Assembly: GCA_913057245.1 (NCBI GenBank)
Contig: CAJXNH010000017.1
Coordinates: 1 to 64,000, forward strand
Length of the DNA: 64,000 nt
Source: an uncultured Phaeodactylibacter sp.
Lineage (GTDB): Bacteria > Bacteroidota > Bacteroidia > Chitinophagales > Saprospiraceae
Direction of reading: 5' to 3'
This document shows, in pieces, positions 1 to 64,000 of the stretch. A model generated the notes under the pieces. The model did no database searches. It saw only the letters and a list, made by a program, of their open reading frames with translations, and was not told the DNA's origin. Position numbers and translations under genes: made by a program. Positions within the stretch are counted from its first letter, which is position 1, and every line of letters begins with the position of its first letter.

Positions 1-181
1 CCACGAAGCCGCTCAGCGGGCCGCCATGATCTACAGCTTCATGGCCAGCTGTAAGGAACATCAGATCAATCCTTACCAATGGCTTAAAGACACCCTCGAT
101 CGTATCCCTGATACCAAGCTCTCCGAACTCAACACCCTAATACCCAGCCCCCAGTGGAAACCGATGGAGCAAAACACGTAG
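1..181 (+). CDS. IS66-family transposase, C-terminal fragment (cut by window edge)
   Basis: Reading from base 2, an open frame runs 59 codons to TAG at 179-181. The peptide (HEAAQRAAMIYSFMAS, then NPYQWLKDTLDRIP) is the hallmark C-terminal end of IS66 transposases, where the DDE-domain protein finishes with an 'AAMIYSL..C...GINP..WL.DVL.RI' segment. The N-terminal part lies outside the window, so it cannot be judged whether the gene is intact. The stop is followed 5 bases later by a sequence typical of an IS66 terminal repeat, so the element ends here. Confident about the family, not about activity. Confidence 0.88.
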   Translation, partial: HEAAQRAAMIYSFMASCKEHQINPYQWLKDTLDRIPDTKLSELNTLIPSPQWKPMEQNT

Positions 182-186
182 TTGCT

Positions 187-197
187 CGGACGCTTAC
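187..197 (+). repeat. Right terminal inverted repeat of the IS66 element
   Basis: CGGACGCTTAC lies just after the transposase stop. IS66 ends characteristically begin GTAAGCG, and this is that end in reverse orientation. The left end and the 8-base target duplication cannot be checked because they fall outside the window. Confidence 0.65.
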
Positions 198-309
198 AGC
201 GGTAGCATAAATGCCGAAAGTCCAGCTTAGAGGTTTTCAGGGACTCCCTAAGAAGCATAAGTCTACAGGGGGGGCAAACCATAGGGACGCCCTAGGCAAA
301 CCTAAAAAA

Positions 310-335
310 CGCTGCCAGATACATATCTGACAGCG
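310..335 (-). terminator. Intrinsic terminator of the ferredoxin gene
   Basis: Arms 310-321 and 324-335 pair over 12 bases with one mismatch. On the minus strand the stem is followed by a T-run (complement of 304-309). It lies 29 bases past the ferredoxin stop. A T-rich stretch at 337-342 on the plus side would let it also work in the other direction, against read-through from the IS66 element. Confidence 0.75.
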
Positions 336-363
336 CTCTTTTCAATAAAATCCTGCTTTTTCT

Positions 364-711
364 CTACAGGTGTAGCCGCTCTTTGCGCTCAAGCAATTGC
401 TCTTCAGACTCTCTTCGATCAGGATCATCCACACAACAATCTACCGGGCATACTGCAGCACATTGTGGTTCTTCATGAAAACCTACACACTCCGTACACT
501 TATCCGGCACAATATAGTACAAGTCGTCGGAGATGGGATCATGCTGAGCATCTGCATCAACCTCTGAGCCATCTTCCAGTTTATAAGAGCCATTTACTCC
601 GGTACCGTCGGAAATGGCCCACTCTACACCACCTTCATAGATAGCGTTATTGGGGCATTCCGGCTCGCAGGCGCCGCAGTTGATACATTCATCTGTGATT
701 ATAATAGCCAT
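364..711 (-). CDS. 2x[4Fe-4S] dicluster ferredoxin
   Basis: A 115-residue cytoplasmic electron carrier. Cluster-binding cysteines are at C9, C12, C15, C19 (CxxCxxCxxxCP) and C72, C75, C84, C88, the second motif having an eight-residue loop between its second and third cysteine. The two motifs are separated by an acidic insertion of about 50 residues, and the tail is charged. This is the YfhL/Fdx-type arrangement common in Bacteroidota. It is monocistronic, ends in its own terminator, and is divergent from mutS with overlapping promoters. The redox partner cannot be inferred from the neighbours. The family call is firm; the physiological role is unknown. Confidence 0.92.
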
Positions 712-783
712 ATCTGAATTGCTTTTTTATTCTTCTGTTCTTAATTTCCAACACGGGCAATTCCGGTTGGTTGTCTAGTGGGG

Positions 784-815
784 CAAAAATAAACCACGAG
801 GTTAGATTTTGCAAA
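784..815 (-). promoter_or_regulatory. Bacteroidota-type promoter for the ferredoxin gene
   Basis: On the minus strand TTTG (complement of 812-815) is followed after 20 bases by TATTTTTG (complement of 784-791), matching the -33 TTTG / -7 TAnnTTTG consensus of the Bacteroidota primary sigma factor. The ferredoxin ATG lies about 70 bases downstream. The box physically overlaps the mutS promoter. Confidence 0.55.
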
Positions 816-840
816 GCCTTCGAAGAGAGTCTTATCTTTG
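808..840 (+). promoter_or_regulatory. Bacteroidota-type promoter for mutS
   Basis: TTTG at 808-811, 21-base spacer, TATCTTTG at 833-840, a full match to -33/-7. A second -7-like box (TATATTTG, 877-884) lies downstream without a good -33. It shares bases with the divergent ferredoxin promoter, so simultaneous occupancy is unlikely. Confidence 0.55.
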
Positions 841-907
841 AATGGCTTCCCCTTATGGCAACCCAAACGGAACAACTATATTTGTGGGCTAACGAAAACG
901 ATCCATA

Positions 908-3556
908 TTGGCAAAGGCAAAAAATACAAAGGGCGGTGGTAAGGTAACCCCTCTGATGCAGCAGTATTTCAAAGTAAAGTCTAAACATCCGGATGCCATC
1001 CTGCTCTTTCGGGTTGGGGACTTCTATGAAACCTTTGGAGAGGATGCCATTACTGCTTCTCAAGTGTTAGGCATTGTGCAGACCAAGCGGAATAATGGCG
1101 GCAGTGATATCGAGCTGGCGGGGTTCCCCTATCACTCTATGGATCTTTACCTGCCACGCCTTGTCCGGGCAGGCTACCGGGTGGCCATTTGTGAACAACT
1201 GGAGAAGCCCAGCCCGCAGAAGAAAATCGTCCGCCGGGGTGTTACTGAAATCGTTACGCCGGGCGTCGCGGTGGATGATAAGCTGCTGGATCATAAGTCC
1301 AATAACTTCCTCGCCTCCCTGTACTTTGGTAAAAAAGATCAGGTTGGTGTCTCTTTTCTGGATGTATCCACCGGGGAGTTCCTGGTCTGTGAAGGCAGCC
1401 TCACTTATGCCGATAAGCTCATCCAAAGCTTCAAACCCTCTGAGGTCCTTTTCCCAAAGGATCGCCAAAAAGCCTTCCTGAAGCAGTTTGGGGACAAGCT
1501 TTACACTTTTATGCTCGATGAGTGGGTCTACACTTACGACTATGCCCGGGAAAAGCTGCTTGAGCACTTTGAGGTCCAAAACCTTAAGGGCTTTGGGGTA
1601 GAGGAGATGGAGCTGGGGCAGATTGCCGCCGGTGCCACCCTGCACTACCTGGCTACTACAGAGAACAAAAACCTGCAGCACATTAATGCCATCAGCCGCC
1701 TGCAGCCCGACCGCTACGTTTGGCTCGACCGCTTCACCATCCGCAACCTGGAGCTGGTCTACAGCAATCACGAGACCGGAGTGGCGCTGATTGATGTGCT
1801 GGATCAGACCGTGTCTCCAATGGGGGCCCGCTTGCTGAAAAAATGGGTGGTCTTGCCCCTGACTATTCCTTCTGCGATCGATAACCGCCTGAATATCGTT
1901 GACCATTTTTATACGGATACTGAGCTGGAAGGAACCCTCACCCAGTACATTCAGCAAATTGGTGACCTGGAGCGCCTGATTTCTAAAGTTCCGCTCGGAA
2001 AGATCAACCCACGGGAAATTAAGCAGGTGCAAAAAGCGCTTGAGCTTATTAAGCCTGTCAAGGATATCCTGCAGAACAGTGATTTGGAGCAGCTGGCAAA
2101 AATAGGGGAGGGTCTAAACCCCTGTGCTTTGCTGCGGGATGAGATCGAGAAGCAACTTATTGATGACCCTCCGGTCAATTTGTCCAAAGGCGGAGTCATG
2201 GCGGATGGCTTCAATGAGGAGTTGGATGAGCTGCGCAATATCGTCAACAACAGTAAAGATCTGCTACTGGGCATTCAGCAGCGGGAAGTGGAGAATACCG
2301 GGATATCAAGCCTGAAAATTGGCTTCAATAACGTCTTCGGTTATTATCTGGAAGTCACCAACAAGCACAAGAAAAAAGTTCCTGAGGAGTGGGTGCGCAA
2401 GCAAACCCTGACTAATTCCGAGCGCTACATCACCGATGAGCTCAAACAACTGGAGTCTAAAATCCTTGGCGCTGAAGAAAAAATCCTGGTGCTGGAGGAA
2501 AAACTCTTTTCTGAGCTGGTCTTCACCCTCGCCGACTACATTCAGCCTATACAGCACAACGCTGCCCTGATCGCCCGCATCGACTGCCTGCTCGGATTTG
2601 CTAAAGTAGCACGTAAACACAACTACTGCCGCCCGGAAATCAATGAGGGCACAGTGATCGATATCAAACAGGGGCGGCACCCGGTTATCGAGCAGCAGTT
2701 GTCGATCGATGAGCCCTACGTGCCTAATGATGTCTACCTCGATACGGAAACCCAACAAGTCATGATGATTACCGGGCCGAATATGGCGGGTAAGTCCGCT
2801 CTGCTGAGGCAAACGGCGCTGATCGGGCTCATGGCGCAGATGGGCAGTTTTGTCCCTGCTGAACAGGCTTCAATTGGTCTTATTGATAAGGTCTTTACCC
2901 GGGTCGGCGCCTCAGATAATATCTCTTCCGGAGAGTCGACCTTTATGGTGGAAATGAATGAAACGGCTTCCATTATGAACAATATCTCAGACCGTAGCCT
3001 CATCCTGCTGGACGAGATTGGGCGGGGCACAAGCACCTATGATGGAATTTCCATTGCCTGGTCCATTGCTGAATTTCTACATAACAATGGCACCGCCCGG
3101 CCCAAAACACTCTTTGCCACCCACTATCACGAGCTGAATGAACTGGCCAATAAATTCGAGCGGATTAAAAACTTCAATATCGCTACCCGTGAAGTCGGTC
3201 AGAAAGTCATTTTCCTGCGCAAACTCGTACCAGGGGGCAGTCAGCACAGTTTCGGTATACATGTGGCTAAAATGGCGGGTATGCCCCGGACCATCGTGGA
3301 GCGGGCTGCACATATCCTTACTCAGCTGGAGCAAAAATCCATCAATAACGAAGACAATGGCAACGGCGCAATAAAGGCAGCCAAACCAGACACCGGAAAG
3401 ATTTCAACAGAGACCCTGCAACTCAGCATTTTCGAAACGGTAGACCCAACAGCGGGTAAGATTAAGGAAGCACTGACCGACCTGAATATCAACAATATGA
3501 CACCGATTGAATGCATGATGAAACTGAATGAGCTGAAAGGGCTGTTGGAAGAATAA
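908..3556 (+). CDS. mutS: DNA mismatch repair protein MutS
   Basis: An 882-residue mismatch-recognition ATPase acting on the chromosome with MutL. The N-terminal mismatch-binding motif GDFYETF carries the Phe39-x-Glu41 pair that contacts the mispaired base. Connector, lever and clamp domains follow, then the ATPase with Walker A GPNMAGKS (623-630) and Walker B LLDEIGRGTS (D702, E703), and a C-terminal HTH region. Length is normal for MutS1. The start is TTG at 908: an in-frame stop at 890-892 excludes anything further upstream, and the first in-frame ATG (956) would remove the conserved 'TPLM.QY' block start. It has its own promoter and terminator, so it is probably monocistronic. Confidence 0.97.
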   Translation: MAKAKNTKGGGKVTPLMQQYFKVKSKHPDAILLFRVGDFYETFGEDAITASQVLGIVQTKRNNGGSDIELAGFPYHSMDLYLPRLVRAGYRVAICEQLEKPSPQKKIVRRGVTEIVTPGVAVDDKLLDHKSNNFLASLYFGKKDQVGVSFLDVSTGEFLVCEGSLTYADKLIQSFKPSEVLFPKDRQKAFLKQFGDKLYTFMLDEWVYTYDYAREKLLEHFEVQNLKGFGVEEMELGQIAAGATLHYLATTENKNLQHINAISRLQPDRYVWLDRFTIRNLELVYSNHETGVALIDVLDQTVSPMGARLLKKWVVLPLTIPSAIDNRLNIVDHFYTDTELEGTLTQYIQQIGDLERLISKVPLGKINPREIKQVQKALELIKPVKDILQNSDLEQLAKIGEGLNPCALLRDEIEKQLIDDPPVNLSKGGVMADGFNEELDELRNIVNNSKDLLLGIQQREVENTGISSLKIGFNNVFGYYLEVTNKHKKKVPEEWVRKQTLTNSERYITDELKQLESKILGAEEKILVLEEKLFSELVFTLADYIQPIQHNAALIARIDCLLGFAKVARKHNYCRPEINEGTVIDIKQGRHPVIEQQLSIDEPYVPNDVYLDTETQQVMMITGPNMAGKSALLRQTALIGLMAQMGSFVPAEQASIGLIDKVFTRVGASDNISSGESTFMVEMNETASIMNNISDRSLILLDEIGRGTSTYDGISIAWSIAEFLHNNGTARPKTLFATHYHELNELANKFERIKNFNIATREVGQKVIFLRKLVPGGSQHSFGIHVAKMAGMPRTIVERAAHILTQLEQKSINNEDNGNGAIKAAKPDTGKISTETLQLSIFETVDPTAGKIKEALTDLNINNMTPIECMMKLNELKGLLEE

Positions 3557-3559
3557 AAA

Positions 3560-3583
3560 AGCCCCGGCGCAACTGCCGGGGCT
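3560..3583 (+). terminator. Intrinsic terminator of mutS
   Basis: GCCCCGGC / GCCGGGGC eight-base GC-rich stem with a six-base loop, 4 bases after the mutS stop, followed by TCTTGT. The poly-T tract is weak, but the A-tract before the stem would make it a good terminator on the opposite strand too. Confidence 0.7.
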
Positions 3584-3721
3584 CTTGTCAAACGTTTTTG
3601 GGACTCATTTGGCTATAAAAGTTGTGTTTATTTGTTCGATGTTTGCCTTTAAGACGAGGGCTCTTCGAAAAGTCACAATTTTGATTGAAGTTCTTTACCT
3701 TCGGCACTAAAAGAACCTGCC

Positions 3722-4441
3722 ATGGCAAAGATTGCACTACTCGGTTATGGAAAGATGGGAAAAGCCATCGAGCAACTGGCGCTTAGTGCTGGTGATGAAA
3801 TTGTCATGCGGCTAAATGCTGAGAATGAAGCAGTACTGACCGCTCCTAATTTGAAACAAGCCGATGTCGCTATTGATTTTAGCCATCCGGATATCGGCTT
3901 TAGGCATGTCAAAGCTTGTCTGCAAGCTGGCGTTCCGGTCGTAAGCGGTACTACCGGTTGGCTGGATCGCTTTGAAGAAGCAACCCGGCTTTGCCATGAA
4001 ACAGAGGGCGCTTTTTTCTACGCTTCCAACTTCAGTATAGGGGTCAACCTCTTCTTTGCCCTCAACCAAAAGCTGGCAGAGCTGATGAATGACTGGCCGG
4101 TTTACCAGCCTTCCATGACCGAAATACACCACACCCAAAAACTGGATGCCCCTAGCGGCACAGCCATTGCCCTTGCGGAGGGTATGATTGAAAGGCTTGA
4201 GCATATAGAAGGCTGGCAGGAGGGTTCAAAAGCGGAAGCCGGGCACATCCCCATCGAAGCCATACGGGAAGGGGATGTGAAAGGTACGCATGAAATTCGC
4301 TATACCTCGGCTGTGGATACCCTCACTATCCGTCACGAAGCACACAGCCGGGAAGGCTTCGCCAGAGGCGCTCTGCAGGCAGCCCATTGGCTGATCGGTA
4401 AGAAGGGGGTGTTTGGAATGCGGGATATGCTGGGGCTGTAA
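3722..4441 (+). CDS. dapB: 4-hydroxy-tetrahydrodipicolinate reductase
   Basis: A 239-residue cytoplasmic NAD(P)H-dependent enzyme of the lysine/diaminopimelate pathway. It has the N-terminal Rossmann loop GYGKMG (8-13), the 'SGTTGW' nicotinamide-side loop, and the substrate-binding/catalytic block EIHHTQKLDAPSGTA with H136-H137 and K140. The length is close to the family norm (240-270). No other dap genes are adjacent. It is followed after 24 bases by an exported phosphoesterase-like gene with no terminator between, so the two may be co-transcribed. The ATG start gives the expected N-terminus directly before the first beta strand. Confidence 0.96.
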   Translation: MAKIALLGYGKMGKAIEQLALSAGDEIVMRLNAENEAVLTAPNLKQADVAIDFSHPDIGFRHVKACLQAGVPVVSGTTGWLDRFEEATRLCHETEGAFFYASNFSIGVNLFFALNQKLAELMNDWPVYQPSMTEIHHTQKLDAPSGTAIALAEGMIERLEHIEGWQEGSKAEAGHIPIEAIREGDVKGTHEIRYTSAVDTLTIRHEAHSREGFARGALQAAHWLIGKKGVFGMRDMLGL

Positions 4442-4465
4442 ACATATAGACAAAGAGACAGGCTT

Positions 4466-5554
4466 ATGAAAAAAATAATCGCCAGAATTGCTATCGCTTT
4501 CACCCTGCTTCTAGTGCTCTACGTAGGCGGTGTGCTACTCTATGGTACATTAAATGATTGGGTGCCGGAAGCAAAAACACCACTGGAAAATTCGGGAGCA
4601 GCCTCTATTCCGGTTATTGAAGATAGCTTACTGACTTTCGTAACCTGGAACCTGGGCTTCGGTGGGCTGGGCGAGGAATCGGAGTTTTTTTTCGACCATG
4701 GTAACATGTACTTGTCCAAAGGGCGGATGGTACGCGCCCCTGAGGAGGCCGTGCAAAAGAACAACAAAGGCGTTGAGCAATTTGTAAGTTCCACCGCCTC
4801 AGACTTTTTCCTCTTCCAGGAAGTCGATTACCATTCCAAGCGCAGCTATTTTGCCAATCAGCATGAACTGATTAGGGGGCAGAAAACGGATTACAGTGCT
4901 TTTTTCGCGACCAATTACCGCTCGCCTCTTGTCCCTATCCCCGTTTTTGAGCCCTGGCACCTTTACGGAGAAGTAGAGAGTGGCCTGGGTACCTACAGCA
5001 AATACCAGCCTTACGAGTCGGTCCGCCTGCAACTGCCGGGCGCCTTCCCCTGGCCGGTCCGCTTGTTTCAATTAGACCGCTGTGTGGCTTTGCACCGCTT
5101 CCGCGTAAAGGGGGACAAAGAGCTTGTGGTCATGAACGTTCATAACTCCGCCTACGATGCTGATGGGTCGCTGAAACAACAGCAAATGGCATTTTTGAAG
5201 GAATTATTCCTCAAAGAATATCAGGCGGGGCACTATGTTGTGGTGGGGGGGGACTGGAATCAGGTGCCGGCATTCTTCCGCTTTGACGGCTATATGCCCG
5301 GGCGTACACAGGGGTATACTCAAATCAATATTGACCCGGAATACCTGCCTTCGGACTGGCAATGGGCTTATGACCCAAGGGTACCCACTAACCGGAAGAC
5401 TAAAACCCCTTACCGGCCGGGTGAGACTTTCATCACGCTGATCGATTTCTTCCTGGTCAGCCCTAATGTTCAAATCAGGCAGGTGAAAGGTATCGATCAG
5501 AAATTCCGCTATTCTGATCATCAGCCCGTCTACCTGGAGGTTGAGTTGAAATAA
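4466..5554 (+). CDS. Membrane-anchored endonuclease/exonuclease/phosphatase (EEP) family protein
   Basis: 362 residues. One N-terminal hydrophobic segment (about 5-27, KKIIARIAIAFTLLLVLYVG) predicts a membrane anchor or uncleaved signal, placing the catalytic domain outside the cytoplasm. The rest has the EEP layout: 'VTWNLGFGG' with the metal-side Asn, 'FLFQEVD' with the metal-binding Glu, 'VMNVHNS' with the His, 'VVVGGDWNQVP' with the Asp-x-Asn pair, and a C-terminal 'YSDHQPVYLEV' with the Asp-His pair. All core residues are present, so it should be an active phosphoesterase, but the substrate (nucleic acid, phospholipid or sugar phosphate) cannot be told. It sits between dapB and a MORN lipoprotein. 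Confidence 0.88.
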   Translation: MKKIIARIAIAFTLLLVLYVGGVLLYGTLNDWVPEAKTPLENSGAASIPVIEDSLLTFVTWNLGFGGLGEESEFFFDHGNMYLSKGRMVRAPEEAVQKNNKGVEQFVSSTASDFFLFQEVDYHSKRSYFANQHELIRGQKTDYSAFFATNYRSPLVPIPVFEPWHLYGEVESGLGTYSKYQPYESVRLQLPGAFPWPVRLFQLDRCVALHRFRVKGDKELVVMNVHNSAYDADGSLKQQQMAFLKELFLKEYQAGHYVVVGGDWNQVPAFFRFDGYMPGRTQGYTQINIDPEYLPSDWQWAYDPRVPTNRKTKTPYRPGETFITLIDFFLVSPNVQIRQVKGIDQKFRYSDHQPVYLEVELK

Positions 5555-5581
5555 TTTTCCGAAAACAAAAATCATAATAGC

Positions 5582-6196
5582 ATGTACAGATTCTTACTGA
5601 TGTTTGCTTTAGCAGTATTTTTTACTGCTTGTGAGCAGCCCGCTAAAAGCCCGCAACAGTCTGCTCCACCAACCGGCAATGACGCCAATAAGGCTGTGAC
5701 AGAAGGATACGAGGTCACTTACATTGAGAACTCGCCGGCGCAGCGCCTAGTGAAGCGCAATGCAGAAGGTACCATCATCGAAGAAGGGATGCTTTACGAT
5801 GGCAAAAAGATTGGCGCCTGGATTGAATACGGACCGGAGGGTAAATTCCCGGCAAAGCTCACCACCTATGCAGATGGGAATTACAATGGAACTTATCTGG
5901 AGTTCAATACCCGGGGGCATATCACCCTGAGGGCTACTTATAAGAACAACAAGCTGGATGGCCCCTGGGCTGCCTATAGTTTTGGCAGGGTTGAAAAGCA
6001 GGCCAATTATAAAAATGGAGAACTCGACGGGACCTACCTCGAATATAATAGAAAAACCGGAGACCTGCAAAAAGAAGTCAATTATAAGGATGGCAAACAG
6101 CACGGCGCCTATCGTTTTTATGACGAAGGAGGCAATGTCATGTTAGAGTACGAATACCGGGATGGAGAGAAGGTCGAAGGAGGCGTAGTGGAGTAA
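5582..6196 (+). CDS. MORN-repeat lipoprotein (YwqK-like)
   Basis: 204 residues. It starts with a lipoprotein signal (MYRFLLMFALAVFF, lipobox FTAC at about 15-18), then a short linker, then successive MORN/YwqK-type units recognisable by 'DGKKIGAW', 'DGNYNGTYLEF', 'NNKLDGPW', 'NGELDGTYLEY' and 'DGKQHGAYRFY'. Such repeats are often annotated as 'antitoxin YwqK', but nothing here behaves as a toxin-antitoxin pair. It is likely a periplasm-facing or surface lipoprotein with a scaffold role. It is 27 bases after the EEP gene and probably the last gene of the dapB transcript, which ends in the hairpin at 6210-6234. Confidence 0.85.
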   Translation: MYRFLLMFALAVFFTACEQPAKSPQQSAPPTGNDANKAVTEGYEVTYIENSPAQRLVKRNAEGTIIEEGMLYDGKKIGAWIEYGPEGKFPAKLTTYADGNYNGTYLEFNTRGHITLRATYKNNKLDGPWAAYSFGRVEKQANYKNGELDGTYLEYNRKTGDLQKEVNYKDGKQHGAYRFYDEGGNVMLEYEYRDGEKVEGGVVE

Positions 6197-6209
6197 CCAA
6201 AAATATAAA

Positions 6210-6234
6210 AGCCGAAGCCCCTGGGGCTTCGGCT
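6210..6234 (+). terminator. Intrinsic terminator after the MORN lipoprotein gene
   Basis: AGCCGAAGCCCC pairs with GGGGCTTCGGCT (6210-6221 / 6223-6234), an almost loop-less palindrome that in practice would open at its tip. It is preceded by an A-rich tract but followed by only a poor T-tract, so termination may be stronger on the minus strand. Confidence 0.6.
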
Positions 6235-6282
6235 AATGAAATGATGATAATTCTCCAATGCCTTAAAAAAGACGTAGAGACC

Positions 6283-6489
6283 TCAATTGTAGTGATTTAC
6301 CTGAGAATCTCCAATTTTTTCTGCTGTCCTTTTTAGGATATTTCTAATATTTTCTTCCTCAAGGTCATGCATAATAGTGGTCCTTTCCTTGGAATAACCA
6401 TTGTGGCCGTTGAGCAGTGCTTCCATCGGCTCCTTCCTGGTATTATTCACCCAGAAAGCAAAGCCGATCATTTCTCTGATACCGCTCAT
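6283..6489 (-). CDS. Small hypothetical protein
   Basis: A 68-residue open frame with an ATG start and a balanced, charged composition (MSGIREMIGFAFWVNN..., then an acidic/basic helix 'DLEEENIRNILKRTAEKIG'). It has no signal peptide, no membrane segment and no family I recognise. Coding status rests on sensible amino-acid use and its position as the only frame in a 450-base gap downstream of the PAS-AraC gene on the same strand. It could be part of that regulator's transcript, but a near-perfect palindrome lies between them. Confidence 0.4.
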   Translation of the reverse strand: MSGIREMIGFAFWVNNTRKEPMEALLNGHNGYSKERTTIMHDLEEENIRNILKRTAEKIGDSQVNHYN

Positions 6490-6601
6490 AATTTAAACTT
6501 TAAATGATGAAGCTTGCACTTGAGCAAGCTTTTTGCAATCTTGCTACACTCAAGGTGCTCTTTATTAAGCGGTAAGGCAAGTTTATGCGCCGGGGAAGAG
6601 T

Positions 6602-6619
6602 CCGTATTCGCGAATATGG
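6602..6619. promoter_or_regulatory. 18-base near-perfect palindrome, possible operator
   Basis: CCGTATTCGCGAATATGG reads the same on both strands except for one symmetric pair. It lies 23 bases beyond the PAS-AraC stop and about 110 bases upstream of the small minus-strand ORF. No T-tract follows on either side, so an operator is more likely than a terminator. The cognate regulator is unknown. Confidence 0.35.
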
Positions 6620-6641
6620 AACAAAGCACTCATTTTCAGTG

Positions 6642-7373
6642 CTACTGCTTTAGGTATTTGCGGGGCGTCATCCCAGTCACCTCCTTGAATACTTTATAAA
6701 AGGTAGACTTATTCTTGAAGCCACATTGCCGCGCAATCCCAAATAGTGTAAGGTTATAGAACTTAGGGTCTTTTATCTTCTCTTTGACCTCCGTTACCCG
6801 ATAGAAGTTGATAAACTGCTGGAAGTTGCACTTCGCATTATGGTTGACCACCTGAGAAAGGTATTTGGTATTCGTGCTCAGCCGGTCAGCAACACTGCGT
6901 AAGGAAAGGTGAGGGTCTAAAAACAAGGACTCTTCCTCAATGACCTGTTTCATACGCAAGTAAAGCCGAAGTTCCTCCATACCTTTAAGGCTGCTGGAGC
7001 TGTACTTCTCCTCCAGGTTCAAAAGCGGAATAGGCAATTCTGTTTCCACGGCATTACCGTCAACTTCAAAAGCTATGAAATTGGTCAGGTTTTGAGACTC
7101 ATCATACACTGGGTGGATGACCAGGCGGCAGAGGTATTCCTCTCCATTCTTGCGGTAATTTGTAATTTCTCCCCGGAATGGCAGCCCATTGGTCAGCCCC
7201 TGCCGGATTTGATTAACGGCTTCGGGTTCTGTTTTCGGGCCCTGCAATATTCGACCGGGGCTTTTGCCTACCACCTCCGGTAAAGAGTAGCCGGTAATGT
7301 GCGTAAAATCATCGTTGACCCAGAGAATGCGCTTTTGAGCATTGGTTAATATGACGGCAATATTTGGAATCAT
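6642..7373 (-). CDS. PAS (LOV-like) – AraC-type helix-turn-helix regulator
   Basis: 243 residues. The N-terminal PAS domain (about 5-110) follows the LOV pattern closely: '..VNDDFTHITGYSLPEVVGK', 'ILQGPKTEPEAVNQIRQGL', 'NYRKNGEEYLCRLVIHPV'. In true LOV domains the helix before FLQG is GxNCRFLQG with the adduct-forming Cys; here it is GKSPGRILQG, so the Cys and Asn are missing, and the second flavin-contacting Asn is Cys. The C-terminus (about 145-243) is an AraC HTH pair with 'LFGIARQCGFKNKSTFYKVFKEVTGMTPRKYLK'. It is cytoplasmic and probably a ligand- or redox-sensing regulator rather than a photoreceptor. Targets are unknown. Confidence 0.85.
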   Translation of the reverse strand: MIPNIAVILTNAQKRILWVNDDFTHITGYSLPEVVGKSPGRILQGPKTEPEAVNQIRQGLTNGLPFRGEITNYRKNGEEYLCRLVIHPVYDESQNLTNFIAFEVDGNAVETELPIPLLNLEEKYSSSSLKGMEELRLYLRMKQVIEEESLFLDPHLSLRSVADRLSTNTKYLSQVVNHNAKCNFQQFINFYRVTEVKEKIKDPKFYNLTLFGIARQCGFKNKSTFYKVFKEVTGMTPRKYLKQ

Positions 7374-7652
7374 GTCGTTTTTTGTCTGTTTTGTTTAACC
7401 ATTGGTAGTGTTTGCTCTAAAAAGGTTAAACATTTGATAGCCAGATGCTTATATAAACAATATAGGGGGTTGAGCGTCCTTTTCCAAGTTTTTTCAAGCT
7501 TATTATTTTGCAGGGTACCGGAATGGCAAGCTAGGTGGATAAGATGACGCCAGGGTGATGAAGAGAGCAGGGAGATGAAAGACTTTACAAAAAAGTTATA
7601 GGTTTCGGGAAATTGGCGATAAATTAAGACCCTAACAACAGTAAGCAATACA

Positions 7653-10600
7653 ATGAAAATGCAGGCAAGTGCCCATGAGATGATTCAGTATGCCTGGAGT
7701 GAAAGTGGTACACACCTTAATACACATCCTGACTTTGAAGTTACTCTTGATTTCGTCAGCCTCCCGGACAAGCAGGGCGAATCTCTGCTGGAGCAATTGA
7801 TACAGGGCGATTTTCGAAGTGTCATAGCTACAGGTGTAGACCAGGAGCCGCGACTAAGGCAAGTGTACTTTGAAGGCCGGGCCTGGGAACGGTCACGAGG
7901 TGGGGCAGCAGTTGGCATTGGCTATCCTTTTTTTCATGATGAAGAAGCGGAATCAGGCAGGGTGGTTTTTGCTCCGCTGCTGATCTGGGAAGTACACCTG
8001 GAACCCGGAAATCAATACAATAGTCCCTGGCGCTTGTCCAGGACGCCCACTCACCGCCTGCGCCCTAATGTGTATCTTATTTCGTATTGGAAAAACAAAA
8101 CAGGAAAAGACCTTGCTCCGGTTTTTGACCGATTCCTTCACCGGCAGTCCTTTGGATTGAAACACTTACAGCATCTTTGCCAGAATATTGCTGAAGAGTT
8201 AGGCGTAACTCCTCCTTCTTTGAAAGGGGCGCCTGTGATGACGGACAGTCACGCTTTTGTCAGTGTGGAGGGCAACGGGACCTTTGTGGAGGCCGCTATT
8301 TTGAGCTGTTTTCCGCATCAGCCACCCTGTACGATTGGACTTTCTCAGGCCATTGCTGCTGACAGCGATCCCATATCGGATACTTTTGGACCTTACACGT
8401 TGGACCCTTTTCAGGCAACTGTAGCAGAACGATTACAGCAAAAGGGCAGTATATGGGCAGACGGTCACAGTGGGACAGGTAAGTCCACTTTGGGCATTCA
8501 CCTGTTGGTTAATCAACTGGCGCATGGACAACCCTGCCTTGTCGTTTCTCCCCGGACCGGCACCCTGAAGGAATACGAATCCAATATTGGTCAGCTGGGG
8601 CTTGCAAGGCTGGCTTTTCTGCTCCGTGATACTGCGGCTGATAAGATGCTAATGCTTGATATTTTGCGGGCCTCTGCCTCTAACCGCGGGGCACATCAGC
8701 CTGGTGATAGCCGGAGGCTCAGGCAAATAATGAATAAGGGGCAACGGCTCCACGCCAAGCTCACAAAGAGCTACCTGGCCTACCGGGCCACTACGGTTTC
8801 TGGTCATCCCTGGGCGGAAACAGTAGGGCAGTACCTGGAAAGCGCTCAAACGGAAGGCAAAGAACTTTTGGGCACTCAGCTCAATGCGCAGGACTATACT
8901 TTCAATGAAGATTCCTACGATGCACTCTCCGAAGTGGTGGAGCGCTGCTATCAGCTGTTTAAAAAGACCCATACCATCCGGAGCCCGCTGGGAAAGCTGA
9001 GCCCTGGTCTGTTTTTGAGAATGGAGGAAGCCGAAGCCCGGACGTTCGCACAGACACAGGTCCGGCAACTCCTGGATAAAGCCACCCGGCTGCAATTGTG
9101 GTTCATCAACCGAATTGATGCCTACGCCGATCAGCTTTCAGCTCATTACGAACAATACTACCAAAAGTTTGCCCGCCAGCTTATCGGGCTAAAGGATAAA
9201 ATGGCAGAGCGGGAGTCAGAGTATGGGAAGGAGTTTTGGAGTGCCGGAGCGGGGTCGCTTCGCGTAAAGCAGGTTTTTTCAGGCCGGGCAAAGGCACTTC
9301 GTACTGCCCGGAAAGAAATCCTGGAAGGATACCGCAAATTAAAGGAAGACTTTCAGCGACAGCCCTATTTCGATGCCGAATTCCCCAAATGGGATGAGGC
9401 AGAAATGCCCGGGCTGAACCAGTGGCTGAATGCCTTTGAAACCCGGTTGCAGCAATGGCGGATGAACCTGCGGGAGCAGGTACAAGATGAAGTCACCCGC
9501 CTCAGCCGCAAGTCCGTTAATCCCCGTTTGGGCTTTGAAAATCAAGTAGAGGAGCTAGAGGAAAGCCTTGAACGCTTACTGGATGATATCAATGAAACCG
9601 GGCTTTACCACTTGCCCCTAAGCCATAATACCCTCACGCTGCCTAAACGGCAGCGGTTCCTGGATGAGGTGGTGGAGCAGCTTGAGGAAACCAGGCGCGC
9701 CCTGTCTGAATTTGGCAACTTCTACGCCTGGCAGCGCAATTGGCTGCAGCTCGATGAGCACGCCCGGCGGATGGTCAAAGGGCTGCTAAGAGTAAAACCG
9801 GATAACTGGATGGCAGCCTTCCGGACCTGGTTCCTGGATAATGCACTCAGCCAGTCTTATGAAGCCGTATTGCCGCCAGATTTGGATGCGTTGGAAGAAT
9901 ACGCGAAAATAGCCGAACGTCTAAAAGAAGAGCTGCCCGGGCATATCCTTCAGCTCTGGCAAGCCAGAAAAGAGCAGGCGGTGCAAGATTTAAGACGTCG
10001 ACGTAAAATCGCCTACAAATGGCTGATGCAGGGCGGAGCAGTAGAAGAGCGGATACAGTTTGCCCGCCACCTGCGTACGCTGGGAGACGTCCCGATGGCT
10101 ACCAGCCCGGCTTTGTTGACGGTCCCGCATTTAGCTGAGGAGCTATTCTCAGAAAGCAAACAGTGCTTTGGCCTGGTGATTATAGAAGAAGCCCACCTGG
10201 TGCCGGCAGCTATGCTGGAGCGCTTATCCGCAATGGGGCAACGCACGCTTATGCTGAGCCCCAGAGGCTGGAATGATCAGTCGCTACAGCCTCTGGAAAT
10301 TCAGGAGGAAGTACCGGCTTTTCAGTTGCGGCACCTATATGGAACCAGCACTTTGCACTTTCGACAGGCTGCCCAACCTACCCCTGTATTGCCTACCAAA
10401 GATCAGGTGGCCTTCGAGCAGGTGGATGGGATCTATGATGAAGCGCTCGAACAAAATGATGCGGAAGCCCGCTCCGTCTTAGCCATGCTTGCTAAAATCG
10501 AAAGGACGCCACAGCGGACCTATCCTTCAGTTGGCATCGTTTGCTTTACAACCGGGCAGCGGTTGTTGCTGGCTGACTACCTGCTGGGCATCAAGCAAAG

Positions 10601-11363
10601 ACGGAGCACGGGTGTGGAGACCATTCAGCAGCTCGACCGCAATGGACTTACGTTGATGGATTTGTCAGAAGTAGAAGGGCAGAAATTTGATATTTTGATC
10701 GTCTCTGCCACTTTTGGGCCTGTAGGGCCCAACGGTCCCGTTACAGGGCATGTACACCGGCTTGATCAGCCCGGTGTACAGCAGCAGGTGGAAGCACTGA
10801 TGAGCGCAGCCCGGCAGCGCGTCTGGGTGGTCAGTTCCCTGTCTGTTGATTGGCTGGAGGAGGGCGAAAAACTGTTCGAAACCGGGCAGCGCCTGCCTGT
10901 TTACTTCTCCTTTTGGAAAGCTTGCGCCAATCATGATATATCAAAAATTGAACAACTGTCCGCCCGTTTTGCAGCCCAACTGCAACAACCGGTCGCTTTC
11001 CCGCCTCCCTACGACTTGCTCCGGCAGGTACAGCATTACCTGAGGCCTTACCTGAGCCCCGGGCGCCTGCACCTGGCAGAACGCCTATCTGATGATCAGC
11101 TTGCTTTAACGGTTGATCCGGCATCTGGCTTCTCCAGAAAGTTCGGGCTTTTAGTGGATGGCTTCAAGGCGCATACGCCCTATACCAGCTTTGCCTGGGA
11201 GGCTCAACAGCGGCAGTACTGGCAGAGACAAGGGTACGAACTCCATCAAGTCTGGTCTCCGGATTGGTGGCGCAATCCCGAGTTACAGGCCCGCAAGCTG
11301 GCGAGTATTCTGATTCAGGAAGAACCACCACTACCACTTTCAGCAGCAGAAGAGGAGGAGTAG
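7653..11363 (+). CDS. Large SF1-type helicase/ATPase with C-terminal restriction-endonuclease-fold domain
   Basis: 1236 residues, no signal peptide or membrane segment. The N-terminal ~200 residues resemble the domain preceding AAA_11 helicases ('VVFAPLLIWEVHLEP'). Walker A GHSGTGKST is at 271-279. A helical, coiled-coil-like insert of over 500 residues follows before motif II, VIIEEAH (842-848, an EEAH variant of DEAx). A C-terminal helicase half carries 'EGQKFDILIVSATFG' (from 1008) and 'LMSAARQRVWVVSSL'. The last ~100 residues ('LLVDGFKAH', 'YWQRQGYELHQVWSPDWW', W1201-W1206) match the MTES_1575/DUF559-like nuclease fold found behind such helicases. It stands alone between unrelated genes. 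Related multidomain proteins are often anti-phage; that role here is inference. The Walker residues are seen; the nuclease active site is not clearly complete. Confidence 0.75.
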   Translation: MKMQASAHEMIQYAWSESGTHLNTHPDFEVTLDFVSLPDKQGESLLEQLIQGDFRSVIATGVDQEPRLRQVYFEGRAWERSRGGAAVGIGYPFFHDEEAESGRVVFAPLLIWEVHLEPGNQYNSPWRLSRTPTHRLRPNVYLISYWKNKTGKDLAPVFDRFLHRQSFGLKHLQHLCQNIAEELGVTPPSLKGAPVMTDSHAFVSVEGNGTFVEAAILSCFPHQPPCTIGLSQAIAADSDPISDTFGPYTLDPFQATVAERLQQKGSIWADGHSGTGKSTLGIHLLVNQLAHGQPCLVVSPRTGTLKEYESNIGQLGLARLAFLLRDTAADKMLMLDILRASASNRGAHQPGDSRRLRQIMNKGQRLHAKLTKSYLAYRATTVSGHPWAETVGQYLESAQTEGKELLGTQLNAQDYTFNEDSYDALSEVVERCYQLFKKTHTIRSPLGKLSPGLFLRMEEAEARTFAQTQVRQLLDKATRLQLWFINRIDAYADQLSAHYEQYYQKFARQLIGLKDKMAERESEYGKEFWSAGAGSLRVKQVFSGRAKALRTARKEILEGYRKLKEDFQRQPYFDAEFPKWDEAEMPGLNQWLNAFETRLQQWRMNLREQVQDEVTRLSRKSVNPRLGFENQVEELEESLERLLDDINETGLYHLPLSHNTLTLPKRQRFLDEVVEQLEETRRALSEFGNFYAWQRNWLQLDEHARRMVKGLLRVKPDNWMAAFRTWFLDNALSQSYEAVLPPDLDALEEYAKIAERLKEELPGHILQLWQARKEQAVQDLRRRRKIAYKWLMQGGAVEERIQFARHLRTLGDVPMATSPALLTVPHLAEELFSESKQCFGLVIIEEAHLVPAAMLERLSAMGQRTLMLSPRGWNDQSLQPLEIQEEVPAFQLRHLYGTSTLHFRQAAQPTPVLPTKDQVAFEQVDGIYDEALEQNDAEARSVLAMLAKIERTPQRTYPSVGIVCFTTGQRLLLADYLLGIKQRRSTGVETIQQLDRNGLTLMDLSEVEGQKFDILIVSATFGPVGPNGPVTGHVHRLDQPGVQQQVEALMSAARQRVWVVSSLSVDWLEEGEKLFETGQRLPVYFSFWKACANHDISKIEQLSARFAAQLQQPVAFPPPYDLLRQVQHYLRPYLSPGRLHLAERLSDDQLALTVDPASGFSRKFGLLVDGFKAHTPYTSFAWEAQQRQYWQRQGYELHQVWSPDWWRNPELQARKLASILIQEEPPLPLSAAEEEE

Positions 11364-11493
11364 GCGGCTCTGTGGAAAATGCAATTTTAATCCTTCCTTA
11401 ACGGCCGCCGGGTTTTATTTTGCGTTTTATATCTTGAGTGAGTAACTCATTGCGGAGTTGATCCGTATATTGGAATAGAATTAGGCGGAAAGG

Positions 11494-14346
11494 ATGATGA
11501 GGAATAAGCTGATTTTATGGATCGTAGGATTGAGTTTGGTATGGTCTTGCCAAAAGGAAGCTCCTTTGCCCGATGTGGAACTACCCGGGTTATCCCTCTT
11601 TTTACAAGCTAGTCCTCCGGGAATTGATCAGTACCTGAAGGAAAAAACAACGGATGAAAAGCTGCAGCAGTTATTGATACTGAAAACGGATGCAGCTCAG
11701 TTAAGTGCGGCCCGCCTGGGAGCGGCTTCCGGGTGTTGGCTTACTGCAGCTACTCCGGATGATCTGGACCGTATAGACCGTCTTTGGGAAACCCGGGCTT
11801 CCTTCCCACCTTTTAAGGTGACTGAGCCTAATCGTTTGCCTAACTATCTTTTTGGAGCGCAACAAGTATTCCCTTCCTTCGCAGCGATTTCTTCAATTGG
11901 AGACGATAGCCTTCGTATCCGGTTGGAACAAGCCTATATTCATCAGGCGAATGCATTGCAGCTGAGCTGGCTAAGTTTGCCTGGTTATGGCATGGAAGGG
12001 GGCGCTACCTTGCTTCCAGAGGCCGGTATTCAGCATCAGGCGCGCTGGATCAACCAAATGAATAAAGCACATTTACTATCTGTAGCGGCTCCTTTTTCAG
12101 ATACAGACTTACTTTCGGTAGATACCACCAACGCTTTTCTCAAGTCCTTAGCCTACCATAAAACTTTAGTTGAAGCGGGTTTGAGTGGTTTCTGGCTGCC
12201 GGTGGAACAACTCGGGCGGAGTGGCCGCCTGGCAGATCTCTTTCGTAACCGGCTTCAGTTTGGCGGGCTGCTCATCGCAGAGGTAAAGGCAGAATCCCAA
12301 ATCGCCAACTGGCTCGAACAGGATGTTGACTTGCTGGTGATTGAGGCGGATCAATACACAACGGCGCTGAAAGCGTTGAAGCAAGCCTACCGCAGAGGCG
12401 TACTCAGCGAAGAACGGCTCCATCAAAAGCTGACAAGAATTCTTAAAGCCCGGGCATGGGCAGCGGAGAAACCGGAGCCAGAGCCCCATCCTGCTGCCTC
12501 AAAACCAGCGTTGGAGGCTTCTGTAGCGGGCGCAACGGTGGAAACACCGCCTGAACGGCTTTCCAGAGCAGAATATTTCAGTGCCACAAGCTGGCCGGTA
12601 TGGCAGCGCAAAGCCTATGCTTCTTCGATTGTCCTGGCCGCCAACCCGGAGCAGCGGGTCCCCCTCGAAGCAGGGGAGAAAGGCTGGACGATTCTGCACC
12701 TGCCAGGGACGGTCTACGACAGGCACTTCGAACAGCGCTTTGGACACTATGCCAATTACCGGTTGGTGCGCTCCTGGGCAGAAGCAGCCACTGCCGACCG
12801 CCTTGTTGTATTGCTGGATCAGTACCGTTTGCAAGCACCGGACCTGGGGCAGTTGAACCGCATCCGGCAGCAGGCAGAAGTGGTGGTGGTCAACCTTGGG
12901 CACCCGGTCAACCTTCAACAGCTGAGCCGGAGTGAGGTGGTGGTACAGGCTTTTGGTAACAGCGATCTGGAGAAAGAACTGACGGCACAGCTCCTCTTCG
13001 GAGGGATTGCTGCGAAGGGGCGGTTACCATTAACCTACAGCCCTGATTTCCTGATTGGGCAGGGGGAGAAAACAGCGTCCGTACGCCTGGAGTATGCCTT
13101 GCCTCAGCAGGTGGGCATCTTGCCCGAACGCTTAGTGGGCATTGACGCGATTGTGCAGTCAGCTATTGACGAGGGGGCAACGCCCGGGGCACAGGTGCTG
13201 GTCGCGAAATCCGGGAAGGTCATTTATAATAAGGCTTTTGGCCATCATACCTACAAAAAGGAACAGAAGACAAGGCGCTCAGATCTATACGATGTGGCCT
13301 CCATTACGAAAATCGCTGCGACTACCCTGATGGCGATGCAACAGTATGAAGCCGGTCAGTTGGAGCCCAAAGACCACCTCCGGGAACATTTGGACCTGGC
13401 CTCCAACAGCCGCTTGGGTAACCTGACGCTGCAAAAGTTGATGACCCATCGCAGTGGATTGCAACCCCACTTGCCGGTAATCCCTTATTTGCTTGCCCGC
13501 GAAGTTGATAACGATAACTGCACTAATTATTTTTGCAAAACAAGCTCACCGGAATTTGCCGTGCCGGTATCGAAGAACTTCTTTTTCTCGACCCGGTTTC
13601 ATGATAAGATTTGGGAAGACATGCAACGCCTGCGCGGCCGCCGCACCCGTTACCGCTACAGCGACGCCAATTTTGTGCTGACCCAACGGGTGGTGGAAGC
13701 TTTGGGCGGTCATCGACTCGATACACTCGCAGCTATGCACTTTTACGAGCCTCTTGGGCTGCGATTTACCCGCTTTACGCCGCTTGCGCACTACCCTGCA
13801 GATCAGATTGTACCTACAGAAGATGATTACCGCTGGCGGCATCAGCTGGTGCATGGGTTTGTGCATGATGAAACAGCGGCGCTTTTGGGGGGCGTGGCCG
13901 GGCATGCGGGCCTGTTTAGCAACGCGGAAGACCTGGCGGTGTTGTTCCAGATGCTCCTCAATGGCGGTACTTATGGCGGGCAGCAGTTCCTGGAGCCGGA
14001 GACGATTGAGTATTTCACCAGCGCCGATCATGGCAACCACCGTGGGCTGGGCTTTGATAAACCAGAGGAAGAGGATATCGAAGAGGGCGGCTATCCGGAA
14101 GCTATAAGTGAACGAACCTATGGGCATACCGGGTTTACAGGTACTTGTGTCTGGGTTGATCCGGATGAGGAACTCATTTACATTTTCCTGTCCAATCGTA
14201 TCCACCCCGACCGTAATAACCGCAAGCTTTTTAAAGAAAAAGTCCGGGAGCGTATCCATAACGTTATTTACGATGCCTTGGATACGTTTGAGCCGGAATG
14301 GCCGGAAATGGAACGCCCGCTAGCCTCAGTCCAAAATCCCCTCTAG
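11494..14346 (+). CDS. Lipoprotein: degenerate GH3 glycosidase domain fused to a beta-lactamase-like serine hydrolase
   Basis: 950 residues. The lipoprotein signal has lipobox VWSC (Cys at about 19). Residues ~30-330 resemble a GH3 (NagZ-type) barrel by its tail ('FGGLLIAEV', 'DLLVIEADQYTTALKALKQAY', 'GVLSEERLHQKLTRIL'), but the family's KHFPGHG block is unrecognisable ('APFSDTD') and the nucleophile position reads AEV instead of TDA. A GH3 C-terminal alpha/beta domain follows. From about 540 there is a class-C beta-lactamase/esterase fold with SITK (Ser-x-x-Lys), YSDANF (Tyr-Ser-Asp/Asn) and GHTGFTGT. The fusion is frequent in Bacteroidota and presumably acts on cell-wall fragments at the envelope. 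Its 3' end overlaps the convergent amidase gene by 21 bases. Confidence 0.85.
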   Translation: MMRNKLILWIVGLSLVWSCQKEAPLPDVELPGLSLFLQASPPGIDQYLKEKTTDEKLQQLLILKTDAAQLSAARLGAASGCWLTAATPDDLDRIDRLWETRASFPPFKVTEPNRLPNYLFGAQQVFPSFAAISSIGDDSLRIRLEQAYIHQANALQLSWLSLPGYGMEGGATLLPEAGIQHQARWINQMNKAHLLSVAAPFSDTDLLSVDTTNAFLKSLAYHKTLVEAGLSGFWLPVEQLGRSGRLADLFRNRLQFGGLLIAEVKAESQIANWLEQDVDLLVIEADQYTTALKALKQAYRRGVLSEERLHQKLTRILKARAWAAEKPEPEPHPAASKPALEASVAGATVETPPERLSRAEYFSATSWPVWQRKAYASSIVLAANPEQRVPLEAGEKGWTILHLPGTVYDRHFEQRFGHYANYRLVRSWAEAATADRLVVLLDQYRLQAPDLGQLNRIRQQAEVVVVNLGHPVNLQQLSRSEVVVQAFGNSDLEKELTAQLLFGGIAAKGRLPLTYSPDFLIGQGEKTASVRLEYALPQQVGILPERLVGIDAIVQSAIDEGATPGAQVLVAKSGKVIYNKAFGHHTYKKEQKTRRSDLYDVASITKIAATTLMAMQQYEAGQLEPKDHLREHLDLASNSRLGNLTLQKLMTHRSGLQPHLPVIPYLLAREVDNDNCTNYFCKTSSPEFAVPVSKNFFFSTRFHDKIWEDMQRLRGRRTRYRYSDANFVLTQRVVEALGGHRLDTLAAMHFYEPLGLRFTRFTPLAHYPADQIVPTEDDYRWRHQLVHGFVHDETAALLGGVAGHAGLFSNAEDLAVLFQMLLNGGTYGGQQFLEPETIEYFTSADHGNHRGLGFDKPEEEDIEEGGYPEAISERTYGHTGFTGTCVWVDPDEELIYIFLSNRIHPDRNNRKLFKEKVRERIHNVIYDALDTFEPEWPEMERPLASVQNPL

Positions 14347-15564
14347 CAGCCAATCGGCGAGTGCCTGTCGGTTGCTTTCCAGAATGACCCGCTGCTGGTC
14401 GAACTTATTCCTGATATTAGCCAGTTCGATGTAGACGGAAGGCGTGAGTGTTTCGCGGAGCATGTGCAGGTCGCGTGGAGTGACCGTGCCATGGTACTGG
14501 CCGTTGGCGCGGTACTTACGGTACTTTTTGCGCAGTGCACGCTGTAGGTCGAGGGCAACGGTTTTGCTCTCTGAGCTGGTCGGATGATAGTAGAAAAAGA
14601 CGTCTTTACGCTCTCCTTTGCTCCGGGAGTCCACATGCACGATGATGGTTGTTTGTTCGGCAACCCCTGCGGCCTTATTTTTTTCGTATAGCTCGTTGAT
14701 GGCATTGGACCGCTGGAACAGCCGGGGCTTTTGTTGCCGCATGATTTTCTGCCCGCCCCAGACCACTTCGTCATAGTCGCAGTCCAGGAATTTGTCGCTT
14801 CGTATCCCATCGTTGTCGTCGCGGATGATCATATAGGCGGTAGCGCCATGGGCGACCAGGTTCCGGCAGAGGCGCAGGGCTACATCATAGGCGTATTCAT
14901 CTTCACAAAGGCTGTAGGTGCCACGCCGGCCTATGGCGCCAGGGTCCGGGCCGCCATGCCCGCTTACGATATAGAAAACCTTGCCTTTGAGGCGGGTGCT
15001 TTCCAGGGGAGTGTAGGCATATTTAGGGCCGAAAATAGGGAACCGGCGATTGCCGCCACCGGATTTGTCTGAAGCTTCCTCAGGCTGCCGCTCGGTTACT
15101 GGCTCCGGAATTTTGAGGTCGGCCTCCGGGCAGTACAGCTCATGGTAGGGCACCCAAAGGACGCGGTTGGCTTTGAAGGATTGCTCGCGCTGTTTTTCTG
15201 CCAGCATACGCTCGTTGTAGTCCTGGATCCGCACGGCAAGGTTCCAGTCATCTATGCCGATGGTGGACCGTATAGTGCGCCCGTTGAACTCATACAGGAG
15301 GATGGGCAACTCATAGGTCCGTCCAACAATGAGATGCGAATTTTTCTTGAGATTGTTGAGGGTGTAAAACTTGGTGAAATTGCAGGAATTGCCGTCCAGC
15401 CCGTACCGCCGCATGATCGCGTAAATCCCATCACCGGACACGGCTTTGACCGTAAAATACCGGTTGCTTTCCGGTACAGTAGCTTTTGGGAGTTGAGCTT
15501 GAGCTGGCTGTACGGTCAGCCAGTAAGTCATTAGTATTGTCAGGGATAGAATTTTCTGCATCAT
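14326..15564 (-). CDS. Exported N-acetylmuramoyl-L-alanine amidase (Amidase_3)
   Basis: 412 residues from the chosen ATG. A signal peptide (MMQKILSLTILMTYWLTVQPAQA) ends at AQA-Q. A LysM-like or novel N-terminal region of ~170 residues follows ('GDGIYAIMRRYGL', 'LIVGRTYELPILLY'). The Amidase_3 catalytic domain begins at 'FYIVSGHGGPDPGAIG' (zinc His), with a second ligand Glu in 'CEDEYAYDVALRL', 'IIVHVDS' (His) and C-terminal 'PSVYIELANIRN' (catalytic Glu). It hydrolyses the amide bond between MurNAc and L-Ala in periplasmic peptidoglycan. An in-frame ATG at 15585 would add seven residues and is the main alternative start. It is convergent with, and functionally adjacent to, the serine-hydrolase fusion. 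Confidence 0.9.
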   Translation of the reverse strand: MMQKILSLTILMTYWLTVQPAQAQLPKATVPESNRYFTVKAVSGDGIYAIMRRYGLDGNSCNFTKFYTLNNLKKNSHLIVGRTYELPILLYEFNGRTIRSTIGIDDWNLAVRIQDYNERMLAEKQREQSFKANRVLWVPYHELYCPEADLKIPEPVTERQPEEASDKSGGGNRRFPIFGPKYAYTPLESTRLKGKVFYIVSGHGGPDPGAIGRRGTYSLCEDEYAYDVALRLCRNLVAHGATAYMIIRDDNDGIRSDKFLDCDYDEVVWGGQKIMRQQKPRLFQRSNAINELYEKNKAAGVAEQTTIIVHVDSRSKGERKDVFFYYHPTSSESKTVALDLQRALRKKYRKYRANGQYHGTVTPRDLHMLRETLTPSVYIELANIRNKFDQQRVILESNRQALADWLLEGILD

Positions 15565-15644
15565 CGCAAACCCTTTGTAGTCCATATTAATGACTACCAG
15601 TTCATTTTGGTTTATACGCAACACGAAGTGTTTTGCAACATCGG

Positions 15645-15706
15645 CCACTGACGAAGCGTAGCTTGTCAGGACAGGCCACTAACGAGGCATAGCTTGTCAG
15701 GGCAAG
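15645..15706. repeat. Two tandem 31-base imperfect repeats
   Basis: 15645-15675 and 15676-15706 differ at about six positions; both begin CCACT and contain TAGCTTGTCAGG. They lie in the gap between the divergent amidase and ccmB genes. Function unknown; the tandem arrangement fits slippage or a short intergenic repeat unit. Confidence 0.7.
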
Positions 15707-15830
15707 CGCAAGCCACTTCTTAGCGTGAATGCTGACATTCGGTAGGTTTGCTGTGGCAAACCACTTCATCGTCAGTATAGTTGGGGGGCAAAATATACTC
15801 ATTAACCCCCAAATTCCCTACCTTCGCGCC

Positions 15831-16490
15831 ATGGGATTAATGAAAGAAGTGGTTTTTCTGCTGCGTAAGGACCTCCGCCTGGAGCTTAGGTCGAGTTATG
15901 CCATCAGCGGTATATTGCTTTACGTATTTTCCACCATTTTTATTGTCTACTCCTCTTTTCAGCGGGTGCAGCCGGATGTTTGGAACGCCCTGTTTTGGGT
16001 GATTGTGCTGTTTGCCTCCATTAGCGCTGTGGTCAAAAGCTTTGTGCAGGAGCACGGTGCCCGGGAATTGTACTACTATACCCTGGCGAACCCGACCTCC
16101 ATTCTGCTATCTAAAATGCTCTATAATATCCTGCTGCTAAGCTTGCTGAGCCTGCTCACCTGGCTGGGCTTTAGCTTTGTGGCGGGCAATCCGGTCAAAG
16201 AAACGGCGCAGTTTTTTGGAATAATTTTTCTGGGGGCAACCGGTTTTTCTATTACGTTCACCTTCGTTTCCGCTATCGCTTCCAAAGCAGACAGCAGCGC
16301 TACGCTTATGGCCATACTGGGTTTTCCGCTTGTCATCCCGGTCCTGCTGACCCTCATCAAGCTCTCAGCTAACGCCCTGCGGCTAATGCGGGATACCGGC
16401 ATCGGGAAGGATGTGATGATCCTGGTGTCGATTGATCTGCTGTTGCTGGGAATTGCGTTAGTCCTTTTCCCTTTTCTCTGGCGGGATTAA
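15831..16490 (+). CDS. ccmB: Heme exporter protein CcmB
   Basis: 219 residues, integral membrane permease subunit of the CcmAB(CD) ABC transporter of system I cytochrome c maturation. It begins with the family signature 'EVVFLLRKDLRLELRSSYAISGILLYVFSTIF' region and has six hydrophobic segments, including 'LYNILLLSLLSLLTWLGFSFV' and a C-terminal helix ending LWRD. Two possible starts are nine bases apart (15831 MGLMKE, 15840 MKE); a TACCTTCG box ends five bases before the first, suggesting a near-leaderless transcript. No ccmA, ccmC or ccmE is adjacent, so the operon is scattered. c-type cytochromes that would need it are present at 49-51 kb. Confidence 0.93.
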   Translation: MGLMKEVVFLLRKDLRLELRSSYAISGILLYVFSTIFIVYSSFQRVQPDVWNALFWVIVLFASISAVVKSFVQEHGARELYYYTLANPTSILLSKMLYNILLLSLLSLLTWLGFSFVAGNPVKETAQFFGIIFLGATGFSITFTFVSAIASKADSSATLMAILGFPLVIPVLLTLIKLSANALRLMRDTGIGKDVMILVSIDLLLLGIALVLFPFLWRD

Positions 16491-16577
16491 CGCCATCGGC
16501 TTATTTTCGAAAGTGCGTTTTCAGGGAGGGACTTTGCTGCTGCCTTAGTTGTAACGGTACCGGTAAACCTAAAAATT

Positions 16578-16615
16578 AAGGCATCTGTTTACCCCAGAGG
16601 ATAGCCAGATGCCTT
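16578..16615 (-). terminator. Intrinsic terminator of the dioxygenase-methyltransferase gene
   Basis: Perfect ten-base arms AAGGCATCTG / CAGATGCCTT (16578-16587, 16606-16615) with an 18-base loop. On the minus strand AATTTTTAGG follows the stem, giving the U-tract. It lies 36 bases beyond the minus-strand stop. Confidence 0.75.
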
Positions 16616-16650
16616 ATATGCGCTGTTGTTGGGCGGATTTGCTTATAGAG

Positions 16651-18309
16651 CTATGCCTTTTGCGCCACTACAAAGTAGCGGGTACTTTTACAGCTGTCTG
16701 CCTCCTCGGGTATAAGCTCAAGGCTGTAGGCGTCGTAGAGCCTGACCGGACCGCTAAAAGCTTGCTCAAAGTAAGCGCGTACCCGGTGCAAGGGAGGCAG
16801 GAAGCGCTTGTGCCTGCCAGCGTAATTGAGGTCCATCTGACCGTCCCGGAATTCGATATTGAGGATTTCGCTTTCCTGGTACATGCGCCCTTCTTCTTCA
16901 ATGAGCCTGGGCGTGCGCAGTGAGATGATGGATTGATCCTCGGCATACATCACATTAGGGTACCAGCGGATGTGGTCAGGCGTGATAAAGTCGCCCAGGA
17001 AATAACCACCGGGTTTGACAAGTGCGGCGGTCTTCTCAATGGCTTCCTGCAGATGGCGGCTTGGCAGGTAGTGGAAGACATTCAAGCCTGTAAAGGCAAT
17101 ATCCCACTGCTTGCCATTGGCATCAAAGGCAAGGATGTCGCCCTGTTCGGCCCGGATGCGGCGGCGGGCTTCCTGTACCATTGCTTCTGAAAGGTCCATG
17201 CCGAGAAGTTGCTCATAGGGGAGCCCCATTTCGTCGATTACGTGGCGTTCTACCAGTCCGGTGCCAGTACCTATGGAAAGGAACCGTTTGTCAGTGAAGT
17301 CGGGTACAAACTGTTGTTTGAAAAATTCGAGTCCGCCGGCAATGAAGCCTTTGAGGCAGGGGCGGCAGATGAGCTCATCGTAGAGCGCTGCGTATTTATG
17401 GAATTGGTCACCCTGTGTGGTTGTTTCGGCGAGCTCATTCTGCAGTTGAGCAGCAGCGCGGAGTTCCTGATTAAGGATACGCCAAAATACGGAGTTCTCG
17501 GTATGATTGTCCGCATTAGTATGCGCTTTCAGGTCTTTGAGCAGCTGGGGGTGGGCAGCATCAGAAAACAGGCGTTGCGCAGCGGCGTCCAATTGCTCTT
17601 GGGCACCCGGCAGTCCCGCCTCTGCCATTCGCTTTAAGCGCCGGGTCAGTTCTACCTGATAGCGCAGCAGGGTGGGGAAGTCTGCTTTTGGGCCGGGCTC
17701 TGTCCATTTCACTTCACTTTCCGGCAGGGCGAAGAAGACCCCGCCATCAACGCGCTGAATGGTTTGGTTATCCAAATCGTATACCCGGGCATCGCCGGTG
17801 ACATTCTCAATATCTTCTGGCCTGCCATAGACATGCAGCGTTTGGAAAGGCTCATCGGTAGGGTTGCCCATTTGATGAACGAGAGTATGGCTCACGCCAA
17901 CGACATCACCGGGCTCAAAGCAAAAGCGGGACAACGTAGAGATTCGTCCTTCCTCAATCCGGAATGTGGCATGCTCGGCGGGGCCGAATACCTGTACAGC
18001 GCCCCATTCTGTATAGCCATGATCGTGGATGCCGGAAAAATCGCCAGGCTGCCAGCTCATGGCCATGATTTCAAAATGGTCGCCTTCGTAAATCAGTTTA
18101 CGGCCGTAGCTGTCGGTAGCAGGATGATTGTAATCAGCCCAGGGCGCTAAATCCTCAGCTTGAACGCCGGCTTCCAAGACAATCCTGCGCATATCAGCAG
18201 GTTTTAAGGCCCGTTTGGCTTCCAGTTGCCGGGCAATGTGTTGTAAGGCTTTAGGGAGTGCTTCGATGGTCTTCTCTGGGGGGAGTGGATGGCTCACCGT
18301 TTTTTGCAT
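16651..18309 (-). CDS. Cysteine dioxygenase-like cupin fused to a class I SAM methyltransferase
   Basis: 552 residues, cytoplasmic. Residues ~40-200 form a cysteine-dioxygenase-type cupin: 'PGDFSGIHDHG' supplies H95 and H97, H145 ('HTLVHQMGNP') is the third iron ligand, and Y161 in 'TLHVYGRP' matches the conserved CDO active-site Tyr. A helical linker leads to a methyltransferase from about 300: motif I FLSIGTGTGLV (343-353), acidic D372 ('MDLSEAM') binding the SAM ribose, then 'FTGLNVFHYLP'. CDO oxidises cysteine or other thiols to sulfinates; the methyl acceptor is unknown. The neighbours (thioredoxin and a YeeE/YedE sulfur transporter, divergent) support a sulfur-compound role. The fusion itself is unusual in my experience. 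Confidence 0.82.
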   Translation of the reverse strand: MQKTVSHPLPPEKTIEALPKALQHIARQLEAKRALKPADMRRIVLEAGVQAEDLAPWADYNHPATDSYGRKLIYEGDHFEIMAMSWQPGDFSGIHDHGYTEWGAVQVFGPAEHATFRIEEGRISTLSRFCFEPGDVVGVSHTLVHQMGNPTDEPFQTLHVYGRPEDIENVTGDARVYDLDNQTIQRVDGGVFFALPESEVKWTEPGPKADFPTLLRYQVELTRRLKRMAEAGLPGAQEQLDAAAQRLFSDAAHPQLLKDLKAHTNADNHTENSVFWRILNQELRAAAQLQNELAETTTQGDQFHKYAALYDELICRPCLKGFIAGGLEFFKQQFVPDFTDKRFLSIGTGTGLVERHVIDEMGLPYEQLLGMDLSEAMVQEARRRIRAEQGDILAFDANGKQWDIAFTGLNVFHYLPSRHLQEAIEKTAALVKPGGYFLGDFITPDHIRWYPNVMYAEDQSIISLRTPRLIEEEGRMYQESEILNIEFRDGQMDLNYAGRHKRFLPPLHRVRAYFEQAFSGPVRLYDAYSLELIPEEADSCKSTRYFVVAQKA

Positions 18310-18529
18310 AGTTTATAAGTTTCGTTATTGAGACCTCAATATCAGTAATTCAGTATAAAGTTTTGGTGACGATAATCACAAATTGATGGGGGCGAACAAA
18401 TTTCCTGTAGATGACATTTCCTATCTGTTGAGTAGGGTTTGAATTTTTGCAGAGTGTGACTGCCGTCACTGAATGGAGGCAGGCATCGTCGCATCTTTGC
18501 ACTGTGATCGTCATAAAATACAACTGAAC

Positions 18530-18838
18530 ATGAGCAAGAAAATGTCTTTCAACGACTTGATCAACGGCGAAAAGCCAGTACTTATCGACTTCTCAGCCGA
18601 GTGGTGCGGGCCGTGTAAGGCTATGGCACCTATTTTGAAAGAGGTGGCTGGTGAGATTGACGGCAAAGCGTCTATCGTTAAAATAGATGTAGACCGCAAC
18701 CGCGCCCTCGCTACCAAGATGCAGATTCAGGGCGTACCCACTTTCGTCCTTTTTAAGAATGGAGAAATCATGTGGCGGCAATCGGGCATGCAGTCCGCGC
18801 ATCAGCTGAAGCATGTAATTAATCAATTTGCCAATTAA
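18530..18838 (+). CDS. Thioredoxin
   Basis: 102 residues, cytoplasmic. Single thioredoxin fold with active site WCGPC in '[14 protein letters not shown]' and the cis-proline loop '[10 protein letters not shown]'. An upstream ATG-initiated extension (from 18473) would add 19 non-conserved residues, so the start at 18530 ([11 protein letters not shown]) is preferred; a CATCTTTG -7-like box is 31 bases before it. The gene is followed after 97 bases by the two sulfur-transporter genes in the same direction. In this setting it may supply reducing power to thiosulfate or sulfane-sulfur handling, though a general role is equally possible. Confidence 0.93.
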
Positions 18839-18935
18839 AGACGCTGGTTGCCCGAGGTGTTGCCGTGCTGGCAAAAATGCGGCACCCTGACCGGAGCAAT
18901 TAAGCTTTTTGATAATACCAATAAATAGAATAACT

Positions 18936-19532
18936 ATGAATTTAGCGGTAAATGCTTCATCCCTCGTCCAGTTCATCAGCCAACCCTGGCATTGGGCGGT
19001 TTCCGGTGCTGCCATAGCACTGGTGCTCGCTTTGATGACATGGATGGGACGCAGCTTTGGCGTTTCTACTACTTTTAAAGCCTTCTGCAGTGCTGCAGGT
19101 GCAGGAAAAGTGTCTGACTTTTTCAAAATGGATGTCAAAGAGGAAATGTGGCGGATCGCCTTCGTGATTGGTGGCCTGATCGGTGGTTATATTGCCACCC
19201 ACTTCCTACAGAGTCCTGAGCCTGTCGCGATTAGCCCGGAAACAGTTGACTACCTGGCTACGATCGGGATCAATTACCCGGAGGCAGATGCTAAGGGTAT
19301 CGGTTTCGTGCCGACTTCCCTGTTCAATTTTGAGAGCCTGAGTGGTATTCTCATGGCAGTGGGAGGAGGCTTCCTTGTTGGGTTTGGTGCCCGCTACGGC
19401 GATGGCTGTACTTCGGGGCATGCTATCTCTGGCCTGGCGCACTTCCAGTTGCCTTCACTCATTACGGTGATCGGTTTCTTTATCGGTGGGCTGGCTATGA
19501 CCCATTTCATCTTCCCATTCCTGGTGGGGTAA
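18936..19532 (+). CDS. YeeE/YedE (TsuA-like) sulfur transporter, first half
   Basis: 198 residues with about five hydrophobic segments. The key motif 'GFGARYGDGCTSGHAISGLA' near the C-terminus contains the conserved Cys of the thiosulfate-transporter family. In TsuA both halves are one chain; here this gene holds the GDGCTSGH half and the next gene holds the second Cys motif. Start chosen at 18936 (MNLAVNASS), since the nine residues before it in the longer frame look like non-coding sequence. It lies 37 bases before its partner, so the two are surely one operon. Substrate thiosulfate is likely but not proven; other YeeE proteins relate to selenium or sulfide. Confidence 0.88.
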   Translation: MNLAVNASSLVQFISQPWHWAVSGAAIALVLALMTWMGRSFGVSTTFKAFCSAAGAGKVSDFFKMDVKEEMWRIAFVIGGLIGGYIATHFLQSPEPVAISPETVDYLATIGINYPEADAKGIGFVPTSLFNFESLSGILMAVGGGFLVGFGARYGDGCTSGHAISGLAHFQLPSLITVIGFFIGGLAMTHFIFPFLVG

Positions 19533-19569
19533 TTATTTTTTAAGCAAAAAGTCGTAGAAACACAACGAT

Positions 19570-19983
19570 ATGAAAAACTTATCATTCCTGACAGTGGGCG
19601 TCTTTTTCGGAATTGTAATGGCCAAATCAGAGGCTGTTTCCTGGTTCCGTATTCACGAGATGTTCCGCTTCGAGAGCTTCCATATGTATGGCATTATTGG
19701 TACCGCAGTGGTATTGGGTGCTGCCTCCATGTGGCTGATGAAAAAAACGAAAATGACCACCCTTCGGGGCACACTGGTCGGTTATAATCCTATGAATTTG
19801 AACATTAAGCGGCACTTGCTTGCCGGTACGATCTTTGGATTGGGCTGGGCGCTGGTAGGTTGCTGCCCCGGGCCTATGTATGTTCTGCTGGGCAGCGGCT
19901 ACACCATCATGCTGCTGATACTCGCAGGCGCTACGCTGGGGACATTTACCTACGGGCTGGTCATGAAGTACCTGCCGCACTAA
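19570..19983 (+). CDS. YeeE/YedE (TsuA-like) sulfur transporter, second half
   Basis: 137 residues, four hydrophobic segments. The motif 'GLGWALVGCCPGPMYVLLGSG' carries the conserved Cys pair of the family. It pairs with the upstream half-transporter to give the pseudo-symmetric TsuA fold in the inner membrane. It ends in a good intrinsic terminator, closing the thioredoxin-transporter transcription unit. Confidence 0.9.
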   Translation: MKNLSFLTVGVFFGIVMAKSEAVSWFRIHEMFRFESFHMYGIIGTAVVLGAASMWLMKKTKMTTLRGTLVGYNPMNLNIKRHLLAGTIFGLGWALVGCCPGPMYVLLGSGYTIMLLILAGATLGTFTYGLVMKYLPH

Positions 19984-20047
19984 AGATAATTTCAGTTGGG
20001 TGATTTATTGGGTTACGGATGGGCTGTGCTTATGGCTCATCCTCCAT

Positions 20048-20087
20048 TAATTGGGCTCGCAAAGCAATTTGTGAGCCTAATTTTTTT
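20048..20087 (+). terminator. Intrinsic terminator of the sulfur-transporter unit
   Basis: A 14-base stem including GGCTCGC / GTGAGCC with G-T wobble pairs, followed by seven T residues at 20081-20087. It also overlaps the last codons of the convergent minus-strand gene that ends at 20077. Confidence 0.75.
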
Positions 20088-20304
20088 GCCTGCGGTTACG
20101 CCAGGCTCCGAAGAATAGCAAACCGACTCCGATCAGGCTGCTGACTAAACCTGCTCTTACAAAAGTGAGGCTGAGCGGCTCCTGCCCAAATTCACGCTCG
20201 ATCTGTAAAATATCCTCAATGATTACCTGGCTAAAGCATACGCCCGCAACGCCAAGGAGCAAGAGGAATAAGCCAAAGGCAAAAAAGACGGTATTGTTGC
20301 GCAT
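20077..20304 (-). CDS. Small two-helix membrane protein, unknown function
   Basis: 75 residues from ATG 20304: 'NNTVFFAFGLFLLLLGVAGVCFSQ' is the first membrane helix, and 'TFVRAGLVSSLIGVGLLFFGAWRNRRQ' the second, with a positively charged tail (cytoplasmic C-terminus). A longer start (20361) would overlap the upstream gene by 43 bases, so the shorter one, 14 bases after that gene, is preferred. No family recognised. Likely the last gene of a metG transcript. Confidence 0.65.
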   Translation of the reverse strand: MRNNTVFFAFGLFLLLLGVAGVCFSQVIIEDILQIEREFGQEPLSLTFVRAGLVSSLIGVGLLFFGAWRNRRQKN

Positions 20305-20318
20305 GTATTTGATGAGTA

Positions 20319-20822
20319 TCAGGCACCCTCCAAAGAAGCTTGAAGCCGGAAGCATTGCCACTGCAGCTGCTGAAGGACCAGCCAGCTGTCGCAGAAAGCG
20401 GTAAGCACAAGCTCAGGAGTGCGGCCCATTTTTTCGTATGGGATTTCAGCGGCAGCACTACCATTCGTAGTCGACTTCAGTAGCTTGCCGGCACGATAGT
20501 AGAAATAATGTTTGAACTCGAATTGTTCATTCAGCGTGAAACAGCAAACATCAGTGCCGGAAGTGCGGGTGAAGTCCTGTAGGGCTTTGTCCGTGGCATT
20601 TTTGCTGCCCGGTGCTGACTTCCTGATTAGCATGGGCTGTCCATTGTGCACAGTAGCGAGGAGGAAATGAGGTGTTGGCGGCTGCGATAATTCTAAAAAT
20701 CCTTCCTTGAGGGTCATCGTTTTTTCGGCAGGTTCGGCGTCTATGCGCACATGGTCGAGAAAGCCTTCGGCGTTGAGTACAATATTTTTACCAGCCAGAA
20801 TAAACTCATAATGGTCAGTCAT
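20319..20822 (-). CDS. Hypothetical protein, no recognised domain
   Basis: 167 residues, soluble, no signal sequence. It looks beta-rich ('HYEFILAGKNIVLNAEGFLDH', 'HFLLATVHNGQPMLIRKSAPGSKN', 'HYFYYRAGKLLKSTTNG') with a Trp/Leu-rich C-terminal helix. It lies 63 bases downstream of metG on the same strand and 14 bases before the two-helix membrane protein. Coding confidence comes from length and composition; no function can be proposed. Confidence 0.65.
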   Translation of the reverse strand: MTDHYEFILAGKNIVLNAEGFLDHVRIDAEPAEKTMTLKEGFLELSQPPTPHFLLATVHNGQPMLIRKSAPGSKNATDKALQDFTRTSGTDVCCFTLNEQFEFKHYFYYRAGKLLKSTTNGSAAAEIPYEKMGRTPELVLTAFCDSWLVLQQLQWQCFRLQASLEGA

Positions 20823-20885
20823 GTAGCTCCAAATGGTTTAGGATTGGGCAAGCGTGGAGAAGCCTGCCCAATGTGGGTCCGAAAA

Positions 20886-23000
20886 TTAGCGGACAATCCA
20901 ACCGTTTCCGAAACCATCCTGCGGCTGTACGAAGGCTAATTCGCCTTCCTGGTTTTCGGCCATCAGGACCATGCCCTGAGATTCCACGCCCCTTAGTTTA
21001 CGGGGAGCGAGATTAGCCACTAAGACTACCGTTTGCCCGGGTAAGTCTTCAGGCTTGAAGAACTTGGCGATACCGGAAACGACGGTCCGCTTTTCACTAC
21101 CAATATCAACGGTAAGCTTCAGGAGCTTGTTCGCTTTTGGCATTTTCTCGGCTGCTACAATCGTACCGGTACGCAAGTCCAGTTTGGTAAAGTCGTCAAA
21201 CTCGATGTTGGGTTTGATGGGCTCGCGTTCCTGAGCCTGATCGGCTGCTTCGATGGCTTCCAGTTTTTCCTTTTGGCGGTTTACGATTTGCAGACGGCTG
21301 TCGTCTTTGCGGTCGTGGATTTTGGCAAAAAGCAGCTCGGGTTGGCCAATCTTGTGGCCGGCCGGGAGCAGCGGTTCTTTATTGGCCAGTTGCTCCAGCG
21401 CTTTTTGGAGGTCGCCGTTTTTTAATTCAGGTAAACCCGCCAGCCTGCGCAGTTTAGGGCTGGTAAAGGGGATGAACGGCGCTGTCAGTAAGCTGAGCAG
21501 GGCAACAACCTGCAGGCCAGTAAACATGATATCCCGTATGGCAGGGTCTTCAGGGTTTGCCTTATAAAGGGCCCATGGTGCCGCATCTTGCAGATAAGCA
21601 TTGCCCCAGGCGGATAGTTCCATAACGCCCTGAGCTGCTGTGCGGAAGCTGAAGCGGTCCAGGTCCTGTACGATGCGGTCCACAATCTCAAGTGCAGGAG
21701 CCAGCGTTGCGTGGGTGTCGGTGTTTGGAGTGGGAACGGTCCCCTCAAAATACTTATTGGACAATACGATCACCCGGTTAACAAAGTTACCGAGATTGTC
21801 AGCCAGTTCTTTATCGTGAAAATCCACAAACTCGTCCCATTTGAAGTCGGCGTCCCGGTTTTCCGGCATATTGCGGGTCAGGGCGTAGCGCAGAGCATCC
21901 TCCTTATTGGGGAAGTCTTTGAACTCTTCCAGGTATTGGTGCTGCTCAAGCCCCCAGCCGCGGGATTTGGAAAATTTCTCGCCCTCGAAGTTGAGGAACT
22001 GATTGGCCGGTACATTGACCGGAAGGTTATAGTCGCCGTAGGCTTTCAGCATGGCGGGGAAGACGATGCAGTGGAACACAATATTGTCCTTACCGATGAA
22101 GTGGATCAGCTCACTGTCTTCGCTTTTCCAATAGTCTTCCCAGTTTTTGCCCTTTTGTTTGGCCCATTCGCGGGTGGCTGAGATGTAGCCAATGGGGGCA
22201 TCAAACCAAACGTAGAGGACTTTGCCTTCTGCATTTTCGACCGGTACCGGTATGCCCCAGTCCAGGTCGCGGGTAATAGCCCGTGGCTGCAGCCCGCCAT
22301 CCAGCCAGCTGAGGCATTGCCCGACTACGTGGCGTTTCCAGGCCTTGGGGTCGTGGTGCGTTTGGCCATCCAGAATGCCTTTGTCGATCCATTCCCGGAG
22401 CCAGTCCTCGTGTTTGTCGAGTTTGAAATACCAGTGGGTGGTTTTACGCAGCGTAGGCGCTTTGCCACTAAGGGTGGATTTGGGGTCGATGAGCTCGGTA
22501 GGAGAGAGGTCGGACCCGCAGTTTTCACATTGGTCACCAAAGGCCGCGCCGTGGCCGCACTTGGGGCAGGTGCCTGTGATATACCGGTCAGCCAGGAATT
22601 GATCGTAGTCCTCATCGTAGTATTGTTCCTGCTCGCGCTCCTCAAATTCTCCACCTTTATTATAGAGCGTGGTGAAGAAGTCCTGAGCCGTTTCGTGGTG
22701 GATGGGGGCGCTTGTGCGGTGATAGATGTCAAAGGAAATACCGAGTTGCTGGAACGTTTGCTTATTCAGCTCATGGTATTTGTCGATAATCTCCTGAGGG
22801 GAGATGCCTTCTTTTTTGGCCCGGATGGTAATGGCCGCACCATGCTCGTCGGAGCCACACACCCAAACGACGTCTTTGCCAAGCAGGCGAAGGTAGCGTA
22901 CATAGATATCAGCGGGAAGGTATGCGCCCGCGAGATGGCCGAGGTGCAGGGCACCGTTGGCGTAAGGTAATGCGGAAGTAACGATATATCTCTTGCTCAT
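20886..23000 (-). CDS. metG: Methionyl-tRNA synthetase
   Basis: 704 residues, cytoplasmic class Ia synthetase charging tRNA-Met. It has the HIGH-type signature 'PYANGALHLGHLAGAYL' at 14-30, a four-cysteine zinc knuckle pair (CPKCGHG..., CENCG), the catalytic 'WFDAPIGYISATREWA', the KMSKS-type loop KFSKSRG, the anticodon-binding domain, and a C-terminal tRNA-binding (EMAP/Trbp111-like) domain 'FDDFTKLDLRTGTIVAAEKMPKA' that mediates dimerisation. Full-length, with the long-form architecture typical of Bacteroidota. It probably leads a three-gene minus-strand transcript. Confidence 0.97.
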   Translation of the reverse strand: MSKRYIVTSALPYANGALHLGHLAGAYLPADIYVRYLRLLGKDVVWVCGSDEHGAAITIRAKKEGISPQEIIDKYHELNKQTFQQLGISFDIYHRTSAPIHHETAQDFFTTLYNKGGEFEEREQEQYYDEDYDQFLADRYITGTCPKCGHGAAFGDQCENCGSDLSPTELIDPKSTLSGKAPTLRKTTHWYFKLDKHEDWLREWIDKGILDGQTHHDPKAWKRHVVGQCLSWLDGGLQPRAITRDLDWGIPVPVENAEGKVLYVWFDAPIGYISATREWAKQKGKNWEDYWKSEDSELIHFIGKDNIVFHCIVFPAMLKAYGDYNLPVNVPANQFLNFEGEKFSKSRGWGLEQHQYLEEFKDFPNKEDALRYALTRNMPENRDADFKWDEFVDFHDKELADNLGNFVNRVIVLSNKYFEGTVPTPNTDTHATLAPALEIVDRIVQDLDRFSFRTAAQGVMELSAWGNAYLQDAAPWALYKANPEDPAIRDIMFTGLQVVALLSLLTAPFIPFTSPKLRRLAGLPELKNGDLQKALEQLANKEPLLPAGHKIGQPELLFAKIHDRKDDSRLQIVNRQKEKLEAIEAADQAQEREPIKPNIEFDDFTKLDLRTGTIVAAEKMPKANKLLKLTVDIGSEKRTVVSGIAKFFKPEDLPGQTVVLVANLAPRKLRGVESQGMVLMAENQEGELAFVQPQDGFGNGWIVR

Positions 23001-23092
23001 GCTAATTTGGCTTTGTCGGCGAAGATAATATTTCTTTCACCGTTTATTAATGGCTTGAGGCACTAGAGCAAAAGTATCGTTCCCTGAAGTGA

Positions 23093-23380
23093 TTACATAA
23101 AGGCACAGGTACTGATTTCCCAGCGGTTGCGCGGCAGAAAATTGGTGAGCTTAATCAGTAGTGCCTGCCCTTCGTAGATCAGAACATATTGAGCAGTGCG
23201 CATATCCTTGCCGATATTGCGCATGCTGGTACACCTCATTCCAAGAAAGGAGCCCAAAGGGATTGGACTGCCGTTAATGGACTGCCGCAGTCGGTTGAGC
23301 ACTTCTTCGGGGGTATGCCCGAAAGTGGTTCGGTTCATCGTCAGGTGGGTGAGTTCTGTTTTCAGAGCTAAGGTGTTCAT
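23093..23380 (-). CDS. Small hypothetical protein
   Basis: 95 residues, soluble. The C-terminal half has plausible beta strands ('AQYVLIYEGQALLIKLTNF') and the N-terminal half a helix ('TPEEVLNRLRQSI'). The opposite strand also has open frames here, so coding status is not certain, but this frame has the more protein-like composition. It lies upstream of metG in the same direction. No family recognised. Confidence 0.45.
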   Translation of the reverse strand: MNTLALKTELTHLTMNRTTFGHTPEEVLNRLRQSINGSPIPLGSFLGMRCTSMRNIGKDMRTAQYVLIYEGQALLIKLTNFLPRNRWEISTCAFM

Positions 23381-23751
23381 AGGTAATCTTTTTTGCAGAT
23401 TAATCGGGTGAAATCTTCAGATGTTACGGTAATGACTTACGATCTGCAGAGGGGGCTGGATCATTCGAGAGAATTTTTTTTCTTTGCGCAGCAATAAGAT
23501 CATTCGGATTGCCGTTTTCCTATTTCCTGACGCCAGGGTGCGGATTTGTCTGAAAAAAATTTAACACTTGCGAGGCAACAATCCGAAAAACTGAAGCGTT
23601 ACTAAGGCGAAACAATTGAAACAAACAGCGTAAATTCGCTGACAAGAATTATAACTGGGGTTTAGTTTTTTAGGAGTGTAGCGGCGTAATGCTGCTACAC
23701 TTTCTTTTTTTTGTAATTTCCCGCCCGAATTACAGCCATATAAAACCATTT
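23381..23751. other. 371-base intergenic stretch with an orphan plus-strand terminator
   Basis: No convincing ORF. It contains AT-rich sequence, an eight-T tract near 23470, and at its right end a strong plus-strand terminator hairpin (23675-23712) that has no plus-strand gene before it and lies only 40 bases before the DUF1015 start. The stretch could therefore encode a small RNA or a leader regulating the downstream gene. Confidence 0.5.
23675..23712 (+). terminator. Orphan intrinsic terminator or attenuator
   Basis: AGTGTAGCGGC / GCTGCTACACT (23675-23685, 23691-23701), eleven pairs with one G-T, five-base loop, followed by TTCTTTTTTTT. Textbook on the plus strand. The next plus-strand gene starts at 23752, so it would stop an sRNA or act as an attenuator. 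Confidence 0.75.
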
Positions 23752-24885
23752 ATGCAGCTGCTACCATTCAGGGCAACTTTCCCTAAGCTTGAAAAAATTC
23801 AGACTCCCGAACAGTTCTTTGGGACCGTCAAGCAGGAGTATGATAAATACTTTGAGGAGGGCTTCTTCCACGAAATAGAAGAGCCATCGATGTTTGTGTA
23901 CCAGATTACAAAGGGGAGCAAGAGCTTTACCGGGGTGATCTCCGGGGTACATATGGCAGACTTTCTGAATGACCGTATCCGAAAACATGAGGAGACCCTG
24001 GCGGAAAAGGAAGAAAAGCAGCTACAGTTGCTGTTGCGCCGAAAAGCAGCAGTAAAGCCGGTCTTACTGGCTCACCGCCCTGTGCCGGTCATCAAAAGCT
24101 GGCTGGAACAGTACAAACAGGAGCAGGTGCCGCTTATGCAGTTTCAGCTCAGCGGGGAAAAGGAGTACCATAAAATATGGTGTGTTGCTGCACCAGATCA
24201 GGTGTCCAGCTTACAGGCACTGTTTCGGGAGCACGTCCCGATTACCTATATTGCGGATGGGCACCACCGCACTTCGACTGCACTCCGGCTATTTGATCAG
24301 ACCGGGGGCAATAAGGAGGACTACGCCAGCCTCTTTGCGGCTTTCTTTCCTATTCATGATATTCAAATACAGGACTTTAACCGGGTGATCAACAGCCTCA
24401 ACGGGCACTCTCCGGCTCAGTTTATGGCACGTCTTTCTCAGGTTTTTGAAATAGAGCCGATCGGGCAGGCTGCCAAACCCAGCCGGAAGTTCGAATTGAC
24501 GATGTATCTGCGCGGGGAGTGGTACCGGTTACGATGGAAAGAGCGCATCATGCTGGAGTACGCGAGCCAACCGGTTGTGCTTGATGCCATGCTGCTCAAC
24601 CATAAAGTGATGAGTAAGCTTCTGGGCATTGAAGATGTGCGTAACGATCGACGGGTTAGATATATCGAGGGCCCCAAAGGAATAGCCGGAGTGCTTAAAC
24701 AGGCGGAAAAAGAACCAGATAGTGTTGCGTTCTGCCTGTACCCGGTACAAATGGAAGAAGTGATAAAAGTTGCTGATATCGGGCAGGTCCTGCCGCCCAA
24801 GTCCACTTGGTTCGAGCCCCGTATGAAAAATGGGCTGCTCGTAAAACGCATTGGAAAACGGGTAGATGCAGAGGTCAAGGGGTAA
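23752..24885 (+). CDS. DUF1015 family protein
   Basis: 377 residues, cytoplasmic. The DUF1015 signature is clear: N-terminal 'LLPFRATFPKL', central 'PITYIADGHHRTSTALRL' (the family's invariant DGHHR block), and C-terminal 'VAFCLYPVQMEEVIKVADIGQVLPPKSTWFEPRMKNGLLV'. The family is often next to serine-biosynthesis genes in Bacteroidota and has been described as kinase-like; that context is absent here. The start at 23752 is chosen because the 21 residues before it in the longer frame overlap the terminator hairpin and are not conserved in type. An amidohydrolase gene follows after 22 bases. Confidence 0.88.
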   Translation: MQLLPFRATFPKLEKIQTPEQFFGTVKQEYDKYFEEGFFHEIEEPSMFVYQITKGSKSFTGVISGVHMADFLNDRIRKHEETLAEKEEKQLQLLLRRKAAVKPVLLAHRPVPVIKSWLEQYKQEQVPLMQFQLSGEKEYHKIWCVAAPDQVSSLQALFREHVPITYIADGHHRTSTALRLFDQTGGNKEDYASLFAAFFPIHDIQIQDFNRVINSLNGHSPAQFMARLSQVFEIEPIGQAAKPSRKFELTMYLRGEWYRLRWKERIMLEYASQPVVLDAMLLNHKVMSKLLGIEDVRNDRRVRYIEGPKGIAGVLKQAEKEPDSVAFCLYPVQMEEVIKVADIGQVLPPKSTWFEPRMKNGLLVKRIGKRVDAEVKG

Positions 24886-24907
24886 TTCAGCGCAAAAAAA
24901 TTAAAAT

Positions 24908-26086
24908 ATGCGAAAGCTAACTGCAGAATACATTTTTCCCGTAGTGGGAGCGCCCATCAGGCAAGGGGTTGTCGTTGTTGATGAGGTCGGTAGCGTACTT
25001 TCTGTCGATGCCCGTGAGCAACATGACCCAGCTACGCTTGAAGTCTATAAAGGTGTGATCATACCAGGCTTTGTCAATACACACTGCCACCTCGAGCTTT
25101 CTCATATGAAAGGCCGTGTGGATACCGGGACGGGACTGTTGCCATTTTTACAGCAGGTGGTTAAGTTTCGGGACATTCCCATGGAGGAGATCCTCGACGC
25201 CATCGACCGGGCCGATAAGGAAATGTATGAGGAAGGCATCGTAGCCGTAGGCGACATCTCCAATAAAACAGATACTGCGGCCCGCAAAGCCAAAAGCCCG
25301 ATCCGGTACTACACCTTTGTGGAGATGTTTGACTTTTTACAAGATAGCATGGCCGGGCAAACCTTTGATAATTATAAAGAAGTCTACGACGGACAGGCAG
25401 CAGGCAATGGCAATAAGAAAACAGCCGTACCTCATGCGCCTTACACCGTCTCTCCAACACTTTTCGAAAAAATCAACGCGCTTAATCCGGGTACAGATAG
25501 TACCGTTAGCATACACAACCAGGAAACAGAGCACGAAAACCAGTTTTTCCTCTCCAAGGAGGGTGGCTTTGTTGATTTTTATAATGCCTTCGGTTTTTCG
25601 GTCGAGCAGTTGAAGCCTACCGGGCAGCCATCTATCTACTATGCGATGCAGCATATGAACCCGGCCTGCCGTACACTTTTTGTACACAACACGATGACCA
25701 CGGCATCGGATATTCAGGCAGCACAAGCCTGGAGCGATAAGGTCTACTGGGCGACCTGCGCCAATGCTAATCTTTATATCGAGAATCGCCTGCCTAACTA
25801 CAAAGCCTTCGTGGACAACGGGGCGCGCATGACCATCGGTACGGACAGCCTGACCTCCAACTGGCAGCTATCGGTCCTGGAGGAAATGAAGACCATTGCC
25901 AAATATCAATCCTATGTGCCCTTCGAGACCCTGCTGCAGTGGGCAACGCTCAATGGGGCAGAAGCTTTGGGATACGAAGCAGAACTGGGCAGTATTGAGC
26001 CGGGCAAGGCACCCGGGCTCAATTTGCTGAGTATGGATGAAAGCCTTAAGCTTGAGGCCTCTACTCAGGTTCAGCGGTTGGTCTGA
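24908..26086 (+). CDS. Amidohydrolase (cytosine-deaminase-like superfamily)
   Basis: 392 residues. TIM-barrel amidohydrolase with metal ligands: HxH in '[12 protein letters not shown]', '[11 protein letters not shown]', a third His in '[11 protein letters not shown]', 'FVHNTM', and the final Asp in '[11 protein letters not shown]'. The 'THCHLELSH' form with 'GTDSLTSN' resembles aminodeoxyfutalosine deaminases and related N-deaminating hydrolases, so a futalosine-route menaquinone role is possible, but no other mqn gene is here. Its last 16 bases overlap the convergent lipoprotein gene. Likely co-transcribed with DUF1015. Confidence 0.85.
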
Positions 26087-26580
26087 TCTGACCCGGTTTG
26101 GCTAAGCAACTGCGGATGACCCTGTGCTTCAGGGTCTTCTGGTAACTTGGACTGCAAAAACTCAGAAGCCACTTCCTGTAAGTCTTCTAACAGGCAATCG
26201 CTACAGGAAATTTTAAAGTGGATACGCTCTGCCAGCAGCATTTGTGCGGTGACGCCTTCCCGTTCCGGAAAATCATCTGTAGAAGGAGCAGGCCCAAAAT
26301 CATAGGCGGTAAGTGGACAGGGCGCGATTGGCCGGTCCATTAGTTCGAGGACCCGGATCAGGGGGGCATTCTTTACGAAGATCGTTTGCGGTCCAATGGC
26401 TAATGCTGAAGGTTGTTGCTCAAGCGCTGCACCAACCTGAATGTTCATCAGCCCATAGGCGGTATTTAACTGGTGCGTACCAAATAAGTCCGTAGACGTT
26501 GCGCTTAGTCCGGGCTGTGCCATAGGGCATGCCGAAAGCAAGGCAATACTGATTGCCTTCACAATTGTTAGGGTGTACAT
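26071..26580 (-). CDS. Hypothetical lipoprotein
   Basis: 169 residues with an N-terminal hydrophobic segment and a lipobox (LLSAC, Cys at about 18), so probably acylated and exported. The body is Pro/Glu-rich with a cysteine pair (SCSDC). No domain recognised. It is convergent with, and overlaps by 16 bases, the amidohydrolase gene. Confidence 0.65.
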
Positions 26581-26738
26581 GGTTTTTTAGGGTTGTTTTC
26601 TACTTACTATGTCGTGCGAATTGGCAAATTCCACAAAGTGGCGGCGAAAAAAGTTGAATTTTAACATTTCGGGCATGCGGAAGCCATAACTTCTGTACAG
26701 ATGTACAAGCCAGGCAGCCAAGTTCTCAGATTTACCCG

Positions 26739-26746
26739 TATCTTTG
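26739..26746 (+). promoter_or_regulatory. -7 box upstream of der
   Basis: TATCTTTG, a perfect TAnnTTTG match, 28 bases before the der ATG. I see no good TTTG at the expected -33 spacing, so this is a partial promoter call. Confidence 0.4.
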
Positions 26747-26774
26747 TGGGCTGTAAAAAATTGAATACAAAGCA

Positions 26775-28079
26775 ATGAGTAATAATATTGTAGCGGTTGT
26801 CGGCCGGCCCAACGTAGGTAAATCGACGCTATACAACCGGTTGATCGGAGAGCGGCAAGCCATTATTGATGATATCAGTGGCGTGACGCGTGACCGGCAA
26901 TACGGCACCAGCTACTGGAATGGGAAGACCTTCACGGTGGTTGACACCGGTGGTTTTGTGAAGCATTCCGAAGACATTTTTGAGGCGGCCATCCGCTCTC
27001 AGGTACAGATTGCTATCGAGGAAGCGAAGGTGATTGTCTTTATGGTGGATGTGACTACGGGCATTACAGACCTTGACGAAGAAGTAGCGAGTATGCTGCG
27101 GCGTACTGAAAAGCCGGTTTATCTTGCCGTCAATAAGGTTGACAACCACAATCGCATGATGGAGGCGAACGAATTCTGGAGCCTGGGCTTCGAGAATACC
27201 TTTTTCCTGTCTTCTTTGACGGGCAGCGGCTCGGGAGATCTGTTGGATGCCGTAGTGGAGCATATTGAAGAAAAGGAAGAGGAGCCCAGCCAGCTGCCGC
27301 GCTTTGCTATTGTGGGCCAGCCTAATGTGGGGAAGTCTTCCCTGACCAATGCACTGTTGGGGGAAGATCGGAATATCGTTACGGATATTGCGGGCACTAC
27401 CCGTGACTCTATACACTCCAAATATTCCAAGTTTGATAAGGAGTTTTTGCTTATTGATACGGCAGGAATACGTAAAAAGTCAAGGGTCCACGAAGACCTG
27501 GAGTTTTATTCTGTGATGCGCGCGATAAAAGCCATCGAGGAAGCCGATGTTTGCCTGCTGATGATCGATGCGCAAACGGGTATGGAGACGCAGGACATGA
27601 GCATCTTCCGGCTGGCACAACGCCGGAATAAAGGCATTGTCATCCTGGTGAATAAGTGGGACCTGCTGGAAAAGGAAACCAATACCGCCCGCGACTATGA
27701 GAAAGAACTCCGCAACCGGATTGCGCCGTTTTCGGACGTGCCTATTCTCTTTATTTCTGTTGCAGACAAGCAGCGGATTTTCCAGGCCGTGGAGGCCGGG
27801 CTTGAGGTTTATGAGAACCGAAGCCGGAAGATCAAAACCTCCACCCTTAATGAAGTGATGCTGGAAGCTATTGAGCGTTATCCGCCACCCTCTCACCGTG
27901 GGCGTTTTGTCAAAATCAAGTATGTCACACAGCTGCCGACCTACTATCCGGCATTTGCCTTTTTTTGCAACAACCCCAAACATGTGAAAGAGAACTACCG
28001 GCACTATCTGGAAAATCAGCTTCGAAAGCAGTTTAATTTTTCCGGAGTGCCCATTGGTGTATTTTTCCGTAAAAAATAG
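26775..28079 (+). CDS. der: Ribosome-assembly GTPase Der (EngA)
   Basis: 434 residues. Two tandem GTPase domains and a C-terminal KH-like domain. First P-loop GRPNVGKST (10-18) with 'DTGGF' and NKVD; second P-loop GQPNVGKSS (~180) with 'DTAGI' and 'NKWD'. The KH-like tail has 'PPSHRGRFVKIKYVTQ' and ends 'GVPIGVFFRKK'. It acts in 50S subunit maturation. Full-length and intact. A single gene between a convergent pair and rfbC, from which it is separated by 69 bases. Confidence 0.97.
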   Translation: MSNNIVAVVGRPNVGKSTLYNRLIGERQAIIDDISGVTRDRQYGTSYWNGKTFTVVDTGGFVKHSEDIFEAAIRSQVQIAIEEAKVIVFMVDVTTGITDLDEEVASMLRRTEKPVYLAVNKVDNHNRMMEANEFWSLGFENTFFLSSLTGSGSGDLLDAVVEHIEEKEEEPSQLPRFAIVGQPNVGKSSLTNALLGEDRNIVTDIAGTTRDSIHSKYSKFDKEFLLIDTAGIRKKSRVHEDLEFYSVMRAIKAIEEADVCLLMIDAQTGMETQDMSIFRLAQRRNKGIVILVNKWDLLEKETNTARDYEKELRNRIAPFSDVPILFISVADKQRIFQAVEAGLEVYENRSRKIKTSTLNEVMLEAIERYPPPSHRGRFVKIKYVTQLPTYYPAFAFFCNNPKHVKENYRHYLENQLRKQFNFSGVPIGVFFRKK

Positions 28080-28148
28080 CGATTTACCGCTGTGCTTTGG
28101 GAAAACCCGCAGGCAGCAATTATATTGCAGGCATAAAGTCAGACTAAT

Positions 28149-28697
28149 ATGCCATTTTTGGATACACCCATCGAAGGGTTGAAGATATTTGAGCCTCAGG
28201 TTTGGAAAGATGACCGGGGGTATTTTTACGAAGCTTTTAACCAGCAAAGGTTCGAGGAAGCGGGTATTACAGTGCCTTTTGTTCAGGATAATCAGGCACG
28301 CTCAACCCGGGGTGTATTGCGGGGGCTGCACTATCAGGTCGGTGAAATGGCTCAGGCCAAACTGGTCCGTGTACTCGAAGGGGAGATTCTGGATATGGTG
28401 GTGGATATCCGCCCTGGCTCAGCGACCTACGGTAAGTGGTTCAGCCTTCGGCTAAGTGCCGAAAACAAAAGGCAGCTTTTCGTGCCCCGTGGCTTCGCAC
28501 ATGGCTATCTCGTGCTCAGCCCCACGGCTGAATTTTTCTATAAATGCGATAACTTCTACTCTAAAGCGCACGAAGGTGGCATTCTGTTTAATGATGCTGA
28601 GCTGGGTATTGACTGGGAATTTGACCTCAATGAGGTAATCCTGTCTGAAAAGGATAAAGTGCAGCCTGCCTTTGGAGAGCACCGCCCGGTTTGGTAG
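28149..28697 (+). CDS. rfbC: dTDP-4-dehydrorhamnose 3,5-epimerase
   Basis: 182 residues, cytoplasmic cupin-type epimerase in dTDP-L-rhamnose synthesis. It has 'FVQDNQARSTRGVLRGLHYQ' with the catalytic-base His in GLHYQ, 'VDIRPGSATYGKW', 'FVPRGFAHGYLVLS' and the C-terminal 'ILSEKDK'. The usual partners rfbA, rfbB and rfbD are not adjacent; a different nucleotidyltransferase is at 57.9 kb. It is convergent with the choline-type symporter, with only six bases between the stops. Confidence 0.95.
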   Translation: MPFLDTPIEGLKIFEPQVWKDDRGYFYEAFNQQRFEEAGITVPFVQDNQARSTRGVLRGLHYQVGEMAQAKLVRVLEGEILDMVVDIRPGSATYGKWFSLRLSAENKRQLFVPRGFAHGYLVLSPTAEFFYKCDNFYSKAHEGGILFNDAELGIDWEFDLNEVILSEKDKVQPAFGEHRPVW

Positions 28698-28703
28698 GGT
28701 CAG

Positions 28704-30293
28704 TCAGTCGATTCTTTTCAACTCCTGTGGAGGGCTCCATCGCAGCGTTAGTCTCGAAACAATTACGATGGTCAGTAATCCTGACAACATCGATGTAGTG
28801 CGGAAAGGAAATAACGACATCCCATCTTCAACCATCGGGTATGGGAGCAGTAAGGGAATACCAAGGGTGGCATCTCCGCCTCCAAATCGCAGAAAAGCCG
28901 CAACCAACAAACCCGCCACCGCACCTATGGAATTGGCCCTGGGATCGAATAATGCGCATACCAACGCCGGAAATAACAGGCAATATACAAAGTCACTGCA
29001 AAGGAACCACAACTCATAAACACTCTGAATATTCAGTGCGATCAAGGTGGCAGCTACGCCAATGATCCAAATCATACGTTGTACGACCTTGCCCAGTCTG
29101 GCCGGTGAGGCTTTGGGTTGGACTAAAGGCCGGAAAACATTCCAACTGGCCATGGAGGACGCCGAAAGGATGGACGAATCAGCCGAGGACATCACGGCTG
29201 CGGCGATAGCGCCCAACCCAATGATGCCTACCCACGAGGGGGTAAGGTAACGGACCACCCACGGTAGGGTAGAGGCAGCGTCAGGTGGGGGCGGCAAACC
29301 TAGTGCAGCCCAGTCAGCCGCATGGGCAGCAATACCAATCACAACGGCAGGCACCGCAGCCAGTAGGCAAACTACTCCTGCAATCAGGGACAGCCGGACC
29401 GCAGTATCTGCATCTTTAGACGAGAGGACTCTTTGAAAGTACACCTGCCAGGGAATACCGCCAAAGATGAGGAGCAAAGCGTAATCCCACCAATTCCAGT
29501 AGTAGGCGCCCAGTGCTTCCCGGCTGGGCAGCAGGCTTGCAGCAGGACCGTAAGCTTGCTGGTATTCTGCCCAGGCTGCCGTCCATCCGCCAGTCTTGCC
29601 CAGTGCATAGGGTGTGACCAGCCACAATCCACCAAAGAGCAGGAGGAGTTGAACCACATCCGTGAGCGCTACCGCCCAGAGCCCGCCCAGCGCTGTGTAG
29701 GCAATGGTGATGACAGCGGAAACTATGATGGCGGTCGGGGTATCCAGTCCTGCTATAGCGCCGAAGGTTGTTCCTAAGGCGGTCAGAATAGCAGCGGTCC
29801 AGAAAAGCTCTCCGGACAGGGCGGGGAGGAACAGAAGGGCTGTAGTCCGTTTTCCAAACCGTTGTTCCAGCGGGTCCAAAAGGGTATGAAAGCGGTAGGT
29901 CCGCATCCGGCGTGCAAAAAACAGACCGCCAACAACCAGGCTTAGCGCATAGCCCCAGGGCGCCTGCACCCATACGAGCCCGGCACTGGCTGTATATTCT
30001 GCGGTACCGTTGATGTAGCCTCCTCCAACCCAGGTCGCACTCATGGTGAAAATAGCAAGAAAAAGAGGCAGCTGCCGCCCGGCCAGCATCAGGCTCTCAC
30101 TATCGTTGCCCTGTCTCAGGGTTGCTGCATAGGCACCCACACCGAAAATGAGGGCATAGAAGAACATCATCGCCAGGTAGGCCGGCCAGCTGAGGGGCTG
30201 ATCGGTGAAGAAGTGCAGGTATGCTCCTCCAAGGCCAAGGAGGATTAAAAGAACGATGGAGGGACGGAGTAATCGCCAGGTCTGAAAGGGCAT
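28704..30293 (-). CDS. SSS-family transporter closely resembling high-affinity choline transporter CHT1
   Basis: 529 residues, about 13 membrane helices, Na+-coupled. It follows the animal CHT1 sequence motif by motif: 'WVGGGYINGTAEYT', 'GLVWVQAPWGYALSLVVGGL', 'TDVVQL', 'GGIPWQVYFQRVLSS', 'AVMSSADSSILSASSMASWN', 'SDFVYCLLFPALVCALF'. General SSS members do not share these blocks so completely, so choline is the best substrate guess. It is divergent from a phosphatidylcholine synthase gene, which uses free choline. The start at 30293 gives a short basic N-terminus before the first helix. Substrate call is inference from recalled sequence likeness plus context. Confidence 0.85.
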   Translation of the reverse strand: MPFQTWRLLRPSIVLLILLGLGGAYLHFFTDQPLSWPAYLAMMFFYALIFGVGAYAATLRQGNDSESLMLAGRQLPLFLAIFTMSATWVGGGYINGTAEYTASAGLVWVQAPWGYALSLVVGGLFFARRMRTYRFHTLLDPLEQRFGKRTTALLFLPALSGELFWTAAILTALGTTFGAIAGLDTPTAIIVSAVITIAYTALGGLWAVALTDVVQLLLLFGGLWLVTPYALGKTGGWTAAWAEYQQAYGPAASLLPSREALGAYYWNWWDYALLLIFGGIPWQVYFQRVLSSKDADTAVRLSLIAGVVCLLAAVPAVVIGIAAHAADWAALGLPPPPDAASTLPWVVRYLTPSWVGIIGLGAIAAAVMSSADSSILSASSMASWNVFRPLVQPKASPARLGKVVQRMIWIIGVAATLIALNIQSVYELWFLCSDFVYCLLFPALVCALFDPRANSIGAVAGLLVAAFLRFGGGDATLGIPLLLPYPMVEDGMSLFPFRTTSMLSGLLTIVIVSRLTLRWSPPQELKRID

Positions 30294-30355
30294 AGGCCGG
30301 TTATTCTGAAATGCCGAAAATTACTCATATTTTAGCGCTACAGCAAGATCAATCT

Positions 30356-31072
30356 ATGGGGAAGCCGTACACCACTGTTCAGCGGGCTCAGGCCTGGGCT
30401 GTCCATCTCTTTACCGCAAGTGGGATCATCACCGTGTTCATGGCAATGGTGGAATGTACAAGACACAACTTTACCCATGCCATGTGGTGGCTGCTGGCAG
30501 CTCAGGTTATTGATGGAGTCGACGGTACGCTGGCCCGGCGCTTCAAAGTCACTGAAGTGCTGCCAGAGATGAGCGGTAAGAGTATAGATTTTGTAATCGA
30601 CTTTGCCGGGTACGCCATAATCCCGGCATTTCTCATCTATCAGGCGGGAATTATCGATGCCCCCTATGATTTATGGGCCGCTTTTCTCATTTTGGTTACT
30701 TCAGCTGTTTACTACGGAAAATCGGGCATGATCTCAGCGGATTACTACTTCATCGGCTTTCCGGTGATGTGGAATATGGTGGCTTTCTACCTCCTTTTCG
30801 TATTTGAGTTGGAAAGCGCCGTTAACCTTTTGTTTATAATATTGCTGGCGGTGCTACAGTTTATACCGGTGAAGTTTGCCTACCCAAGCCGGACGGAACG
30901 GTGGCGGGCAGGTAATCTGATAGCGACAGTGGTCTTTATCATCTCTATGGTAGGATTGTTGTGGTATCAGCCCCGGGAAATGCCGGTCTTTTGGTGGGGC
31001 AGTATATTGTCCCTGCTTTATTTCGGCATTTTTGCTGTACTAGCTACCTTTTGGTTTGACCGCCGACGATAA
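30356..31072 (+). CDS. pcs: Phosphatidylcholine synthase (CDP-alcohol phosphatidyltransferase family)
   Basis: 238 residues, integral membrane, about eight helices. It has the Pcs-type opening 'AQAWAVHLFTASGIITVFMAM', the CDP-alcohol motif as 'VIDGVDGTLARRF' (DGxDGxxAR) continuing 'GKSIDFVIDFAGYAIIPAFL' with the downstream Asp residues, matching bacterial phosphatidylcholine synthases that condense CDP-diacylglycerol with choline. A longer frame begins at 30311, but that would leave 17 bases to the divergent start; the ATG at 30356 leaves room for promoters and matches the short family N-terminus. It pairs functionally with the divergent choline-type symporter. Confidence 0.88.
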   Translation: MGKPYTTVQRAQAWAVHLFTASGIITVFMAMVECTRHNFTHAMWWLLAAQVIDGVDGTLARRFKVTEVLPEMSGKSIDFVIDFAGYAIIPAFLIYQAGIIDAPYDLWAAFLILVTSAVYYGKSGMISADYYFIGFPVMWNMVAFYLLFVFELESAVNLLFIILLAVLQFIPVKFAYPSRTERWRAGNLIATVVFIISMVGLLWYQPREMPVFWWGSILSLLYFGIFAVLATFWFDRRR

Positions 31073-31223
31073 TTAGGGGCAAATGGGCTTAAAGACGCAG
31101 TTTCTAAACCCAAAACCAGAATTCGACGTTACAAATTCGGCATTTACTCGTCTCAAAGGCAAATAAATGTTGAGTTCGGTACCATTGTAAATATTTTTAA
31201 ACTAACAAAACGTGTTTGTTATC

Positions 31224-32036
31224 GTGAAAAGGACAATGATTTTAGCGGGTGTTTTTGCAATTTTTGGACTGTTTTCCAATACGCTTAATGCACAGGAAGA
31301 AGAACAAGCAGCTTCGGCTGCCAGCCTCTACAACGACGGCCTGGCTAAGCTGAAAGCGAAAGAGTATGATGCAGCGTTTGAGCTAATGGGCCAGGCGCTG
31401 GAAACAGCTGATTCTTCTTCGGAGACAGATATCAAGGTCATGAAACTGGCTAAGAAAAATGGTGCCATTGCAGCTTACTACGTAGGCACTAGTGCACGTA
31501 AAGCTGATGACCATGAAAAAGCGCTTGAAGCTTATCAGCAGGGAGTGGACTATAACCCCGGCTTCTATGCCAATTACATTGGCAAGGCACAGGCCCTCGA
31601 AGGTATGGATATGATGGCTAAAGCTGTTGGCGCTTATCAAACTGCAGGTGTAGCTTGCGAAAAGGCTGGTAAAGCAGACAAAGCTGAGCAGATGAACAGC
31701 AAAGCTGAGAACATGGTTGCTGTGGCCTGGGGCGACAAAGACTGGGCTTTGGTTAAGGATATGGCTGCAGCTTATCTCGAAGGCGGTGAGAGTGCAGATG
31801 TCCATTATTACCTTAGCGATGCACTTTTAAGCGATGGTAGTAAGGATGATGCACTCATGCATGCTGAAAAAGCAATTGAGCTGACTGCTGATGGCGCAGA
31901 CAAATACCTGATGCAGAAGGCGGAAATCCTAAAGGCTAAAGGGGATACCGCTGGCGCTATTGAGGCGTATAAGATGATCACAGACAGTAAGTACGTTGAG
32001 CGTGCGAAATACGAAATCGGACAGCTGGGCGGCTAA
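31224..32036 (+). CDS. Exported tetratricopeptide-repeat protein
   Basis: 270 residues. Signal peptide MKRTMILAGVFAIFGLFSNTLNA cleaved before QEEE. TPR-type helix pairs follow ('ASLYNDGLAKLKAKEYDAAFELMGQAL', 'DDHEKALEAYQQGVDYNPGF', 'MAKAVGAYQTAGVACEKAGKADKAE', 'KDDALMHAEKAIELTADGADKYLMQKAEILKAKGDTAGAIEAYK'). It is probably a periplasmic scaffold. Initiation is likely at GTG 31224, with an in-frame GTG at 31212 as alternative; neither is ATG, and the first ATG (31236) would leave a poor signal n-region. Confidence 0.85.
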   Translation: MKRTMILAGVFAIFGLFSNTLNAQEEEQAASAASLYNDGLAKLKAKEYDAAFELMGQALETADSSSETDIKVMKLAKKNGAIAAYYVGTSARKADDHEKALEAYQQGVDYNPGFYANYIGKAQALEGMDMMAKAVGAYQTAGVACEKAGKADKAEQMNSKAENMVAVAWGDKDWALVKDMAAAYLEGGESADVHYYLSDALLSDGSKDDALMHAEKAIELTADGADKYLMQKAEILKAKGDTAGAIEAYKMITDSKYVERAKYEIGQLGG

Positions 32037-32058
32037 TGCAAAGTTTGGTCCTATAAAA

Positions 32059-32098
32059 AAAAGCCCCGGGTCGCCTTATTGGCGGGCCCGGGGCTTTT
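32059..32098. terminator. Bidirectional terminator
   Basis: AAAAGCCCCGGG (32059-32070) pairs with CCCGGGGCTTTT (32087-32098), with inner CGCC/GGCG extension. T-tracts on both strands serve the TPR gene and the convergent T9SS cargo gene. Confidence 0.85.
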
Positions 32099-32118
32099 GT
32101 TTTTAGCTTATCTTATGG

Positions 32119-34920
32119 TCATCGGCTGTTCGTAATCAGCTCAATGTAACCCTTTAGGATTTCAGGGCCAGGCTGAATGCCGGTAACCCGCTGCTCAAAG
32201 TAACGGCAATTGTAGAAGTAGGTCCCGTCCTCAAGTGCCTGTCCCTGCAGATTGGTGCCGTCCCAGTTGAGATCCGGGTCATTGGTGGTGAATACGACTT
32301 GCCCCCAGCGGTTAAATACGGTGAATTCCACCCGGTCAATAAAGCAGTAGGGGTAAGGGCGGAAAACATCATTTTGCCCGTCCCCATTGGGCGTAAAGGC
32401 ATTCGGCAGTTGATAAAAGGGGCAATTGTCAACGCAGATGATGTTGCTAAACTCACTTTCGTTGGCGAAGGTGTCCACCGCCGTAACGGCATAGCAACCG
32501 GCAATGCCTATCTCCGGTTTATGGTCGTAAACAGTGAGTCTGGAATCGTCGATGGAGGCGATAAACTCAAAATCGCTGCCTTCGAAAGGCGCATAGTAAA
32601 TCCGGTAGCCAACCACATCGTCGGTCTCCTCGCAAATGTCCATTGGGTTGACCCAGTCCAGCGTATTGGCAAGGGCTTCTTCATCCGAGCAGTCGGTTTG
32701 GGTGTCGCAGCCGTTTGTCACCTCAAGGGTAGGTGGGCAAGGTGCGATATTGTCGATGGGGATACTGCAATTCCTCTGGGAGTTATTCAGTAGTGGACCG
32801 GGGATGCCCTCTATACCATAGGTGCCGGCTGAGCGGATGTAGTAGCAATATTCGGTGCCGTTGATAAGGTCCTCGTCCCGGTAAAGAGGCTCCGTTACAG
32901 TAGTCAGGGAGTCATAGGTCCCACTGCTGTTTTCTCTGAAAATGGTGTATTCAAAGTTATTCCAGGGCACATTTTCCGACCAGGAAAGGATATTAGTGTT
33001 GTCCGTTGGCTCAATGTTAAGGAATACGGAAGATGCAGGGTTGGTCAGGCCAAGCGGCTCGCTCTCGTTATTGACGTAGAATGCGACGATATAGCTGTAG
33101 GATTGCTCAGCGGTATTCAGCCCGGTATCCACAAAGCAGGTATCATTGGCACCAGCAAATGTCGGGCTGCTGAAAGTGATACCGATCGGCTGGAAAGCAT
33201 CCTCTGGCGGGTTTTGCCCCTCGGCTCGTAGGACTTCATAAACGTACGGTCCGGGGTTGAGTAAGGTGTCCAAATCCTCTGCTACAGGTTTGGACCAGCA
33301 GACCTCCATCTCACCACTGCCTGTATCTGTGGTGAGTACGCTTACATTGGTAATCAACGGGATATCCCGGTTGAGCTGCACGCAGATGGAATCCGATGCG
33401 AGGCTTTCCACCGGGTTGTAGGTGGTATTGCCAGTCGGAGTAGTGAGCGCGAACTCGGCTAAGATGCGGTAGCAATAGGTGCGCCCCCGCTCCACATTGG
33501 TATCGGTATAAACATACCTGCTATCCTCCATGTCCATGATGGGCACATTGAAAAGCTTGGTATACCCGCTGCCATCCAGACCAGGGGTGCAGGTGTCGCG
33601 CACGAAGTTGGCGCTGCCTTCCCGCCTCCATACGGTAAAGCCGCGGAAGTAATTATTTTCGGTATCCTCGCAGGCGTAAGGCATCTGCCAGGAGACATTG
33701 ACTTCATTGGACTGTGGCTCGGCCTGCACATCCTCGGGGGGCGGTCCCACTACTTTTATACGTACGGTTTTGAGGGTCGCCAGCCCGGTGGTGTCGCCAA
33801 AGCCATTATCAGTCGCTTTGAAGACGACCTGATAGAATTGGGCGCTAATGGCTTCGCAAGGGACATCCCAGCGGAAGGTCTTAACCAAGGGGTCTTCTTC
33901 AAAAGTTTCTGTATTGGGCGTGAAGGTTGCTGGCCCGTAAGTGACCTCGAACGGACCTCCCAGGGCGGTCAGGCGGACCAGCTGTTCGTCTTCGGAGAGC
34001 GGTGCGGTAGCACGGACATCAAACTCCAGTACATTGCCGGCGATGACGCAGACTTCATCGAAGGGGACTTCCACAACAGGAGGGAGGTTTTCGCATTCCT
34101 CTACGAGTATCTGCATGTCCCTTACAATAGAGCCTATTTGCTGCCCATTGCGGTACTCACGTATGAGAATGGCGATGTTGTACTCGCCTGCGCGTTGTGG
34201 GGCATCCCAGACAATATCGCCAGTTAGCGAGTCAATGGTGATTTGATTATTGGGGCCCGGGTTAATCGCGGTAACCTCTTGATAGTTGGGTACCGGGAGA
34301 TTCACATCCTGCATAGGCGTGATAAACTCATAGGTCAGGCTGTCGTTGTCGGCATCGAAGGCATTAGGGTTGTGGGTAAATACCCGGCCTACGCAGCCGA
34401 TATCAATCGGGGGCTGCAGGAGTATAGGCGAATTGTTGCAGCCCTGAGCCTGAGGGTTGAGAAAGGTATATTCTGTTTGTATATGAAAACGGACCTGATC
34501 GGAATTCGGGAAGTTGACGTTTAGGATGCCACCATTCCGGTTGGGGTCGGTCATGGAGATGGTGTAGGTTGTCCTTGCCGGATAGGTGTGGGTAGCGATG
34601 TAAAAATTGCGCTTGGTATCATTTTCAAGAATGACCCCCTGAGGTGGGCTACCCGGACCATTGGAACGGGCCACTCGCTCGCAGAAGCCATCTCCCCAGC
34701 AGATGGTGAGCGTATCCCGGTCAGCAGGGATACTACTGGCTTTGGTGTAGGTGATCACAGTAGCCTGTACAGTTAGCCCGTTTGGACCTGTGCAGTCCCC
34801 ATCTACAAGTTCTACTCTGATTTCACCAGCCCGGTTGTGGGTAGCAAGCAGGGTGGAAGCCCCTGTCGTTAGAAACAGCAATAAAAGCAGAAAGCGTTGT
34901 GTATAGAATCGGTAAGACAT
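32119..34920 (-). CDS. Large T9SS type B (gliding-motility C-terminal domain) secreted protein
   Basis: 933 residues. A signal peptide ends near 'STLLATHNRAG'. The N-terminal ~380 residues hold beta-sandwich repeats ('GEIRVELVDG', 'PISYTF..' type, 'FDADNDSLTYEFITPM' cadherin/PKD-like with Asp-rich turns), followed by fibronectin-III-like modules ('NEVNVSWQMPYACED', 'GSGEMEVCWSKPV', 'TNILSWSENVPW'). It ends in the type B sorting domain: 'LPNAFTPNGDGQNDVFRPYPYCFIDRVEFTVFNRWGQVVF', 'NWDGTNLQGQALEDGTYFY', 'KGYIELI'. It should be exported through the type IX machinery and attached to or released from the surface. Cysteine-rich throughout. Ligand unknown. Confidence 0.92.
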   Translation of the reverse strand: MSYRFYTQRFLLLLLFLTTGASTLLATHNRAGEIRVELVDGDCTGPNGLTVQATVITYTKASSIPADRDTLTICWGDGFCERVARSNGPGSPPQGVILENDTKRNFYIATHTYPARTTYTISMTDPNRNGGILNVNFPNSDQVRFHIQTEYTFLNPQAQGCNNSPILLQPPIDIGCVGRVFTHNPNAFDADNDSLTYEFITPMQDVNLPVPNYQEVTAINPGPNNQITIDSLTGDIVWDAPQRAGEYNIAILIREYRNGQQIGSIVRDMQILVEECENLPPVVEVPFDEVCVIAGNVLEFDVRATAPLSEDEQLVRLTALGGPFEVTYGPATFTPNTETFEEDPLVKTFRWDVPCEAISAQFYQVVFKATDNGFGDTTGLATLKTVRIKVVGPPPEDVQAEPQSNEVNVSWQMPYACEDTENNYFRGFTVWRREGSANFVRDTCTPGLDGSGYTKLFNVPIMDMEDSRYVYTDTNVERGRTYCYRILAEFALTTPTGNTTYNPVESLASDSICVQLNRDIPLITNVSVLTTDTGSGEMEVCWSKPVAEDLDTLLNPGPYVYEVLRAEGQNPPEDAFQPIGITFSSPTFAGANDTCFVDTGLNTAEQSYSYIVAFYVNNESEPLGLTNPASSVFLNIEPTDNTNILSWSENVPWNNFEYTIFRENSSGTYDSLTTVTEPLYRDEDLINGTEYCYYIRSAGTYGIEGIPGPLLNNSQRNCSIPIDNIAPCPPTLEVTNGCDTQTDCSDEEALANTLDWVNPMDICEETDDVVGYRIYYAPFEGSDFEFIASIDDSRLTVYDHKPEIGIAGCYAVTAVDTFANESEFSNIICVDNCPFYQLPNAFTPNGDGQNDVFRPYPYCFIDRVEFTVFNRWGQVVFTTNDPDLNWDGTNLQGQALEDGTYFYNCRYFEQRVTGIQPGPEILKGYIELITNSR

Positions 34921-35095
34921 AGGCGTAGGTATTTGTACAGTTTTCTGATAAGGCAGCCCTGGCGTTAGGCGCTCACACTCATAGTCTTTTTCAATTTACT
35001 GATTTACAAACTTTAAAACGGCCATTGTACGGAAATAGTTTGTAAGCTGTACGGCCTATGTGCTAATATTTCAGAGGAAAGAGGGTAAGTAATGA

Positions 35096-35129
35096 AATAA
35101 AAAAGTAACGCCCCTGAACGGAGCGTTAC
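35096..35129 (-). terminator. Terminator of the lipoprotein/barrel operon
   Basis: GTAACGCCCC / GGAGCGTTAC (35105-35114, 35120-35129), ten-base stem with one mismatch and five-base loop; on the minus strand it is followed by TTTTTTATTTC. It lies 37 bases beyond the stop at 35166. Confidence 0.8.
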
Positions 35130-35165
35130 CTAAGAATAATACTACTTAAACCTGTCGAAAAAAAC

Positions 35166-36962
35166 TTAGTTGATCGGAGCGTTCAGGAAATCGATATACT
35201 CCTGGCACGCCTGATCAGGTACATTGATATTGGTATAGTTAAAGAAAACAGTTTCTTCAATACCATCGTTGTCCGTATCTACGTAGTCTACGTCAATGGT
35301 TTCCATAAAGGGCATTCCAGGACCGTAGTTGTATACAGAACTTTCGATGATTACAGTGGAGTCTGCGGTTGGCACCTGAAGGTTAAACACACAGCGTTCG
35401 AGTGTCCGGTAGGAAATTCGGAAATCGTAGTACGCTCCTTTTTCAAGTGCCATCGTAGCGCCTTCTCCTTCATCCAGCCAGCCTAGTGGGTTCCAAATAA
35501 GGCTTCCGGAAGGACGGAACTGAATAGGCAAAGTCGGCTTAATAACCAGGTTGCTGAACGTAGAGCTGCAAGTGCCTGCCACATCTACAAAGAAGGTAGT
35601 GCCCAGTGCCGGAGGAGGTGCCAGCACATCATCCAGGTTGATCGTCAGCTGATCGCCACAGGGAGCGAATAAGGGAGAAGTGTACAATGGTGTGGCATCT
35701 CCTTCAAATTGATAGATTTCAAACTGCACAACTGCAGGCGCATTCTGGAAGTTTGCTGGTACGATGAGGGTGATGACTTCACCATCGTAAAAGCGGGTGT
35801 TGTCAAATGTACCTACAACATTACCATTAAGGGTATTAATAACCTCTATGTGGTAAAACGTTTGAGGACCATTCTGTGGCTGATTAACGTTCTCAATAAA
35901 GAATTGGGTTGGTGGGTTACAGAAGCGACGGCCACCAAAGAACCAGGTGGATAAGTGGGTCTGCTCAAATTCAGCGACGAGCTTACCACCGTTCTCACTA
36001 ATTACGGATGCCCGGCCTTCTTCCTGCCAGTCACCGATGCTTTCGTTGAAACTCCAGGCTTCCAGTTCGTCACCTGGCTTGATTGGAGCTCCGGTTTCAG
36101 GGTGAGGTGTACCGGAGGGTATTTCGACCTGGACTTTAACCGGCTTGTCAAACTGCTTAACTTCTCCCTCTGCCCCGTACATATCAATAGAGTAAATCGC
36201 AACCGGGGCAAAGTTAAGCTGGCCTAGGCTTTCACCGCTTTTGGCCCGTGCGTTATTGGCAAACAAGCTGGCAGGAGCTACTTTATTAGTCATTCGATTG
36301 GTGTAGTCATAGCTCACCACGTAGGCCTCAACATCACCGGAAACGGTTTTACCATTGCTATCCATCATGCGGGTGTTGGGCGCAATCTCAATGTTTACGC
36401 GCTGATTGTTATCGGCAGAAGGTGTGCGGGCGCTATGCTGTCCAATTGTACCATTGCTACCTTGCTGAATAGATAAGGTTTCCTGATTTAGCCCGTCGAG
36501 GCTGCTACCAACCGGCAACATCCGGATACTTTGCATTCTACGGTCAGCTTTATTCATCAGCCGGAAAGTGCGGAACAAAGGCATATATCCTTCTGCCTCA
36601 AACTTAAGCGTAAATTCGAGTGGGTCTTGTTCGTCGAATTCAACAATTCTGCGGACAGCCAGCGACAGGAATGCAGCGTTCTTGTCGGCGTTAGAGTAGC
36701 TTAGGGTGAGCTCACGCTCGCCCAGCACAGTGAAAATCTGGTCCTTGTCAGCACCATAAGCTGTTACGCTTATATCTTTGGGAACTTCACCGCCATCGTA
36801 GTTGAGGACCTGAATAGTCATCGGGTTGACAAGCAAGTCGGTTTGGACATTAATAAACGTGCCTTCAAGCAAATCTTCAGGCTTTGCACATGAGAAAGCA
36901 CCCCATATCATCAACGTGAGGAGGGTATACAGTCCCAAACTTTGTAGTTGTAATCTTTTCAT
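35166..36962 (-). CDS. Large hypothetical surface lipoprotein
   Basis: 598 residues. Lipoprotein signal MKRLQLQSLGLYTLLTLMIWGAF with lipobox FSC (Cys ~25). The N-terminal region is carboxypeptidase-regulatory/Ig-like ('LEFTLKFEAEGYMPLFRTFRL'). A middle segment 'VNIEIAPNTRMMDSNGKTVSGDVEAYVVSYD' with 'QFDKPVKVQVEIPSGTPHPETGAPIKPGDELEAWSFNE' resembles ZU5/auxiliary folds seen in Bacteroidota surface proteins, followed by C-terminal beta domains with paired cysteines. It lies six bases after the upstream barrel gene, so translation is probably coupled, suggesting an outer-membrane partnership. Function unknown. Confidence 0.8.
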   Translation of the reverse strand: MKRLQLQSLGLYTLLTLMIWGAFSCAKPEDLLEGTFINVQTDLLVNPMTIQVLNYDGGEVPKDISVTAYGADKDQIFTVLGERELTLSYSNADKNAAFLSLAVRRIVEFDEQDPLEFTLKFEAEGYMPLFRTFRLMNKADRRMQSIRMLPVGSSLDGLNQETLSIQQGSNGTIGQHSARTPSADNNQRVNIEIAPNTRMMDSNGKTVSGDVEAYVVSYDYTNRMTNKVAPASLFANNARAKSGESLGQLNFAPVAIYSIDMYGAEGEVKQFDKPVKVQVEIPSGTPHPETGAPIKPGDELEAWSFNESIGDWQEEGRASVISENGGKLVAEFEQTHLSTWFFGGRRFCNPPTQFFIENVNQPQNGPQTFYHIEVINTLNGNVVGTFDNTRFYDGEVITLIVPANFQNAPAVVQFEIYQFEGDATPLYTSPLFAPCGDQLTINLDDVLAPPPALGTTFFVDVAGTCSSTFSNLVIKPTLPIQFRPSGSLIWNPLGWLDEGEGATMALEKGAYYDFRISYRTLERCVFNLQVPTADSTVIIESSVYNYGPGMPFMETIDVDYVDTDNDGIEETVFFNYTNINVPDQACQEYIDFLNAPIN

Positions 36963-36968
36963 GATTAA

Positions 36969-37697
36969 TTAAGGATTATCTTTATGATCAATGGAATAGC
37001 CAAAACGTAGATTAAAGACTGGAAACCAGCGGTACCCAGACATATTATTCGTTAGGATTTCAGCGTTGTGCTCGTTATTGCGAATCAATGCCGTCCCGTT
37101 AATGAAAATCTCGGGAGCGCCTTTGTAAAAGGTGCCTATATCAAGGCTTACAGACAAGCGGCGGCTGGGGTGCACGAGGCGCCCTAACGCTACACCGAAG
37201 TAAGGGTTGAATTTAAGGTTGTAGCGCAAGCCTCCATATACATAACCCAGTTCATCTGGTTCGAAGTAGACATCATTGATTTTCAGAGGATCTCTAAGCT
37301 TGATGGAACCACTGAAATCATTCATGAGAAATAATCCGATACCCGTCACCAGTCGCAAATTCAGTTTGGGGACAATAAGGTGGTCAACCAGCAGGTTTAA
37401 AGAGGAGTTTCTCACACTAAGATTGATAGAGGCGTATTGCTCGTAACGATTGAGGTTCGTCTCCCAGTCTCTGACATTAAAGTCCATGTAGCTGAAACAG
37501 CTTCGCAGCCAGGTCTTTGGACCAATAGGGCGTATGTAGTCAATGCCAATTAGCGCAGTGGAACCCATGAAAATACCCAGTGAATGCCGACCGGTGTCCA
37601 AGGGGCGCAATGCTTCAGATTGTGCATACCCCTTCACTGCCGCTGTGAGGCACAGCAGCAATATCATTGGTTTAATGAGGGATAATGCTCTAATCAT
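36969..37697 (-). CDS. Predicted outer-membrane beta-barrel protein
   Basis: 242 residues. Signal peptide (SLIKPMILLLCLTAAVKGYAQS) with cleavage after YAQ or A. The mature part alternates strand-like segments rich in aromatic and polar residues ('HSLGIFMGSTALIGIDYIRP', 'TWLRSCFSYMDFNVRDW', 'GYVYGGLRYNLKFNPYFGVALGRLVHPSRRLSVSLDIGTFYKG') and ends 'VFNLRFGYSID', typical of eight- to ten-stranded barrels. First gene of a two-gene operon with the 598-residue lipoprotein. Confidence 0.75.
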   Translation of the reverse strand: MIRALSLIKPMILLLCLTAAVKGYAQSEALRPLDTGRHSLGIFMGSTALIGIDYIRPIGPKTWLRSCFSYMDFNVRDWETNLNRYEQYASINLSVRNSSLNLLVDHLIVPKLNLRLVTGIGLFLMNDFSGSIKLRDPLKINDVYFEPDELGYVYGGLRYNLKFNPYFGVALGRLVHPSRRLSVSLDIGTFYKGAPEIFINGTALIRNNEHNAEILTNNMSGYRWFPVFNLRFGYSIDHKDNP

Positions 37698-38322
37698 GAT
37701 GCAAATATTTCTTAAACGTTAAACACCCAATGCAGGATTTATTTTCGTTTATTACTTTAATCTTTAAATGGTAGGGTTGAAGTTGCATGATAAAACACAT
37801 AAATAACCCTAAGCCTCTTTTTAGCTCTTAAACACTCGAAAAAATGACATTCAGGTGTCCCTGCCTGTCGACTTCCTTTCTTTGATGTTGTTCCTGGCTT
37901 TACAGCCTAAAGTGTTTGTTAAAGTAGATAGTGCGAAGTACTCAAAGTAAAATCAAGAATTTCGCGGGCTTTATTGAACGCTCATCTTATTCGTATAAGC
38001 GTTTCTTTAATCGGTGGATGGGATTACCTTTTGCTTTAAGCTAAGCGATTATGTGGTATGTATTTTAGCTTCAGGGGCATCAGGCAAATTGAGCTAAAAA
38101 AATTGTATTTTTATAGGGAATATGCCTGTGCGCCTCTTAGGTTTACGTCAAAGCTACAAAAAAGGTTGCAATAACAAAAAGAGAATTGGTTTAATCAGAT
38201 AAAATTGAAAGTGGAGTTATTCGCTTTTGAGCTCAGAACAATGTTGTGCCTGAGGGCATTAGATTCTTGGGATTCTCAATTATGGGCCTTAAAATTGTGA
38301 TTACAGAAGAAAAAATGAGGTT
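37698..38322. other. 625-base AT-rich intergenic region between divergent genes
   Basis: No plausible ORF. It is clearly more AT-rich than its neighbours. Two features stand out: a minus-strand promoter-like pair (TTTG complement at 38175-38178 and TAGCTTTG complement at 38149-38156, spacer 18), which would give a leader of over 400 bases for the barrel operon or a separate RNA, and a weak hairpin AACGCT/AGCGTT near 37977-38003 followed by TCTTT. Confidence 0.45.
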
Positions 38323-39528
38323 ATGTTGTCAAAGCGGATTACCGTTTTTGGAGTACTGTTAGGAGTGGTTAGCCTGTTAATGTCTGTTGATACAATGGTC
38401 GCAGAAGGCGGGGGGATGGTGGTACGCTCAGTTGAAAGACGGGCTTCCGTTGTTCGGGAGCCATTCCAGTCTTTTTTGAGCGAATATGAAAAGGTACTGA
38501 GGCACGAGTTAGAACAGGAAGGTGTACCCGGGGCAGCTTGGGCGATTGTCAAAGACGGTGTTGTGGCAACGATGGGGACCCACGGTGTTAAGTCCTCAGA
38601 AACGAGAGACTCCGTAACAGCGGGCACACTGTTTAGAATAGCCTCTCTTTCTAAAGGAGTGACTGGTGTATTGGCCGGGCGTTTGGTGGACGCCGGGCTG
38701 ATTGACTGGTCGGCTCCATATTGCGATTATGCTCCCCGGCAGGCAGGTAATGTGGTTGAAGGGTTGGAGACGCTGGAGTTGCAACACTTTCTAACCCACA
38801 CCACCGGCCTGCCGAGGCATACGTATTCCAATTTGCTGAATATGGGGCGTTCCTATTCCAATATTTTAAGCCTTCTTCCATTGGTAAAACCGGTACACCC
38901 TCCGGGTAGTTATCACAATTATCAGAATGTACTATTCAACCTCGGTGCTGATATGCTGCGGGAATCCACTGGGCAAACCTTTGGTGCAATGACTGAGGAA
39001 TGGCTGTTTGAGCCATTAGGCATGTACAGAGCTTCTATAGGGTATGCTGCTTTTGTAGACGATATGGACAAAGCGATGCCCCATCGCCGGTTGGCTGAAG
39101 GGTACGCTCCAACTGCTGTAGAGCCCAATTTTTATGAAGTGCCAGGAGCCGCAGGGGTCAATGCAAGTATTCATGACATGGCAAAATGGCTGGTTGCGCT
39201 CAGTGGGCATCGCCCAGAGGTACTGTCAGAGCGGGTACTGTCTGAAGTGCTTTGCCCGGCTATTCCTATACCGGCCGCCCGTATTATGCACCGCAACTGG
39301 GGAGGGTTGCAAACAGGCTTTTATGCAATAGGCTGGCGGGTTTTTGAAATTGATAATCAGTGGATTATCGGGCATAGTGGTTATGTAAATGGCTTCCGTG
39401 CCGAAATTGCTTTCCTGAAGGAGGAGGACATTGGGATCGTAATGCTTACCAACGCGCCAAATCAAACCGTAGGAAACGTAGTCCCTTCCTTTTTTGAGTT
39501 GTACAAAGAACAAGTTACCGAACCGTGA
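38323..39528 (+). CDS. Exported beta-lactamase-family serine hydrolase
   Basis: 401 residues. An N-terminal hydrophobic segment (ITVFGVLLGVVSLLMSV) acts as signal or anchor. Class C/DD-peptidase fold: SxxK as SLSK in 'FRIASLSKGVTGVLAG', Tyr-x-Asn as YQN in 'GSYHNYQNVLFNLGADML', and the HSG triad variant in 'IIGHSGYVNGFRAEIAF' in place of KTG. All three motifs are present, so it is presumably an active hydrolase (esterase or DD-peptidase type) rather than a true beta-lactamase. Its stop overlaps the next start (GTGA), giving translational coupling to a MobA-like protein. Confidence 0.88.
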   Translation: MLSKRITVFGVLLGVVSLLMSVDTMVAEGGGMVVRSVERRASVVREPFQSFLSEYEKVLRHELEQEGVPGAAWAIVKDGVVATMGTHGVKSSETRDSVTAGTLFRIASLSKGVTGVLAGRLVDAGLIDWSAPYCDYAPRQAGNVVEGLETLELQHFLTHTTGLPRHTYSNLLNMGRSYSNILSLLPLVKPVHPPGSYHNYQNVLFNLGADMLRESTGQTFGAMTEEWLFEPLGMYRASIGYAAFVDDMDKAMPHRRLAEGYAPTAVEPNFYEVPGAAGVNASIHDMAKWLVALSGHRPEVLSERVLSEVLCPAIPIPAARIMHRNWGGLQTGFYAIGWRVFEIDNQWIIGHSGYVNGFRAEIAFLKEEDIGIVMLTNAPNQTVGNVVPSFFELYKEQVTEP

Positions 39529-40136
39529 AGCCATCTGAAGTAACAACAGTTTGTTTGGTACTTGCTGCCGGTGCTTCTTCTCGCATGGGGCAGGCCAAGC
39601 AGCTGCTCGAACTCAATGGGCAGCCGCTGGTAGAACGGATGGGCTGCCTGGCGCTTGAGGCTGGCTTCGATGCGGTTGTGGTCGTGACCGGGGCTCGCCG
39701 GGCTGCTATTGAGGCCGTCCTCCCTGAGTTTATGTATACCGTTCATAACCCCAATTGGGCAAAAGGGATGGGCAGTTCCGTGCATGCCGGGCTATCACTG
39801 GCCATCAGACTTTTCCCTGAGCTTCAGTATTCAGGTTTTATACTGACTGACCAGCCTTATCTCAACTCCGCGTTGCTACGAAACATGCTAAGGCAGCTAC
39901 AACAAGGTAGTGCCCCTGGTATCGCTGCTCACTACAATGGAACCTTAGGTGTGCCCGCCATTTTTAGGGCTGGCCTTTTTCCAGAGCTTTTAGCCCTCGA
40001 TGGTCACAAAGGGGCCAAATCTATCCTGCATAAGTACCAGGAGGCTTTGCAGTCCATACCATTCCCCGGAGGAGTGTTTGACCTGGACTTCCCTGAAGAT
40101 TGGGCGAGATTCATCGGGAAGGGAGATTCAGGTTAA
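39525..40136 (+). CDS. MobA-like NTP transferase (molybdenum cofactor cytidylyl/guanylyltransferase family)
   Basis: 203 residues, cytoplasmic. Nucleotide-binding signature 'LVLAAGASSRMGQAKQLL' at 10-27, then 'VVVVTGARRAAIEAVL', 'NPNWAKGMGSSVHAGL', 'FILTDQPYLNSALL' (metal-binding Asp) and C-terminal 'DLDFPEDWARF'. This is the MocA/MobA-like family that transfers CMP or GMP to molybdopterin or acts on related substrates; no molybdoenzyme genes are nearby. It starts with GTG inside the stop of the hydrolase gene (GTGA, 4-base overlap), a strong sign of coupled translation of an otherwise unrelated pair. Confidence 0.85.
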   Translation: MKPSEVTTVCLVLAAGASSRMGQAKQLLELNGQPLVERMGCLALEAGFDAVVVVTGARRAAIEAVLPEFMYTVHNPNWAKGMGSSVHAGLSLAIRLFPELQYSGFILTDQPYLNSALLRNMLRQLQQGSAPGIAAHYNGTLGVPAIFRAGLFPELLALDGHKGAKSILHKYQEALQSIPFPGGVFDLDFPEDWARFIGKGDSG

Positions 40137-40376
40137 CTTGAATGTTGATTTGGTCTGGTTTGACTTGATCATATCTATGTCCTGTGTAGTTTGGTTGTTC
40201 AAAATTATATTCTGTATAGCATTCTTTTGACTTGAGGTTTAAGAATTTTTAAAAGCGCATTTGTACTTAGTCGGCAAATGGGTGCGGTTTGTCGGGACAA
40301 CAATCACCATAAGCATAAATTTTTAAAAACTTAGGAAACTTTTAAACTACCGCTGGTTTCCTATGTTTTTTGCTTG

Positions 40377-40384
40377 TAGTTTTG
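40377..40384 (+). promoter_or_regulatory. -7 box of the efflux operon
   Basis: TAGTTTTG matches TAnnTTTG and lies 20 bases before the GTG start of the TetR gene, giving a very short leader. No exact TTTG at -33. Confidence 0.4.
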
Positions 40385-40404
40385 CCACGGGCTAGAAAAC
40401 AAGC

Positions 40405-41022
40405 GTGCAATTGAAACAAGATATTATTAAGGCTTCATTTGAGTTGTTCATGCGCTATGGCATTAAAAGCGTGACGATGGATGATATTGCCCGAGAGCTG
40501 GGCATCTCCAAAAAAACGCTATACCAGTACGTGAGCAATAAGGCGGAGTTGATAGAGCAGATTTTTCACGCACACATAAGCGAGGAAAAATGCATGACGG
40601 AGGAAATCCGTTCCACTTCTTCGGATGCACTCGAAGAAATGCTAAGGATTGGGCGGTATGTAGTAGAGAAACTGCGGTCTATGTCACCAACTACAGTTTA
40701 TGATTTACGGAAATACTATGGCAGCATCTGGAAGAAAATGGAGTCGCAGATGAAGCAGCATGTATATGGCGTAATCAGTGACAATATTGAACGGGGTATC
40801 AGGCAAGGCATTTACCGCTCAGAGCTCAATCCGGAAATCATCGCACGGCTTTATGTAGGCAAATCAGTACTTGTGGCTGATGAAGATATTTTTGAGAGTG
40901 GAGGATATGACCTGGCTACTTTGCATCAGGAGTATATCCGCTACCATATACACGGTATTGCTTCTGAAATGGGGCGGCAGCTATTGGCCAAACACCTGGC
41001 TGCAGAAGAACAAGAACAGTAA
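40405..41022 (+). CDS. TetR/AcrR-family transcriptional regulator
   Basis: 205 residues. N-terminal HTH: 'IIKASFELFMRYGIKSVTMDDIARELGISKKTLYQYVSNKAELIEQIF' is a textbook TetR DNA-binding domain, followed by an all-helical ligand domain. The start is GTG (40405); no ATG lies in frame before the conserved region. It is the first gene of a co-directional efflux operon (24 bases to the TolC gene), so it most likely autoregulates and represses the pump, with induction by a pump substrate. Confidence 0.92.
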   Translation: MQLKQDIIKASFELFMRYGIKSVTMDDIARELGISKKTLYQYVSNKAELIEQIFHAHISEEKCMTEEIRSTSSDALEEMLRIGRYVVEKLRSMSPTTVYDLRKYYGSIWKKMESQMKQHVYGVISDNIERGIRQGIYRSELNPEIIARLYVGKSVLVADEDIFESGGYDLATLHQEYIRYHIHGIASEMGRQLLAKHLAAEEQEQ

Positions 41023-41046
41023 ACATCCAAAACCATAGCATAAAGA

Positions 41047-42459
41047 ATGAAAAAAAGGATGCACTCGACCTTTATGATGCTGCTGCTAACACTGCCATTA
41101 CTCGCACAGCAGCAAGCCGTACAAATGTCATTAGATGATGCTATTGACTATGCGCTGGAGAATAGCCTTACCATTAAGGATGCCCAGATCGCGATCGCGG
41201 ACGCAGAGGAGCAAATTGTAGAACGGCGCTCTACTGGGTTGCCCCAGGTCAACGGCTCGCTCAATTTCCAGCATTACCTTGCGGTGCCCCGGCAGCCGCT
41301 TCCTGAGGGCTTTGATATTTTTGGGCTCTTTGGGCAGGTACTTGCTGTAGACTTGTACGATCAGCTTTCCGAGCAAACGCAGATGGCGGTTGATGATTCG
41401 TTTTCCGGTAACGGTGGCGGAGGTGGCGAAGAGGGGATTGCCTTCTTTCTGCGCAATAACTTTACTGCAGGTATTGATGTCAATGCTATGATTTTTGACG
41501 GCTCCTTTTTCGTGGCTTTGAAAGCCGCGCGTGCTTACCGGCAGTATACCCTTCGTGATTTTGCCACGACACAGCGCGAAGTGGAGAACTCGGTCATTGA
41601 GGCTTACCTGCCTGTGCTACTGGTCCAGGAAAATATCGAATTGCTGGACAAGAATATCAAAAACCTGGAGCAACTCCTGTTTGAAACCCGGGAGCTTTAC
41701 AAAGCCGGGTTTGCTGAGCAACTGGATATTGACCGGCAGGAATTGTCTTTGTCCAACCTGCGCATTGAACGGGAAAATCTGGTCCGGCAGAAAGAAGTCG
41801 CCCTTACAAACCTGAAGTTTACCATCGGCTTTCCGATTGATCAGCCATTAGTCGTTTCAGACGATCTGGACGCCATGGCCGTTGAAGCAGAAGCCCTGCT
41901 TAGCGAAAAAGCCAGCCCCGGCTCCAGGCCGGAAGTAGCCCTGATTGACCAGGCTATCCGTATGAATGAACTGAACATCAAGCTCAATAAGGCAGGGTAC
42001 TTGCCTAGCCTGAACGCTTTTGGTGCTGTGCAGCAGCAATACCAGGGCAATGATTTTGAAACCGGCTTCTGGGCACCCGCCGCCTATGTAGGGCTAAACA
42101 TGAGCGTGCCCATTTTTGACGGGCTCAATAAGAAAGCGAAGATTCAGCGCGCCCGCCTCGACCTGGAAAAGGCAAAGATTCAACGGCAGGATTTGGTCCG
42201 GGGCATTAGCCTTGAAGTGGCCAATGCTCAGACCAATTTCCGCAACGCATCAAGCCGGCTTAGCAGCCAGGAAAAAAACCTCGACCTGGCAGAGCGGATC
42301 TACGAAACGGCTCAGGTGAAATACCGCGAAGGCGTAGGCTCCAGTCTGGAAGTGACACAGGCTGAACAGAGCCTTTATACCACGCAAAGCAATTACATGC
42401 AGGCACTTTATGACGTGCTGCAGTCCAAAGCGCGTCTGGAGATGGCGCTCGGCAAGTAA
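41047..42459 (+). CDS. TolC-family outer-membrane efflux protein
   Basis: 470 residues. Signal peptide (KKRMHSTFMMLLLTLPLLAQ). Two OEP repeats of long helices: 'MSLDDAIDYALENSLTIKDAQIAIADAEEQIVERRSTGLPQVNG' starts the first and 'ALIDQAIRMNELNIKLNKAGYLPSLNAFG' the second, ending 'VGSSLEVTQAEQSLYTTQSNYMQALYDVLQSKARLEMAL'. It forms the trimeric outer-membrane exit duct for the pump encoded just downstream. A Gly-rich loop (GNGGGGGEE) sits in the first half. Confidence 0.93.
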   Translation: MKKRMHSTFMMLLLTLPLLAQQQAVQMSLDDAIDYALENSLTIKDAQIAIADAEEQIVERRSTGLPQVNGSLNFQHYLAVPRQPLPEGFDIFGLFGQVLAVDLYDQLSEQTQMAVDDSFSGNGGGGGEEGIAFFLRNNFTAGIDVNAMIFDGSFFVALKAARAYRQYTLRDFATTQREVENSVIEAYLPVLLVQENIELLDKNIKNLEQLLFETRELYKAGFAEQLDIDRQELSLSNLRIERENLVRQKEVALTNLKFTIGFPIDQPLVVSDDLDAMAVEAEALLSEKASPGSRPEVALIDQAIRMNELNIKLNKAGYLPSLNAFGAVQQQYQGNDFETGFWAPAAYVGLNMSVPIFDGLNKKAKIQRARLDLEKAKIQRQDLVRGISLEVANAQTNFRNASSRLSSQEKNLDLAERIYETAQVKYREGVGSSLEVTQAEQSLYTTQSNYMQALYDVLQSKARLEMALGK

Positions 42460-42489
42460 ATTTTATCAAAAAAACACCAACATCACATC

Positions 42490-43656
42490 ATGAAATACAT
42501 CATCCCGATTGTCGCACTTTTGATGGCCCTGCTCGCAGGTTGTCAGCCTGCTGCTAATGAGGAAGGGCAACTGCCGGAATCGCTGGAAGAGAAGCGCACT
42601 CTGCTCAAGGAAAAGCGCAGTGAACTCAGCAAGCTTACCCAGGAAGTGGAAGCACTTGAAAAAGCTATTGCGGCTCAGGATCCCACCATGGTGGCTCAGA
42701 ACAGAAAACTGGTCACCACCGCTCCTGTGGAACGCACCAATTTTGAGCACTTTGTGGAAATCCAGGCTTCAGTTGCTGCCGATGACTATATCAATGTCAC
42801 AAGTGAAGTCGCCGGCCGCATTCTCAGCTTGACCGTGGAAGAAGGAGATAATGTCCGCAAGGGGCAGTTAATTGCTGAGTTGGACCTGGAACAGCTGGAT
42901 AAGCAAATGGCGGAGCTGGAAAAGTCACTGGAACTGGCCACTACGGTCTTTGAACGCCAAAAGCGCTTGTGGGACCAGAATATTGGTTCTGAGATACAGT
43001 ACCTGGAAGCCAAAAACAGCAAGGAGCGTTTGGAGAAAAGCATGGAGACACTGGAATTCCAGATGACCAAGTCTAAGGTCTATGCTCCGGTGAGTGGGGT
43101 CGTGGAAGAGGTTTATCTTAAGAGCGGCGAGTTGGCATCTCCGGGCATGCCCATTGTACAGTTGCTGAACCCCAACCGGCTTAAGGCGGTTGCCGATGTG
43201 CCTGAGTCTTACCTTCGTGCGGTCAAAAGGGGGGAACAGGTTAAAGTGGCTTTCCCTGCGTTGGACGAGGAGCAGATGGCTACCGTCACTTTGATAGGAC
43301 GGACTATCGATCCATCTAACCGGACCTTTGATGTGGAAGCGCGGATTTCGGCATCCAGCCCTCTGATTAAGCCGAATTTGCTGGCAACCGTGTTCATCAA
43401 GGACAAAGAAGCCGAAGATGTCGTAACCATCCCGCTGGAAATGGTTCAGCAGGAAGTTGGCGGAAAGGACTACGTCTACATCCTGGAAGATGGAAAGTCG
43501 GGGGCCTATGCCCGCAAGGTATATGTGAAAACCGGCGATGCCTACGATGGGCAGATTGTCATTACTTCCGGACTGGAAGGCGGAGAAACCTTAATTATGG
43601 AAGGGGCACGCGGCCTGGCTAATAATGAGCCCGTTGAAGTAAAGCAGGAAGGTTAA
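42490..43656 (+). CDS. RND efflux periplasmic adaptor (membrane fusion protein), lipoprotein
   Basis: 388 residues. Lipobox ALLAGC (Cys ~18) anchors it to the inner membrane. A coiled-coil precedes the usual fold ('EEKRTLLKEKRSELSKLTQEVEALEKAIA', residues 33-60), then the lipoyl half 'VTSEVAGRILSLTVEEGDNVRKGQLIAELD', an alpha-hairpin, and the returning lipoyl half 'SKVYAPVSGVVEEVYLKSGELASPGMPI'. A beta-barrel and membrane-proximal domain follow. The extra N-terminal coiled coil is somewhat unusual for the family. It bridges the RND pump and the TolC-like duct. Confidence 0.93.
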   Translation: MKYIIPIVALLMALLAGCQPAANEEGQLPESLEEKRTLLKEKRSELSKLTQEVEALEKAIAAQDPTMVAQNRKLVTTAPVERTNFEHFVEIQASVAADDYINVTSEVAGRILSLTVEEGDNVRKGQLIAELDLEQLDKQMAELEKSLELATTVFERQKRLWDQNIGSEIQYLEAKNSKERLEKSMETLEFQMTKSKVYAPVSGVVEEVYLKSGELASPGMPIVQLLNPNRLKAVADVPESYLRAVKRGEQVKVAFPALDEEQMATVTLIGRTIDPSNRTFDVEARISASSPLIKPNLLATVFIKDKEAEDVVTIPLEMVQQEVGGKDYVYILEDGKSGAYARKVYVKTGDAYDGQIVITSGLEGGETLIMEGARGLANNEPVEVKQEG

Positions 43657-43728
43657 GCACTCACTAAAAGCAGTACTTCAGTTGGCCGGCCGGCCTGCAT
43701 TGCTGGATGCTGTTACAAAACCACGCAC

Positions 43729-46700
43729 ATGGCTGAAGAAAATAAGCAAAAGGATAAATTACGGCAGTTTAGCTTGTCTACACTGGCCGTAGACAACGGG
43801 ACGAGCGTTTTCATTCTTACGCTCATGATCCTGATTTTCGGGATTCAGTCCTATCAGGACATGCCCAAAGAGCAGTTCCCGGAAGTTGACTGGCCCACGG
43901 TGTACATCAACACCCCTTACTTCGGTAACTCTGCCGCAGATATTGAGAACCTCGTAACCCGTCCAATCGAGAAGGAACTTCAGTCGATAACGGGCATTAA
44001 GGACATCAAGTCAACGTCTATTCAGGACTATTCCGTGATTACAGCGGAGTTTTCTGCAGATATGGACCTCGATGATGCGGTCCGCAAGGTGAAGGATGCA
44101 GTAGATAAAGCCAAAAGTGAACTGCCCAACGACCTGGATCAGGATCCTACCGTCCTGGACATCAACCTGTCGGAAATCCCAATCGTCACGGTCAATATCT
44201 CTGGTGACTATACGAATGATGAACTTCGGAGTTACGCTGAATACTTGCAGGATGAGATCGAAACCCTAGATGAAATCTCGGAGGTAGAGCTGAAGGGTGC
44301 CCGGGAGCGGGAAGTCAAGGTGGATATCGATCTGCCGAAGATGGAGTCGATGCAAGTCACTTTCCGGGATATTGAAAATGCTATTTCTTCCGAGAACATA
44401 ACCATGTCCGGCGGTGAACTGCTTAATAATGATTTCCGCCGGGCTATCCGGGTAAAGGGAGAATTTGAGGATGTTTCTGAACTGGAGGAGATGATTGTCA
44501 AGAGTGAGAATCAGCGCCCGATCTATCTGCGGGAAATTGCCAAGGTTACCTTTGGCTACAAAGACCCTACAAGTATCGCACGCTCAGATGGCTTCCCGGT
44601 GATTTCTCTGGATGTCATCAAACGGCAGGGGGAGAACCTGCTGGACGCTTCTGACAAGATTAAGGTAATCGTAGACGAGGCGCGTGAGGAACTGCCGGAG
44701 GAACTGAAAATCAGCCTGTTCAATGATCAGTCTGTGAATACCCGCGATCAGGTAAGTAATCTGGAGAACAGTATCATCTCCGGGGTGATTCTGGTAGTGG
44801 TGGTGTTGCTGTTCTTTTTGGGCTTGCGCAATGCCTTGTTCGTAGGGTTGGCCATCCCACTGTCTATGCTTATGGGGATCCTGTTCCTTTCGCTGACGGG
44901 GGTAACAATGAATATTGTCGTGCTTTTCGCACTCATACTGGCGCTGGGGCTTTTGGTGGATAATGCTATCGTGGTGGTGGAGAATATCTACCGGTATATG
45001 CAGGGTGGCTACAATGGCTGGGACGCTGCGAAGTATGGAGCCGGAGAGGTGGCCCTGCCGATCATCGCTTCTACAGCAACTACGCTGGCAGCTTTTCTGC
45101 CACTGGCGTTTTGGCCGGGTATCATGGGGGAATTCCTGAAGTACCTGCCCATCACCCTGATCATTGTACTGACATCCTCCCTCATTGTGGCATTGGTGAT
45201 CAACACCGTATTTACCAGCCGCTTTATGAAAGTAGATGAGCGGGCAGAAGACCCTGCAGTGCGCAAGCGGCGGCAGACCAATATTCTTATTGGTGCGGCG
45301 GTGATGCTGGTGCTGGCAGTGGTTTTCCACTTCACAGGCTTTGAAGCAGGGCGTAACCTTTTGGGCATTGCCCTGATTGTAACCCTGATCAACTGGTTCC
45401 TGCTCCGGCCGGCGGCATTTAAGTTTCAGAATAACTTTTTGCCTGTGTTGGAGAATGCGTACGACAAGTTTATCCGCGGCGCCCTGCGCGTGCCGGGGGT
45501 GATCTTTGGCGGTACCTTTGTGCTGTTGTTTGCAGCCCTTGCACTGTTGGCGGTGAATATGCCGAAGGTGGAATTCTTCCCTTCTGCTGATCCGTTGTAT
45601 GTGAATGTCTTTGTAGATATGCCTCTGGGTACAGATATCAATGCGACCTACGAATCCGTGCAGGAAGTCGAGGCGCGGGTGAGCAAAGCCATTGAGCCCT
45701 ATCAGGGTATCGTTGAGGCTGTGCTGACGCAGATCGGTGAAAACACAGCTGACCCTAATGGGCCACCTGAACCGGGAGCGTCTCCTCAAAAGGCTCGCCT
45801 GACCGTCTCCTTCGTGCCTTCCAAAGACCGGGGCGAGCTGTCCACCTTTGATGCTATGGAGGACATCCGTGAAGCGGTACGGGGCATACCGGGTGTGAAA
45901 ATCACCGTTGATAAAAACGCGGATGGTCCGAACGCCGGTAAGCCGATTAACCTGGAAATTCAGGGAGAGGATATCGATCAGCTGGCGATCCTGTCAGAGG
46001 ATGTGATCAATTACATCAACTCTAAGAATATACCGGGCATTGAAGAACTGCAGGCCGATATCAAAATCGGTAAGCCGGAATTAATTGTGAATGTCGATCG
46101 GGAAGCCGCCCGCCGGTATGGGGTGTCTACTTTTGATATTGCGAATGCCGTGCGTACCGCCGTCTTTGGCAAAGAAGTCTCTAAGTTTAAGGAAGGGGAG
46201 GATGAGTATCCTATCTTTATTCGTTTGGATGAAAAGTATCGCTACGATATTGATGACCTGCTCAATCAGCGGATCACCTTCCGCAGCCCGGCCACAGGGC
46301 AGATTTCTCAGGTGCCAATTTCTGCGGTTGCGGACATCAAGTTCACCTCCACTTACAGCTCGATTAAGCGGAAAAACCTGGACCGGGTGATTACTATTTA
46401 CTCAAATGTACTGGAGGGGTATTATCCCAACGAGATTATTCCTGAGATAGACCGGTGGATGGCCGCCTACGACTTGCCAGAAGGGTTTACCTACGAATTT
46501 ACGGGAGAGCAGCAGCAGCAGGCCGAAGATATGGACTTTCTATACACGGCTTTCGGTATTGCGCTATTCTCCATATTCCTGATTATTGTAGCGCAGTTTA
46601 ACTCTGTTGCTTCGCCCTTTATCATCATCCTGTCGGTGCTTTTCAGTACGATTGGGGTATTTTTGGGTTATGCCTTTGGTGGGCGTGATATTTCCGTGAT

Positions 46701-47169
46701 TTTCACCGGTGTGGGTATTATCTCTCTGGCAGGTGTTGTGGTGAATAATGCCATCGTCCTGATTGATTTTACAAATATCCTGGTAGGCCGTAAGCAAAAA
46801 GAGCTCGGCTACTCGAAAAATCAGTTCCTGGAATCAGCGGATATGAAGGAAGCGATCATAGAGGGCGGCGCGACCCGTCTGCGGCCCGTATTGCTAACGG
46901 CTATTACTACCGTACTCGGTCTTATACCCCTGGCGGTTGGGTTTAACTTCAACTTCTTCACGCTGATCACTGACCTGGATCCGCAGATATTCATCGGCGG
47001 CGACAATACCGCGATTTGGGGGCCTATGGCCTGGACTGTAATCTATGGTTTGGTGTTCGCCACCTTCCTGACTTTGATTGTGGTACCGGTGATGTACTAC
47101 CTGGCATACCGCCTGAAAGTAGGGGTCCTGAAGGTTTTTGGAAAGGAAGCTGCACCTTCGGCAGTATAG
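43729..47169 (+). CDS. RND efflux permease (HAE family)
   Basis: 1146 residues, twelve membrane helices and two large periplasmic loops, inner membrane. The N-terminal domain has 'EQFPEVDWPTVYINTPYFGNSAADIENLVTRPIEKELQ'. The helix-4 motif is 'ALGLLVDNAIVVVENI' (D411-N412 in place of the Asp-Asp pair of AcrB) and helix 10 has 'GVVVNNAIVLIDF' instead of the Lys of AcrB, so the proton relay differs from AcrB as in many environmental RND pumps. A long insert follows helix 6. It is the last gene of the TetR-TolC-MFP-RND operon and is followed by a strong terminator. Substrate cannot be inferred. Confidence 0.94.
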   Translation: MAEENKQKDKLRQFSLSTLAVDNGTSVFILTLMILIFGIQSYQDMPKEQFPEVDWPTVYINTPYFGNSAADIENLVTRPIEKELQSITGIKDIKSTSIQDYSVITAEFSADMDLDDAVRKVKDAVDKAKSELPNDLDQDPTVLDINLSEIPIVTVNISGDYTNDELRSYAEYLQDEIETLDEISEVELKGAREREVKVDIDLPKMESMQVTFRDIENAISSENITMSGGELLNNDFRRAIRVKGEFEDVSELEEMIVKSENQRPIYLREIAKVTFGYKDPTSIARSDGFPVISLDVIKRQGENLLDASDKIKVIVDEAREELPEELKISLFNDQSVNTRDQVSNLENSIISGVILVVVVLLFFLGLRNALFVGLAIPLSMLMGILFLSLTGVTMNIVVLFALILALGLLVDNAIVVVENIYRYMQGGYNGWDAAKYGAGEVALPIIASTATTLAAFLPLAFWPGIMGEFLKYLPITLIIVLTSSLIVALVINTVFTSRFMKVDERAEDPAVRKRRQTNILIGAAVMLVLAVVFHFTGFEAGRNLLGIALIVTLINWFLLRPAAFKFQNNFLPVLENAYDKFIRGALRVPGVIFGGTFVLLFAALALLAVNMPKVEFFPSADPLYVNVFVDMPLGTDINATYESVQEVEARVSKAIEPYQGIVEAVLTQIGENTADPNGPPEPGASPQKARLTVSFVPSKDRGELSTFDAMEDIREAVRGIPGVKITVDKNADGPNAGKPINLEIQGEDIDQLAILSEDVINYINSKNIPGIEELQADIKIGKPELIVNVDREAARRYGVSTFDIANAVRTAVFGKEVSKFKEGEDEYPIFIRLDEKYRYDIDDLLNQRITFRSPATGQISQVPISAVADIKFTSTYSSIKRKNLDRVITIYSNVLEGYYPNEIIPEIDRWMAAYDLPEGFTYEFTGEQQQQAEDMDFLYTAFGIALFSIFLIIVAQFNSVASPFIIILSVLFSTIGVFLGYAFGGRDISVIFTGVGIISLAGVVVNNAIVLIDFTNILVGRKQKELGYSKNQFLESADMKEAIIEGGATRLRPVLLTAITTVLGLIPLAVGFNFNFFTLITDLDPQIFIGGDNTAIWGPMAWTVIYGLVFATFLTLIVVPVMYYLAYRLKVGVLKVFGKEAAPSAV

Positions 47170-47198
47170 ATAGAGCTGAGTAGGGTTGATACAAACGG

Positions 47199-47240
47199 AG
47201 CCCGCTACTGCACTTAATATAGTGTGGTAGCGGGCTTTTT
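47199..47240 (+). terminator. Terminator of the efflux operon
   Basis: AGCCCGCTAC / GTAGCGGGCT (47199-47208, 47227-47236), ten perfect pairs, followed by TTTTT. Confidence 0.88.
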
Positions 47241-47722
47241 GCTAAAAGTATATACGTTATGGTCCCTGCTGGGCGTTTTTAAGATAGGTTATTCGATAAT
47301 GCGAAGGATATTTTGTTTTTAGGCAGAATGAGAAATAGGCTCGCCAAACCATATAAACCCAAACGGAGCAATAAAATTGGTGCTTTTTTCATGAAACAGG
47401 CTTTAATCCTAATGCTGAGGGCTTGGGTTTTTGTTACCAATTACGGATAAAAAGCAACATCTGAAGTGGCTTATGCTCTTTGGAAATTAAGAAATTATGC
47501 GAGGAATCAGGCGCTGAATATTTCATCTAATCAAATGAATGTCATCTTTTCTATGTCACATTTTTCATAAAATTGTTTCCAAGGGGTCTTTGAAAACTTT
47601 CATATTTGTATTGTAATTGTTAGGGAAAGAACCTAGCAAACTTGAAAAGAGAGATTTACGCTTAAGTGCGTTAAAGATATTTGGGTCGGGTGAGTGTTTG
47701 TTCATAGTTTTTGTAATCGTAT

Positions 47723-47747
47723 CCCCCGAGTGTTCGGGGGCTTTTTT
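47723..47747 (+). terminator. Intrinsic terminator of unit 1
   Basis: Seven-base perfect GC-rich stem with GTGT loop, followed by C and six T. Confidence 0.85.
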
Positions 47748-47808
47748 ACCTCACTCACCTGACTCATAAGAACTTAGTGTTGTTCATAGTGTTTGTTTAT
47801 CGTTAGAC

Positions 47809-47839
47809 CCCTGTCATCTTGTGTGACAGGGTTTTTTTT
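47809..47839 (+). terminator. Intrinsic terminator of unit 2
   Basis: Eight-base perfect stem, seven-base loop, eight T. It lies 74 bases before the pdxH ATG. Confidence 0.88.
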
Positions 47840-47913
47840 GTCCCGGCTGTAAAAAGCGATACTGCAAATTCACAACACTTGCCCCAATCTTTTGTTTTTC
47901 CTGTTAAAAATTC

Positions 47914-48567
47914 ATGCCAGCCAACAGCAAAATAGAACAATTGCGTAAAGACTATTCCGCGCATACACTGGAGATGGACGACGTCAGCCCCAATCCGGTG
48001 GAACAGTTTCAGGTATGGTTTGACGAAGCGCTAAATGCTGAGGTGCCGGAACCGAATGCCATGACACTCTCCACAGCGACGACTAATGGAATTCCTTCTG
48101 CCCGTATCGTTCTGCTCAAAGGGATCACAGATGGCAGTTTCTTGTTTTACACGAATTACAATAGCCGTAAAGGCCAGGAGTTACTGGCTAATCCACGTGC
48201 GGCCCTTACTTTCCTGTGGCATGAGCTGCAGCGTCAGGTGCGTATAGAGGGGAGGGTAGAGGTGTTGTCAGCAGAAGCATCCACCCGCTATTTTCAGTCC
48301 CGTCCGAAGGGAAGCCAAATTGGTGCCTGGGCTTCTCCTCAAAGTACGCAGATCGAATCGCGGGAAGCCCTTGAAGAAAAGGTGAAGCAATTGGAAGAAG
48401 ACTACCGCTCAGCGGAAGCCCTGCCCAAACCGGAACACTGGGGCGGCTATCAGGTCGTTCCGCACCGGGTTGAGTTTTGGCAGGGCCGCAGCAGCCGTCT
48501 GCACGACCGCATCGAGTACACGTTGTCAGAGGATGGAAGCTGGTCGGTAGCCCGTCTGGCGCCGTAA
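47914..48567 (+). CDS. pdxH: Pyridoxamine 5'-phosphate oxidase
   Basis: 217 residues, cytoplasmic FMN enzyme producing pyridoxal phosphate (vitamin B6). It contains 'AMTLSTATTNGIPSARIVLLKGI', the FMN-contact 'FLFYTNYNSRKGQELLANPRAALTFLWHELQRQVRIEGRVE', and 'SRPKGSQIGAWASPQS'. The C-terminal dimerisation block contains 'WGGYQVVPHRVEFWQGR' and 'SRLHDRIEYTL'. Length and motif order match the family exactly. Single gene with its own terminator at 48583-48617. Confidence 0.97.
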   Translation: MPANSKIEQLRKDYSAHTLEMDDVSPNPVEQFQVWFDEALNAEVPEPNAMTLSTATTNGIPSARIVLLKGITDGSFLFYTNYNSRKGQELLANPRAALTFLWHELQRQVRIEGRVEVLSAEASTRYFQSRPKGSQIGAWASPQSTQIESREALEEKVKQLEEDYRSAEALPKPEHWGGYQVVPHRVEFWQGRSSRLHDRIEYTLSEDGSWSVARLAP

Positions 48568-48582
48568 CGTCTTCAAAAACTG

Positions 48583-48617
48583 AAAAGCCCCGAAGCATGG
48601 CGCTTCAGGGCTTTTTT
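48583..48617. terminator. Bidirectional terminator between pdxH and bacilliredoxin
   Basis: AAAAGCCC-GAAGC pairs with GCTTC-GGGCTTTT around a five-base loop with one symmetric C/A bulge; T-tracts on both strands. Confidence 0.85.
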
Positions 48618-48643
48618 CGCATCAATAATTCCGATGTAAACTT

Positions 48644-49057
48644 TTAGCAGTAGCGGTCGAATGCCAGCTTTAGGTTTTCTGCAATGATTTCTGCAGAACG
48701 GCCTTCAATGTGGTGGCGCTCCAGGAAGTGGACCAGCTTGCCATCCTTGAACAAGGCAATAGAAGGCGAAGATGGCGGATAAGGCGCCATATATTCCCGT
48801 GCTTTGGCTGTCGCTTCTTTGTCGACACCGGCAAAAACGGTCACCATATGGTCCGGTTTTTTGTCATGCTGTGCCGCTAATTTGGCGCCCGGGCGGGCAT
48901 TGGCGGCTGCACAACCGCATACGGAGTTCACTACAACGAGCGTCGTGCCCTCTTTTTGGTCAAGCACTTCACTAACGGCTTCTGCGGTTTGCAAGCCATT
49001 GAAACCATATTCGGTCAGATCTTTGGCCATCGGCGCTGTAAGTTCTGCAGGATACAT
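48644..49057 (-). CDS. BrxA/BrxB-family bacilliredoxin
   Basis: 137 residues, cytoplasmic thioredoxin-fold protein with the CGC active site in 'LVVVNSVCGCAAANARPGAK', 'HMVTVFAGVDKEATAKAREYM' and 'PPSSPSIALFKDGKLVHFLERHHIEGRS'. In Firmicutes these proteins remove bacillithiol from mixed disulfides; Bacteroidota also make bacillithiol, so the same role is likely. The start at 49057 (MYPAELTAPM) is the family N-terminus; a longer frame from 49126 adds an unlikely Asn/Lys-rich leader. Confidence 0.92.
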   Translation of the reverse strand: MYPAELTAPMAKDLTEYGFNGLQTAEAVSEVLDQKEGTTLVVVNSVCGCAAANARPGAKLAAQHDKKPDHMVTVFAGVDKEATAKAREYMAPYPPSSPSIALFKDGKLVHFLERHHIEGRSAEIIAENLKLAFDRYC

Positions 49058-49259
49058 ATTGCTGTTTTTATTTTTCTGATTTGAGTTAATTAGACTTAAT
49101 ACACTTAAGGGCATTTGTTGGTTCAAAGGTCAAATTAATTCCTGATAAAGCAACTGCTTACCTAAAAACTACGTAGTTCTTTTTTAGAAGCTGATATTTG
49201 GGGTGCATCAATTTCCCTGAAATACTGTTAGGCTTCTGAAAAAACTGACACGGAATAGC

Positions 49260-49655
49260 ATGATCAAAAAATTCACTTTTCTTTTTGCTTTGGTTGCAGC
49301 GGCACTGCAATTCAACAGCGGCTGTACTGCCGACAAGCTGGCAGAGCCAACAGTTGCTGGTACCTGCACAGATACCATACCCGCCTACGATCCGCAGATA
49401 CGGCAGATCATCGAGGAATCCTGTGCTTACTCCGGTTGCCATCTGGACGGTAGCGCACCGGGCGTATATGATTCTTATCAGGGGTTGTTGCCCAATATAG
49501 AGAGCGGCCTTTTCCGAACCCGTGTTCTGCAACTCCGGGATGATCCGAATCAAGGCATGCCACCGGATTATGCACCGCAGGGCCGGCCCAAAGACCTGAC
49601 CCCGGAGCAACTAGACCTCATTGAATGCTGGCTGGATAGCGGCCACCCGGAATGA
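49260..49655 (+). CDS. Small lipoprotein with a CxxxxCH heme-like motif
   Basis: 131 residues. Signal peptide with lipobox (NSGC, Cys ~22). The motif CAYSGCH (Cys-x4-Cys-His, about 57-63) in 'IIEESCAYSGCHLDGS', followed by 'QGMPPDYAPQGRPKDLTPEQLDLIECWLDSGHPE', closely matches the cytochrome-c-like domain at the end of Bacteroidota and planctomycete surface proteins, where heme ligation is through CxxCH or the longer CxxxxCH and a distal Met (MPP). First gene of a three-gene cluster with a barrel and a di-heme cytochrome. Confidence 0.75.
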   Translation: MIKKFTFLFALVAAALQFNSGCTADKLAEPTVAGTCTDTIPAYDPQIRQIIEESCAYSGCHLDGSAPGVYDSYQGLLPNIESGLFRTRVLQLRDDPNQGMPPDYAPQGRPKDLTPEQLDLIECWLDSGHPE

Positions 49656-49685
49656 TTTTAAGAAATACTGCAAACTGAATACCCA

Positions 49686-50573
49686 ATGAAGAATCTTTCA
49701 ATTTTGATAATGCTGATGGTGGCCTGGACGGTTCCTGCTATGGCCCAGGACGCGGTTACCCAAACCTTCAAGGATAGCCGCCTGGTCAACATACAATCCG
49801 TGGAGACGCTGGCTAAACGCCGGCTTGACGTACGCATCGGGCACCGCTTCGGCGATTTGCTGGGCGATAATGGGGGCTGGTCTACTTTTTATGGCTTGGA
49901 GCAGGCTGCTGATGTCATGATCGGTGCCGAGTATGGCGCGACGGATAAACTCACGGTGGGCTTTTTCCGGACTAAAGGGGCGGGGTCGCTGCCCGATGGT
50001 CAGGCCGGGCTTCGGCAGGTGCTCAACGGTACGGTCAAGTACGCTCTGTTGCAACAGGGGACAGATGGCGGGTCTCCTGTGAGCCTTACTTTTTGGGGAG
50101 TGGCGGCGTTATCTACGGCGGAGCGCATTCCTGATAATCCGGACATCATCCGGAACTTTTCCACCTTTGCCCACCGTATGGCCTACCACGGGCAGTTGAT
50201 GATTGCCTCCCGGTTGTCTGACCGTATCGCCCTGCAGCTTACGCCAGGCTATACCCACCGGAATGTTGTCCCTGTTGAGGATGAGAATGGGTTGTTCTCT
50301 TTGGGAGTGGGCACGCGCCTGCAGATCAGCCGGGTCTTTGGGGTGATTGCCGATGTGACCCTGCCGTTTTCGGACTACCGGACCACTGAGAATGGGTTTT
50401 ATCCGGCACTGGGGCTGGGGTTGGAAATTGACTCCGGCGGGCATCTGTTTCAGCTGAACTTTACAAACGCCACGGGGATTATGGAAACGGATTTCATACC
50501 TTACACTACTTCCAACTGGCTGGATGGGGAGTTCCGTTTTGGTTTCACCATATCCCGTTTATTCAACCTTTAA
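49686..50573 (+). CDS. DUF5777-like outer-membrane beta-barrel protein
   Basis: 295 residues. Signal peptide 'LIMLMVAWTVPAMAQ'. The mature part has the DUF5777 pattern: 'DSRLVNIQSVETLAKRRLDVRIGHRFGDL', 'ADVMIGAEYGATDKLTVGFFRTKG', then alternating strands to 'GEFRFGFTISRLFNL' with a C-terminal aromatic-rich strand typical of OM proteins. It is flanked by two exported heme-type proteins 30 and 11 bases away, so the three are an operon; the barrel may connect with electron transfer or copper/nitrite-type redox as DUF5777 genes often do. Confidence 0.8.
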   Translation: MKNLSILIMLMVAWTVPAMAQDAVTQTFKDSRLVNIQSVETLAKRRLDVRIGHRFGDLLGDNGGWSTFYGLEQAADVMIGAEYGATDKLTVGFFRTKGAGSLPDGQAGLRQVLNGTVKYALLQQGTDGGSPVSLTFWGVAALSTAERIPDNPDIIRNFSTFAHRMAYHGQLMIASRLSDRIALQLTPGYTHRNVVPVEDENGLFSLGVGTRLQISRVFGVIADVTLPFSDYRTTENGFYPALGLGLEIDSGGHLFQLNFTNATGIMETDFIPYTTSNWLDGEFRFGFTISRLFNL

Positions 50574-50584
50574 TGAGCTGATCC

Positions 50585-51616
50585 ATGTACAAGTTTTTAT
50601 TCACTACATTCCTTGCAACCGCTTTTTTCTGGACAATACAGCAATCCTCCGGGCCTGGTCAGCTCTTGTCCGGGGAGGCGGTGGCTGATGTATTGTTGCA
50701 GCTCGGGGATGAGCCGGTCAGCCACTATCCGGATACGACGCTCAAAGGGGTATCGGTTGAAGCCGGGCAGGGTATTATGCTAACAGGATTCGCCCCGTCA
50801 CCTGGTGGCGGCAAAACAAACAAGCAGAGCAAGCACTACGTATGCACCGCCTGCCATAATATTGAAAAAGAAGATCCCGACCTCAGCGTATCCGATCCGC
50901 AGGCACGCCTGGAGTATGCCCGGGATAATGACTTGCCTTTTCTGCAGGGCACGGCTCTCTATGGTGCGGTCAACCGGACCAGTTTTTACAACGGCGACTA
51001 CGAGCAAAAGTACGGAAGCCTGGTGGAGCCCGCCCGTGATGACCTTCGCGAGGCGATTCAGCTTTGCGCTACCGAATGCTCTCAGGGACGTGCCCTGGAA
51101 CCGTGGGAGATGGAATCCGTCCTGGCCTATTTGTGGACGATCGGCCTGAAAATGGACGACCTTATCCTTTCTGATAAGGAAAAAGATCAGATCAATCAGG
51201 CGCTAGAGGGTAAAGGAGATGCGGCAGCGGCTATTCAATTAATCAAGTCCAGGTACCTGTCCGGCTCACCGGCTACCTTTGTAGCTCCTCCGGAAGACCG
51301 GAAGGCGGGGTATAAGGTGGACACCACTGATGTGGAAAATGGCCGTTTGGTCTACGAGCTGAGCTGTCTGCACTGTCACGAAAACGAGCGCTATTCCTTC
51401 TTCAGGCTGGATGATTCCAAGCTGACCTTTCAGCACCTGGCAAAGCATTTCCCCCGGTATACCGAATACTCAGTGTATCAGGTGGGACGCTACGGGACCT
51501 CACCGGTTCCCGGGAGCAAACCTTACATGCCCAACTATACGCTGGAGAAGCTTTCCCATCAGCAAATGGAAGACTTGCGGGCCTACATTGAGTACCGTGC
51601 AGGGTATGAGCGGTAG
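50585..51616 (+). CDS. Di-heme c-type cytochrome
   Basis: 343 residues, exported by an N-terminal hydrophobic segment (KFLFTTFLATAFFWTIQ). Two classical heme sites: CTACH in 'KHYVCTACHNIEKEDPDL' and CLHCH in 'VYELSCLHCHENERYSFF'. A further cysteine pair lies in 'LCATECSQGRALEPWEME', a loop that often precedes the sixth heme ligand region, and 'YMPNYTLEKLSHQQMEDLRAYIEY' supplies a likely distal Met and the final cytochrome helix. It acts in the periplasm or at the outer membrane. Third gene of the redox cluster; heme would be delivered via Ccm (ccmB at 15.8 kb). Confidence 0.88.
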   Translation: MYKFLFTTFLATAFFWTIQQSSGPGQLLSGEAVADVLLQLGDEPVSHYPDTTLKGVSVEAGQGIMLTGFAPSPGGGKTNKQSKHYVCTACHNIEKEDPDLSVSDPQARLEYARDNDLPFLQGTALYGAVNRTSFYNGDYEQKYGSLVEPARDDLREAIQLCATECSQGRALEPWEMESVLAYLWTIGLKMDDLILSDKEKDQINQALEGKGDAAAAIQLIKSRYLSGSPATFVAPPEDRKAGYKVDTTDVENGRLVYELSCLHCHENERYSFFRLDDSKLTFQHLAKHFPRYTEYSVYQVGRYGTSPVPGSKPYMPNYTLEKLSHQQMEDLRAYIEYRAGYER

Positions 51617-51687
51617 GTGTTGAAAATGGTATGCGGGAAAACGGACAAAATTCGTACCTTTAGACAGCGCACCAAAGGACGAATGAT

Positions 51688-52767
51688 ATGCGGATAAATG
51701 GCCACGGGCACCTTTTGCCATACCCTGATGAAATACCGGCTTTCATGCGGGAAAAGGAAATCTTCTGGATTGATGAGGACCGCAAATTTATGCGCCAGAA
51801 AAACTGGAAGCGCCCGGTTACCGACCCTAGCTTTTTCCTGAATGAGAAGTTAGAGTGGATGGAGCAAAGCCATATCGACCATGCGGTTATCCTGAGCCTT
51901 TCCCAGCTTTACGGCAACGGGCTGAAATGGGAGCATATGAAGCGGGCTTTGCGCTTTCAAAACGACTTCAATGCCCGGATTCAGCGGGACTATCCCAAGA
52001 AGTTTACCTGCGGTTTTGTGGTGCATGCCGGTTTTACGCAGGGCGCACTGTGGGAAATCGAACGCTGTGTGGAGGAACTGGGCCTGCAGGTCTTATGCCT
52101 GCCCACGCATTATATGGATTCCACCGGCCACTGGAATGTGATCTTCAATGAAGAAACGGAGCCCATTCTTGAACTCGCCAATCATTACAAGCTGGCACTG
52201 GAAATTCACCCTTATGATGGCGAGAAGTTCATCCTGCTGGAGAATACCGCCTGGCGTTTTCACCTGATTTGGATGCTGGCTCAGTGTGCTGATGCCTACC
52301 ATTTCTATACCCTGAATGGGTTGTACGATAAGTATCCGAATATCCGGGTATGTTTTGCCCACGGTGGGCAGCTCAACCATGTGAACCTGGGCCGCCGGGT
52401 GCAGGGCTTCGATGGGCGGCCCGATTTATTTGAAGGGAAAGTACGGCCCCGTAAGGCTTTGGGGCATCCGAATATCTACTTTGATACGCTTGTGCACGAT
52501 GTCCACTCTCTGGAGCTCATGGTCAGAAGGCAGGGTGGTACCGATCAGATTATTCTTGGCCTTGATGACCCCTATCCGCTTGGAGAAATGAAAAACGAGC
52601 ATCAGTCTTCCTATCCCGGAAAACTGTTGGATCTGGCGGTAGAAGAAGAGATCATCACGCTAAAGCAGAAAAATGATATCTGGTCTCATAATGTGGTGCG
52701 CTGGCTGTATGGGGATGACGCCCCAAAATTTTACGAACGGGTTCAGCGCCATTTAGTGGTGGAATAA
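51688..52767 (+). CDS. ACMSD-like amidohydrolase-2 family decarboxylase/hydrolase
   Basis: 359 residues, cytoplasmic TIM barrel. It tracks aminocarboxymuconate-semialdehyde decarboxylase motif by motif: 'INGHGHLLP' (HxH), 'KLEWMEQSHIDHAVILS', 'RFQNDFNARIQRDYPKKF', 'EIERCVEELGLQVLCLPTH', 'LALEIHPYDGE' (His), 'KYPNIRVCFAHGG' (His), 'YFDTLVHDVHSLELMVRRQG' and 'IILGLDDPYPLGEM' (Asp). The metal ligands are intact. ACMSD decarboxylates a kynurenine-pathway intermediate; no other kynurenine gene is in the window, so a related carboxylate may be the substrate. Monocistronic, convergent with typA. Confidence 0.88.
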   Translation: MRINGHGHLLPYPDEIPAFMREKEIFWIDEDRKFMRQKNWKRPVTDPSFFLNEKLEWMEQSHIDHAVILSLSQLYGNGLKWEHMKRALRFQNDFNARIQRDYPKKFTCGFVVHAGFTQGALWEIERCVEELGLQVLCLPTHYMDSTGHWNVIFNEETEPILELANHYKLALEIHPYDGEKFILLENTAWRFHLIWMLAQCADAYHFYTLNGLYDKYPNIRVCFAHGGQLNHVNLGRRVQGFDGRPDLFEGKVRPRKALGHPNIYFDTLVHDVHSLELMVRRQGGTDQIILGLDDPYPLGEMKNEHQSSYPGKLLDLAVEEEIITLKQKNDIWSHNVVRWLYGDDAPKFYERVQRHLVVE

Positions 52768-52784
52768 GCAACGCCCAAAATAAG

Positions 52785-52826
52785 AAAGCGGAAATCAGAA
52801 GTAAAAGACTTCCGGTTTCCGCTTTT
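52785..52826. terminator. Bidirectional terminator between the ACMSD-like gene and typA
   Basis: AAAGCGGAAA / TTTCCGCTTT outer stem with an inner GAAGT/ACTTC stem and a three-base internal bulge; T-tracts on both strands. Confidence 0.85.
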
Positions 52827-52847
52827 CAACACATTGTCCTATTCAGG

Positions 52848-54653
52848 CTACGCCAGCGCCTTGTTCTTAGCACGCTTCCGCTCATGCTCCTTGAGCAGCG
52901 TTTTGCGCAGGCGGATAGATTCCGGCGTGACCTCTACGTATTCGTCTTCCTGAATGTATTCCAGGGCTTCTTCAAGCGTAAAAACCTTGGGTGGGATGAG
53001 CTTCATCTTATCATCTGCGCCCGAGGAACGCATGTTGGTCAGTTTTTTGGTTTTGATGAGGTTCACCACGAGGTCGCCCGGGCGGCTGTTTTCGCCGACC
53101 ACCTGTCCCTCGTAAATTTCATCGCCGGCGCTGATGAAGAATTTGCCGCGGTCCTGCAGGTTGTTGATACTGTAGGGAATGGCTGTACCGGTTTCCATAG
53201 AAATCAGCGAGCCATTGATGCGGCCCGGAATATCGCCTTTATGCGGCTGGAATTCCAGGAAGCGGTGGGTCATGATAGCTTCGCCGGCAGTCGCGGTCAG
53301 CATTTGGCTACGCAGGCCAATAATACCCCGGGAGGGGATTTCGAAGCGCAGCTGCACCCGGTCACCCTTGGGTTCCATAGACAACATGATGCCTTTGCGC
53401 TGGGTAACCATATTAATGGCTGTACCAGACTGCTCGTCCGGGATGTCGATGGTCAGTTCCTCCACCGGTTCATGAGCCACGCCATCAATACGCTTGGTAA
53501 TCACCTGTGGCTGCCCGATTTGCAGTTCGTAGCCCTCGCGGCGCATGGTTTCAATCAGTACTGCCAGGTGAAGAACGCCACGGCCGTACACACGGAACGT
53601 ATCCGCAGAGCTCGTTTCCTCCACCCGCATAGCCAGGTTGCGCTCCAACTCAGCGGTCAGGCGGTCCTTGATGTGGCGGGAAGTCACGTACTTACCTTCC
53701 TTACCGAAGAAAGGAGAGTCGTTGATGGTGAAGACCATGCTCATCGTGGGTTCGTCGATGGCAATGGTAGGCAGGGCCTCCGGGTTTTCGAAGTCGGCAA
53801 TAGTGTCCCCTATTTCAAAACCTTCGATACCATAAACGGCACAGATTTCACCTGCCTCCACCTGCTCGACTTCCTTGCGTTCAAAACCATCAAAAACGTA
53901 CAGGTTTTTGATACGGCTTTTTTGAACGCTGCCGTCCTTTTTCACCACAGAAACCGGCTGCCCGGCTTTCAGAGAGCCCCGCTGAAGGCGGCCTACAGCG
54001 ATCCGGCCAATGTACTTGCTGTAATCCAGCGAAGTGATGAGCAATTGTGGGGTGCCCTCTGATACCGAGGGTGGTGGAATGTGCTCCAGTATGGCATCGA
54101 GCAGGGGCGTGATATTGTCCGTTTTGTCCCGCCAGTCGTTGCTCATCCAGCCGAATTTGGCAGAGCCGTAGATGGTAGGGAAGTCCAGCTGATCCTCTGT
54201 GGCATCCAGGTTGAACATCAGGTCGAAAACGGCCTCCTGTGCTTCGTCGGGCGTACAGTTTTCCTTATCTACTTTGTTGACCACCACGATTGGCTTCAGG
54301 CCAAGCTCGATCGCTTTTTGAGTGACAAAGCGGGTCTGCGGCATAGGGCCTTCAAAGGCATCTACCAGCAGCAGTACGCCATCTGCCATATTCAGCACGC
54401 GTTCCACTTCACCGCCGAAGTCGCTGTGGCCAGGGGTGTCAATGATGTTGATCTTGGTGCCTTTGTAGGTAATGGACACGTTTTTGGACAAAATGGTAAT
54501 GCCGCGCTCCCGCTCCAGGTCGTTGTTGTCGAGGATGAGCTCGCCCGGCGTCTCGTGGTCGGCAAAGAGCTGCCCCGCGAGGATCATTTTGTCAACCAGG
54601 GTGGTCTTACCGTGGTCAACGTGTGCAATAATGGCGATATTTCTAATATCCAT
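52848..54653 (-). CDS. typA: Translational GTPase TypA/BipA
   Basis: 601 residues, cytoplasmic ribosome-binding GTPase. G-domain motifs: '[17 protein letters not shown]' (G1), '[14 protein letters not shown]' (G2), '[16 protein letters not shown]' (G3), NKVD (G4). EF-Tu-like domain II and the EF-G-like domains follow: '[21 protein letters not shown]' and 'KGIMLSMEP', then the BipA-specific C-terminal domain '[36 protein letters not shown]'. The start at 54653 ([18 protein letters not shown]) fits the family; a longer frame adds a spurious leader. Confidence 0.97.
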
Positions 54654-54872
54654 GTTATTCAAGTTAATGTACTGCCAAATTGTGGTGTTCTGGCAAAGAA
54701 GGCGCAAAGGTAGGCTTATTTTTCTGCAATCGCTATACCCGTGCGTTAATTTGGGATTAATTATTTGGGGTAACCGCCTCAGTTACAGCGGCCGGGGTGT
54801 TAAGGAAGCGTTAAGGCAAGTCTTAATGTTTTTGGTAAAGGCAACTAGCGCAGACTTAAAGTAGTTTTTATT

Positions 54873-54944
54873 ATGGATTCACAAAACATCATCTTGGAAA
54901 GCCTGCAAAAGTGCAGGTGGCATGATATAAAATTCAACTGTTGA
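54873..54944 (+). CDS. Possible 23-residue leader peptide
   Basis: ATG at 54873 opens a 23-codon frame (MDSQNIILESLQKCRWHDIK...) ending TGA at 54942-54944. Its stop overlaps the TTG start of the next ORF as TTGA. The only support is this coupling geometry and the lack of another ATG for the downstream gene. Speculative. Confidence 0.25.
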   Translation: MDSQNIILESLQKCRWHDIKFNC

Positions 54945-55282
54945 AGACCTTACGCAATATCATTTCCCTATTGTCGCTGGCCGCCGTTGCCAGCAACCCG
55001 GTAAGCGGAGTGCTCGCTCCTGCTCATGCCGGAGGATGTTGTGTGCTTAAGCTTTTCAACAGTTCCTGTGAGCTGGACGCTTCACCGGAAACCCTGCACT
55101 GGGAGCCGGTCTTACCAGATGGCGATTCTTGCAATGCCAGTTTGCCCAAGGATATGGTGTTTCCAGCCCTGGTCCTGGCGGTTTCTTCCAATTCCTTAGC
55201 AGAAACGGTATCTGATGCAGTCCGGCTGCCTTTCTACCTTACAAATCAGTCTTTACTTTTTTACGACCCTGCGTCGATTTGA
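54941..55282 (+). CDS. Small secreted protein, unknown
   Basis: 113 residues starting with TTG. A good signal peptide (MKTLRNIISLLSLAAVASNPVSGVLAPAHA) precedes a cysteine-containing mature part ('GGCCVLKLFNSSCELDASPE', then 'DGDSCNASLPKD') and a mildly hydrophobic tail. Four to five cysteines in a small exported protein suggest disulfides. No family recognised. Initiation from TTG would be poor alone but could be coupled to the leader frame ending at 54944. Followed after about 80 bases by a coiled-coil gene in the same direction. Confidence 0.5.
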   Translation: MKTLRNIISLLSLAAVASNPVSGVLAPAHAGGCCVLKLFNSSCELDASPETLHWEPVLPDGDSCNASLPKDMVFPALVLAVSSNSLAETVSDAVRLPFYLTNQSLLFYDPASI

Positions 55283-55362
55283 TTTTTTGAATGCTTTTGG
55301 TGCCCCCGCACCTATTCATCATCAAAACCGCAGCGCTGAGCTGCACAAAAAAAGTTCGGACT

Positions 55363-55719
55363 ATGGCTACCTATTCCCAAAGTCAAAATGCATTTGCTTT
55401 AAAAAGCTGGTTTAAGGAAATTCAGTTTTATGAGCAGGAAATCCGCAATTGTGAGTGGAGCCTCGAAGAGGTGCTCATCAAAGCAGAAACCACCGAAGAC
55501 CGCGCAAAAGTGGAACACTTTCAAAATCAGTTCCTGCTGCAGCGCCTCAATCTGCAACGCCTCCAAAAACAACTGCGTGAAGCTGTGGAAGCTTCCAGTC
55601 AATATCTTGAACAAGCCTTTAGTGAGGTGCGCCACTTCCGGCAGTACTTCAAAAGCCTGCTGAAGGAGTTCGATGCCTTCCTCCACAAATATTTTGCGAT
55701 ACCACAGCTGAAGTTGTAG
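55363..55719 (+). CDS. Coiled-coil hypothetical protein
   Basis: 118 residues, soluble and almost entirely helical ('WFKEIQFYEQEIRNCEWSLEEVLIKAETTEDRAKVEHFQNQFLLQRLNLQRLQKQLREAVE' heptad-like region, then 'YFKSLLKEFDAFLHKYF'). The start at 55363 (MATYSQSQNAF) is preferred to 55291, whose extra 24 residues look non-coding. Ends at a very strong terminator. Function unknown. Confidence 0.7.
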   Translation: MATYSQSQNAFALKSWFKEIQFYEQEIRNCEWSLEEVLIKAETTEDRAKVEHFQNQFLLQRLNLQRLQKQLREAVEASSQYLEQAFSEVRHFRQYFKSLLKEFDAFLHKYFAIPQLKL

Positions 55720-55722
55720 GGG

Positions 55723-55762
55723 CAACAAAAAAGGCGACCCGGAAGGGTCGCCTTTTTTGTTG
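55723..55762 (+). terminator. Strong intrinsic terminator
   Basis: An 18-base perfect stem (55723-55740 / 55745-55762) containing GGCGACCC/GGGTCGCC with a four-base GGAA loop and an A/T-rich base that provides the T-tract on either strand. Confidence 0.9.
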
Positions 55763-55893
55763 ATCCAACGGTTTTAAATAAACTTTAAGATAATATATCG
55801 AATAAATTGGTCCGAAAGTTAGTTAGGGTAATTGTGCGCAACGCATTTGTGTGTTGCTGTTCCTAAAACCGAATCTGTTAAACGAACTAGCTT

Positions 55894-56985
55894 ATGAAAA
55901 ACTTCAGAATTGCCGCCCTGCTGGGCCTTGCCGCTGTGCTGGCTTTTTCCAGCTGTAAGAAAGATGATGATACAACCGTTCCTTCGGCCAACGTGGATGA
56001 AATTCCGGAGCCGGGCTGTATTGGTGTGACCCGCGACGATGCCATCGTGCTGCGTTTTGACTATACCTACTATCAGGGAGAAGAGCCGCGCGTGGAGATC
56101 GTGCGTACCCGTACCGATGAGCGCGTGAAGTATGATACCACGGTCTTTTTCCCTACCGTGGAAGGCAACAAAGTGGTCATCCGCATTCCCAACATCCGCC
56201 TGAGCGATGACGAGTTCAATTACACGGCAAATTGTGTGACTATCGAAGAGCGCGATGATACCCGTCCGGCGAATGACCGCTGGTTTGAGCAAACGGAGTT
56301 TAAGAATCAGGAAGAATTTTCTCAGACCCGCATGGCCACACAGCTCGTGGTGGACGTGAGTAGCTCCCTGGGCGAAGACCGGGAGAAGGTCAGACAGTAT
56401 GCGCTGGATTTTGCGGAGCAGACCCTGGCTGGCGGGGCAGGCTTTATTGGCCTGACATTATTTGCGGACACCGTGATCACTTATCCGTTTACGAATCAGA
56501 TTGGCGACATTTCAGCAGCCCTCAACAGCTTCCCGTACCCTGACCTCAACGCGCAGACCTTTACCCGCCTGAGCGATGGTATTCTTAGCGGCCTGAACGC
56601 CCTGGAAAACGCAGAGCTTGATGTGGACGATAGAGTGCTCGTAGCGTTTACGGATGGTAACGATAATGGCTCCAACAACCCCACCGGTAATCAGCAGATG
56701 ATTCAGGCGTCGGAGTTTCCGCGCTATATGATCGGGCTGAAAGGAAAAGGCCTGGAGTACAACACCAACTACCTGAAAAGCCTGGCGAGCAACGAAACCT
56801 TCTTCGTGGAGGCTGAAGATGCCGATGAGCTGCAGGCACGCTTCAATGACATCAATGAGCTGATCGCCAATATCTATACCGTGATTTATAACCGGTCTAC
56901 GCAGACCTTCAATCCGGATATCGATGAGCCGGTTAGCCTGAGAGCGATTTTTTACGCTACGCCATATCGGATTGATCAGAACTAA
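55894..56985 (+). CDS. von Willebrand factor A (vWA) domain lipoprotein
   Basis: 363 residues. Lipoprotein signal with lipobox FSSC (Cys ~21). After ~140 residues of beta-rich linker comes a vWA domain with an intact MIDAS: DVSSS in 'MATQLVVDVSSSLGEDREKV' (DxSxS), the Thr near 'TFTRLSDGILSGL', and the Asp in 'VLVAFTDGNDNGSNN'. It ends 'PVSLRAIFYATPYRIDQ'. It probably binds a protein partner at the cell envelope in a metal-dependent way. Single gene with its own terminator; partner unknown. Confidence 0.88.
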   Translation: MKNFRIAALLGLAAVLAFSSCKKDDDTTVPSANVDEIPEPGCIGVTRDDAIVLRFDYTYYQGEEPRVEIVRTRTDERVKYDTTVFFPTVEGNKVVIRIPNIRLSDDEFNYTANCVTIEERDDTRPANDRWFEQTEFKNQEEFSQTRMATQLVVDVSSSLGEDREKVRQYALDFAEQTLAGGAGFIGLTLFADTVITYPFTNQIGDISAALNSFPYPDLNAQTFTRLSDGILSGLNALENAELDVDDRVLVAFTDGNDNGSNNPTGNQQMIQASEFPRYMIGLKGKGLEYNTNYLKSLASNETFFVEAEDADELQARFNDINELIANIYTVIYNRSTQTFNPDIDEPVSLRAIFYATPYRIDQN

Positions 56986-57010
56986 TTGCCCTTAAAGAGC
57001 AGTATCGGCT

Positions 57011-57051
57011 GCCCTGCCCTGTTCCTAACGAATGAGGCAGGGCATTTTTTT
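57011..57051 (+). terminator. Intrinsic terminator of the vWA gene
   Basis: GCCCTGCC / GGCAGGGC (57011-57018, 57036-57043) with a 17-base loop, then A and seven T. It abuts the stop of the convergent rlmB at 57055. Confidence 0.82.
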
Positions 57052-57054
57052 GCC

Positions 57055-57801
57055 CTACTTCCGCTGCCGCATCGCCTCGTACAGCATCATACCGCCCGCT
57101 ACAGAGACATTCAGGGAGTCCGTCTGCCCCTTCTGGGGGATGATAAAAGTCTGATCTGCTTTTCGGGCCACCGCCGGGCTGATACCTTCCCCTTCCGCAC
57201 CGAGTACAAAAGCCACCGGGGCAGTCAGGTCTAAATCGTAAATAGCCTTATCTGCCTGTAAATCGCTGGCCAGCACCTGAATGCCGGATTGCTGCAGGTA
57301 CTCAATGACGGTGATCAGGCTCTTTTCCCGGCAAACGGGGATGGTGTTGAGCGCCCCGGCACTCGTTTTCATGGCTTCGGGATTGATTTGAGCGCTGTTT
57401 TTCTGTGTGATGACCAGCGCGTGGGCACCGCAGACCTCGGCCGTACGGGCGATGGCACCGAAGTTGCGCACGTCCGTGACCCCATCAAGGAGGACAAAAA
57501 GTGGCGTTTGTGAACGTTCAAAGACCATCGGCAGGATGTCTTCCATTTTCTGATAACGGATCAGCGCCTGTAAGGCCACTACCCCCTGATGATTACCATT
57601 GGTGTAGCGTTTGAGGCGCTCCTTGGGGATGACCAGCATGGGGACATCTGCTGACTTGCACAAATGGCGCAGCTCTTTTTCCATTTCGCCCCGAATGCCC
57701 TTTTGCAGCATCACTTTTTCGATAGGGACGCCATTTTCCAGTGCCTCGACTACCGGATGGCGGCCGTAGATGATATTGAGGTCTTGTTGTGGTTTTGCCA
57801 T
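57055..57801 (-). CDS. rlmB: 23S rRNA (guanosine-2'-O)-methyltransferase RlmB
   Basis: 248 residues, SpoU/TrmH family. N-terminal L30e-like substrate domain ('IIYGRHPVVEALENGVPIEKVMLQKG'), then the knotted SPOUT domain: 'PLFVLLDGVTDVRNFGAIARTAEVCGAHALVI', 'PVAFVLGAEGEGISP' and 'IIPQKGQTDSLNVSVAGGMMLYEAMR' (motifs 1-3 with the catalytic Arg/Asn and cofactor loop). It methylates 23S rRNA in the peptidyl-transferase loop. It lies 52 bases after the sugar nucleotidyltransferase gene and may share its transcript. Confidence 0.93.
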   Translation of the reverse strand: MAKPQQDLNIIYGRHPVVEALENGVPIEKVMLQKGIRGEMEKELRHLCKSADVPMLVIPKERLKRYTNGNHQGVVALQALIRYQKMEDILPMVFERSQTPLFVLLDGVTDVRNFGAIARTAEVCGAHALVITQKNSAQINPEAMKTSAGALNTIPVCREKSLITVIEYLQQSGIQVLASDLQADKAIYDLDLTAPVAFVLGAEGEGISPAVARKADQTFIIPQKGQTDSLNVSVAGGMMLYEAMRQRK

Positions 57802-57853
57802 AGTGAGATGGTGAGGCTTTTACAGAATGATGAATCAGGCAGGTGCAGGCGGT

Positions 57854-58861
57854 TTAGCTCCGGGGCAGGCTGAAGTCGATCTCGGTATTGTCGCCAATGT
57901 TGAGGCTTTGGCGCAAGCCGGTGATGGCCGTGTCGTTGCCCACTACTGAGCGCTGCAGGATGACCTCTTTGATGTGCGCATAGTTACCGATAATGCTATC
58001 CTTAATTATGGTGTGGCTGATGCGGGCGTTATTGCCGATGGTGACGTGGGGCCCGATGATGGAATTCGAAATCTTGCAGTTCTGCCCAATACTCACCGGG
58101 TGGATGATGATGGAGTTGTCGAACGGCGGCAGGTTGGTGGAGGCGTAGCCGGAGCGGTCAAGGAAAGCGGAATTGGTATCCAGCAACACTTCTTTTTTGC
58201 CGCAGTCGAACCAGTTGTCCACGATCTCGGTGGAAAAATGCACGCCCTGCTCAATCATGCGCATAAAGGCATCGGTGAGTGGGAATTCCCCGTTGGAACG
58301 GATGTTGTGGCTGATGTTGAACTCCAGGGCATCAATCAATTGCTCGGCTTCCTTAATCTTGTAAAAGCCCACCATGGCCATGTCTGACTTGGGGATTTTG
58401 GGCTTTTCCACCACCCGTTTTACCCGGCCGCCCTGCCCGTATTCCACCACGCCAAACTTGCGGGGGTCGTCCACTTTCTTCACGCACAGGCAGGAGTTAG
58501 GGCATTTGATGACCTTTTCGAAGTCCACATCCAGGATGACGTCTCCAAAAAATACGACCAGTTCCTTGTCTGACCGGATCATATCCCGGGCCGTCCAGAT
58601 GGCATGTCCGGAGCCCAGGCGCACCTCCTGTGTGATGTATTCCCGGTTAATATCCGGGTAGGCTTTGTCTACGTAGTTTTTGATTTTCTCCCCCAGGTAG
58701 CCGATCACAAAAATAAAATCGCGGATACCCTGCTCAATCAACTGATCAATGATGAAGGAGATAATCGGTTTCCCGGCAACGGGTATAAGCGGCTTGGGCT
58801 GCGTGTACGTCAGCGGGCGCAGGCGGGTACCTGCACCAGCGACGGGAATGACTGCTTTCAT
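57854..58861 (-). CDS. Sugar-phosphate nucleotidyltransferase (glucose-1-phosphate thymidylyl/uridylyl-type) with left-handed beta helix
   Basis: 335 residues, cytoplasmic. N-terminal GT-A fold: 'AVIPVAGAGTRLRPLTYTQPKPLIPVAGKP', 'FVIGYLGEKI', 'LGSGHAIWTARDM', 'VVFFGDVILDVDF' (metal Asp), 'FGVVEYGQGGRVKRVVEKP' and 'VDNWFDCGKKEVLLDTN'. From ~245 there are hexapeptide repeats ('IHPVSIGQNCKISNSIIGPHVTIGNNARISHTIIKDSIIGNYAHI'). This is the archaeal/Bacteroidota-type RfbA-like enzyme that activates sugar-1-phosphates; the exact nucleotide and sugar are unclear. It is divergent from the Rrf2 gene. Confidence 0.9.
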   Translation of the reverse strand: MKAVIPVAGAGTRLRPLTYTQPKPLIPVAGKPIISFIIDQLIEQGIRDFIFVIGYLGEKIKNYVDKAYPDINREYITQEVRLGSGHAIWTARDMIRSDKELVVFFGDVILDVDFEKVIKCPNSCLCVKKVDDPRKFGVVEYGQGGRVKRVVEKPKIPKSDMAMVGFYKIKEAEQLIDALEFNISHNIRSNGEFPLTDAFMRMIEQGVHFSTEIVDNWFDCGKKEVLLDTNSAFLDRSGYASTNLPPFDNSIIIHPVSIGQNCKISNSIIGPHVTIGNNARISHTIIKDSIIGNYAHIKEVILQRSVVGNDTAITGLRQSLNIGDNTEIDFSLPRS

Positions 58862-58948
58862 TCGGCAAAGATAGGGATTATCCTATTTCTTTTTTATCAG
58901 TCCGAATTCCTGAATTTTTGAGCTCACGAACAAAAACGGCTGGTGAAT

Positions 58949-58964
58949 TGTGATACCTGTCACA
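58949..58964. promoter_or_regulatory. CRP/FNR-type palindrome
   Basis: TGTGA-TACCTG-TCACA, perfect five-base arms with a six-base spacer, identical to the CRP consensus. It lies 53 bases before the Rrf2 ATG and 88 bases from the divergent nucleotidyltransferase start, upstream of a TATCTTGG -7-like box. Bacteroidota carry CRP-family regulators, so it may be a functional activator site. Confidence 0.5.
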
Positions 58965-59016
58965 GGGTATCTATTCATAATCCTACTATCTTGGGCGACA
59001 AGAACGACTTTTACCT

Positions 59017-59460
59017 ATGTTATCGAAAAAATCAAAGTACGCTATTAACGCCTTGCTGTATGTTTCGCGACATCGTAATGAAGAACGGCCCATATTAGCT
59101 TCGGAAATAGCGGAAGGCGAAAATATCCCACACAAGTTTTTGGAAGCTATTCTGCTGGATCTTAAAAATGCCGGCTTTTTGCGTAGCAAGCGCGGCCGGA
59201 AAGGGGGGTACTTTCTTAAAGTGCCACCAGAGGAGATCAGCCTGGCGCGGGTGATGCGCTTATTTGACGGGCCGATTGCGATGCTGCCCTGCGTTTCTCT
59301 CAACTATTACGAGCGTTGCGAAGAGTGCAAAGATGAGAAAACCTGCGGTATACGGGCAGTCTTCCTGACCATCCGTGATCAAACCCTGAAGACGCTGGAG
59401 GACAACAGCATGGCTGCAATAATGGAAAGGGAGGAAGCACTGCGAAAAGAACAGTCTTAA
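59017..59460 (+). CDS. Rrf2-family transcriptional regulator, probable Fe-S sensor
   Basis: 147 residues. Winged HTH 'SKKSKYAINALLYVSRHRNEERPILASEIAEGENIPHKFLEAILLDLKNAGFLRSKRGRKGGYFL' is the Rrf2 signature. Four cysteines C92, C101, C104, C110 (in 'LPCVSLNYYERCEECKDEKTCGIR') provide the ligand set expected for a [2Fe-2S] or similar cluster, as in IscR/NsrR relatives. It probably senses cluster status, NO or sulfur. Targets are unknown; a CRP-type palindrome lies upstream. Followed after 38 bases by a small secreted protein gene with its own -7 box. Confidence 0.92.
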   Translation: MLSKKSKYAINALLYVSRHRNEERPILASEIAEGENIPHKFLEAILLDLKNAGFLRSKRGRKGGYFLKVPPEEISLARVMRLFDGPIAMLPCVSLNYYERCEECKDEKTCGIRAVFLTIRDQTLKTLEDNSMAAIMEREEALRKEQS

Positions 59461-59474
59461 AAACCATTTTTCCC

Positions 59475-59482
59475 TACCTTTG
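59475..59482 (+). promoter_or_regulatory. -7 box upstream of the secreted protein gene at 59499
   Basis: TACCTTTG matches TAnnTTTG and ends 16 bases before the ATG, implying a leader of about ten bases. No clear -33. Confidence 0.4.
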
Positions 59483-59498
59483 CCTCAAAATCAGAAAC

Positions 59499-60125
59499 AT
59501 GAAGAATATTCTCGCTACTGCACTATTTGGCGCACTTTTCCTGTTGGCTCAGCCAATGCTCGCACAGGATGCGCTCCTGGATAAGCTGGCGGATGCCGCC
59601 TGCGCCTGTATTTCCAAAAAAGACACGGATGCTATGTCCACGGATGACCTTCAGATGCAGCTTGGCTTTTGCATTATGGAAGCGGTGGGTGCCAATCAGG
59701 CGGCCTTCGAAAAGGAATACGGTGAGCTCAATCCGAGTGATCAGTCTGCAATGACTAAGCTGGGAGAGCAAATCGGCATGAAAATGGCCTTCAAATGTCC
59801 CAACGTTATCATGAAGCTGGCGGGGCAGCAACCCCCACAGGGTATGAATGCCGCACCGGCTGCCAAGGCAAAGGGAACGGTTTCGGGCTCCTTTGAAGGG
59901 ATTTCTGGTGACGATATTGCCACCATCACTATCAAAGAGGCGAATGGCCGCACCCAAAAGCTGCTTTGGATGGATTATTTCCAGGGCAGTGATGCACTGA
60001 TTGAAAACCCGGGTAGCCTCAAAGGCAAATCAGTGACGGTGGAGTTTGAAACCATCGAAGTGTATTCGCCTCAGGCTAAAGAATACTTCGACCGTAAAAA
60101 GGTGACCGGGCTGAGCGTACAGTAA
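59499..60125 (+). CDS. Hypothetical secreted protein
   Basis: 208 residues. Signal peptide MKNILATALFGALFLLAQPMLAQ. The N-terminal half is helical with conserved-looking Cys residues ('LADAACACISKKDTDAM', 'LGFCIMEAVGAN', 'FKCPNVIMKLAG'), reminiscent of small exported four-helix proteins in Bacteroidota, followed by an Ala/Pro linker and a C-terminal beta domain ('GTVSGSFEGISGDDIATITIKEANGRTQKLLWMDYFQGSD', 'SVTVEFETIEVYSPQAKEYFDRKKVTGLSV'). No firm family. A repeat copy starts directly at its stop codon. Confidence 0.75.
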   Translation: MKNILATALFGALFLLAQPMLAQDALLDKLADAACACISKKDTDAMSTDDLQMQLGFCIMEAVGANQAAFEKEYGELNPSDQSAMTKLGEQIGMKMAFKCPNVIMKLAGQQPPQGMNAAPAAKAKGTVSGSFEGISGDDIATITIKEANGRTQKLLWMDYFQGSDALIENPGSLKGKSVTVEFETIEVYSPQAKEYFDRKKVTGLSVQ

Positions 60126-60188
60126 AGGGCTTCTCGAATAATAGAATGCAAAACCATTTGTGTATTTTATTTTTGCCCCATTACAAAG
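60125..60188. repeat. Intergenic palindromic repeat, copy A
   Basis: AAGGGCTTCTCGAA at the left and TTTTGCCCCATTACAAAG at the right flank an imperfect inverted repeat (GGGC...GCCC). Its left part recurs at 62991-63028 and its right part at 63687-63707, where an IS200-type element lies between the two halves. Confidence 0.6.
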
Positions 60189-60215
60189 GTACTTTGCACC
60201 GGACTTTTGGCCATT

Positions 60216-60254
60216 AGAAAAGCCGTTTGGACACAAGTTCCAAACGGCTTTTCT
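60216..60254. terminator. Bidirectional terminator
   Basis: Sixteen perfect pairs (60216-60231 / 60239-60254) with AGCCGTTTGGA core, seven-base loop, A/T ends providing T-tracts both ways; serves the secreted-protein and MarR genes. Confidence 0.88.
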
Positions 60255-60283
60255 ACCATGCGTCATATCCGGAAAGTGCAGGT

Positions 60284-60736
60284 TTAATCTGCCCGCAGTT
60301 TATCTAGTAAGTCGCTGAGCTGAGCGGCTTCCTTTTCTGTAAGGGCTTCACAAATCCGGTCCATTTCCGTGTGGAGAATATCGAGCTGGTCCAACATGGC
60401 ATAACCTTCATCGCTCAGTGATACATCCACCAGGCGCTTGTCGTGCGCGCACTCTCTGCGTACCACAAGCCCCTTCTGTGCCAGGCGGTGAACCATTCGG
60501 GAAGTATCCGCCATTTTATCCAGCAGCCGCTCTCTGATCACAGAAGTACTGATGGGTTCGCCTGCACCCCGTAGTACCCGGAGGACGTTGTATTGCTGCA
60601 TGGTGATGCCATAGGGCTTGATCTTGGCCCGCAGTTGGTCTACCATCCAGTTATGGGTATAAATGAGATTGACCATCGCCCGGTGACGGTCATTTCTGAA
60701 GGGTTTGGTCTGGTTGATTGCTTCTTCTATTTTCAT
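60284..60736 (-). CDS. MarR-family transcriptional regulator
   Basis: 150 residues. Winged HTH: 'YGITMQQYNVLRVLRGAGEPISTSVIRERLLDKMADTSRMVHRLAQKGLVVRRECAHDKRLVDVSLSDEGYAMLDQL' with the wing DKR. Helical dimer arms lie at both ends. It is divergent from an SSS symporter gene (start 60872), so it may regulate that transporter, although no clear palindromic operator stands out in the 135-base gap. Confidence 0.92.
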   Translation of the reverse strand: MKIEEAINQTKPFRNDRHRAMVNLIYTHNWMVDQLRAKIKPYGITMQQYNVLRVLRGAGEPISTSVIRERLLDKMADTSRMVHRLAQKGLVVRRECAHDKRLVDVSLSDEGYAMLDQLDILHTEMDRICEALTEKEAAQLSDLLDKLRAD

Positions 60737-60871
60737 GCTCGCCCGGTCTTAGTACTAAAGTTTAAACAACGAAGTTAAGGCTTAGGTTGCATAATCTTCT
60801 TATTTTGGGAGGAATAATCGGGATTGTGGCTACAGGAGCCCTCCTTTTGCAGGAAAAACGAAGACCAGGTT

Positions 60872-62440
60872 ATGAACACTTTAGACTACATCATCGTGGC
60901 GGTTTATGCTTTAGCCTTTCTGGGACTGGGCTATTTTTTTAAAGATCAAAAAGACGGGAAGGACTATTTTTTAGGAGGTAAGAGTTTCGGTTGGCTCCCG
61001 TTGGGGTTGTCGATTATGGCTACGCAGCTGTCTGCTATTAGCTTTATCTCGGCACCGGCTTTCGTAGGCTTACGCGAAGGGGGCGGGCTGGAGTGGCTCA
61101 GTTTTGAGTTTGGCGTTCCTGTGGCGATGCTGTTCCTGATGGCCGTACTTATTCCGCCTCTTTACAATGCGGGTATCGTTAGTATTTATGAGTATCTGGA
61201 GCGCCGGTTTAGTGCATCTACCCGCTTGTTGCTGAGTGCCGTTTTTCTCATCAGCCGGGCCTTTGCGACCGGGGTGATGGTCTATGCGGTTTCCATTATA
61301 CTGGAAAGTGTCCTCGGGGTTTCTTTCTTCACCACGCTTGGCATCATCGGGGTAATCACCCTCATCTATTCTCTGCAAGGCGGTATGAAAGCAGTGGTCT
61401 ACGGTGATATGATTCAGATGATCATCCTGTTTTTGGGCATTCTGCTGTGCATGGGCTTTGCCCTGGCAGAAATTGGTGGCTGGGAAGCCTTTACCGCGCA
61501 GCTCGACCGCGACCGGTTGGAGGCTGTGGACTTTTCCGGATGGGGTTTTCAGAAAGGGGAGGAGTTTGGCTTTTGGCCGATGCTGCTGGGTGGTTTTTTC
61601 CTCTACGTATCCTACTACGGCACAGATCAGTCGCAGGCCCAGCGTACGCTTTCCGCCCGGGATATGGGCGTGGTGCGGAAGACATTGCTGTTCAACGGAC
61701 TCATCCGTTTTCCGGTGACGCTGACCTACTGCATTATGGGATTGGTTATTGGCACACTGGTTGCTACAACCCCTGCTTTTCAGGCCGCGGTCCCGGCCGA
61801 TAAGCCGGACATGATGATCCCGGTGTTTATCCGGGACTACCTGCCGCACGGGGTGATTGGATTGCTTATTGTGGCTATTTTGTCAGCCGCCATGTCTTCG
61901 CTGAGTTCTGCGATCAACTCCCTGTCGGCTGTGACGGTAGAGGACTTTATCGCCCGGGGTAAGACACTGAAAGATGGTGATTATATGCGCTATTCCCGCT
62001 ACACCGCTTTTGCCTGGGGGCTGGTATGCATTGTCCTGGCTGCTTACGCTGGCGAAATTGCGGATACGGTTATTGAGGCCATCAATAAAATCGGATCGGT
62101 TTTCTATGGACCTATTCTGGCTACTTTCCTGCTGGCTATCATGACGCGGCGCACGCATGCGCTTGGCGCAAATATCGGACTGGCTACCGGCGTTCTGGTC
62201 AACATCTACCTCTGGCTTTATGTACCGGAAGTATTCTGGTTTTGGTGGAATGCCATCGGCACACTACTCACGCTGACTATTGGTTATGGGGCGAGCCGTT
62301 TGCTGCCCGGAAAAGCTAAGGAAGTGGTTATCGACTTTAAAATGGACTGGAACCGCTTGTTGGGCTGGGAGGCTGCACTCCTGTTTGGATTCCTCGTGCT
62401 AATTATTGGCATCAGTATGAGCCTGAAGTATGTGTTTTAA
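60872..62440 (+). CDS. Sodium:solute symporter (SSS family)
   Basis: 522 residues from ATG 60872, about 13 helices. N-terminal 'GLGYFFKDQKDGKDYFLGGKSFGWLPLGLSIMATQLSAISFISAPAFVG' is the SSS signature, with 'YIYEYLERRF'-type helix 3 and 'LIVAILSAAMSSLSSAINSLSAVTVEDF' (the conserved Ser-rich sodium site). It resembles the SGLT/PutP-like subgroup that in Bacteroidota carries sugars, sialic acid or similar solutes; the substrate is not deducible. The frame opens earlier (60824), but the added 16 residues lack conservation and carry no helix. Confidence 0.92.
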   Translation: MNTLDYIIVAVYALAFLGLGYFFKDQKDGKDYFLGGKSFGWLPLGLSIMATQLSAISFISAPAFVGLREGGGLEWLSFEFGVPVAMLFLMAVLIPPLYNAGIVSIYEYLERRFSASTRLLLSAVFLISRAFATGVMVYAVSIILESVLGVSFFTTLGIIGVITLIYSLQGGMKAVVYGDMIQMIILFLGILLCMGFALAEIGGWEAFTAQLDRDRLEAVDFSGWGFQKGEEFGFWPMLLGGFFLYVSYYGTDQSQAQRTLSARDMGVVRKTLLFNGLIRFPVTLTYCIMGLVIGTLVATTPAFQAAVPADKPDMMIPVFIRDYLPHGVIGLLIVAILSAAMSSLSSAINSLSAVTVEDFIARGKTLKDGDYMRYSRYTAFAWGLVCIVLAAYAGEIADTVIEAINKIGSVFYGPILATFLLAIMTRRTHALGANIGLATGVLVNIYLWLYVPEVFWFWWNAIGTLLTLTIGYGASRLLPGKAKEVVIDFKMDWNRLLGWEAALLFGFLVLIIGISMSLKYVF

Positions 62441-62480
62441 GCATTAGGCGGGTGCTTCTCTCCCAGTCGCCTGATTTTCA

Positions 62481-62939
62481 TCACACCGTCCCCCGGTTCC
62501 GCGTCCGCCAAACCGAAAGGATAAGCCGGAAGGGCAGGAGTATGGAACTGATGATACTCATGACACCAAAGAGCAGCAGCTCACTGCGAATGTAGACCAA
62601 CAGGTTTTGCTGTTCGGTATAAGCGAGCTTGCCGATGATCGCTTCAGGACCCTCCTCGTCGAGATAAGTCTGGAAGTAGTTGAGGTTTTGTATCAGATAA
62701 AAAACGAGGGGTATGCATAGGAACACTACCACCACTTTCAGGCTTTGGCGCTTGGCCAGAAAGGTATGCCTGAGGAGGAACAGATAGCGTGTCAGGGTAA
62801 TGGCCACGATGACGTAAACGATATTTACAAAGGTGAAGGGATAGCCGGATACGGAGGTCAGGATGGGGAGCATCACGGCGACAGTGACCAATAGGGTGAA
62901 AAGCCAGAAGTAAAGTTCGAGTTGTACTTTTTGTGTCAT
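62481..62939 (-). CDS. Four-helix membrane protein, unknown function
   Basis: 152 residues from ATG 62939. Four hydrophobic segments ('YFWLFTLLVTVAVMLPILTSV', 'TFVNIVYVIVAITLTRYLFLL', 'VVVVFLCIPLVFYLIQNLN', 'SELLLFGVMSIISSILLPFRLIL') with a basic C-terminus. Not a recognised family. It is convergent with the symporter gene. The longer frame back to 63050 runs into the intergenic repeat and is rejected. Confidence 0.7.
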   Translation of the reverse strand: MTQKVQLELYFWLFTLLVTVAVMLPILTSVSGYPFTFVNIVYVIVAITLTRYLFLLRHTFLAKRQSLKVVVVFLCIPLVFYLIQNLNYFQTYLDEEGPEAIIGKLAYTEQQNLLVYIRSELLLFGVMSIISSILLPFRLILSVWRTRNRGTV

Positions 62940-62990
62940 GTGCGTTGTGGTTCGGCAATGAAACGCAAAAGTACACTTTGAGTTGAAAGT

Positions 62991-63028
62991 AAGGGCTTCT
63001 CGAAAAATAAAATACACAACTGGTTTTG
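62991..63028. repeat. Copy B of the intergenic repeat, left part
   Basis: AAGGGCTTCTCGAAAAATAAAATACACAA matches copy A at 60125 at its left end and, in reverse complement, copy A's right half. Confidence 0.55.
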
Positions 63029-63085
63029 TTCCAACGTTGCACAAAACCAACTAGAGGTCGAGTTTTGTGCAACGTTGGAACAAAA
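63024..63085. repeat. 24-base perfect inverted repeat
   Basis: Arms 63024-63047 and 63062-63085 are perfectly complementary over 24 bases with a 14-base loop; a further 15/16 match (63007-63022 with 63096-63111) extends the cruciform. Not followed by a T-tract typical of a terminator. Confidence 0.9.
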
Positions 63086-63134
63086 GCTTTTTGAAAGTTG
63101 TGTCTTTTATTGGTCTCAAAAATGGTTTAAAACC

Positions 63135-63150
63135 CCGCACTTTAGTGCGG
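63135..63150 (+). repeat. Left-end hairpin of the IS200/IS605-type element
   Basis: CCGCACT / AGTGCGG seven-base stem, two-base loop, 37 bases before the transposase start; this position and shape is the subterminal hairpin recognised by Y1 transposases. Confidence 0.65.
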
Positions 63151-63172
63151 ACATTTCCAATTTGCTAAATTT

Positions 63173-63188
63173 ATGCCAAAAGAGGCAT
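63173..63188 (+). promoter_or_regulatory. Hairpin occluding the transposase start codon
   Basis: ATGCC / GGCAT stem at 63173-63177 and 63184-63188 with a six-base loop; its 3' arm includes the first two bases of the ATG at 63187. IS200 elements are known to limit translation by such structures. Confidence 0.45.
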
Positions 63189-63623
63189 GAGTAAGTATCG
63201 TAGAGGTTCGCACACGCTGACACGCTTAACTTGCCATGTAGTATGGGTATAACCAAGTATCGCTACAAAGTACTGCAGGAAGAAATAAAGAACCGTTGTC
63301 GAGAACTACTACTTCAAGACTGTGAGACATTAGAAATAGAAGTTCTTAAAGGTGTAGTAAGTAGCGATCATATCCACATGCACATAGAATATCCTGCAAA
63401 GCATTCAATAAGCGAAATCATGAAGCAGTTTAAGGGTAGGAGTTCCCGTTTGCTTCAGAGGGAATTCCCTTCTTTGAAGAAACGCTACTGGGGCCAACAT
63501 CTATGGGCAACAGGCTATGGAGCATGGAGTACTGGAAACATCACAGATGAGATGGTTCAAGAATACTTGGAGCATCATAGAAATCCTACAGATTCATCTC
63601 AAGACAACTTTTTGCTTGAGTAA
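63187..63623 (+). pseudogene. IS200/IS605-family Y1 transposase TnpA, frameshifted
   Basis: The frame opening at ATG 63187 reads MSKYRRGSHTLTRLTCHVVWV and hits TAA at 63250. The canonical continuation (TKYRYKVLQEEIKNRC...) is in another frame starting at 63252, so two extra bases (TA after GTA) or one missing base breaks the gene. The remainder is well conserved: HUH pair in 'SSDHIHMHIEYP', 'MKQFKGRSSRLLQREFP', 'WGQHLWATGYGAWSTGNITDEMVQEYLEHH' with the catalytic Tyr. A product starting at 63231 (TTG) or 63236 would lack the first strand. It is flanked by typical end hairpins, so the element is structurally complete but probably not autonomous. Confidence 0.85.
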
Positions 63624-63631
63624 CACTGGTA

Positions 63632-63681
63632 GACGACTTTCAGTCGTCCGTCAAATAAACCCACCTATTTTCAATAGGTGG
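63632..63681 (+). repeat. Right-end hairpins of the IS200/IS605-type element
   Basis: Two consecutive stems: GACGACT/AGTCGTC (63632-63638, 63642-63648) and the nine-base CCACCTATT/AATAGGTGG (63661-63669, 63673-63681). The second matches the right-end subterminal hairpin of this family. Confidence 0.65.
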
Positions 63682-63686
63682 TAATT

Positions 63687-63707
63687 TAGTTTTGCCCCAC
63701 TACTAAG
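63687..63707. repeat. Copy B of the intergenic repeat, right part
   Basis: TTAGTTTTGCCCCACTACTAAG parallels the right end of copy A (TTTTGCCCCATTACAAAG). Confidence 0.5.
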
Positions 63708-63733
63708 ATATGGATGGAGGAGAAAATGCGGAG

Positions 63734-63934
63734 GGTTTTCACGCAAAGACTGCGGAGGGTGGCATGCGAAGTACGCAGAGATTAGTGTGGTATTGTTACT
63801 TAGCGTACTCCGCGTGAACCTCTGCGTACGCTGCGTGAACCCCTAAGAGACCGCGGAAGGCACACGTAAAGGTAAGTGTGGTATTAGTACTTAGCGTGCT
63901 CCGCGTGAACCTCTGCGTACGCTGCGTGAACCCC
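63734..63934. repeat. Direct and inverted repeat cluster
   Basis: Two 60-base direct repeats (63784-63843, 63875-63934; about three differences) contain CCGCGTGAACCTCTGCGTACG. The segment 63734-63780 resembles them in reverse complement. No ORF. Similar 'CTCTGCGT...GCGTGAA' repeats are dispersed in many genomes of Bacteroidota and others. Confidence 0.8.
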
Positions 63935-63958
63935 AAAAACAGTGTTTATAAAACAAAA

Positions 63959-63991
63959 TAGCCCCGGCGCAAAATCCATACGCCAGGGCTA
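63959..63991 (-). terminator. Terminator of a minus-strand gene beyond the window
   Basis: TAGCCC-GGCG pairs with CGCC-GGGCTA (one C/A mismatch) around an 11-base loop; on the minus strand TATTTTGTTTT follows. The gene it serves must lie to the right of the window. Confidence 0.65.
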
Positions 63992-64000
63992 AACTTCATT

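What the first reader, a model, noticed from the sequence alone, without database searches (positions are those of the whole stretch)
7653..11363. Orphan 1236-residue helicase with a >500-residue helical insert and C-terminal nuclease fold
Walker A (271-279) and an EEAH motif II (842-848) are separated by more than 560 residues of helical sequence, against a far shorter distance in ordinary SF1 helicases, and the chain ends in an MTES_1575/DUF559-like restriction-endonuclease fold. The gene has no partner. Related multidomain proteins act in phage defence, so a single-gene defence system is a reasonable hypothesis; the family match of both ends is from pattern memory, and the function is inference.
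Basis: partly seen in the sequence, partly recalled or inferred. Interest (0 to 1): 0.62.

Follow-up and report, generated by a model that had tools for sequence, protein, structure and literature searches.

The report
Degenerate helicase-nuclease, likely catalytically dead
This large gene keeps the shape of an anti-phage helicase-nuclease, but its lineage has lost most of the catalytic residues and it sits at a conserved chromosomal site among ordinary genes, so it is probably a repurposed non-enzyme rather than a one-gene phage defence.

Summary
The ORF (7653-11363, 1236 aa) is real and intact. AlphaFold predicts a Upf1-like SF1 helicase shell with a ~475-residue helical insert and a C-terminal endonuclease-like domain. 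The long insert is a family trait: Walker A to motif II is 574 residues here, 471-587 in catalytically canonical relatives, 637 in Hhe/ProA-like proteins.

The surprise lies elsewhere. The protein belongs to a well-supported clade in its own Bacteroidota family (Phaeodactylibacter, Lewinella, other Saprospiraceae) whose catalytic residues are eroded. None of 56 near-full-length members keeps all six diagnostic ATPase residues (25/25 in the canonical set), and none keeps the nuclease D-E-D set (12/25). Every relative examined outside that family is canonical. The gene is under purifying selection (dN/dS ~0.1). In many genera it occupies one conserved slot (MORN lipoprotein, divergent PAS-AraC, GH3/beta-lactamase, amidase). 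In some that slot holds 711-797-aa versions without RecA2 or a P-loop. No phage or viral relatives were found.

Best reading: a pseudo-helicase/pseudo-nuclease derived from a ProA/Hhe-like anti-phage enzyme and kept, vertically, for a binding or scaffolding role. The single-gene defence hypothesis is not supported. Loss of activity and the present function are inferred, not measured.

The parts
7653..11363 (+). Whole gene: 1236-aa pseudo-helicase/pseudo-nuclease
   Evidence: ORF; orthologues 90-92% identical in two Phaeodactylibacter-type genomes, dN/dS 0.07-0.11
7653..8342 (+). N-terminal beta-rich domain (residues 1-230), aligned with the part of UPF1 before RecA1; DUF4011-like trace
   Evidence: AF2 model and VIA alignment; DUF4011 E=0.054, not significant
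8463..8486 (+). Walker A GHSGTGKS (271-278), intact here; K and S/T both kept in 41 of 56 near-full-length clade members
8628..10052 (+). Helical insert (residues 326-800) within RecA1; kept in the 711-797-aa short forms
   Evidence: AF2, column information, hhalign of short forms to residues 245-827, E=1.5e-75
10185..10196 (+). Motif II EEAH (845-848): catalytic Glu kept, first Asp replaced by Glu
10236..10271 (+). Motif III position (862-873): canonical SGDxxQMPP replaced by GQRTLMLSPRGW (Gln lost)
10557..10562 (+). Motif IV Q969-R970, kept in 54 and 55 of 56 near-full-length members
10623..10646 (+). IQQLDRNG (991-998), conserved block in RecA2
10674..10691 (+). Motif Va: canonical QGDERD replaced by EGQKFD (Glu to Lys1011); 1 of 56 clade members keeps the Glu
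10803..10814 (+). Motif VI: canonical TRAR/TRAK replaced by SAAR (arginine finger to Ala1052)
10950..11306 (+). C-terminal MTES_1575/Vsr-like endonuclease domain; catalytic Asp to Ala and Glu to Leu1167, Asp1169 and the WWRNP block kept
11346..11360 (+). Acidic C-terminal tail AEEEE; 16 of 56 clade members end in an acidic run (1 of 25 canonical)
6642..7373 (-). Divergent PAS-AraC regulator, conserved syntenic neighbour of full-length and short forms
5582..6196 (+). MORN-repeat lipoprotein, conserved syntenic neighbour
11494..14346 (+). GH3/beta-lactamase-like protein, conserved downstream neighbour
14326..15648 (-). N-acetylmuramoyl-L-alanine amidase, conserved syntenic neighbour; abuts PAS-AraC where the gene is absent (G023)

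Best explanation
The gene encodes a vertically inherited pseudo-helicase/pseudo-nuclease. Its ancestor was a ProA/Hhe/PDC-S37-type enzyme: a Upf1-like SF1 helicase with a ~470-residue helical insert in RecA1 and a C-terminal MTES_1575 nuclease. In one lineage within its Bacteroidota family the motif Va glutamate was lost early and other ATPase and nuclease residues were lost repeatedly, while the folded shell, and above all the helical insert, stayed under selection. The window protein may still bind ATP (Walker A, catalytic Glu and motif IV Gln/Arg kept) but should hydrolyse it poorly or not couple hydrolysis to unwinding (motif III Gln, motif Va Glu and arginine finger lost), and it should not cut DNA. 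Most likely mechanism: a binding scaffold or switch, in which the helical insert and RecA2 surface hold a partner protein or nucleic acid and the nuclease fold serves as a binding module. Shown here: fold prediction, residue losses, single clade, purifying selection, conserved slot, shortened forms in the same slot. Inferred: loss of activity, scaffold role, descent from a defence enzyme.
For: Catalytic census: all six diagnostic ATPase residues in 25/25 canonical, 0/56 near-full-length degenerate and 0/13 short or truncated proteins; nuclease D-E-D 12/25 against 0/56. The degenerate set is one clade, SH-aLRT 100, both unrooted and rooted on Hhe/ProA-like proteins with canonical helicase motifs. 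Relatives examined in other families of the order and in eight genomes outside the class have canonical helicase motifs. dN/dS 0.07-0.11 overall, in the range of the neighbours, with the P-loop segment loosest (0.17-0.27) and the insert at 0.09-0.10. Mean column information: canonical RecA1b 3.24 and insert 1.83; degenerate RecA1b 1.49 and insert 1.87. Conserved slot, also occupied by 711-797-aa forms; a profile of short forms aligns to residues 245-827 (E=1.5e-75), and one is modelled with an endonuclease-like C-terminal fold (Z 9.9, 2.3 A over 89 residues, 3hrl) though short forms have no Pfam or PADLOC match. Model of residues 21-1220: pLDDT 85, UPF1 Z 15.4. No relative in viral contigs or phages. 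Bacterial precedent: Deinococcus PriA, a pseudohelicase shown to lack ATP hydrolysis and unwinding but to bind DNA (PMC4504706).
Against: The window protein keeps K277, S278, E846, Q969 and R970, and 7 of 56 clade members keep Walker A Lys, motif II Glu, motif III Gln and motif VI Arg together, so ATPase activity is possible in some. Canonical and degenerate were labelled by motif residues and motif columns were not removed from the tree; the quick tree method was used and several branches are long. The absence of the gene in G023 shows dispensability, which also fits a defence gene. Of roughly 78 degenerate loci with context, 36 besides the window show at least one of the marker neighbours, 22 at least two and 12 at least three, so the slot is shown for part of the clade only. 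No activity was measured.
Confidence: 0.55

Rival explanations
1. Active single-gene anti-phage defence: the helicase senses phage DNA and the C-terminal nuclease cuts it.
For: Distant match to PDC-S37, ProA and Hhe; some canonical relatives lie beside type I methyltransferase, LmuB or HerA-type genes.
Against: Nuclease Asp and Glu replaced, arginine finger, motif III Gln and motif Va Glu lost; conserved slot among ordinary genes; 124 neighbours of degenerate members gave six mostly generic PADLOC families, against 161 for 117 neighbours of canonical members (the 161 come largely from a few proteins).
Confidence: 0.08
2. Non-enzymatic defence role: a sensor, decoy or partner of another immune protein that needs binding but not catalysis.
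For: Kinship to anti-phage proteins; patchy presence and absence from the slot in one genome; some genomes carry a canonical paralogue as well (L117 with L118, L111 with L112).
Against: No defence-gene block beside it, no phage or viral copies, conserved synteny across genera; in the family search most genomes have one match only.
Confidence: 0.14
3. An active but divergent NTPase/translocase that has lost unwinding and nuclease activity yet still hydrolyses ATP.
For: Walker A Lys, motif II Glu and motif IV Gln-Arg kept in the window protein; RecA2 is among the most constrained domains in the Phaeodactylibacter trio (dN/dS 0.04-0.07).
Against: Arginine finger, motif III Gln and motif Va Glu lost; other proteins of the same clade lack even the P-loop (L068, L069, L114).
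Confidence: 0.17
4. A decaying gene on its way out, without function.
For: Broad motif loss; shortened versions and absence from the slot in one genome.
Against: Intact reading frames in nearly all members, dN/dS ~0.1, close to neighbouring genes.
Confidence: 0.03

Closest known systems
Anti-phage protein ProA (NCBIfam NF058533) and PADLOC candidate PDC-S37
   Same: Best library matches of the window protein (5e-24 and 2.4e-18, over RecA2); canonical relatives match these models at 1e-99 or better, over RecA2 through the nuclease.
   Different: Window scores 83.9 bits against a cut-off of 1500; shorter than the models (1903 and 1550 positions); catalytic residues lost; no defence context.
Hhe, DUF4011 domain-containing anti-phage protein (NF042953, PDLC02194)
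   Same: SF1 helicase with Vsr/MTES_1575-type C-terminal domain; Hhe/ProA-like proteins used as outgroup here have a RecA1 insert of similar length (637 residues between motifs).
   Different: The Hhe models are about 1800-1900 positions; window scores 34.6 bits against a cut-off of 2000; DUF4011 match here not significant.
UPF1-like SF1 helicases (UPF1, Aquarius, Dna2, Ighmbp2)
   Same: Overall helicase fold of the model (Z 14-15).
   Different: Long helical insert, C-terminal nuclease-like domain, lost motif III, Va and VI residues.
Deinococcus radiodurans PriA pseudohelicase; AddB (helicase-inactive half of AddAB, from general knowledge)
   Same: Helicase fold kept without helicase activity, used for binding (tested for PriA; only predicted here).
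   Different: Other helicase families; no known partner or substrate here.

Membership tests
ProA/Hhe/PDC-S37 anti-phage helicase-nuclease | Score above the curated NCBIfam cut-offs (ProA 1500 bits, Hhe 2000 bits) | tested here: not met
   83.9 and 34.6 bits
ProA/Hhe/PDC-S37 anti-phage helicase-nuclease | Common ancestry with that family | tested here: met
   PDC-S37 2.4e-18, ProA 5e-24; canonical relatives bridge the gap; rooted tree
ProA/Hhe/PDC-S37 anti-phage helicase-nuclease | Phage protection | not testable with these tools
   No phenotype data
ProA/Hhe/PDC-S37 anti-phage helicase-nuclease | Defence or mobile genomic context | tested here: not met
   Conserved slot among ordinary genes; neighbour PADLOC scan; no phage or viral relatives
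SF1 (UPF1-like) helicase | Two RecA domains of UPF1-like fold | tested here: met
   AF2 pLDDT 85; UPF1 Z 15.4, 464 residues aligned, rmsd 4.9
SF1 (UPF1-like) helicase | Complete motifs I, II, III, IV, Va, VI | tested here: not met
   Motifs I and IV kept, II altered with Glu kept, III, Va and VI residues lost
MTES_1575/Vsr-like restriction endonuclease domain | Pfam gathering score | tested here: not met
   26.3 bits against 38.2; canonical relatives reach 37.5-90.5
MTES_1575/Vsr-like restriction endonuclease domain | Fold | tested here: inconclusive
   Secondary structure fits; fold match shown for a short homologue (Z 9.9 to 3hrl), not separately for the window domain
MTES_1575/Vsr-like restriction endonuclease domain | Catalytic Asp and Glu | tested here: not met
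   Asp to Ala, Glu to Leu, one Asp kept

The most novel reading that the evidence does not exclude
An anti-phage helicase-nuclease was domesticated once in this Bacteroidota family into a vertically inherited chromosomal gene. Natural variants at one orthologous slot, from about 1240 aa with partial motifs down to 711-797 aa with neither P-loop nor RecA2, record the stripping of catalysis while the helical insert, formerly an accessory element, became the functional core.
Probability: 0.4. Interest if true: 0.68.

Novelty: new variant of a known kind. Interest (0 to 1): 0.52.

Why it matters
Large helicase-nuclease genes are readily counted as defence systems from profile matches. This clade shows that such a gene can be inherited at a conserved chromosomal site with eroded active sites, so such calls would mislead here. 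It also offers a natural series of shortened variants that points to the helical insert, a part of Hhe/ProA-type proteins for which no function was found in the papers searched, as the piece worth testing. What it binds could explain what the insert does in the active defence enzymes as well. No earlier description of this clade was found in the papers searched.

Tried and rejected
Insert as a unique oddity: rejected, the P-loop to motif II spacing is a family trait. Pseudogene: disfavoured by dN/dS and intact frames. Phage or plasmid origin: no relative in viral contigs or phage records, one distant plasmid match in Flammeovirga. A conserved inverted repeat (TGTTTAAC-N25-GTTAAACA) upstream was considered as an operator of this gene; it also occurs upstream of PAS-AraC in a genome where this gene lies elsewhere (L213), so it more likely belongs to the regulator. 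Net charge per domain gave no clear sign for or against nucleic-acid binding. The first collection scan with alignment A2 failed for lack of conserved stretches; a closer set (A3) worked. A first dN/dS script crashed after four pairs and the neighbours were done in a second one. Foldseek of the short form gave no significant PDB match. The canonical copy L076 also has a MORN lipoprotein nearby, but on the other side and in the other orientation, so it was not counted as the same slot. Papers on PDC-S37 or ProA, or on the mechanism of DUF4011 helicases, were not found.
Full report
1. The observation. Walker A GHSGTGKS is at 271-278 and IIEEAH at 843-848. Pfam sees only weak signals: MTES_1575 at 7.8e-6 but below its cut-off, AAA_22 and DEAD fragments, DUF4011 not significant. 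PADLOC gives PDC-S37 at 2.4e-18 over RecA2 and Hhe at 4e-4. NCBIfam gives anti-phage ProA at 5e-24 and Hhe at 3.6e-9, both far under the curated cut-offs. By sequence no solved structure matched convincingly. The window lies in a draft Bacteroidota genome; its closest named relative is Phaeodactylibacter xiamenensis (90% identical protein), then P. luteus (43%).

2. Structure. AlphaFold on residues 21-1220 with a 61-row alignment gave mean pLDDT 85.4 and pTM 0.75: a beta-rich N-terminal domain, RecA1 interrupted by a long helical insert, RecA2, and a C-terminal alpha/beta domain. Foldseek and VIA-align place the helicase part with UPF1, Aquarius, Dna2 and Ighmbp2 (Z 14-15). The listed matches do not cover the last 125 model residues, so for the window protein the nuclease fold rests on the Pfam match and the secondary structure.

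3. The insert is a family trait. Measured from motif start to motif start, six canonical relatives have 471-587 residues between P-loop and motif II, and three Hhe/ProA-like proteins of 1934-1936 aa have 637. The window's 574 is ordinary in that company. Five canonical relatives match AAA_11, AAA_12 and MTES_1575, four of them above all three Pfam cut-offs, and PDC-S37 at 1e-99 or better.

4. Erosion of active sites. In an alignment of 102 relatives, 25 proteins keep all six diagnostic ATPase features (Walker A Lys with Ser/Thr, motif II Glu, motif III Gln, motif Va Glu, motif VI Arg). Of 56 near-full-length proteins of the window's clade none does: motif Va Glu survives in 1, motif III Gln in 14, motif VI Arg in 21, motif II Glu in 34, the P-loop in 41. 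Motif IV Arg survives in 55. The nuclease Asp-Glu-Asp set is complete in 12 of 25 canonical proteins and in none of the 56. In the window protein motif III reads MLSPRGW, motif Va EGQKFD, motif VI SAAR, and the nuclease Asp and Glu are Ala and Leu.

5. One clade. The degenerate proteins form one side of a branch with SH-aLRT 100 in an 89-row tree and stay one clade (SH-aLRT 100) when a 62-row tree is rooted on Hhe/ProA-like proteins with canonical helicase motifs. Caveats: quick method, long branches, motif columns not removed, labels taken from motif residues. All relatives examined from other families of the order are canonical, as are the helicase motifs of those in eight genomes outside the class from a 395-genome sample of the phylum. 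Within the window's family 102 of 216 good genomes carry a match of either kind.

6. Selection. Among the window protein and its two 90-92% identical orthologues dN/dS is 0.09-0.11 (YN00) or about 0.07 (NG86), in the range of the neighbouring genes (0.02-0.14, NG86). The P-loop segment is the loosest part (0.17-0.27), RecA2 is among the tightest (0.04-0.07), the insert is at 0.09-0.10. Across the families, RecA1b drops from 3.24 to 1.49 bits per column between canonical and degenerate sets while the insert stays at 1.83 and 1.87. Nearly invariant positions of the degenerate set include Trp602, Trp693, Trp697, Trp719 and Trp726 in the insert and Gln969-Arg970 in RecA2.

7. Location. The neighbours in the window are MutS, DapB, an endonuclease/exonuclease/phosphatase-family protein, a MORN lipoprotein, a divergent PAS-AraC regulator, a GH3/beta-lactamase-like protein and an amidase (the MORN name is from the repeat pattern, no Pfam hit). 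The lipoprotein recurs at 26 loci and PAS-AraC at 18 in the first set. Counting the markers, 36 degenerate loci besides the window show at least one, 22 at least two and 12 at least three, with matching order and orientation in many genera. Short forms of 711-797 aa sit in the same slot (L119, L120, L146-L150, L152). In one genome of the same genus as L119 the gene is absent and PAS-AraC is directly followed by the amidase. Many other clade members show none of these markers, so the slot is established for part of the clade.

8. Short forms. A profile of twelve short proteins aligns with residues 245-827 of the window protein at E=1.5e-75: the N-terminal domain is gone, the P-loop region is a remnant and the insert is kept. 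The model of one (759 aa, pLDDT 76) ends in a domain that matches a putative endonuclease-like structure (3hrl, Z 9.9, 2.3 A over 89 residues). Pfam and PADLOC find nothing in two short forms, NCBIfam nothing in one.

9. Defence link. Tblastn found no relative in 50,697 phage records and one distant plasmid match; the viral contig scan found none. PADLOC on 124 neighbours of degenerate members gave six families, mostly generic; 117 neighbours of canonical members gave 161, which come largely from a few proteins, among them a type I methyltransferase (L164), LmuB (L122) and HerA (L161). This contrast is suggestive, not a formal test.

10. Conclusion. The best-supported reading is a pseudo-helicase/pseudo-nuclease kept for binding. 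Catalytic loss is inferred from residues, not measured; a bacterial precedent with measured loss is Deinococcus PriA (PMC4504706). The partner or ligand is unknown.

Noticed in passing
window 7396-7440: Inverted repeat TGTTTAAC-N25-GTTAAACA between PAS-AraC and the gene, present in several relatives and also upstream of PAS-AraC in L213 where this gene lies elsewhere; probably an operator of the regulator.
   Followed up: partly
L117 7462-11931: A canonical relative of 1490 aa carries an N-terminal GYF_2 and a C-terminal GreA/GreB domain, an unusual fusion.
   Followed up: no
L111 2008-11406 and L113 1792-11394: Two canonical paralogues (about 1340 and 1755 aa) lie in tandem on the same strand.
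   Followed up: no
L073 6671-9748, L075 7952-11026, L110 7663-10674, L112 6822-9941, L128 1484-4519: About 1000-1040-aa members of the clade lack RecA2 but keep the C-terminal nuclease-like domain; in some genomes they coexist with a canonical copy.
   Followed up: partly
window 11346-11360: Acidic C-terminal tail (EEEE) in 16 of 56 clade members against 1 of 25 canonical; meaning unknown.
   Followed up: no

Follow-up and report, generated by a model that had tools for sequence, protein, structure and literature searches.

Tandem predicted small RNAs of Saprospiraceae with candidate start-codon pairing sites in SusC-type transporter genes

The window, a 64,000-nucleotide stretch of DNA from an uncultured Phaeodactylibacter sp., carries two tandem plus-strand units at 47685-47839, here named A and B, each approximately 61-66 nt long and comprising a G/U-rich 5' part followed by its own terminator hairpin (Table 1). 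They are preceded by a large transporter gene, which we take to be RND-type, and followed by pdxH. An earlier note on this DNA had described a repeated core, TGTTCATAGT, at 47699 and 47781 with a period of 82 bases; both copies are present, and the 17-base repeat is 94% identical between the units. The two-base spacer that it placed before ATCGT fits the second unit, while the first has a single base. Unit A consists of GGGTGAGTGTTTGTTCATAGTTTTTGTAATCGTAT, the hairpin CCCCCGA-GTGT-TCGGGGG, a C and six T; unit B consists of AGTGTTGTTCATAGTGTTTGTTTATCGTTAGA and the hairpin CCCTGTCAT-CTTGT-GTGACAGGG-TTTTTTTT (stem 47809-47831), with eight T. The separate hairpin and T-tract proposed for each unit were both recovered: the interval 47300-48200 holds three terminator-like sites against 0.7 ± 0.9 in shuffles, two being the unit hairpins and the third an unrelated site on the minus strand. 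As the note also proposed, neither terminator serves a protein gene, because the RND gene has its own hairpin and T-run and pdxH begins only at 47914. The repeat is far beyond chance, as each unit turns up across the family as a type of its own.

In folding predictions the 5' part of unit B is mostly unpaired, and unit A can form a weak GUGAG/UUCAU hairpin that would cover the anti-start-codon bases. The inverted repeat reported around the first unit, given as 12 bases, is real and comprises 11 pairs, one of them G-U. Within Phaeodactylibacter this 11-bp outer stem could enclose the entire unit A with its terminator. It is not kept beyond the genus: a matched run of at least six was found in 13/74 A units (partner-swapped mean 9.4, maximum 15), and it was dropped as a family feature. 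Shorter outer stems occur in scattered relatives (GGGTG/CACCC, and GAGTG/CACTC in L107), without family-wide support.

Table 1. Features of the two-unit locus, its flanking genes and a related unit elsewhere in the source genome
Feature	Position	Strand	Basis or remark
Large transporter gene upstream of unit A	43729..47169	+	ORF; own hairpin and T-run at ~47200-47240
TAAAGA element upstream of unit A, possible promoter part	47672..47677	+	Enrichment in A units
Inverted repeat around unit A, left arm	47686..47696	+	Pairs with 47752-47762
Unit A, predicted small RNA of ~61 nt (5' GGGUGAGUGUUUGUUCAUAGUUUUUGUAAUCGUAU, then terminator)	47688..47749	+	R2 covariance-model match at 47690-47749 (45.2 bits, E 5.9e-7); aligned relatives
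Unit A core UUCAUAGU, antisense to AC-UAUGAA start-codon contexts	47701..47708	+	Sequence; invariant TTGTTCATAG in aligned units
Unit A terminator: 7-bp GC stem, GTGT loop, T6 tract	47723..47747	+	Stem 47723-47740, CCCCCGA-GTGT-TCGGGGG-C-TTTTTT
Inverted repeat around unit A, right arm	47752..47762	+	Pairs with 47686-47696
TAAGA element upstream of unit B, same element as TAAAGA	47767..47771	+	Enrichment in B units
Unit B, predicted small RNA of ~66 nt (5' AGUGUUGUUCAUAGUGUUUGUUUAUCGUUAGA, then terminator)	47773..47840	+	R2 covariance-model match at 47773-47840 (74.2 bits, E 1.3e-13)
Unit B core UUCAUAGU	47783..47790	+	Sequence; aligned units
Unit B terminator: 9-pair stem CCCTGTCAT/GTGACAGGG, T8 tract	47809..47839	+	Sequence; covariation in relatives
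pdxH (pyridoxamine 5'-phosphate oxidase, name from the earlier note), 217 aa, downstream gene	47914..48567	+	ORF
Class C unit	G000:C16:8905-8967	-	GTTTGTTTATAGTTT with GGTACTCC/GGAGTACC terminator; outside the window

BLASTN with positions 47640-47860 found matches in 51/197 relatives, and searching 84,980 species genomes with the core pattern gave at least 118 stretches. Among the matches listed, the named groups are Saprospiraceae, Saprospirales, Lewinella(ceae), Phaeodactylibacter, Chitinophagales and Sphingobacteriales (one assembly), the rest being Bacteroidota MAGs or simply 'bacterium'. In all, 148 units with a terminator were collected, or 89 after removal of near copies (47 A, 42 B). 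Alignment A1 holds 88 of the 89 (L063 was left out, its hairpin having been mis-called); a second alignment, A2, and the covariance model R2 draw on 32 units hand-chosen for alignable stems. TTGTTCATAG is invariant in all 88 aligned units, partly by selection, as the scan required the core. At an E-value of 0.001, R2 matches 96/199 genomes of the family, often with two or more copies, and 68/157 of those of good quality. The earlier note had named a covariance-model search in relatives as a check, and a lack of core or hairpin conservation in close relatives as counting against its reading; both searches clearly recover such conservation.

Across a class-wide sample of 395 genomes, every R2 match above 45 bits falls within Saprospiraceae, and matches outside the family reach at most 43.4 bits. 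The weak matches from other families and orders (34-43 bits; L207, L210, L212, L213 and L214) are G/U-rich stretches (such as GAGTGTTTGTTTGTAGTTTGTTTG or AAGTTTTTTCATGGTGTTTG) that follow a probable stop codon or gene end and precede a terminator. They could be relatives derived from 3'-UTRs or chance matches, and we do not count them as members. On contigs C7 and C11 of G011 (L198 and L199), GTGTTTGTTCATAGTGTCTC occurs twice more, with no evident terminator nearby.

The units fall into two types, A being marked by GGGUGAGUGUUUGUUCAUAGUUUUUG (GGGTGAGTGTTTGTTCATAG with TTTTTG) and B by UUAGUGUUUGUUCAUAGUGUUUG (TTAGTGTT(T)GTTCATAG with TGTTTG). Across 99 distinct loci, some of them cut by contig ends and by the search, we counted 37 AB, 28 A only, 28 B only, 3 AA and one each of ABBB, ABAB and BBBB. 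Wherever both types are present (39 loci), A lies ahead of B, with a start-to-start distance of 63-492 nt (median 153). Two distinct types in a fixed order indicate that A and B are old paralogues rather than fresh duplicates. Local expansion was seen before pdxH, in arrays of at least four units: ABBB at L014 (G019), and BBBB with a fifth pattern match at L097.

Variation among relatives bears on whether the units act as RNA. Of the hairpin cells, 91.6% are paired in relatives, and 45 hold double changes compared with 15.2 ± 3.0 in shuffles; covariation is 0.482 for the hairpin, 0.229 when shuffled and at most 0.129 in slid versions. Variability is lowest in the core; conservation extends to the sequence between core and hairpin, and the upstream sequence is near random. 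Among 74 B units, 40 have GTGTTTGTTC and 32 have GTGTTGTTC, so that the core differs in length by one base, which a reading frame would not tolerate; the units are therefore non-coding, and a small peptide was ruled out. It is also highly improbable that the repeat is a DNA-level element, with the core as promoter or operator and the hairpins as ordinary terminators. The core does hold TAGnGTTTG/TAGTTTTTG, which is like a -7 box with one extra base, yet TTTTTG is not obligate: it is missing from the A units of L022 and L052, which keep both core and hairpin, and the core was ruled out as a promoter box because of these two units. Nor does such an element fit the conservation between core and hairpin, or a pair in which neither terminator has a gene after it. 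The interval very probably comprises two adjacent small-RNA genes, and since Rfam gives no match over threshold, A and B constitute a real, previously uncatalogued family of tandem predicted small RNAs.

Upstream of the units, the element TAA?AGA occurs within 45 nt of 38/73 A units (shuffled mean 11.0, maximum 22) and 32/75 B units (shuffled mean 6.5, maximum 12). In B the usual distance from the element to AGTG is 6-10 nt; in A, distances of 16-21 nt are more frequent. The canonical Bacteroidota promoter TAnnTTTG, which PMC9723704 gives as the sigma-A consensus of Flavobacterium, was found upstream of only 1/73 A and 2/75 B units, with no enrichment. The TAAAGA/TAAGA element is a candidate part of a non-canonical promoter, and A and B most likely each have their own transcription start.

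The earlier note left a choice between tandem small RNAs and a repeated regulatory leader. A protein homologous to PdxH is present in 55/59 relatives. Of 84 loci with sufficient sequence, 48 have a codirectional pdxH within 800 nt downstream, and none has it reversed. Such a neighborhood is what two tandem attenuators or riboswitch-like elements would show if they stopped or allowed transcription into pdxH from its 5' region. However, 36 of the 84 loci have no pdxH downstream, several have a next gene on the opposite strand, the spacing of A to B varies from 63 to 492 nt, and the 5' part, for the most part single-stranded, showed no conserved alternative fold; covariation was tested on the terminator hairpin, and the outer stem of unit A is not conserved in the family. 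A cis-acting leader of this kind is thus very unlikely. The units are not a pdxH leader, because of the 36 loci that lack the gene, and pdxH is not part of the RNA pair; of the two readings, the small RNAs stand, with a conserved core and compensating hairpins. The codirectional neighborhood at 48/84 loci is unexplained by a purely trans role. Shared ancestry of the neighborhood is its best account, and a cis role may exist at some loci.

The mechanism that we propose for the small-RNA pair is a prediction from sequence: that the RNAs are transcribed, where their 5' ends lie, what they target and in which direction they regulate. Each RNA would have a mostly unpaired, G/U-rich 5' part with the anti-start-codon stretch GUUCAUAGU, then the terminator hairpin. 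The predicted RNAs would base-pair in trans over the mRNA start codon, UUCAUA of the sRNA lying opposite UAUGAA of the mRNA, and translation would be blocked. SusC/RagA-type TonB-dependent outer-membrane transporters, whose messages in these species frequently begin with UAUGAA, would be the preferred targets. Via its extra 5' GGGUGAG, RNA A is further predicted to pair with AUGAA-AAAC-CUCAC at codons 1-6 in a group of SusC genes whose proteins begin MKKLSL.

SusC genes are numerous in these genomes: the SusC/RagA model TIGR04056 has 28 matches in the source genome (G000), and 49 and 50 in two genomes of the same genus (G001 and G005). Two truncated SusC loci were dropped, and 44 start regions were reduced by similarity to 34; the comparison starts came from a 400-kb sample of the source genome and the window. 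TATGAA is found at 50% of the 34 non-redundant SusC starts and at 10% of the 279 source-genome starts, the proportion being 15% for 91 signal-peptide-like genes and 7% for 188 others. The difference was replicated in three other genera, with TATGAA at 52% of 23 SusC starts versus 10% of 417 others (L339 was skipped and 24 regions reduced to 23; L351 and matches below cut-off were excluded). Seed pairing with SusC rather than other starts was compared with that of dinucleotide-shuffled seeds, yielding z of -2.1 and -1.6 for the own A and B seeds and -3.3 and -2.0 for the consensus A and B seeds. Against signal-peptide genes, z was -3.3 (A consensus), -2.0 (B consensus) and -2.1 (A own). In the replication set z was -2.2 for the A consensus, with 3/80 shuffles as low, and -1.3 for the B consensus (9/80), a weak replication of the B seed. 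These seed statistics are modest and mutually correlated.

A more specific predicted site concerns sRNA A. A SusC group with the start ATGAAAAAACTCTCACTAGT was found in G000, G001, G005 and G106, with variants in G021 and G091. This divergent group carries AUGAAAAAACUCUCAC, complementary to sRNA A at 14/16 positions; conversely, ATGAACAAACACTCAC, the complement of the A 5' end, differs from the group start at 2/16 bases. Protein identity within the group falls to 31%, but nucleotide identity is 84% over positions +1 to +20, compared with 57% past +20 and 41% further upstream, a contrast inflated because members were chosen for that stretch. The 18-base A 5' complement, allowing up to five mismatches, matches 8/68 SusC starts versus 2/279 and 2/417 others, and permuted patterns did equally well in 9/2000 trials. 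With 16 bases the counts were 14/68, 6/279 and 15/417 (permuted patterns as good in 65/2000). A 14-letter pattern was picked after viewing the sequences; the full-complement test is fairer, but has the suggesting SusC group among its 68. When the 764 starts are ranked by the energy of their duplex with bases 1-20 of A, 9 of the top 38 belong to SusC genes, which make up 68/764 overall. These SusC counts are not independent, given the relatedness of many of the genes and one pair of near-identical orthologues, and some of the top-ranked single starts are not SusC, e.g. a gene starting MNNNPSMQ. A near-constant start, TTAGT-ATGAAAAAACTCTCACTAGT, was seen in divergent SusC genes of several genera (L233, L274, L279, L350, L348, L343, L349, L342, L341 and L238); it pairs with sRNA A but extends past the pairing site.

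Long perfect antisense sites were not clearly enriched: a search of 29 genomes with ACTATGAACAAACA, allowing one mismatch, found 80 matches, approximately 63 after removal by eye of the RNAs themselves and class C (below), against 57 for the reversed pattern, which is no clear excess. Two candidate targets were rejected: a ACTATGAACAACCA match common to three Phaeodactylibacter genomes lies inside a coding frame and not at a start, and a ACTATAAACAAACA match in eight genomes is in fact a small-RNA-like unit, class C, read on the other strand.

This third class is related to A and B and combines CGCTAATGTTTTTTGTTTGTTTATAGTTT with a hairpin. It is found elsewhere in G000, G001, G002, G003, G005, G006 and G013 (loci L187-L192, L194 and L296), of which five are genomes of the genus; G016 has a partial match. 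R2 detects it at E-values of 8.4e-4 (G000), 0.0026 (G005) and 0.042 (G006). Its pairing would differ, because its CAU is UAU. The paralogues found in the genus are A, B and this weak third class; more distant ones could be missed.

The nearest known family is FopS of Bacteroides (RF04319, PMC11697453). As described there, B. thetaiotaomicron FopS has 14 paralogues with a 5' seed over the susC start codon and a canonical promoter, and is antagonized by the RRM protein RbpB. FopS lowers the translation of SusC-type transporters, and the counterpart in A and B is predicted pairing. On that description, A/B and FopS share an RNA of approximately 65-70 nt with a 3' intrinsic terminator (about 61 and 66 nt for A and B, from sequence), an unpaired 5' seed GUGUU..UUCAU(G/A)GU antisense to start codons, and hosts with many SusC genes and an RRM protein. 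They differ in that A and B are two fixed tandem types, whereas FopS has ~14 dispersed copies (12-15 per genome in Bacteroides); the middle of A/B is G/U-rich, that of FopS is AUUAGAUUUAAGGUUAA; and A/B follow a TAAAGA element, FopS a TAnnTTTG (sigma-ABfr) promoter.

It is possible, though unlikely, that A and B are true FopS orthologues diverged beyond the Rfam threshold. The overall plan and the GUGUU-UUCAU-GU 5' end are shared, and the Rfam search placed FopS at 22.2 bits on unit B (E of 1 over all families; gathering score 56). Moreover, R2 run on ten FopS loci (30.6 kb) gave five matches at E-values of 0.0046-0.071, all of them FopS RNAs in register and nothing else, which amount to approximately one independent event because FopS copies are homologous. 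Against orthology, the score lies below the gathering threshold, the FopS model has no match in the source genome at an E-value of 0.001 and none reported in 10 further Saprospiraceae loci at E-values up to 10, the promoter context differs, and both families could converge on the same start-codon context. FopS exceeds its cut-off in 8/295 genomes of the class, and in none of the Saprospiraceae members sampled. A and B would, on present evidence, work like FopS, but we do not file them as FopS, because the Rfam threshold was not reached and the FopS-type promoter is absent.

Two other RNAs were likened to A and B by description. GibS of B. thetaiotaomicron is described as sharing the R1 seed with FopS and as having a non-canonical promoter, such as we propose for A/B; unlike A/B it is a single gene, described in no tandem array, with a second seed, R2 (a name unrelated to our model) (PMC11697453). 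Rfp18 of Flavobacterium psychrophilum is, like A/B, a Bacteroidota small RNA conserved in a genus; unlike them it is described as strongly structured, with predicted pairing via a third stem-loop and effects on metalloprotease mRNAs (PMC9723704).

The FopS comparison also raises a role as protein sponges, the G/U-rich 5' part titrating an RRM-domain or other RNA-binding protein with little direct mRNA pairing. RRM_1 proteins occur in 16/19 relatives (two matches in the source genome, on contig C60), the conserved stretch is G/U-rich and mostly single-stranded, FopS RNAs are described as binding RbpB (PMC11697453), and the lack of clear enrichment of long perfect antisense sites agrees with such a role. 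We consider it improbable nonetheless, as the most conserved stretch is the anti-start-codon sequence, the real seeds outperform shuffled ones in pairing with SusC starts, and distinct A and B 5' ends are kept that a sponge would not need. Within the pairing mechanism, an RRM-domain protein may instead assist or oppose pairing, as RbpB does for FopS.

Taken together, these data favor, with reasonable though incomplete confidence, a pair of separately terminated, trans-acting small RNAs that would pair over start codons, with SusC/RagA-type transporters as preferred targets. Of its parts, action in trans through start-codon pairing appears on balance probable; that SusC genes are the main targets is a more tentative proposition.

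To our knowledge, few small RNAs have been characterized in Bacteroidota outside Bacteroides, and in the open-access literature searched no paper joined Saprospiraceae or Phaeodactylibacter with a small RNA. A speculative reading, and a rather doubtful one, is that A/B forms, together with FopS, two branches of a single ancient sRNA circuit spanning the phylum Bacteroidota, in which short RNAs with anti-AUG 5' ends would compete with ribosomes at SusC starts, the starts of divergent SusC genes would be held constant in nucleotide sequence for sRNA reading, and the circuit in Saprospiraceae would have been reduced to a fixed A-B pair with labor divided by 5' ends. A and B form a named family usable for annotation, and they would probably switch off nutrient-uptake genes by pairing with message starts. 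A tandem pair present in approximately half of a large environmental family, together with a specific predicted SusC site, would offer a direct test of a phylum-wide rule, the post-transcriptional control of nutrient uptake shown so far in gut Bacteroides.
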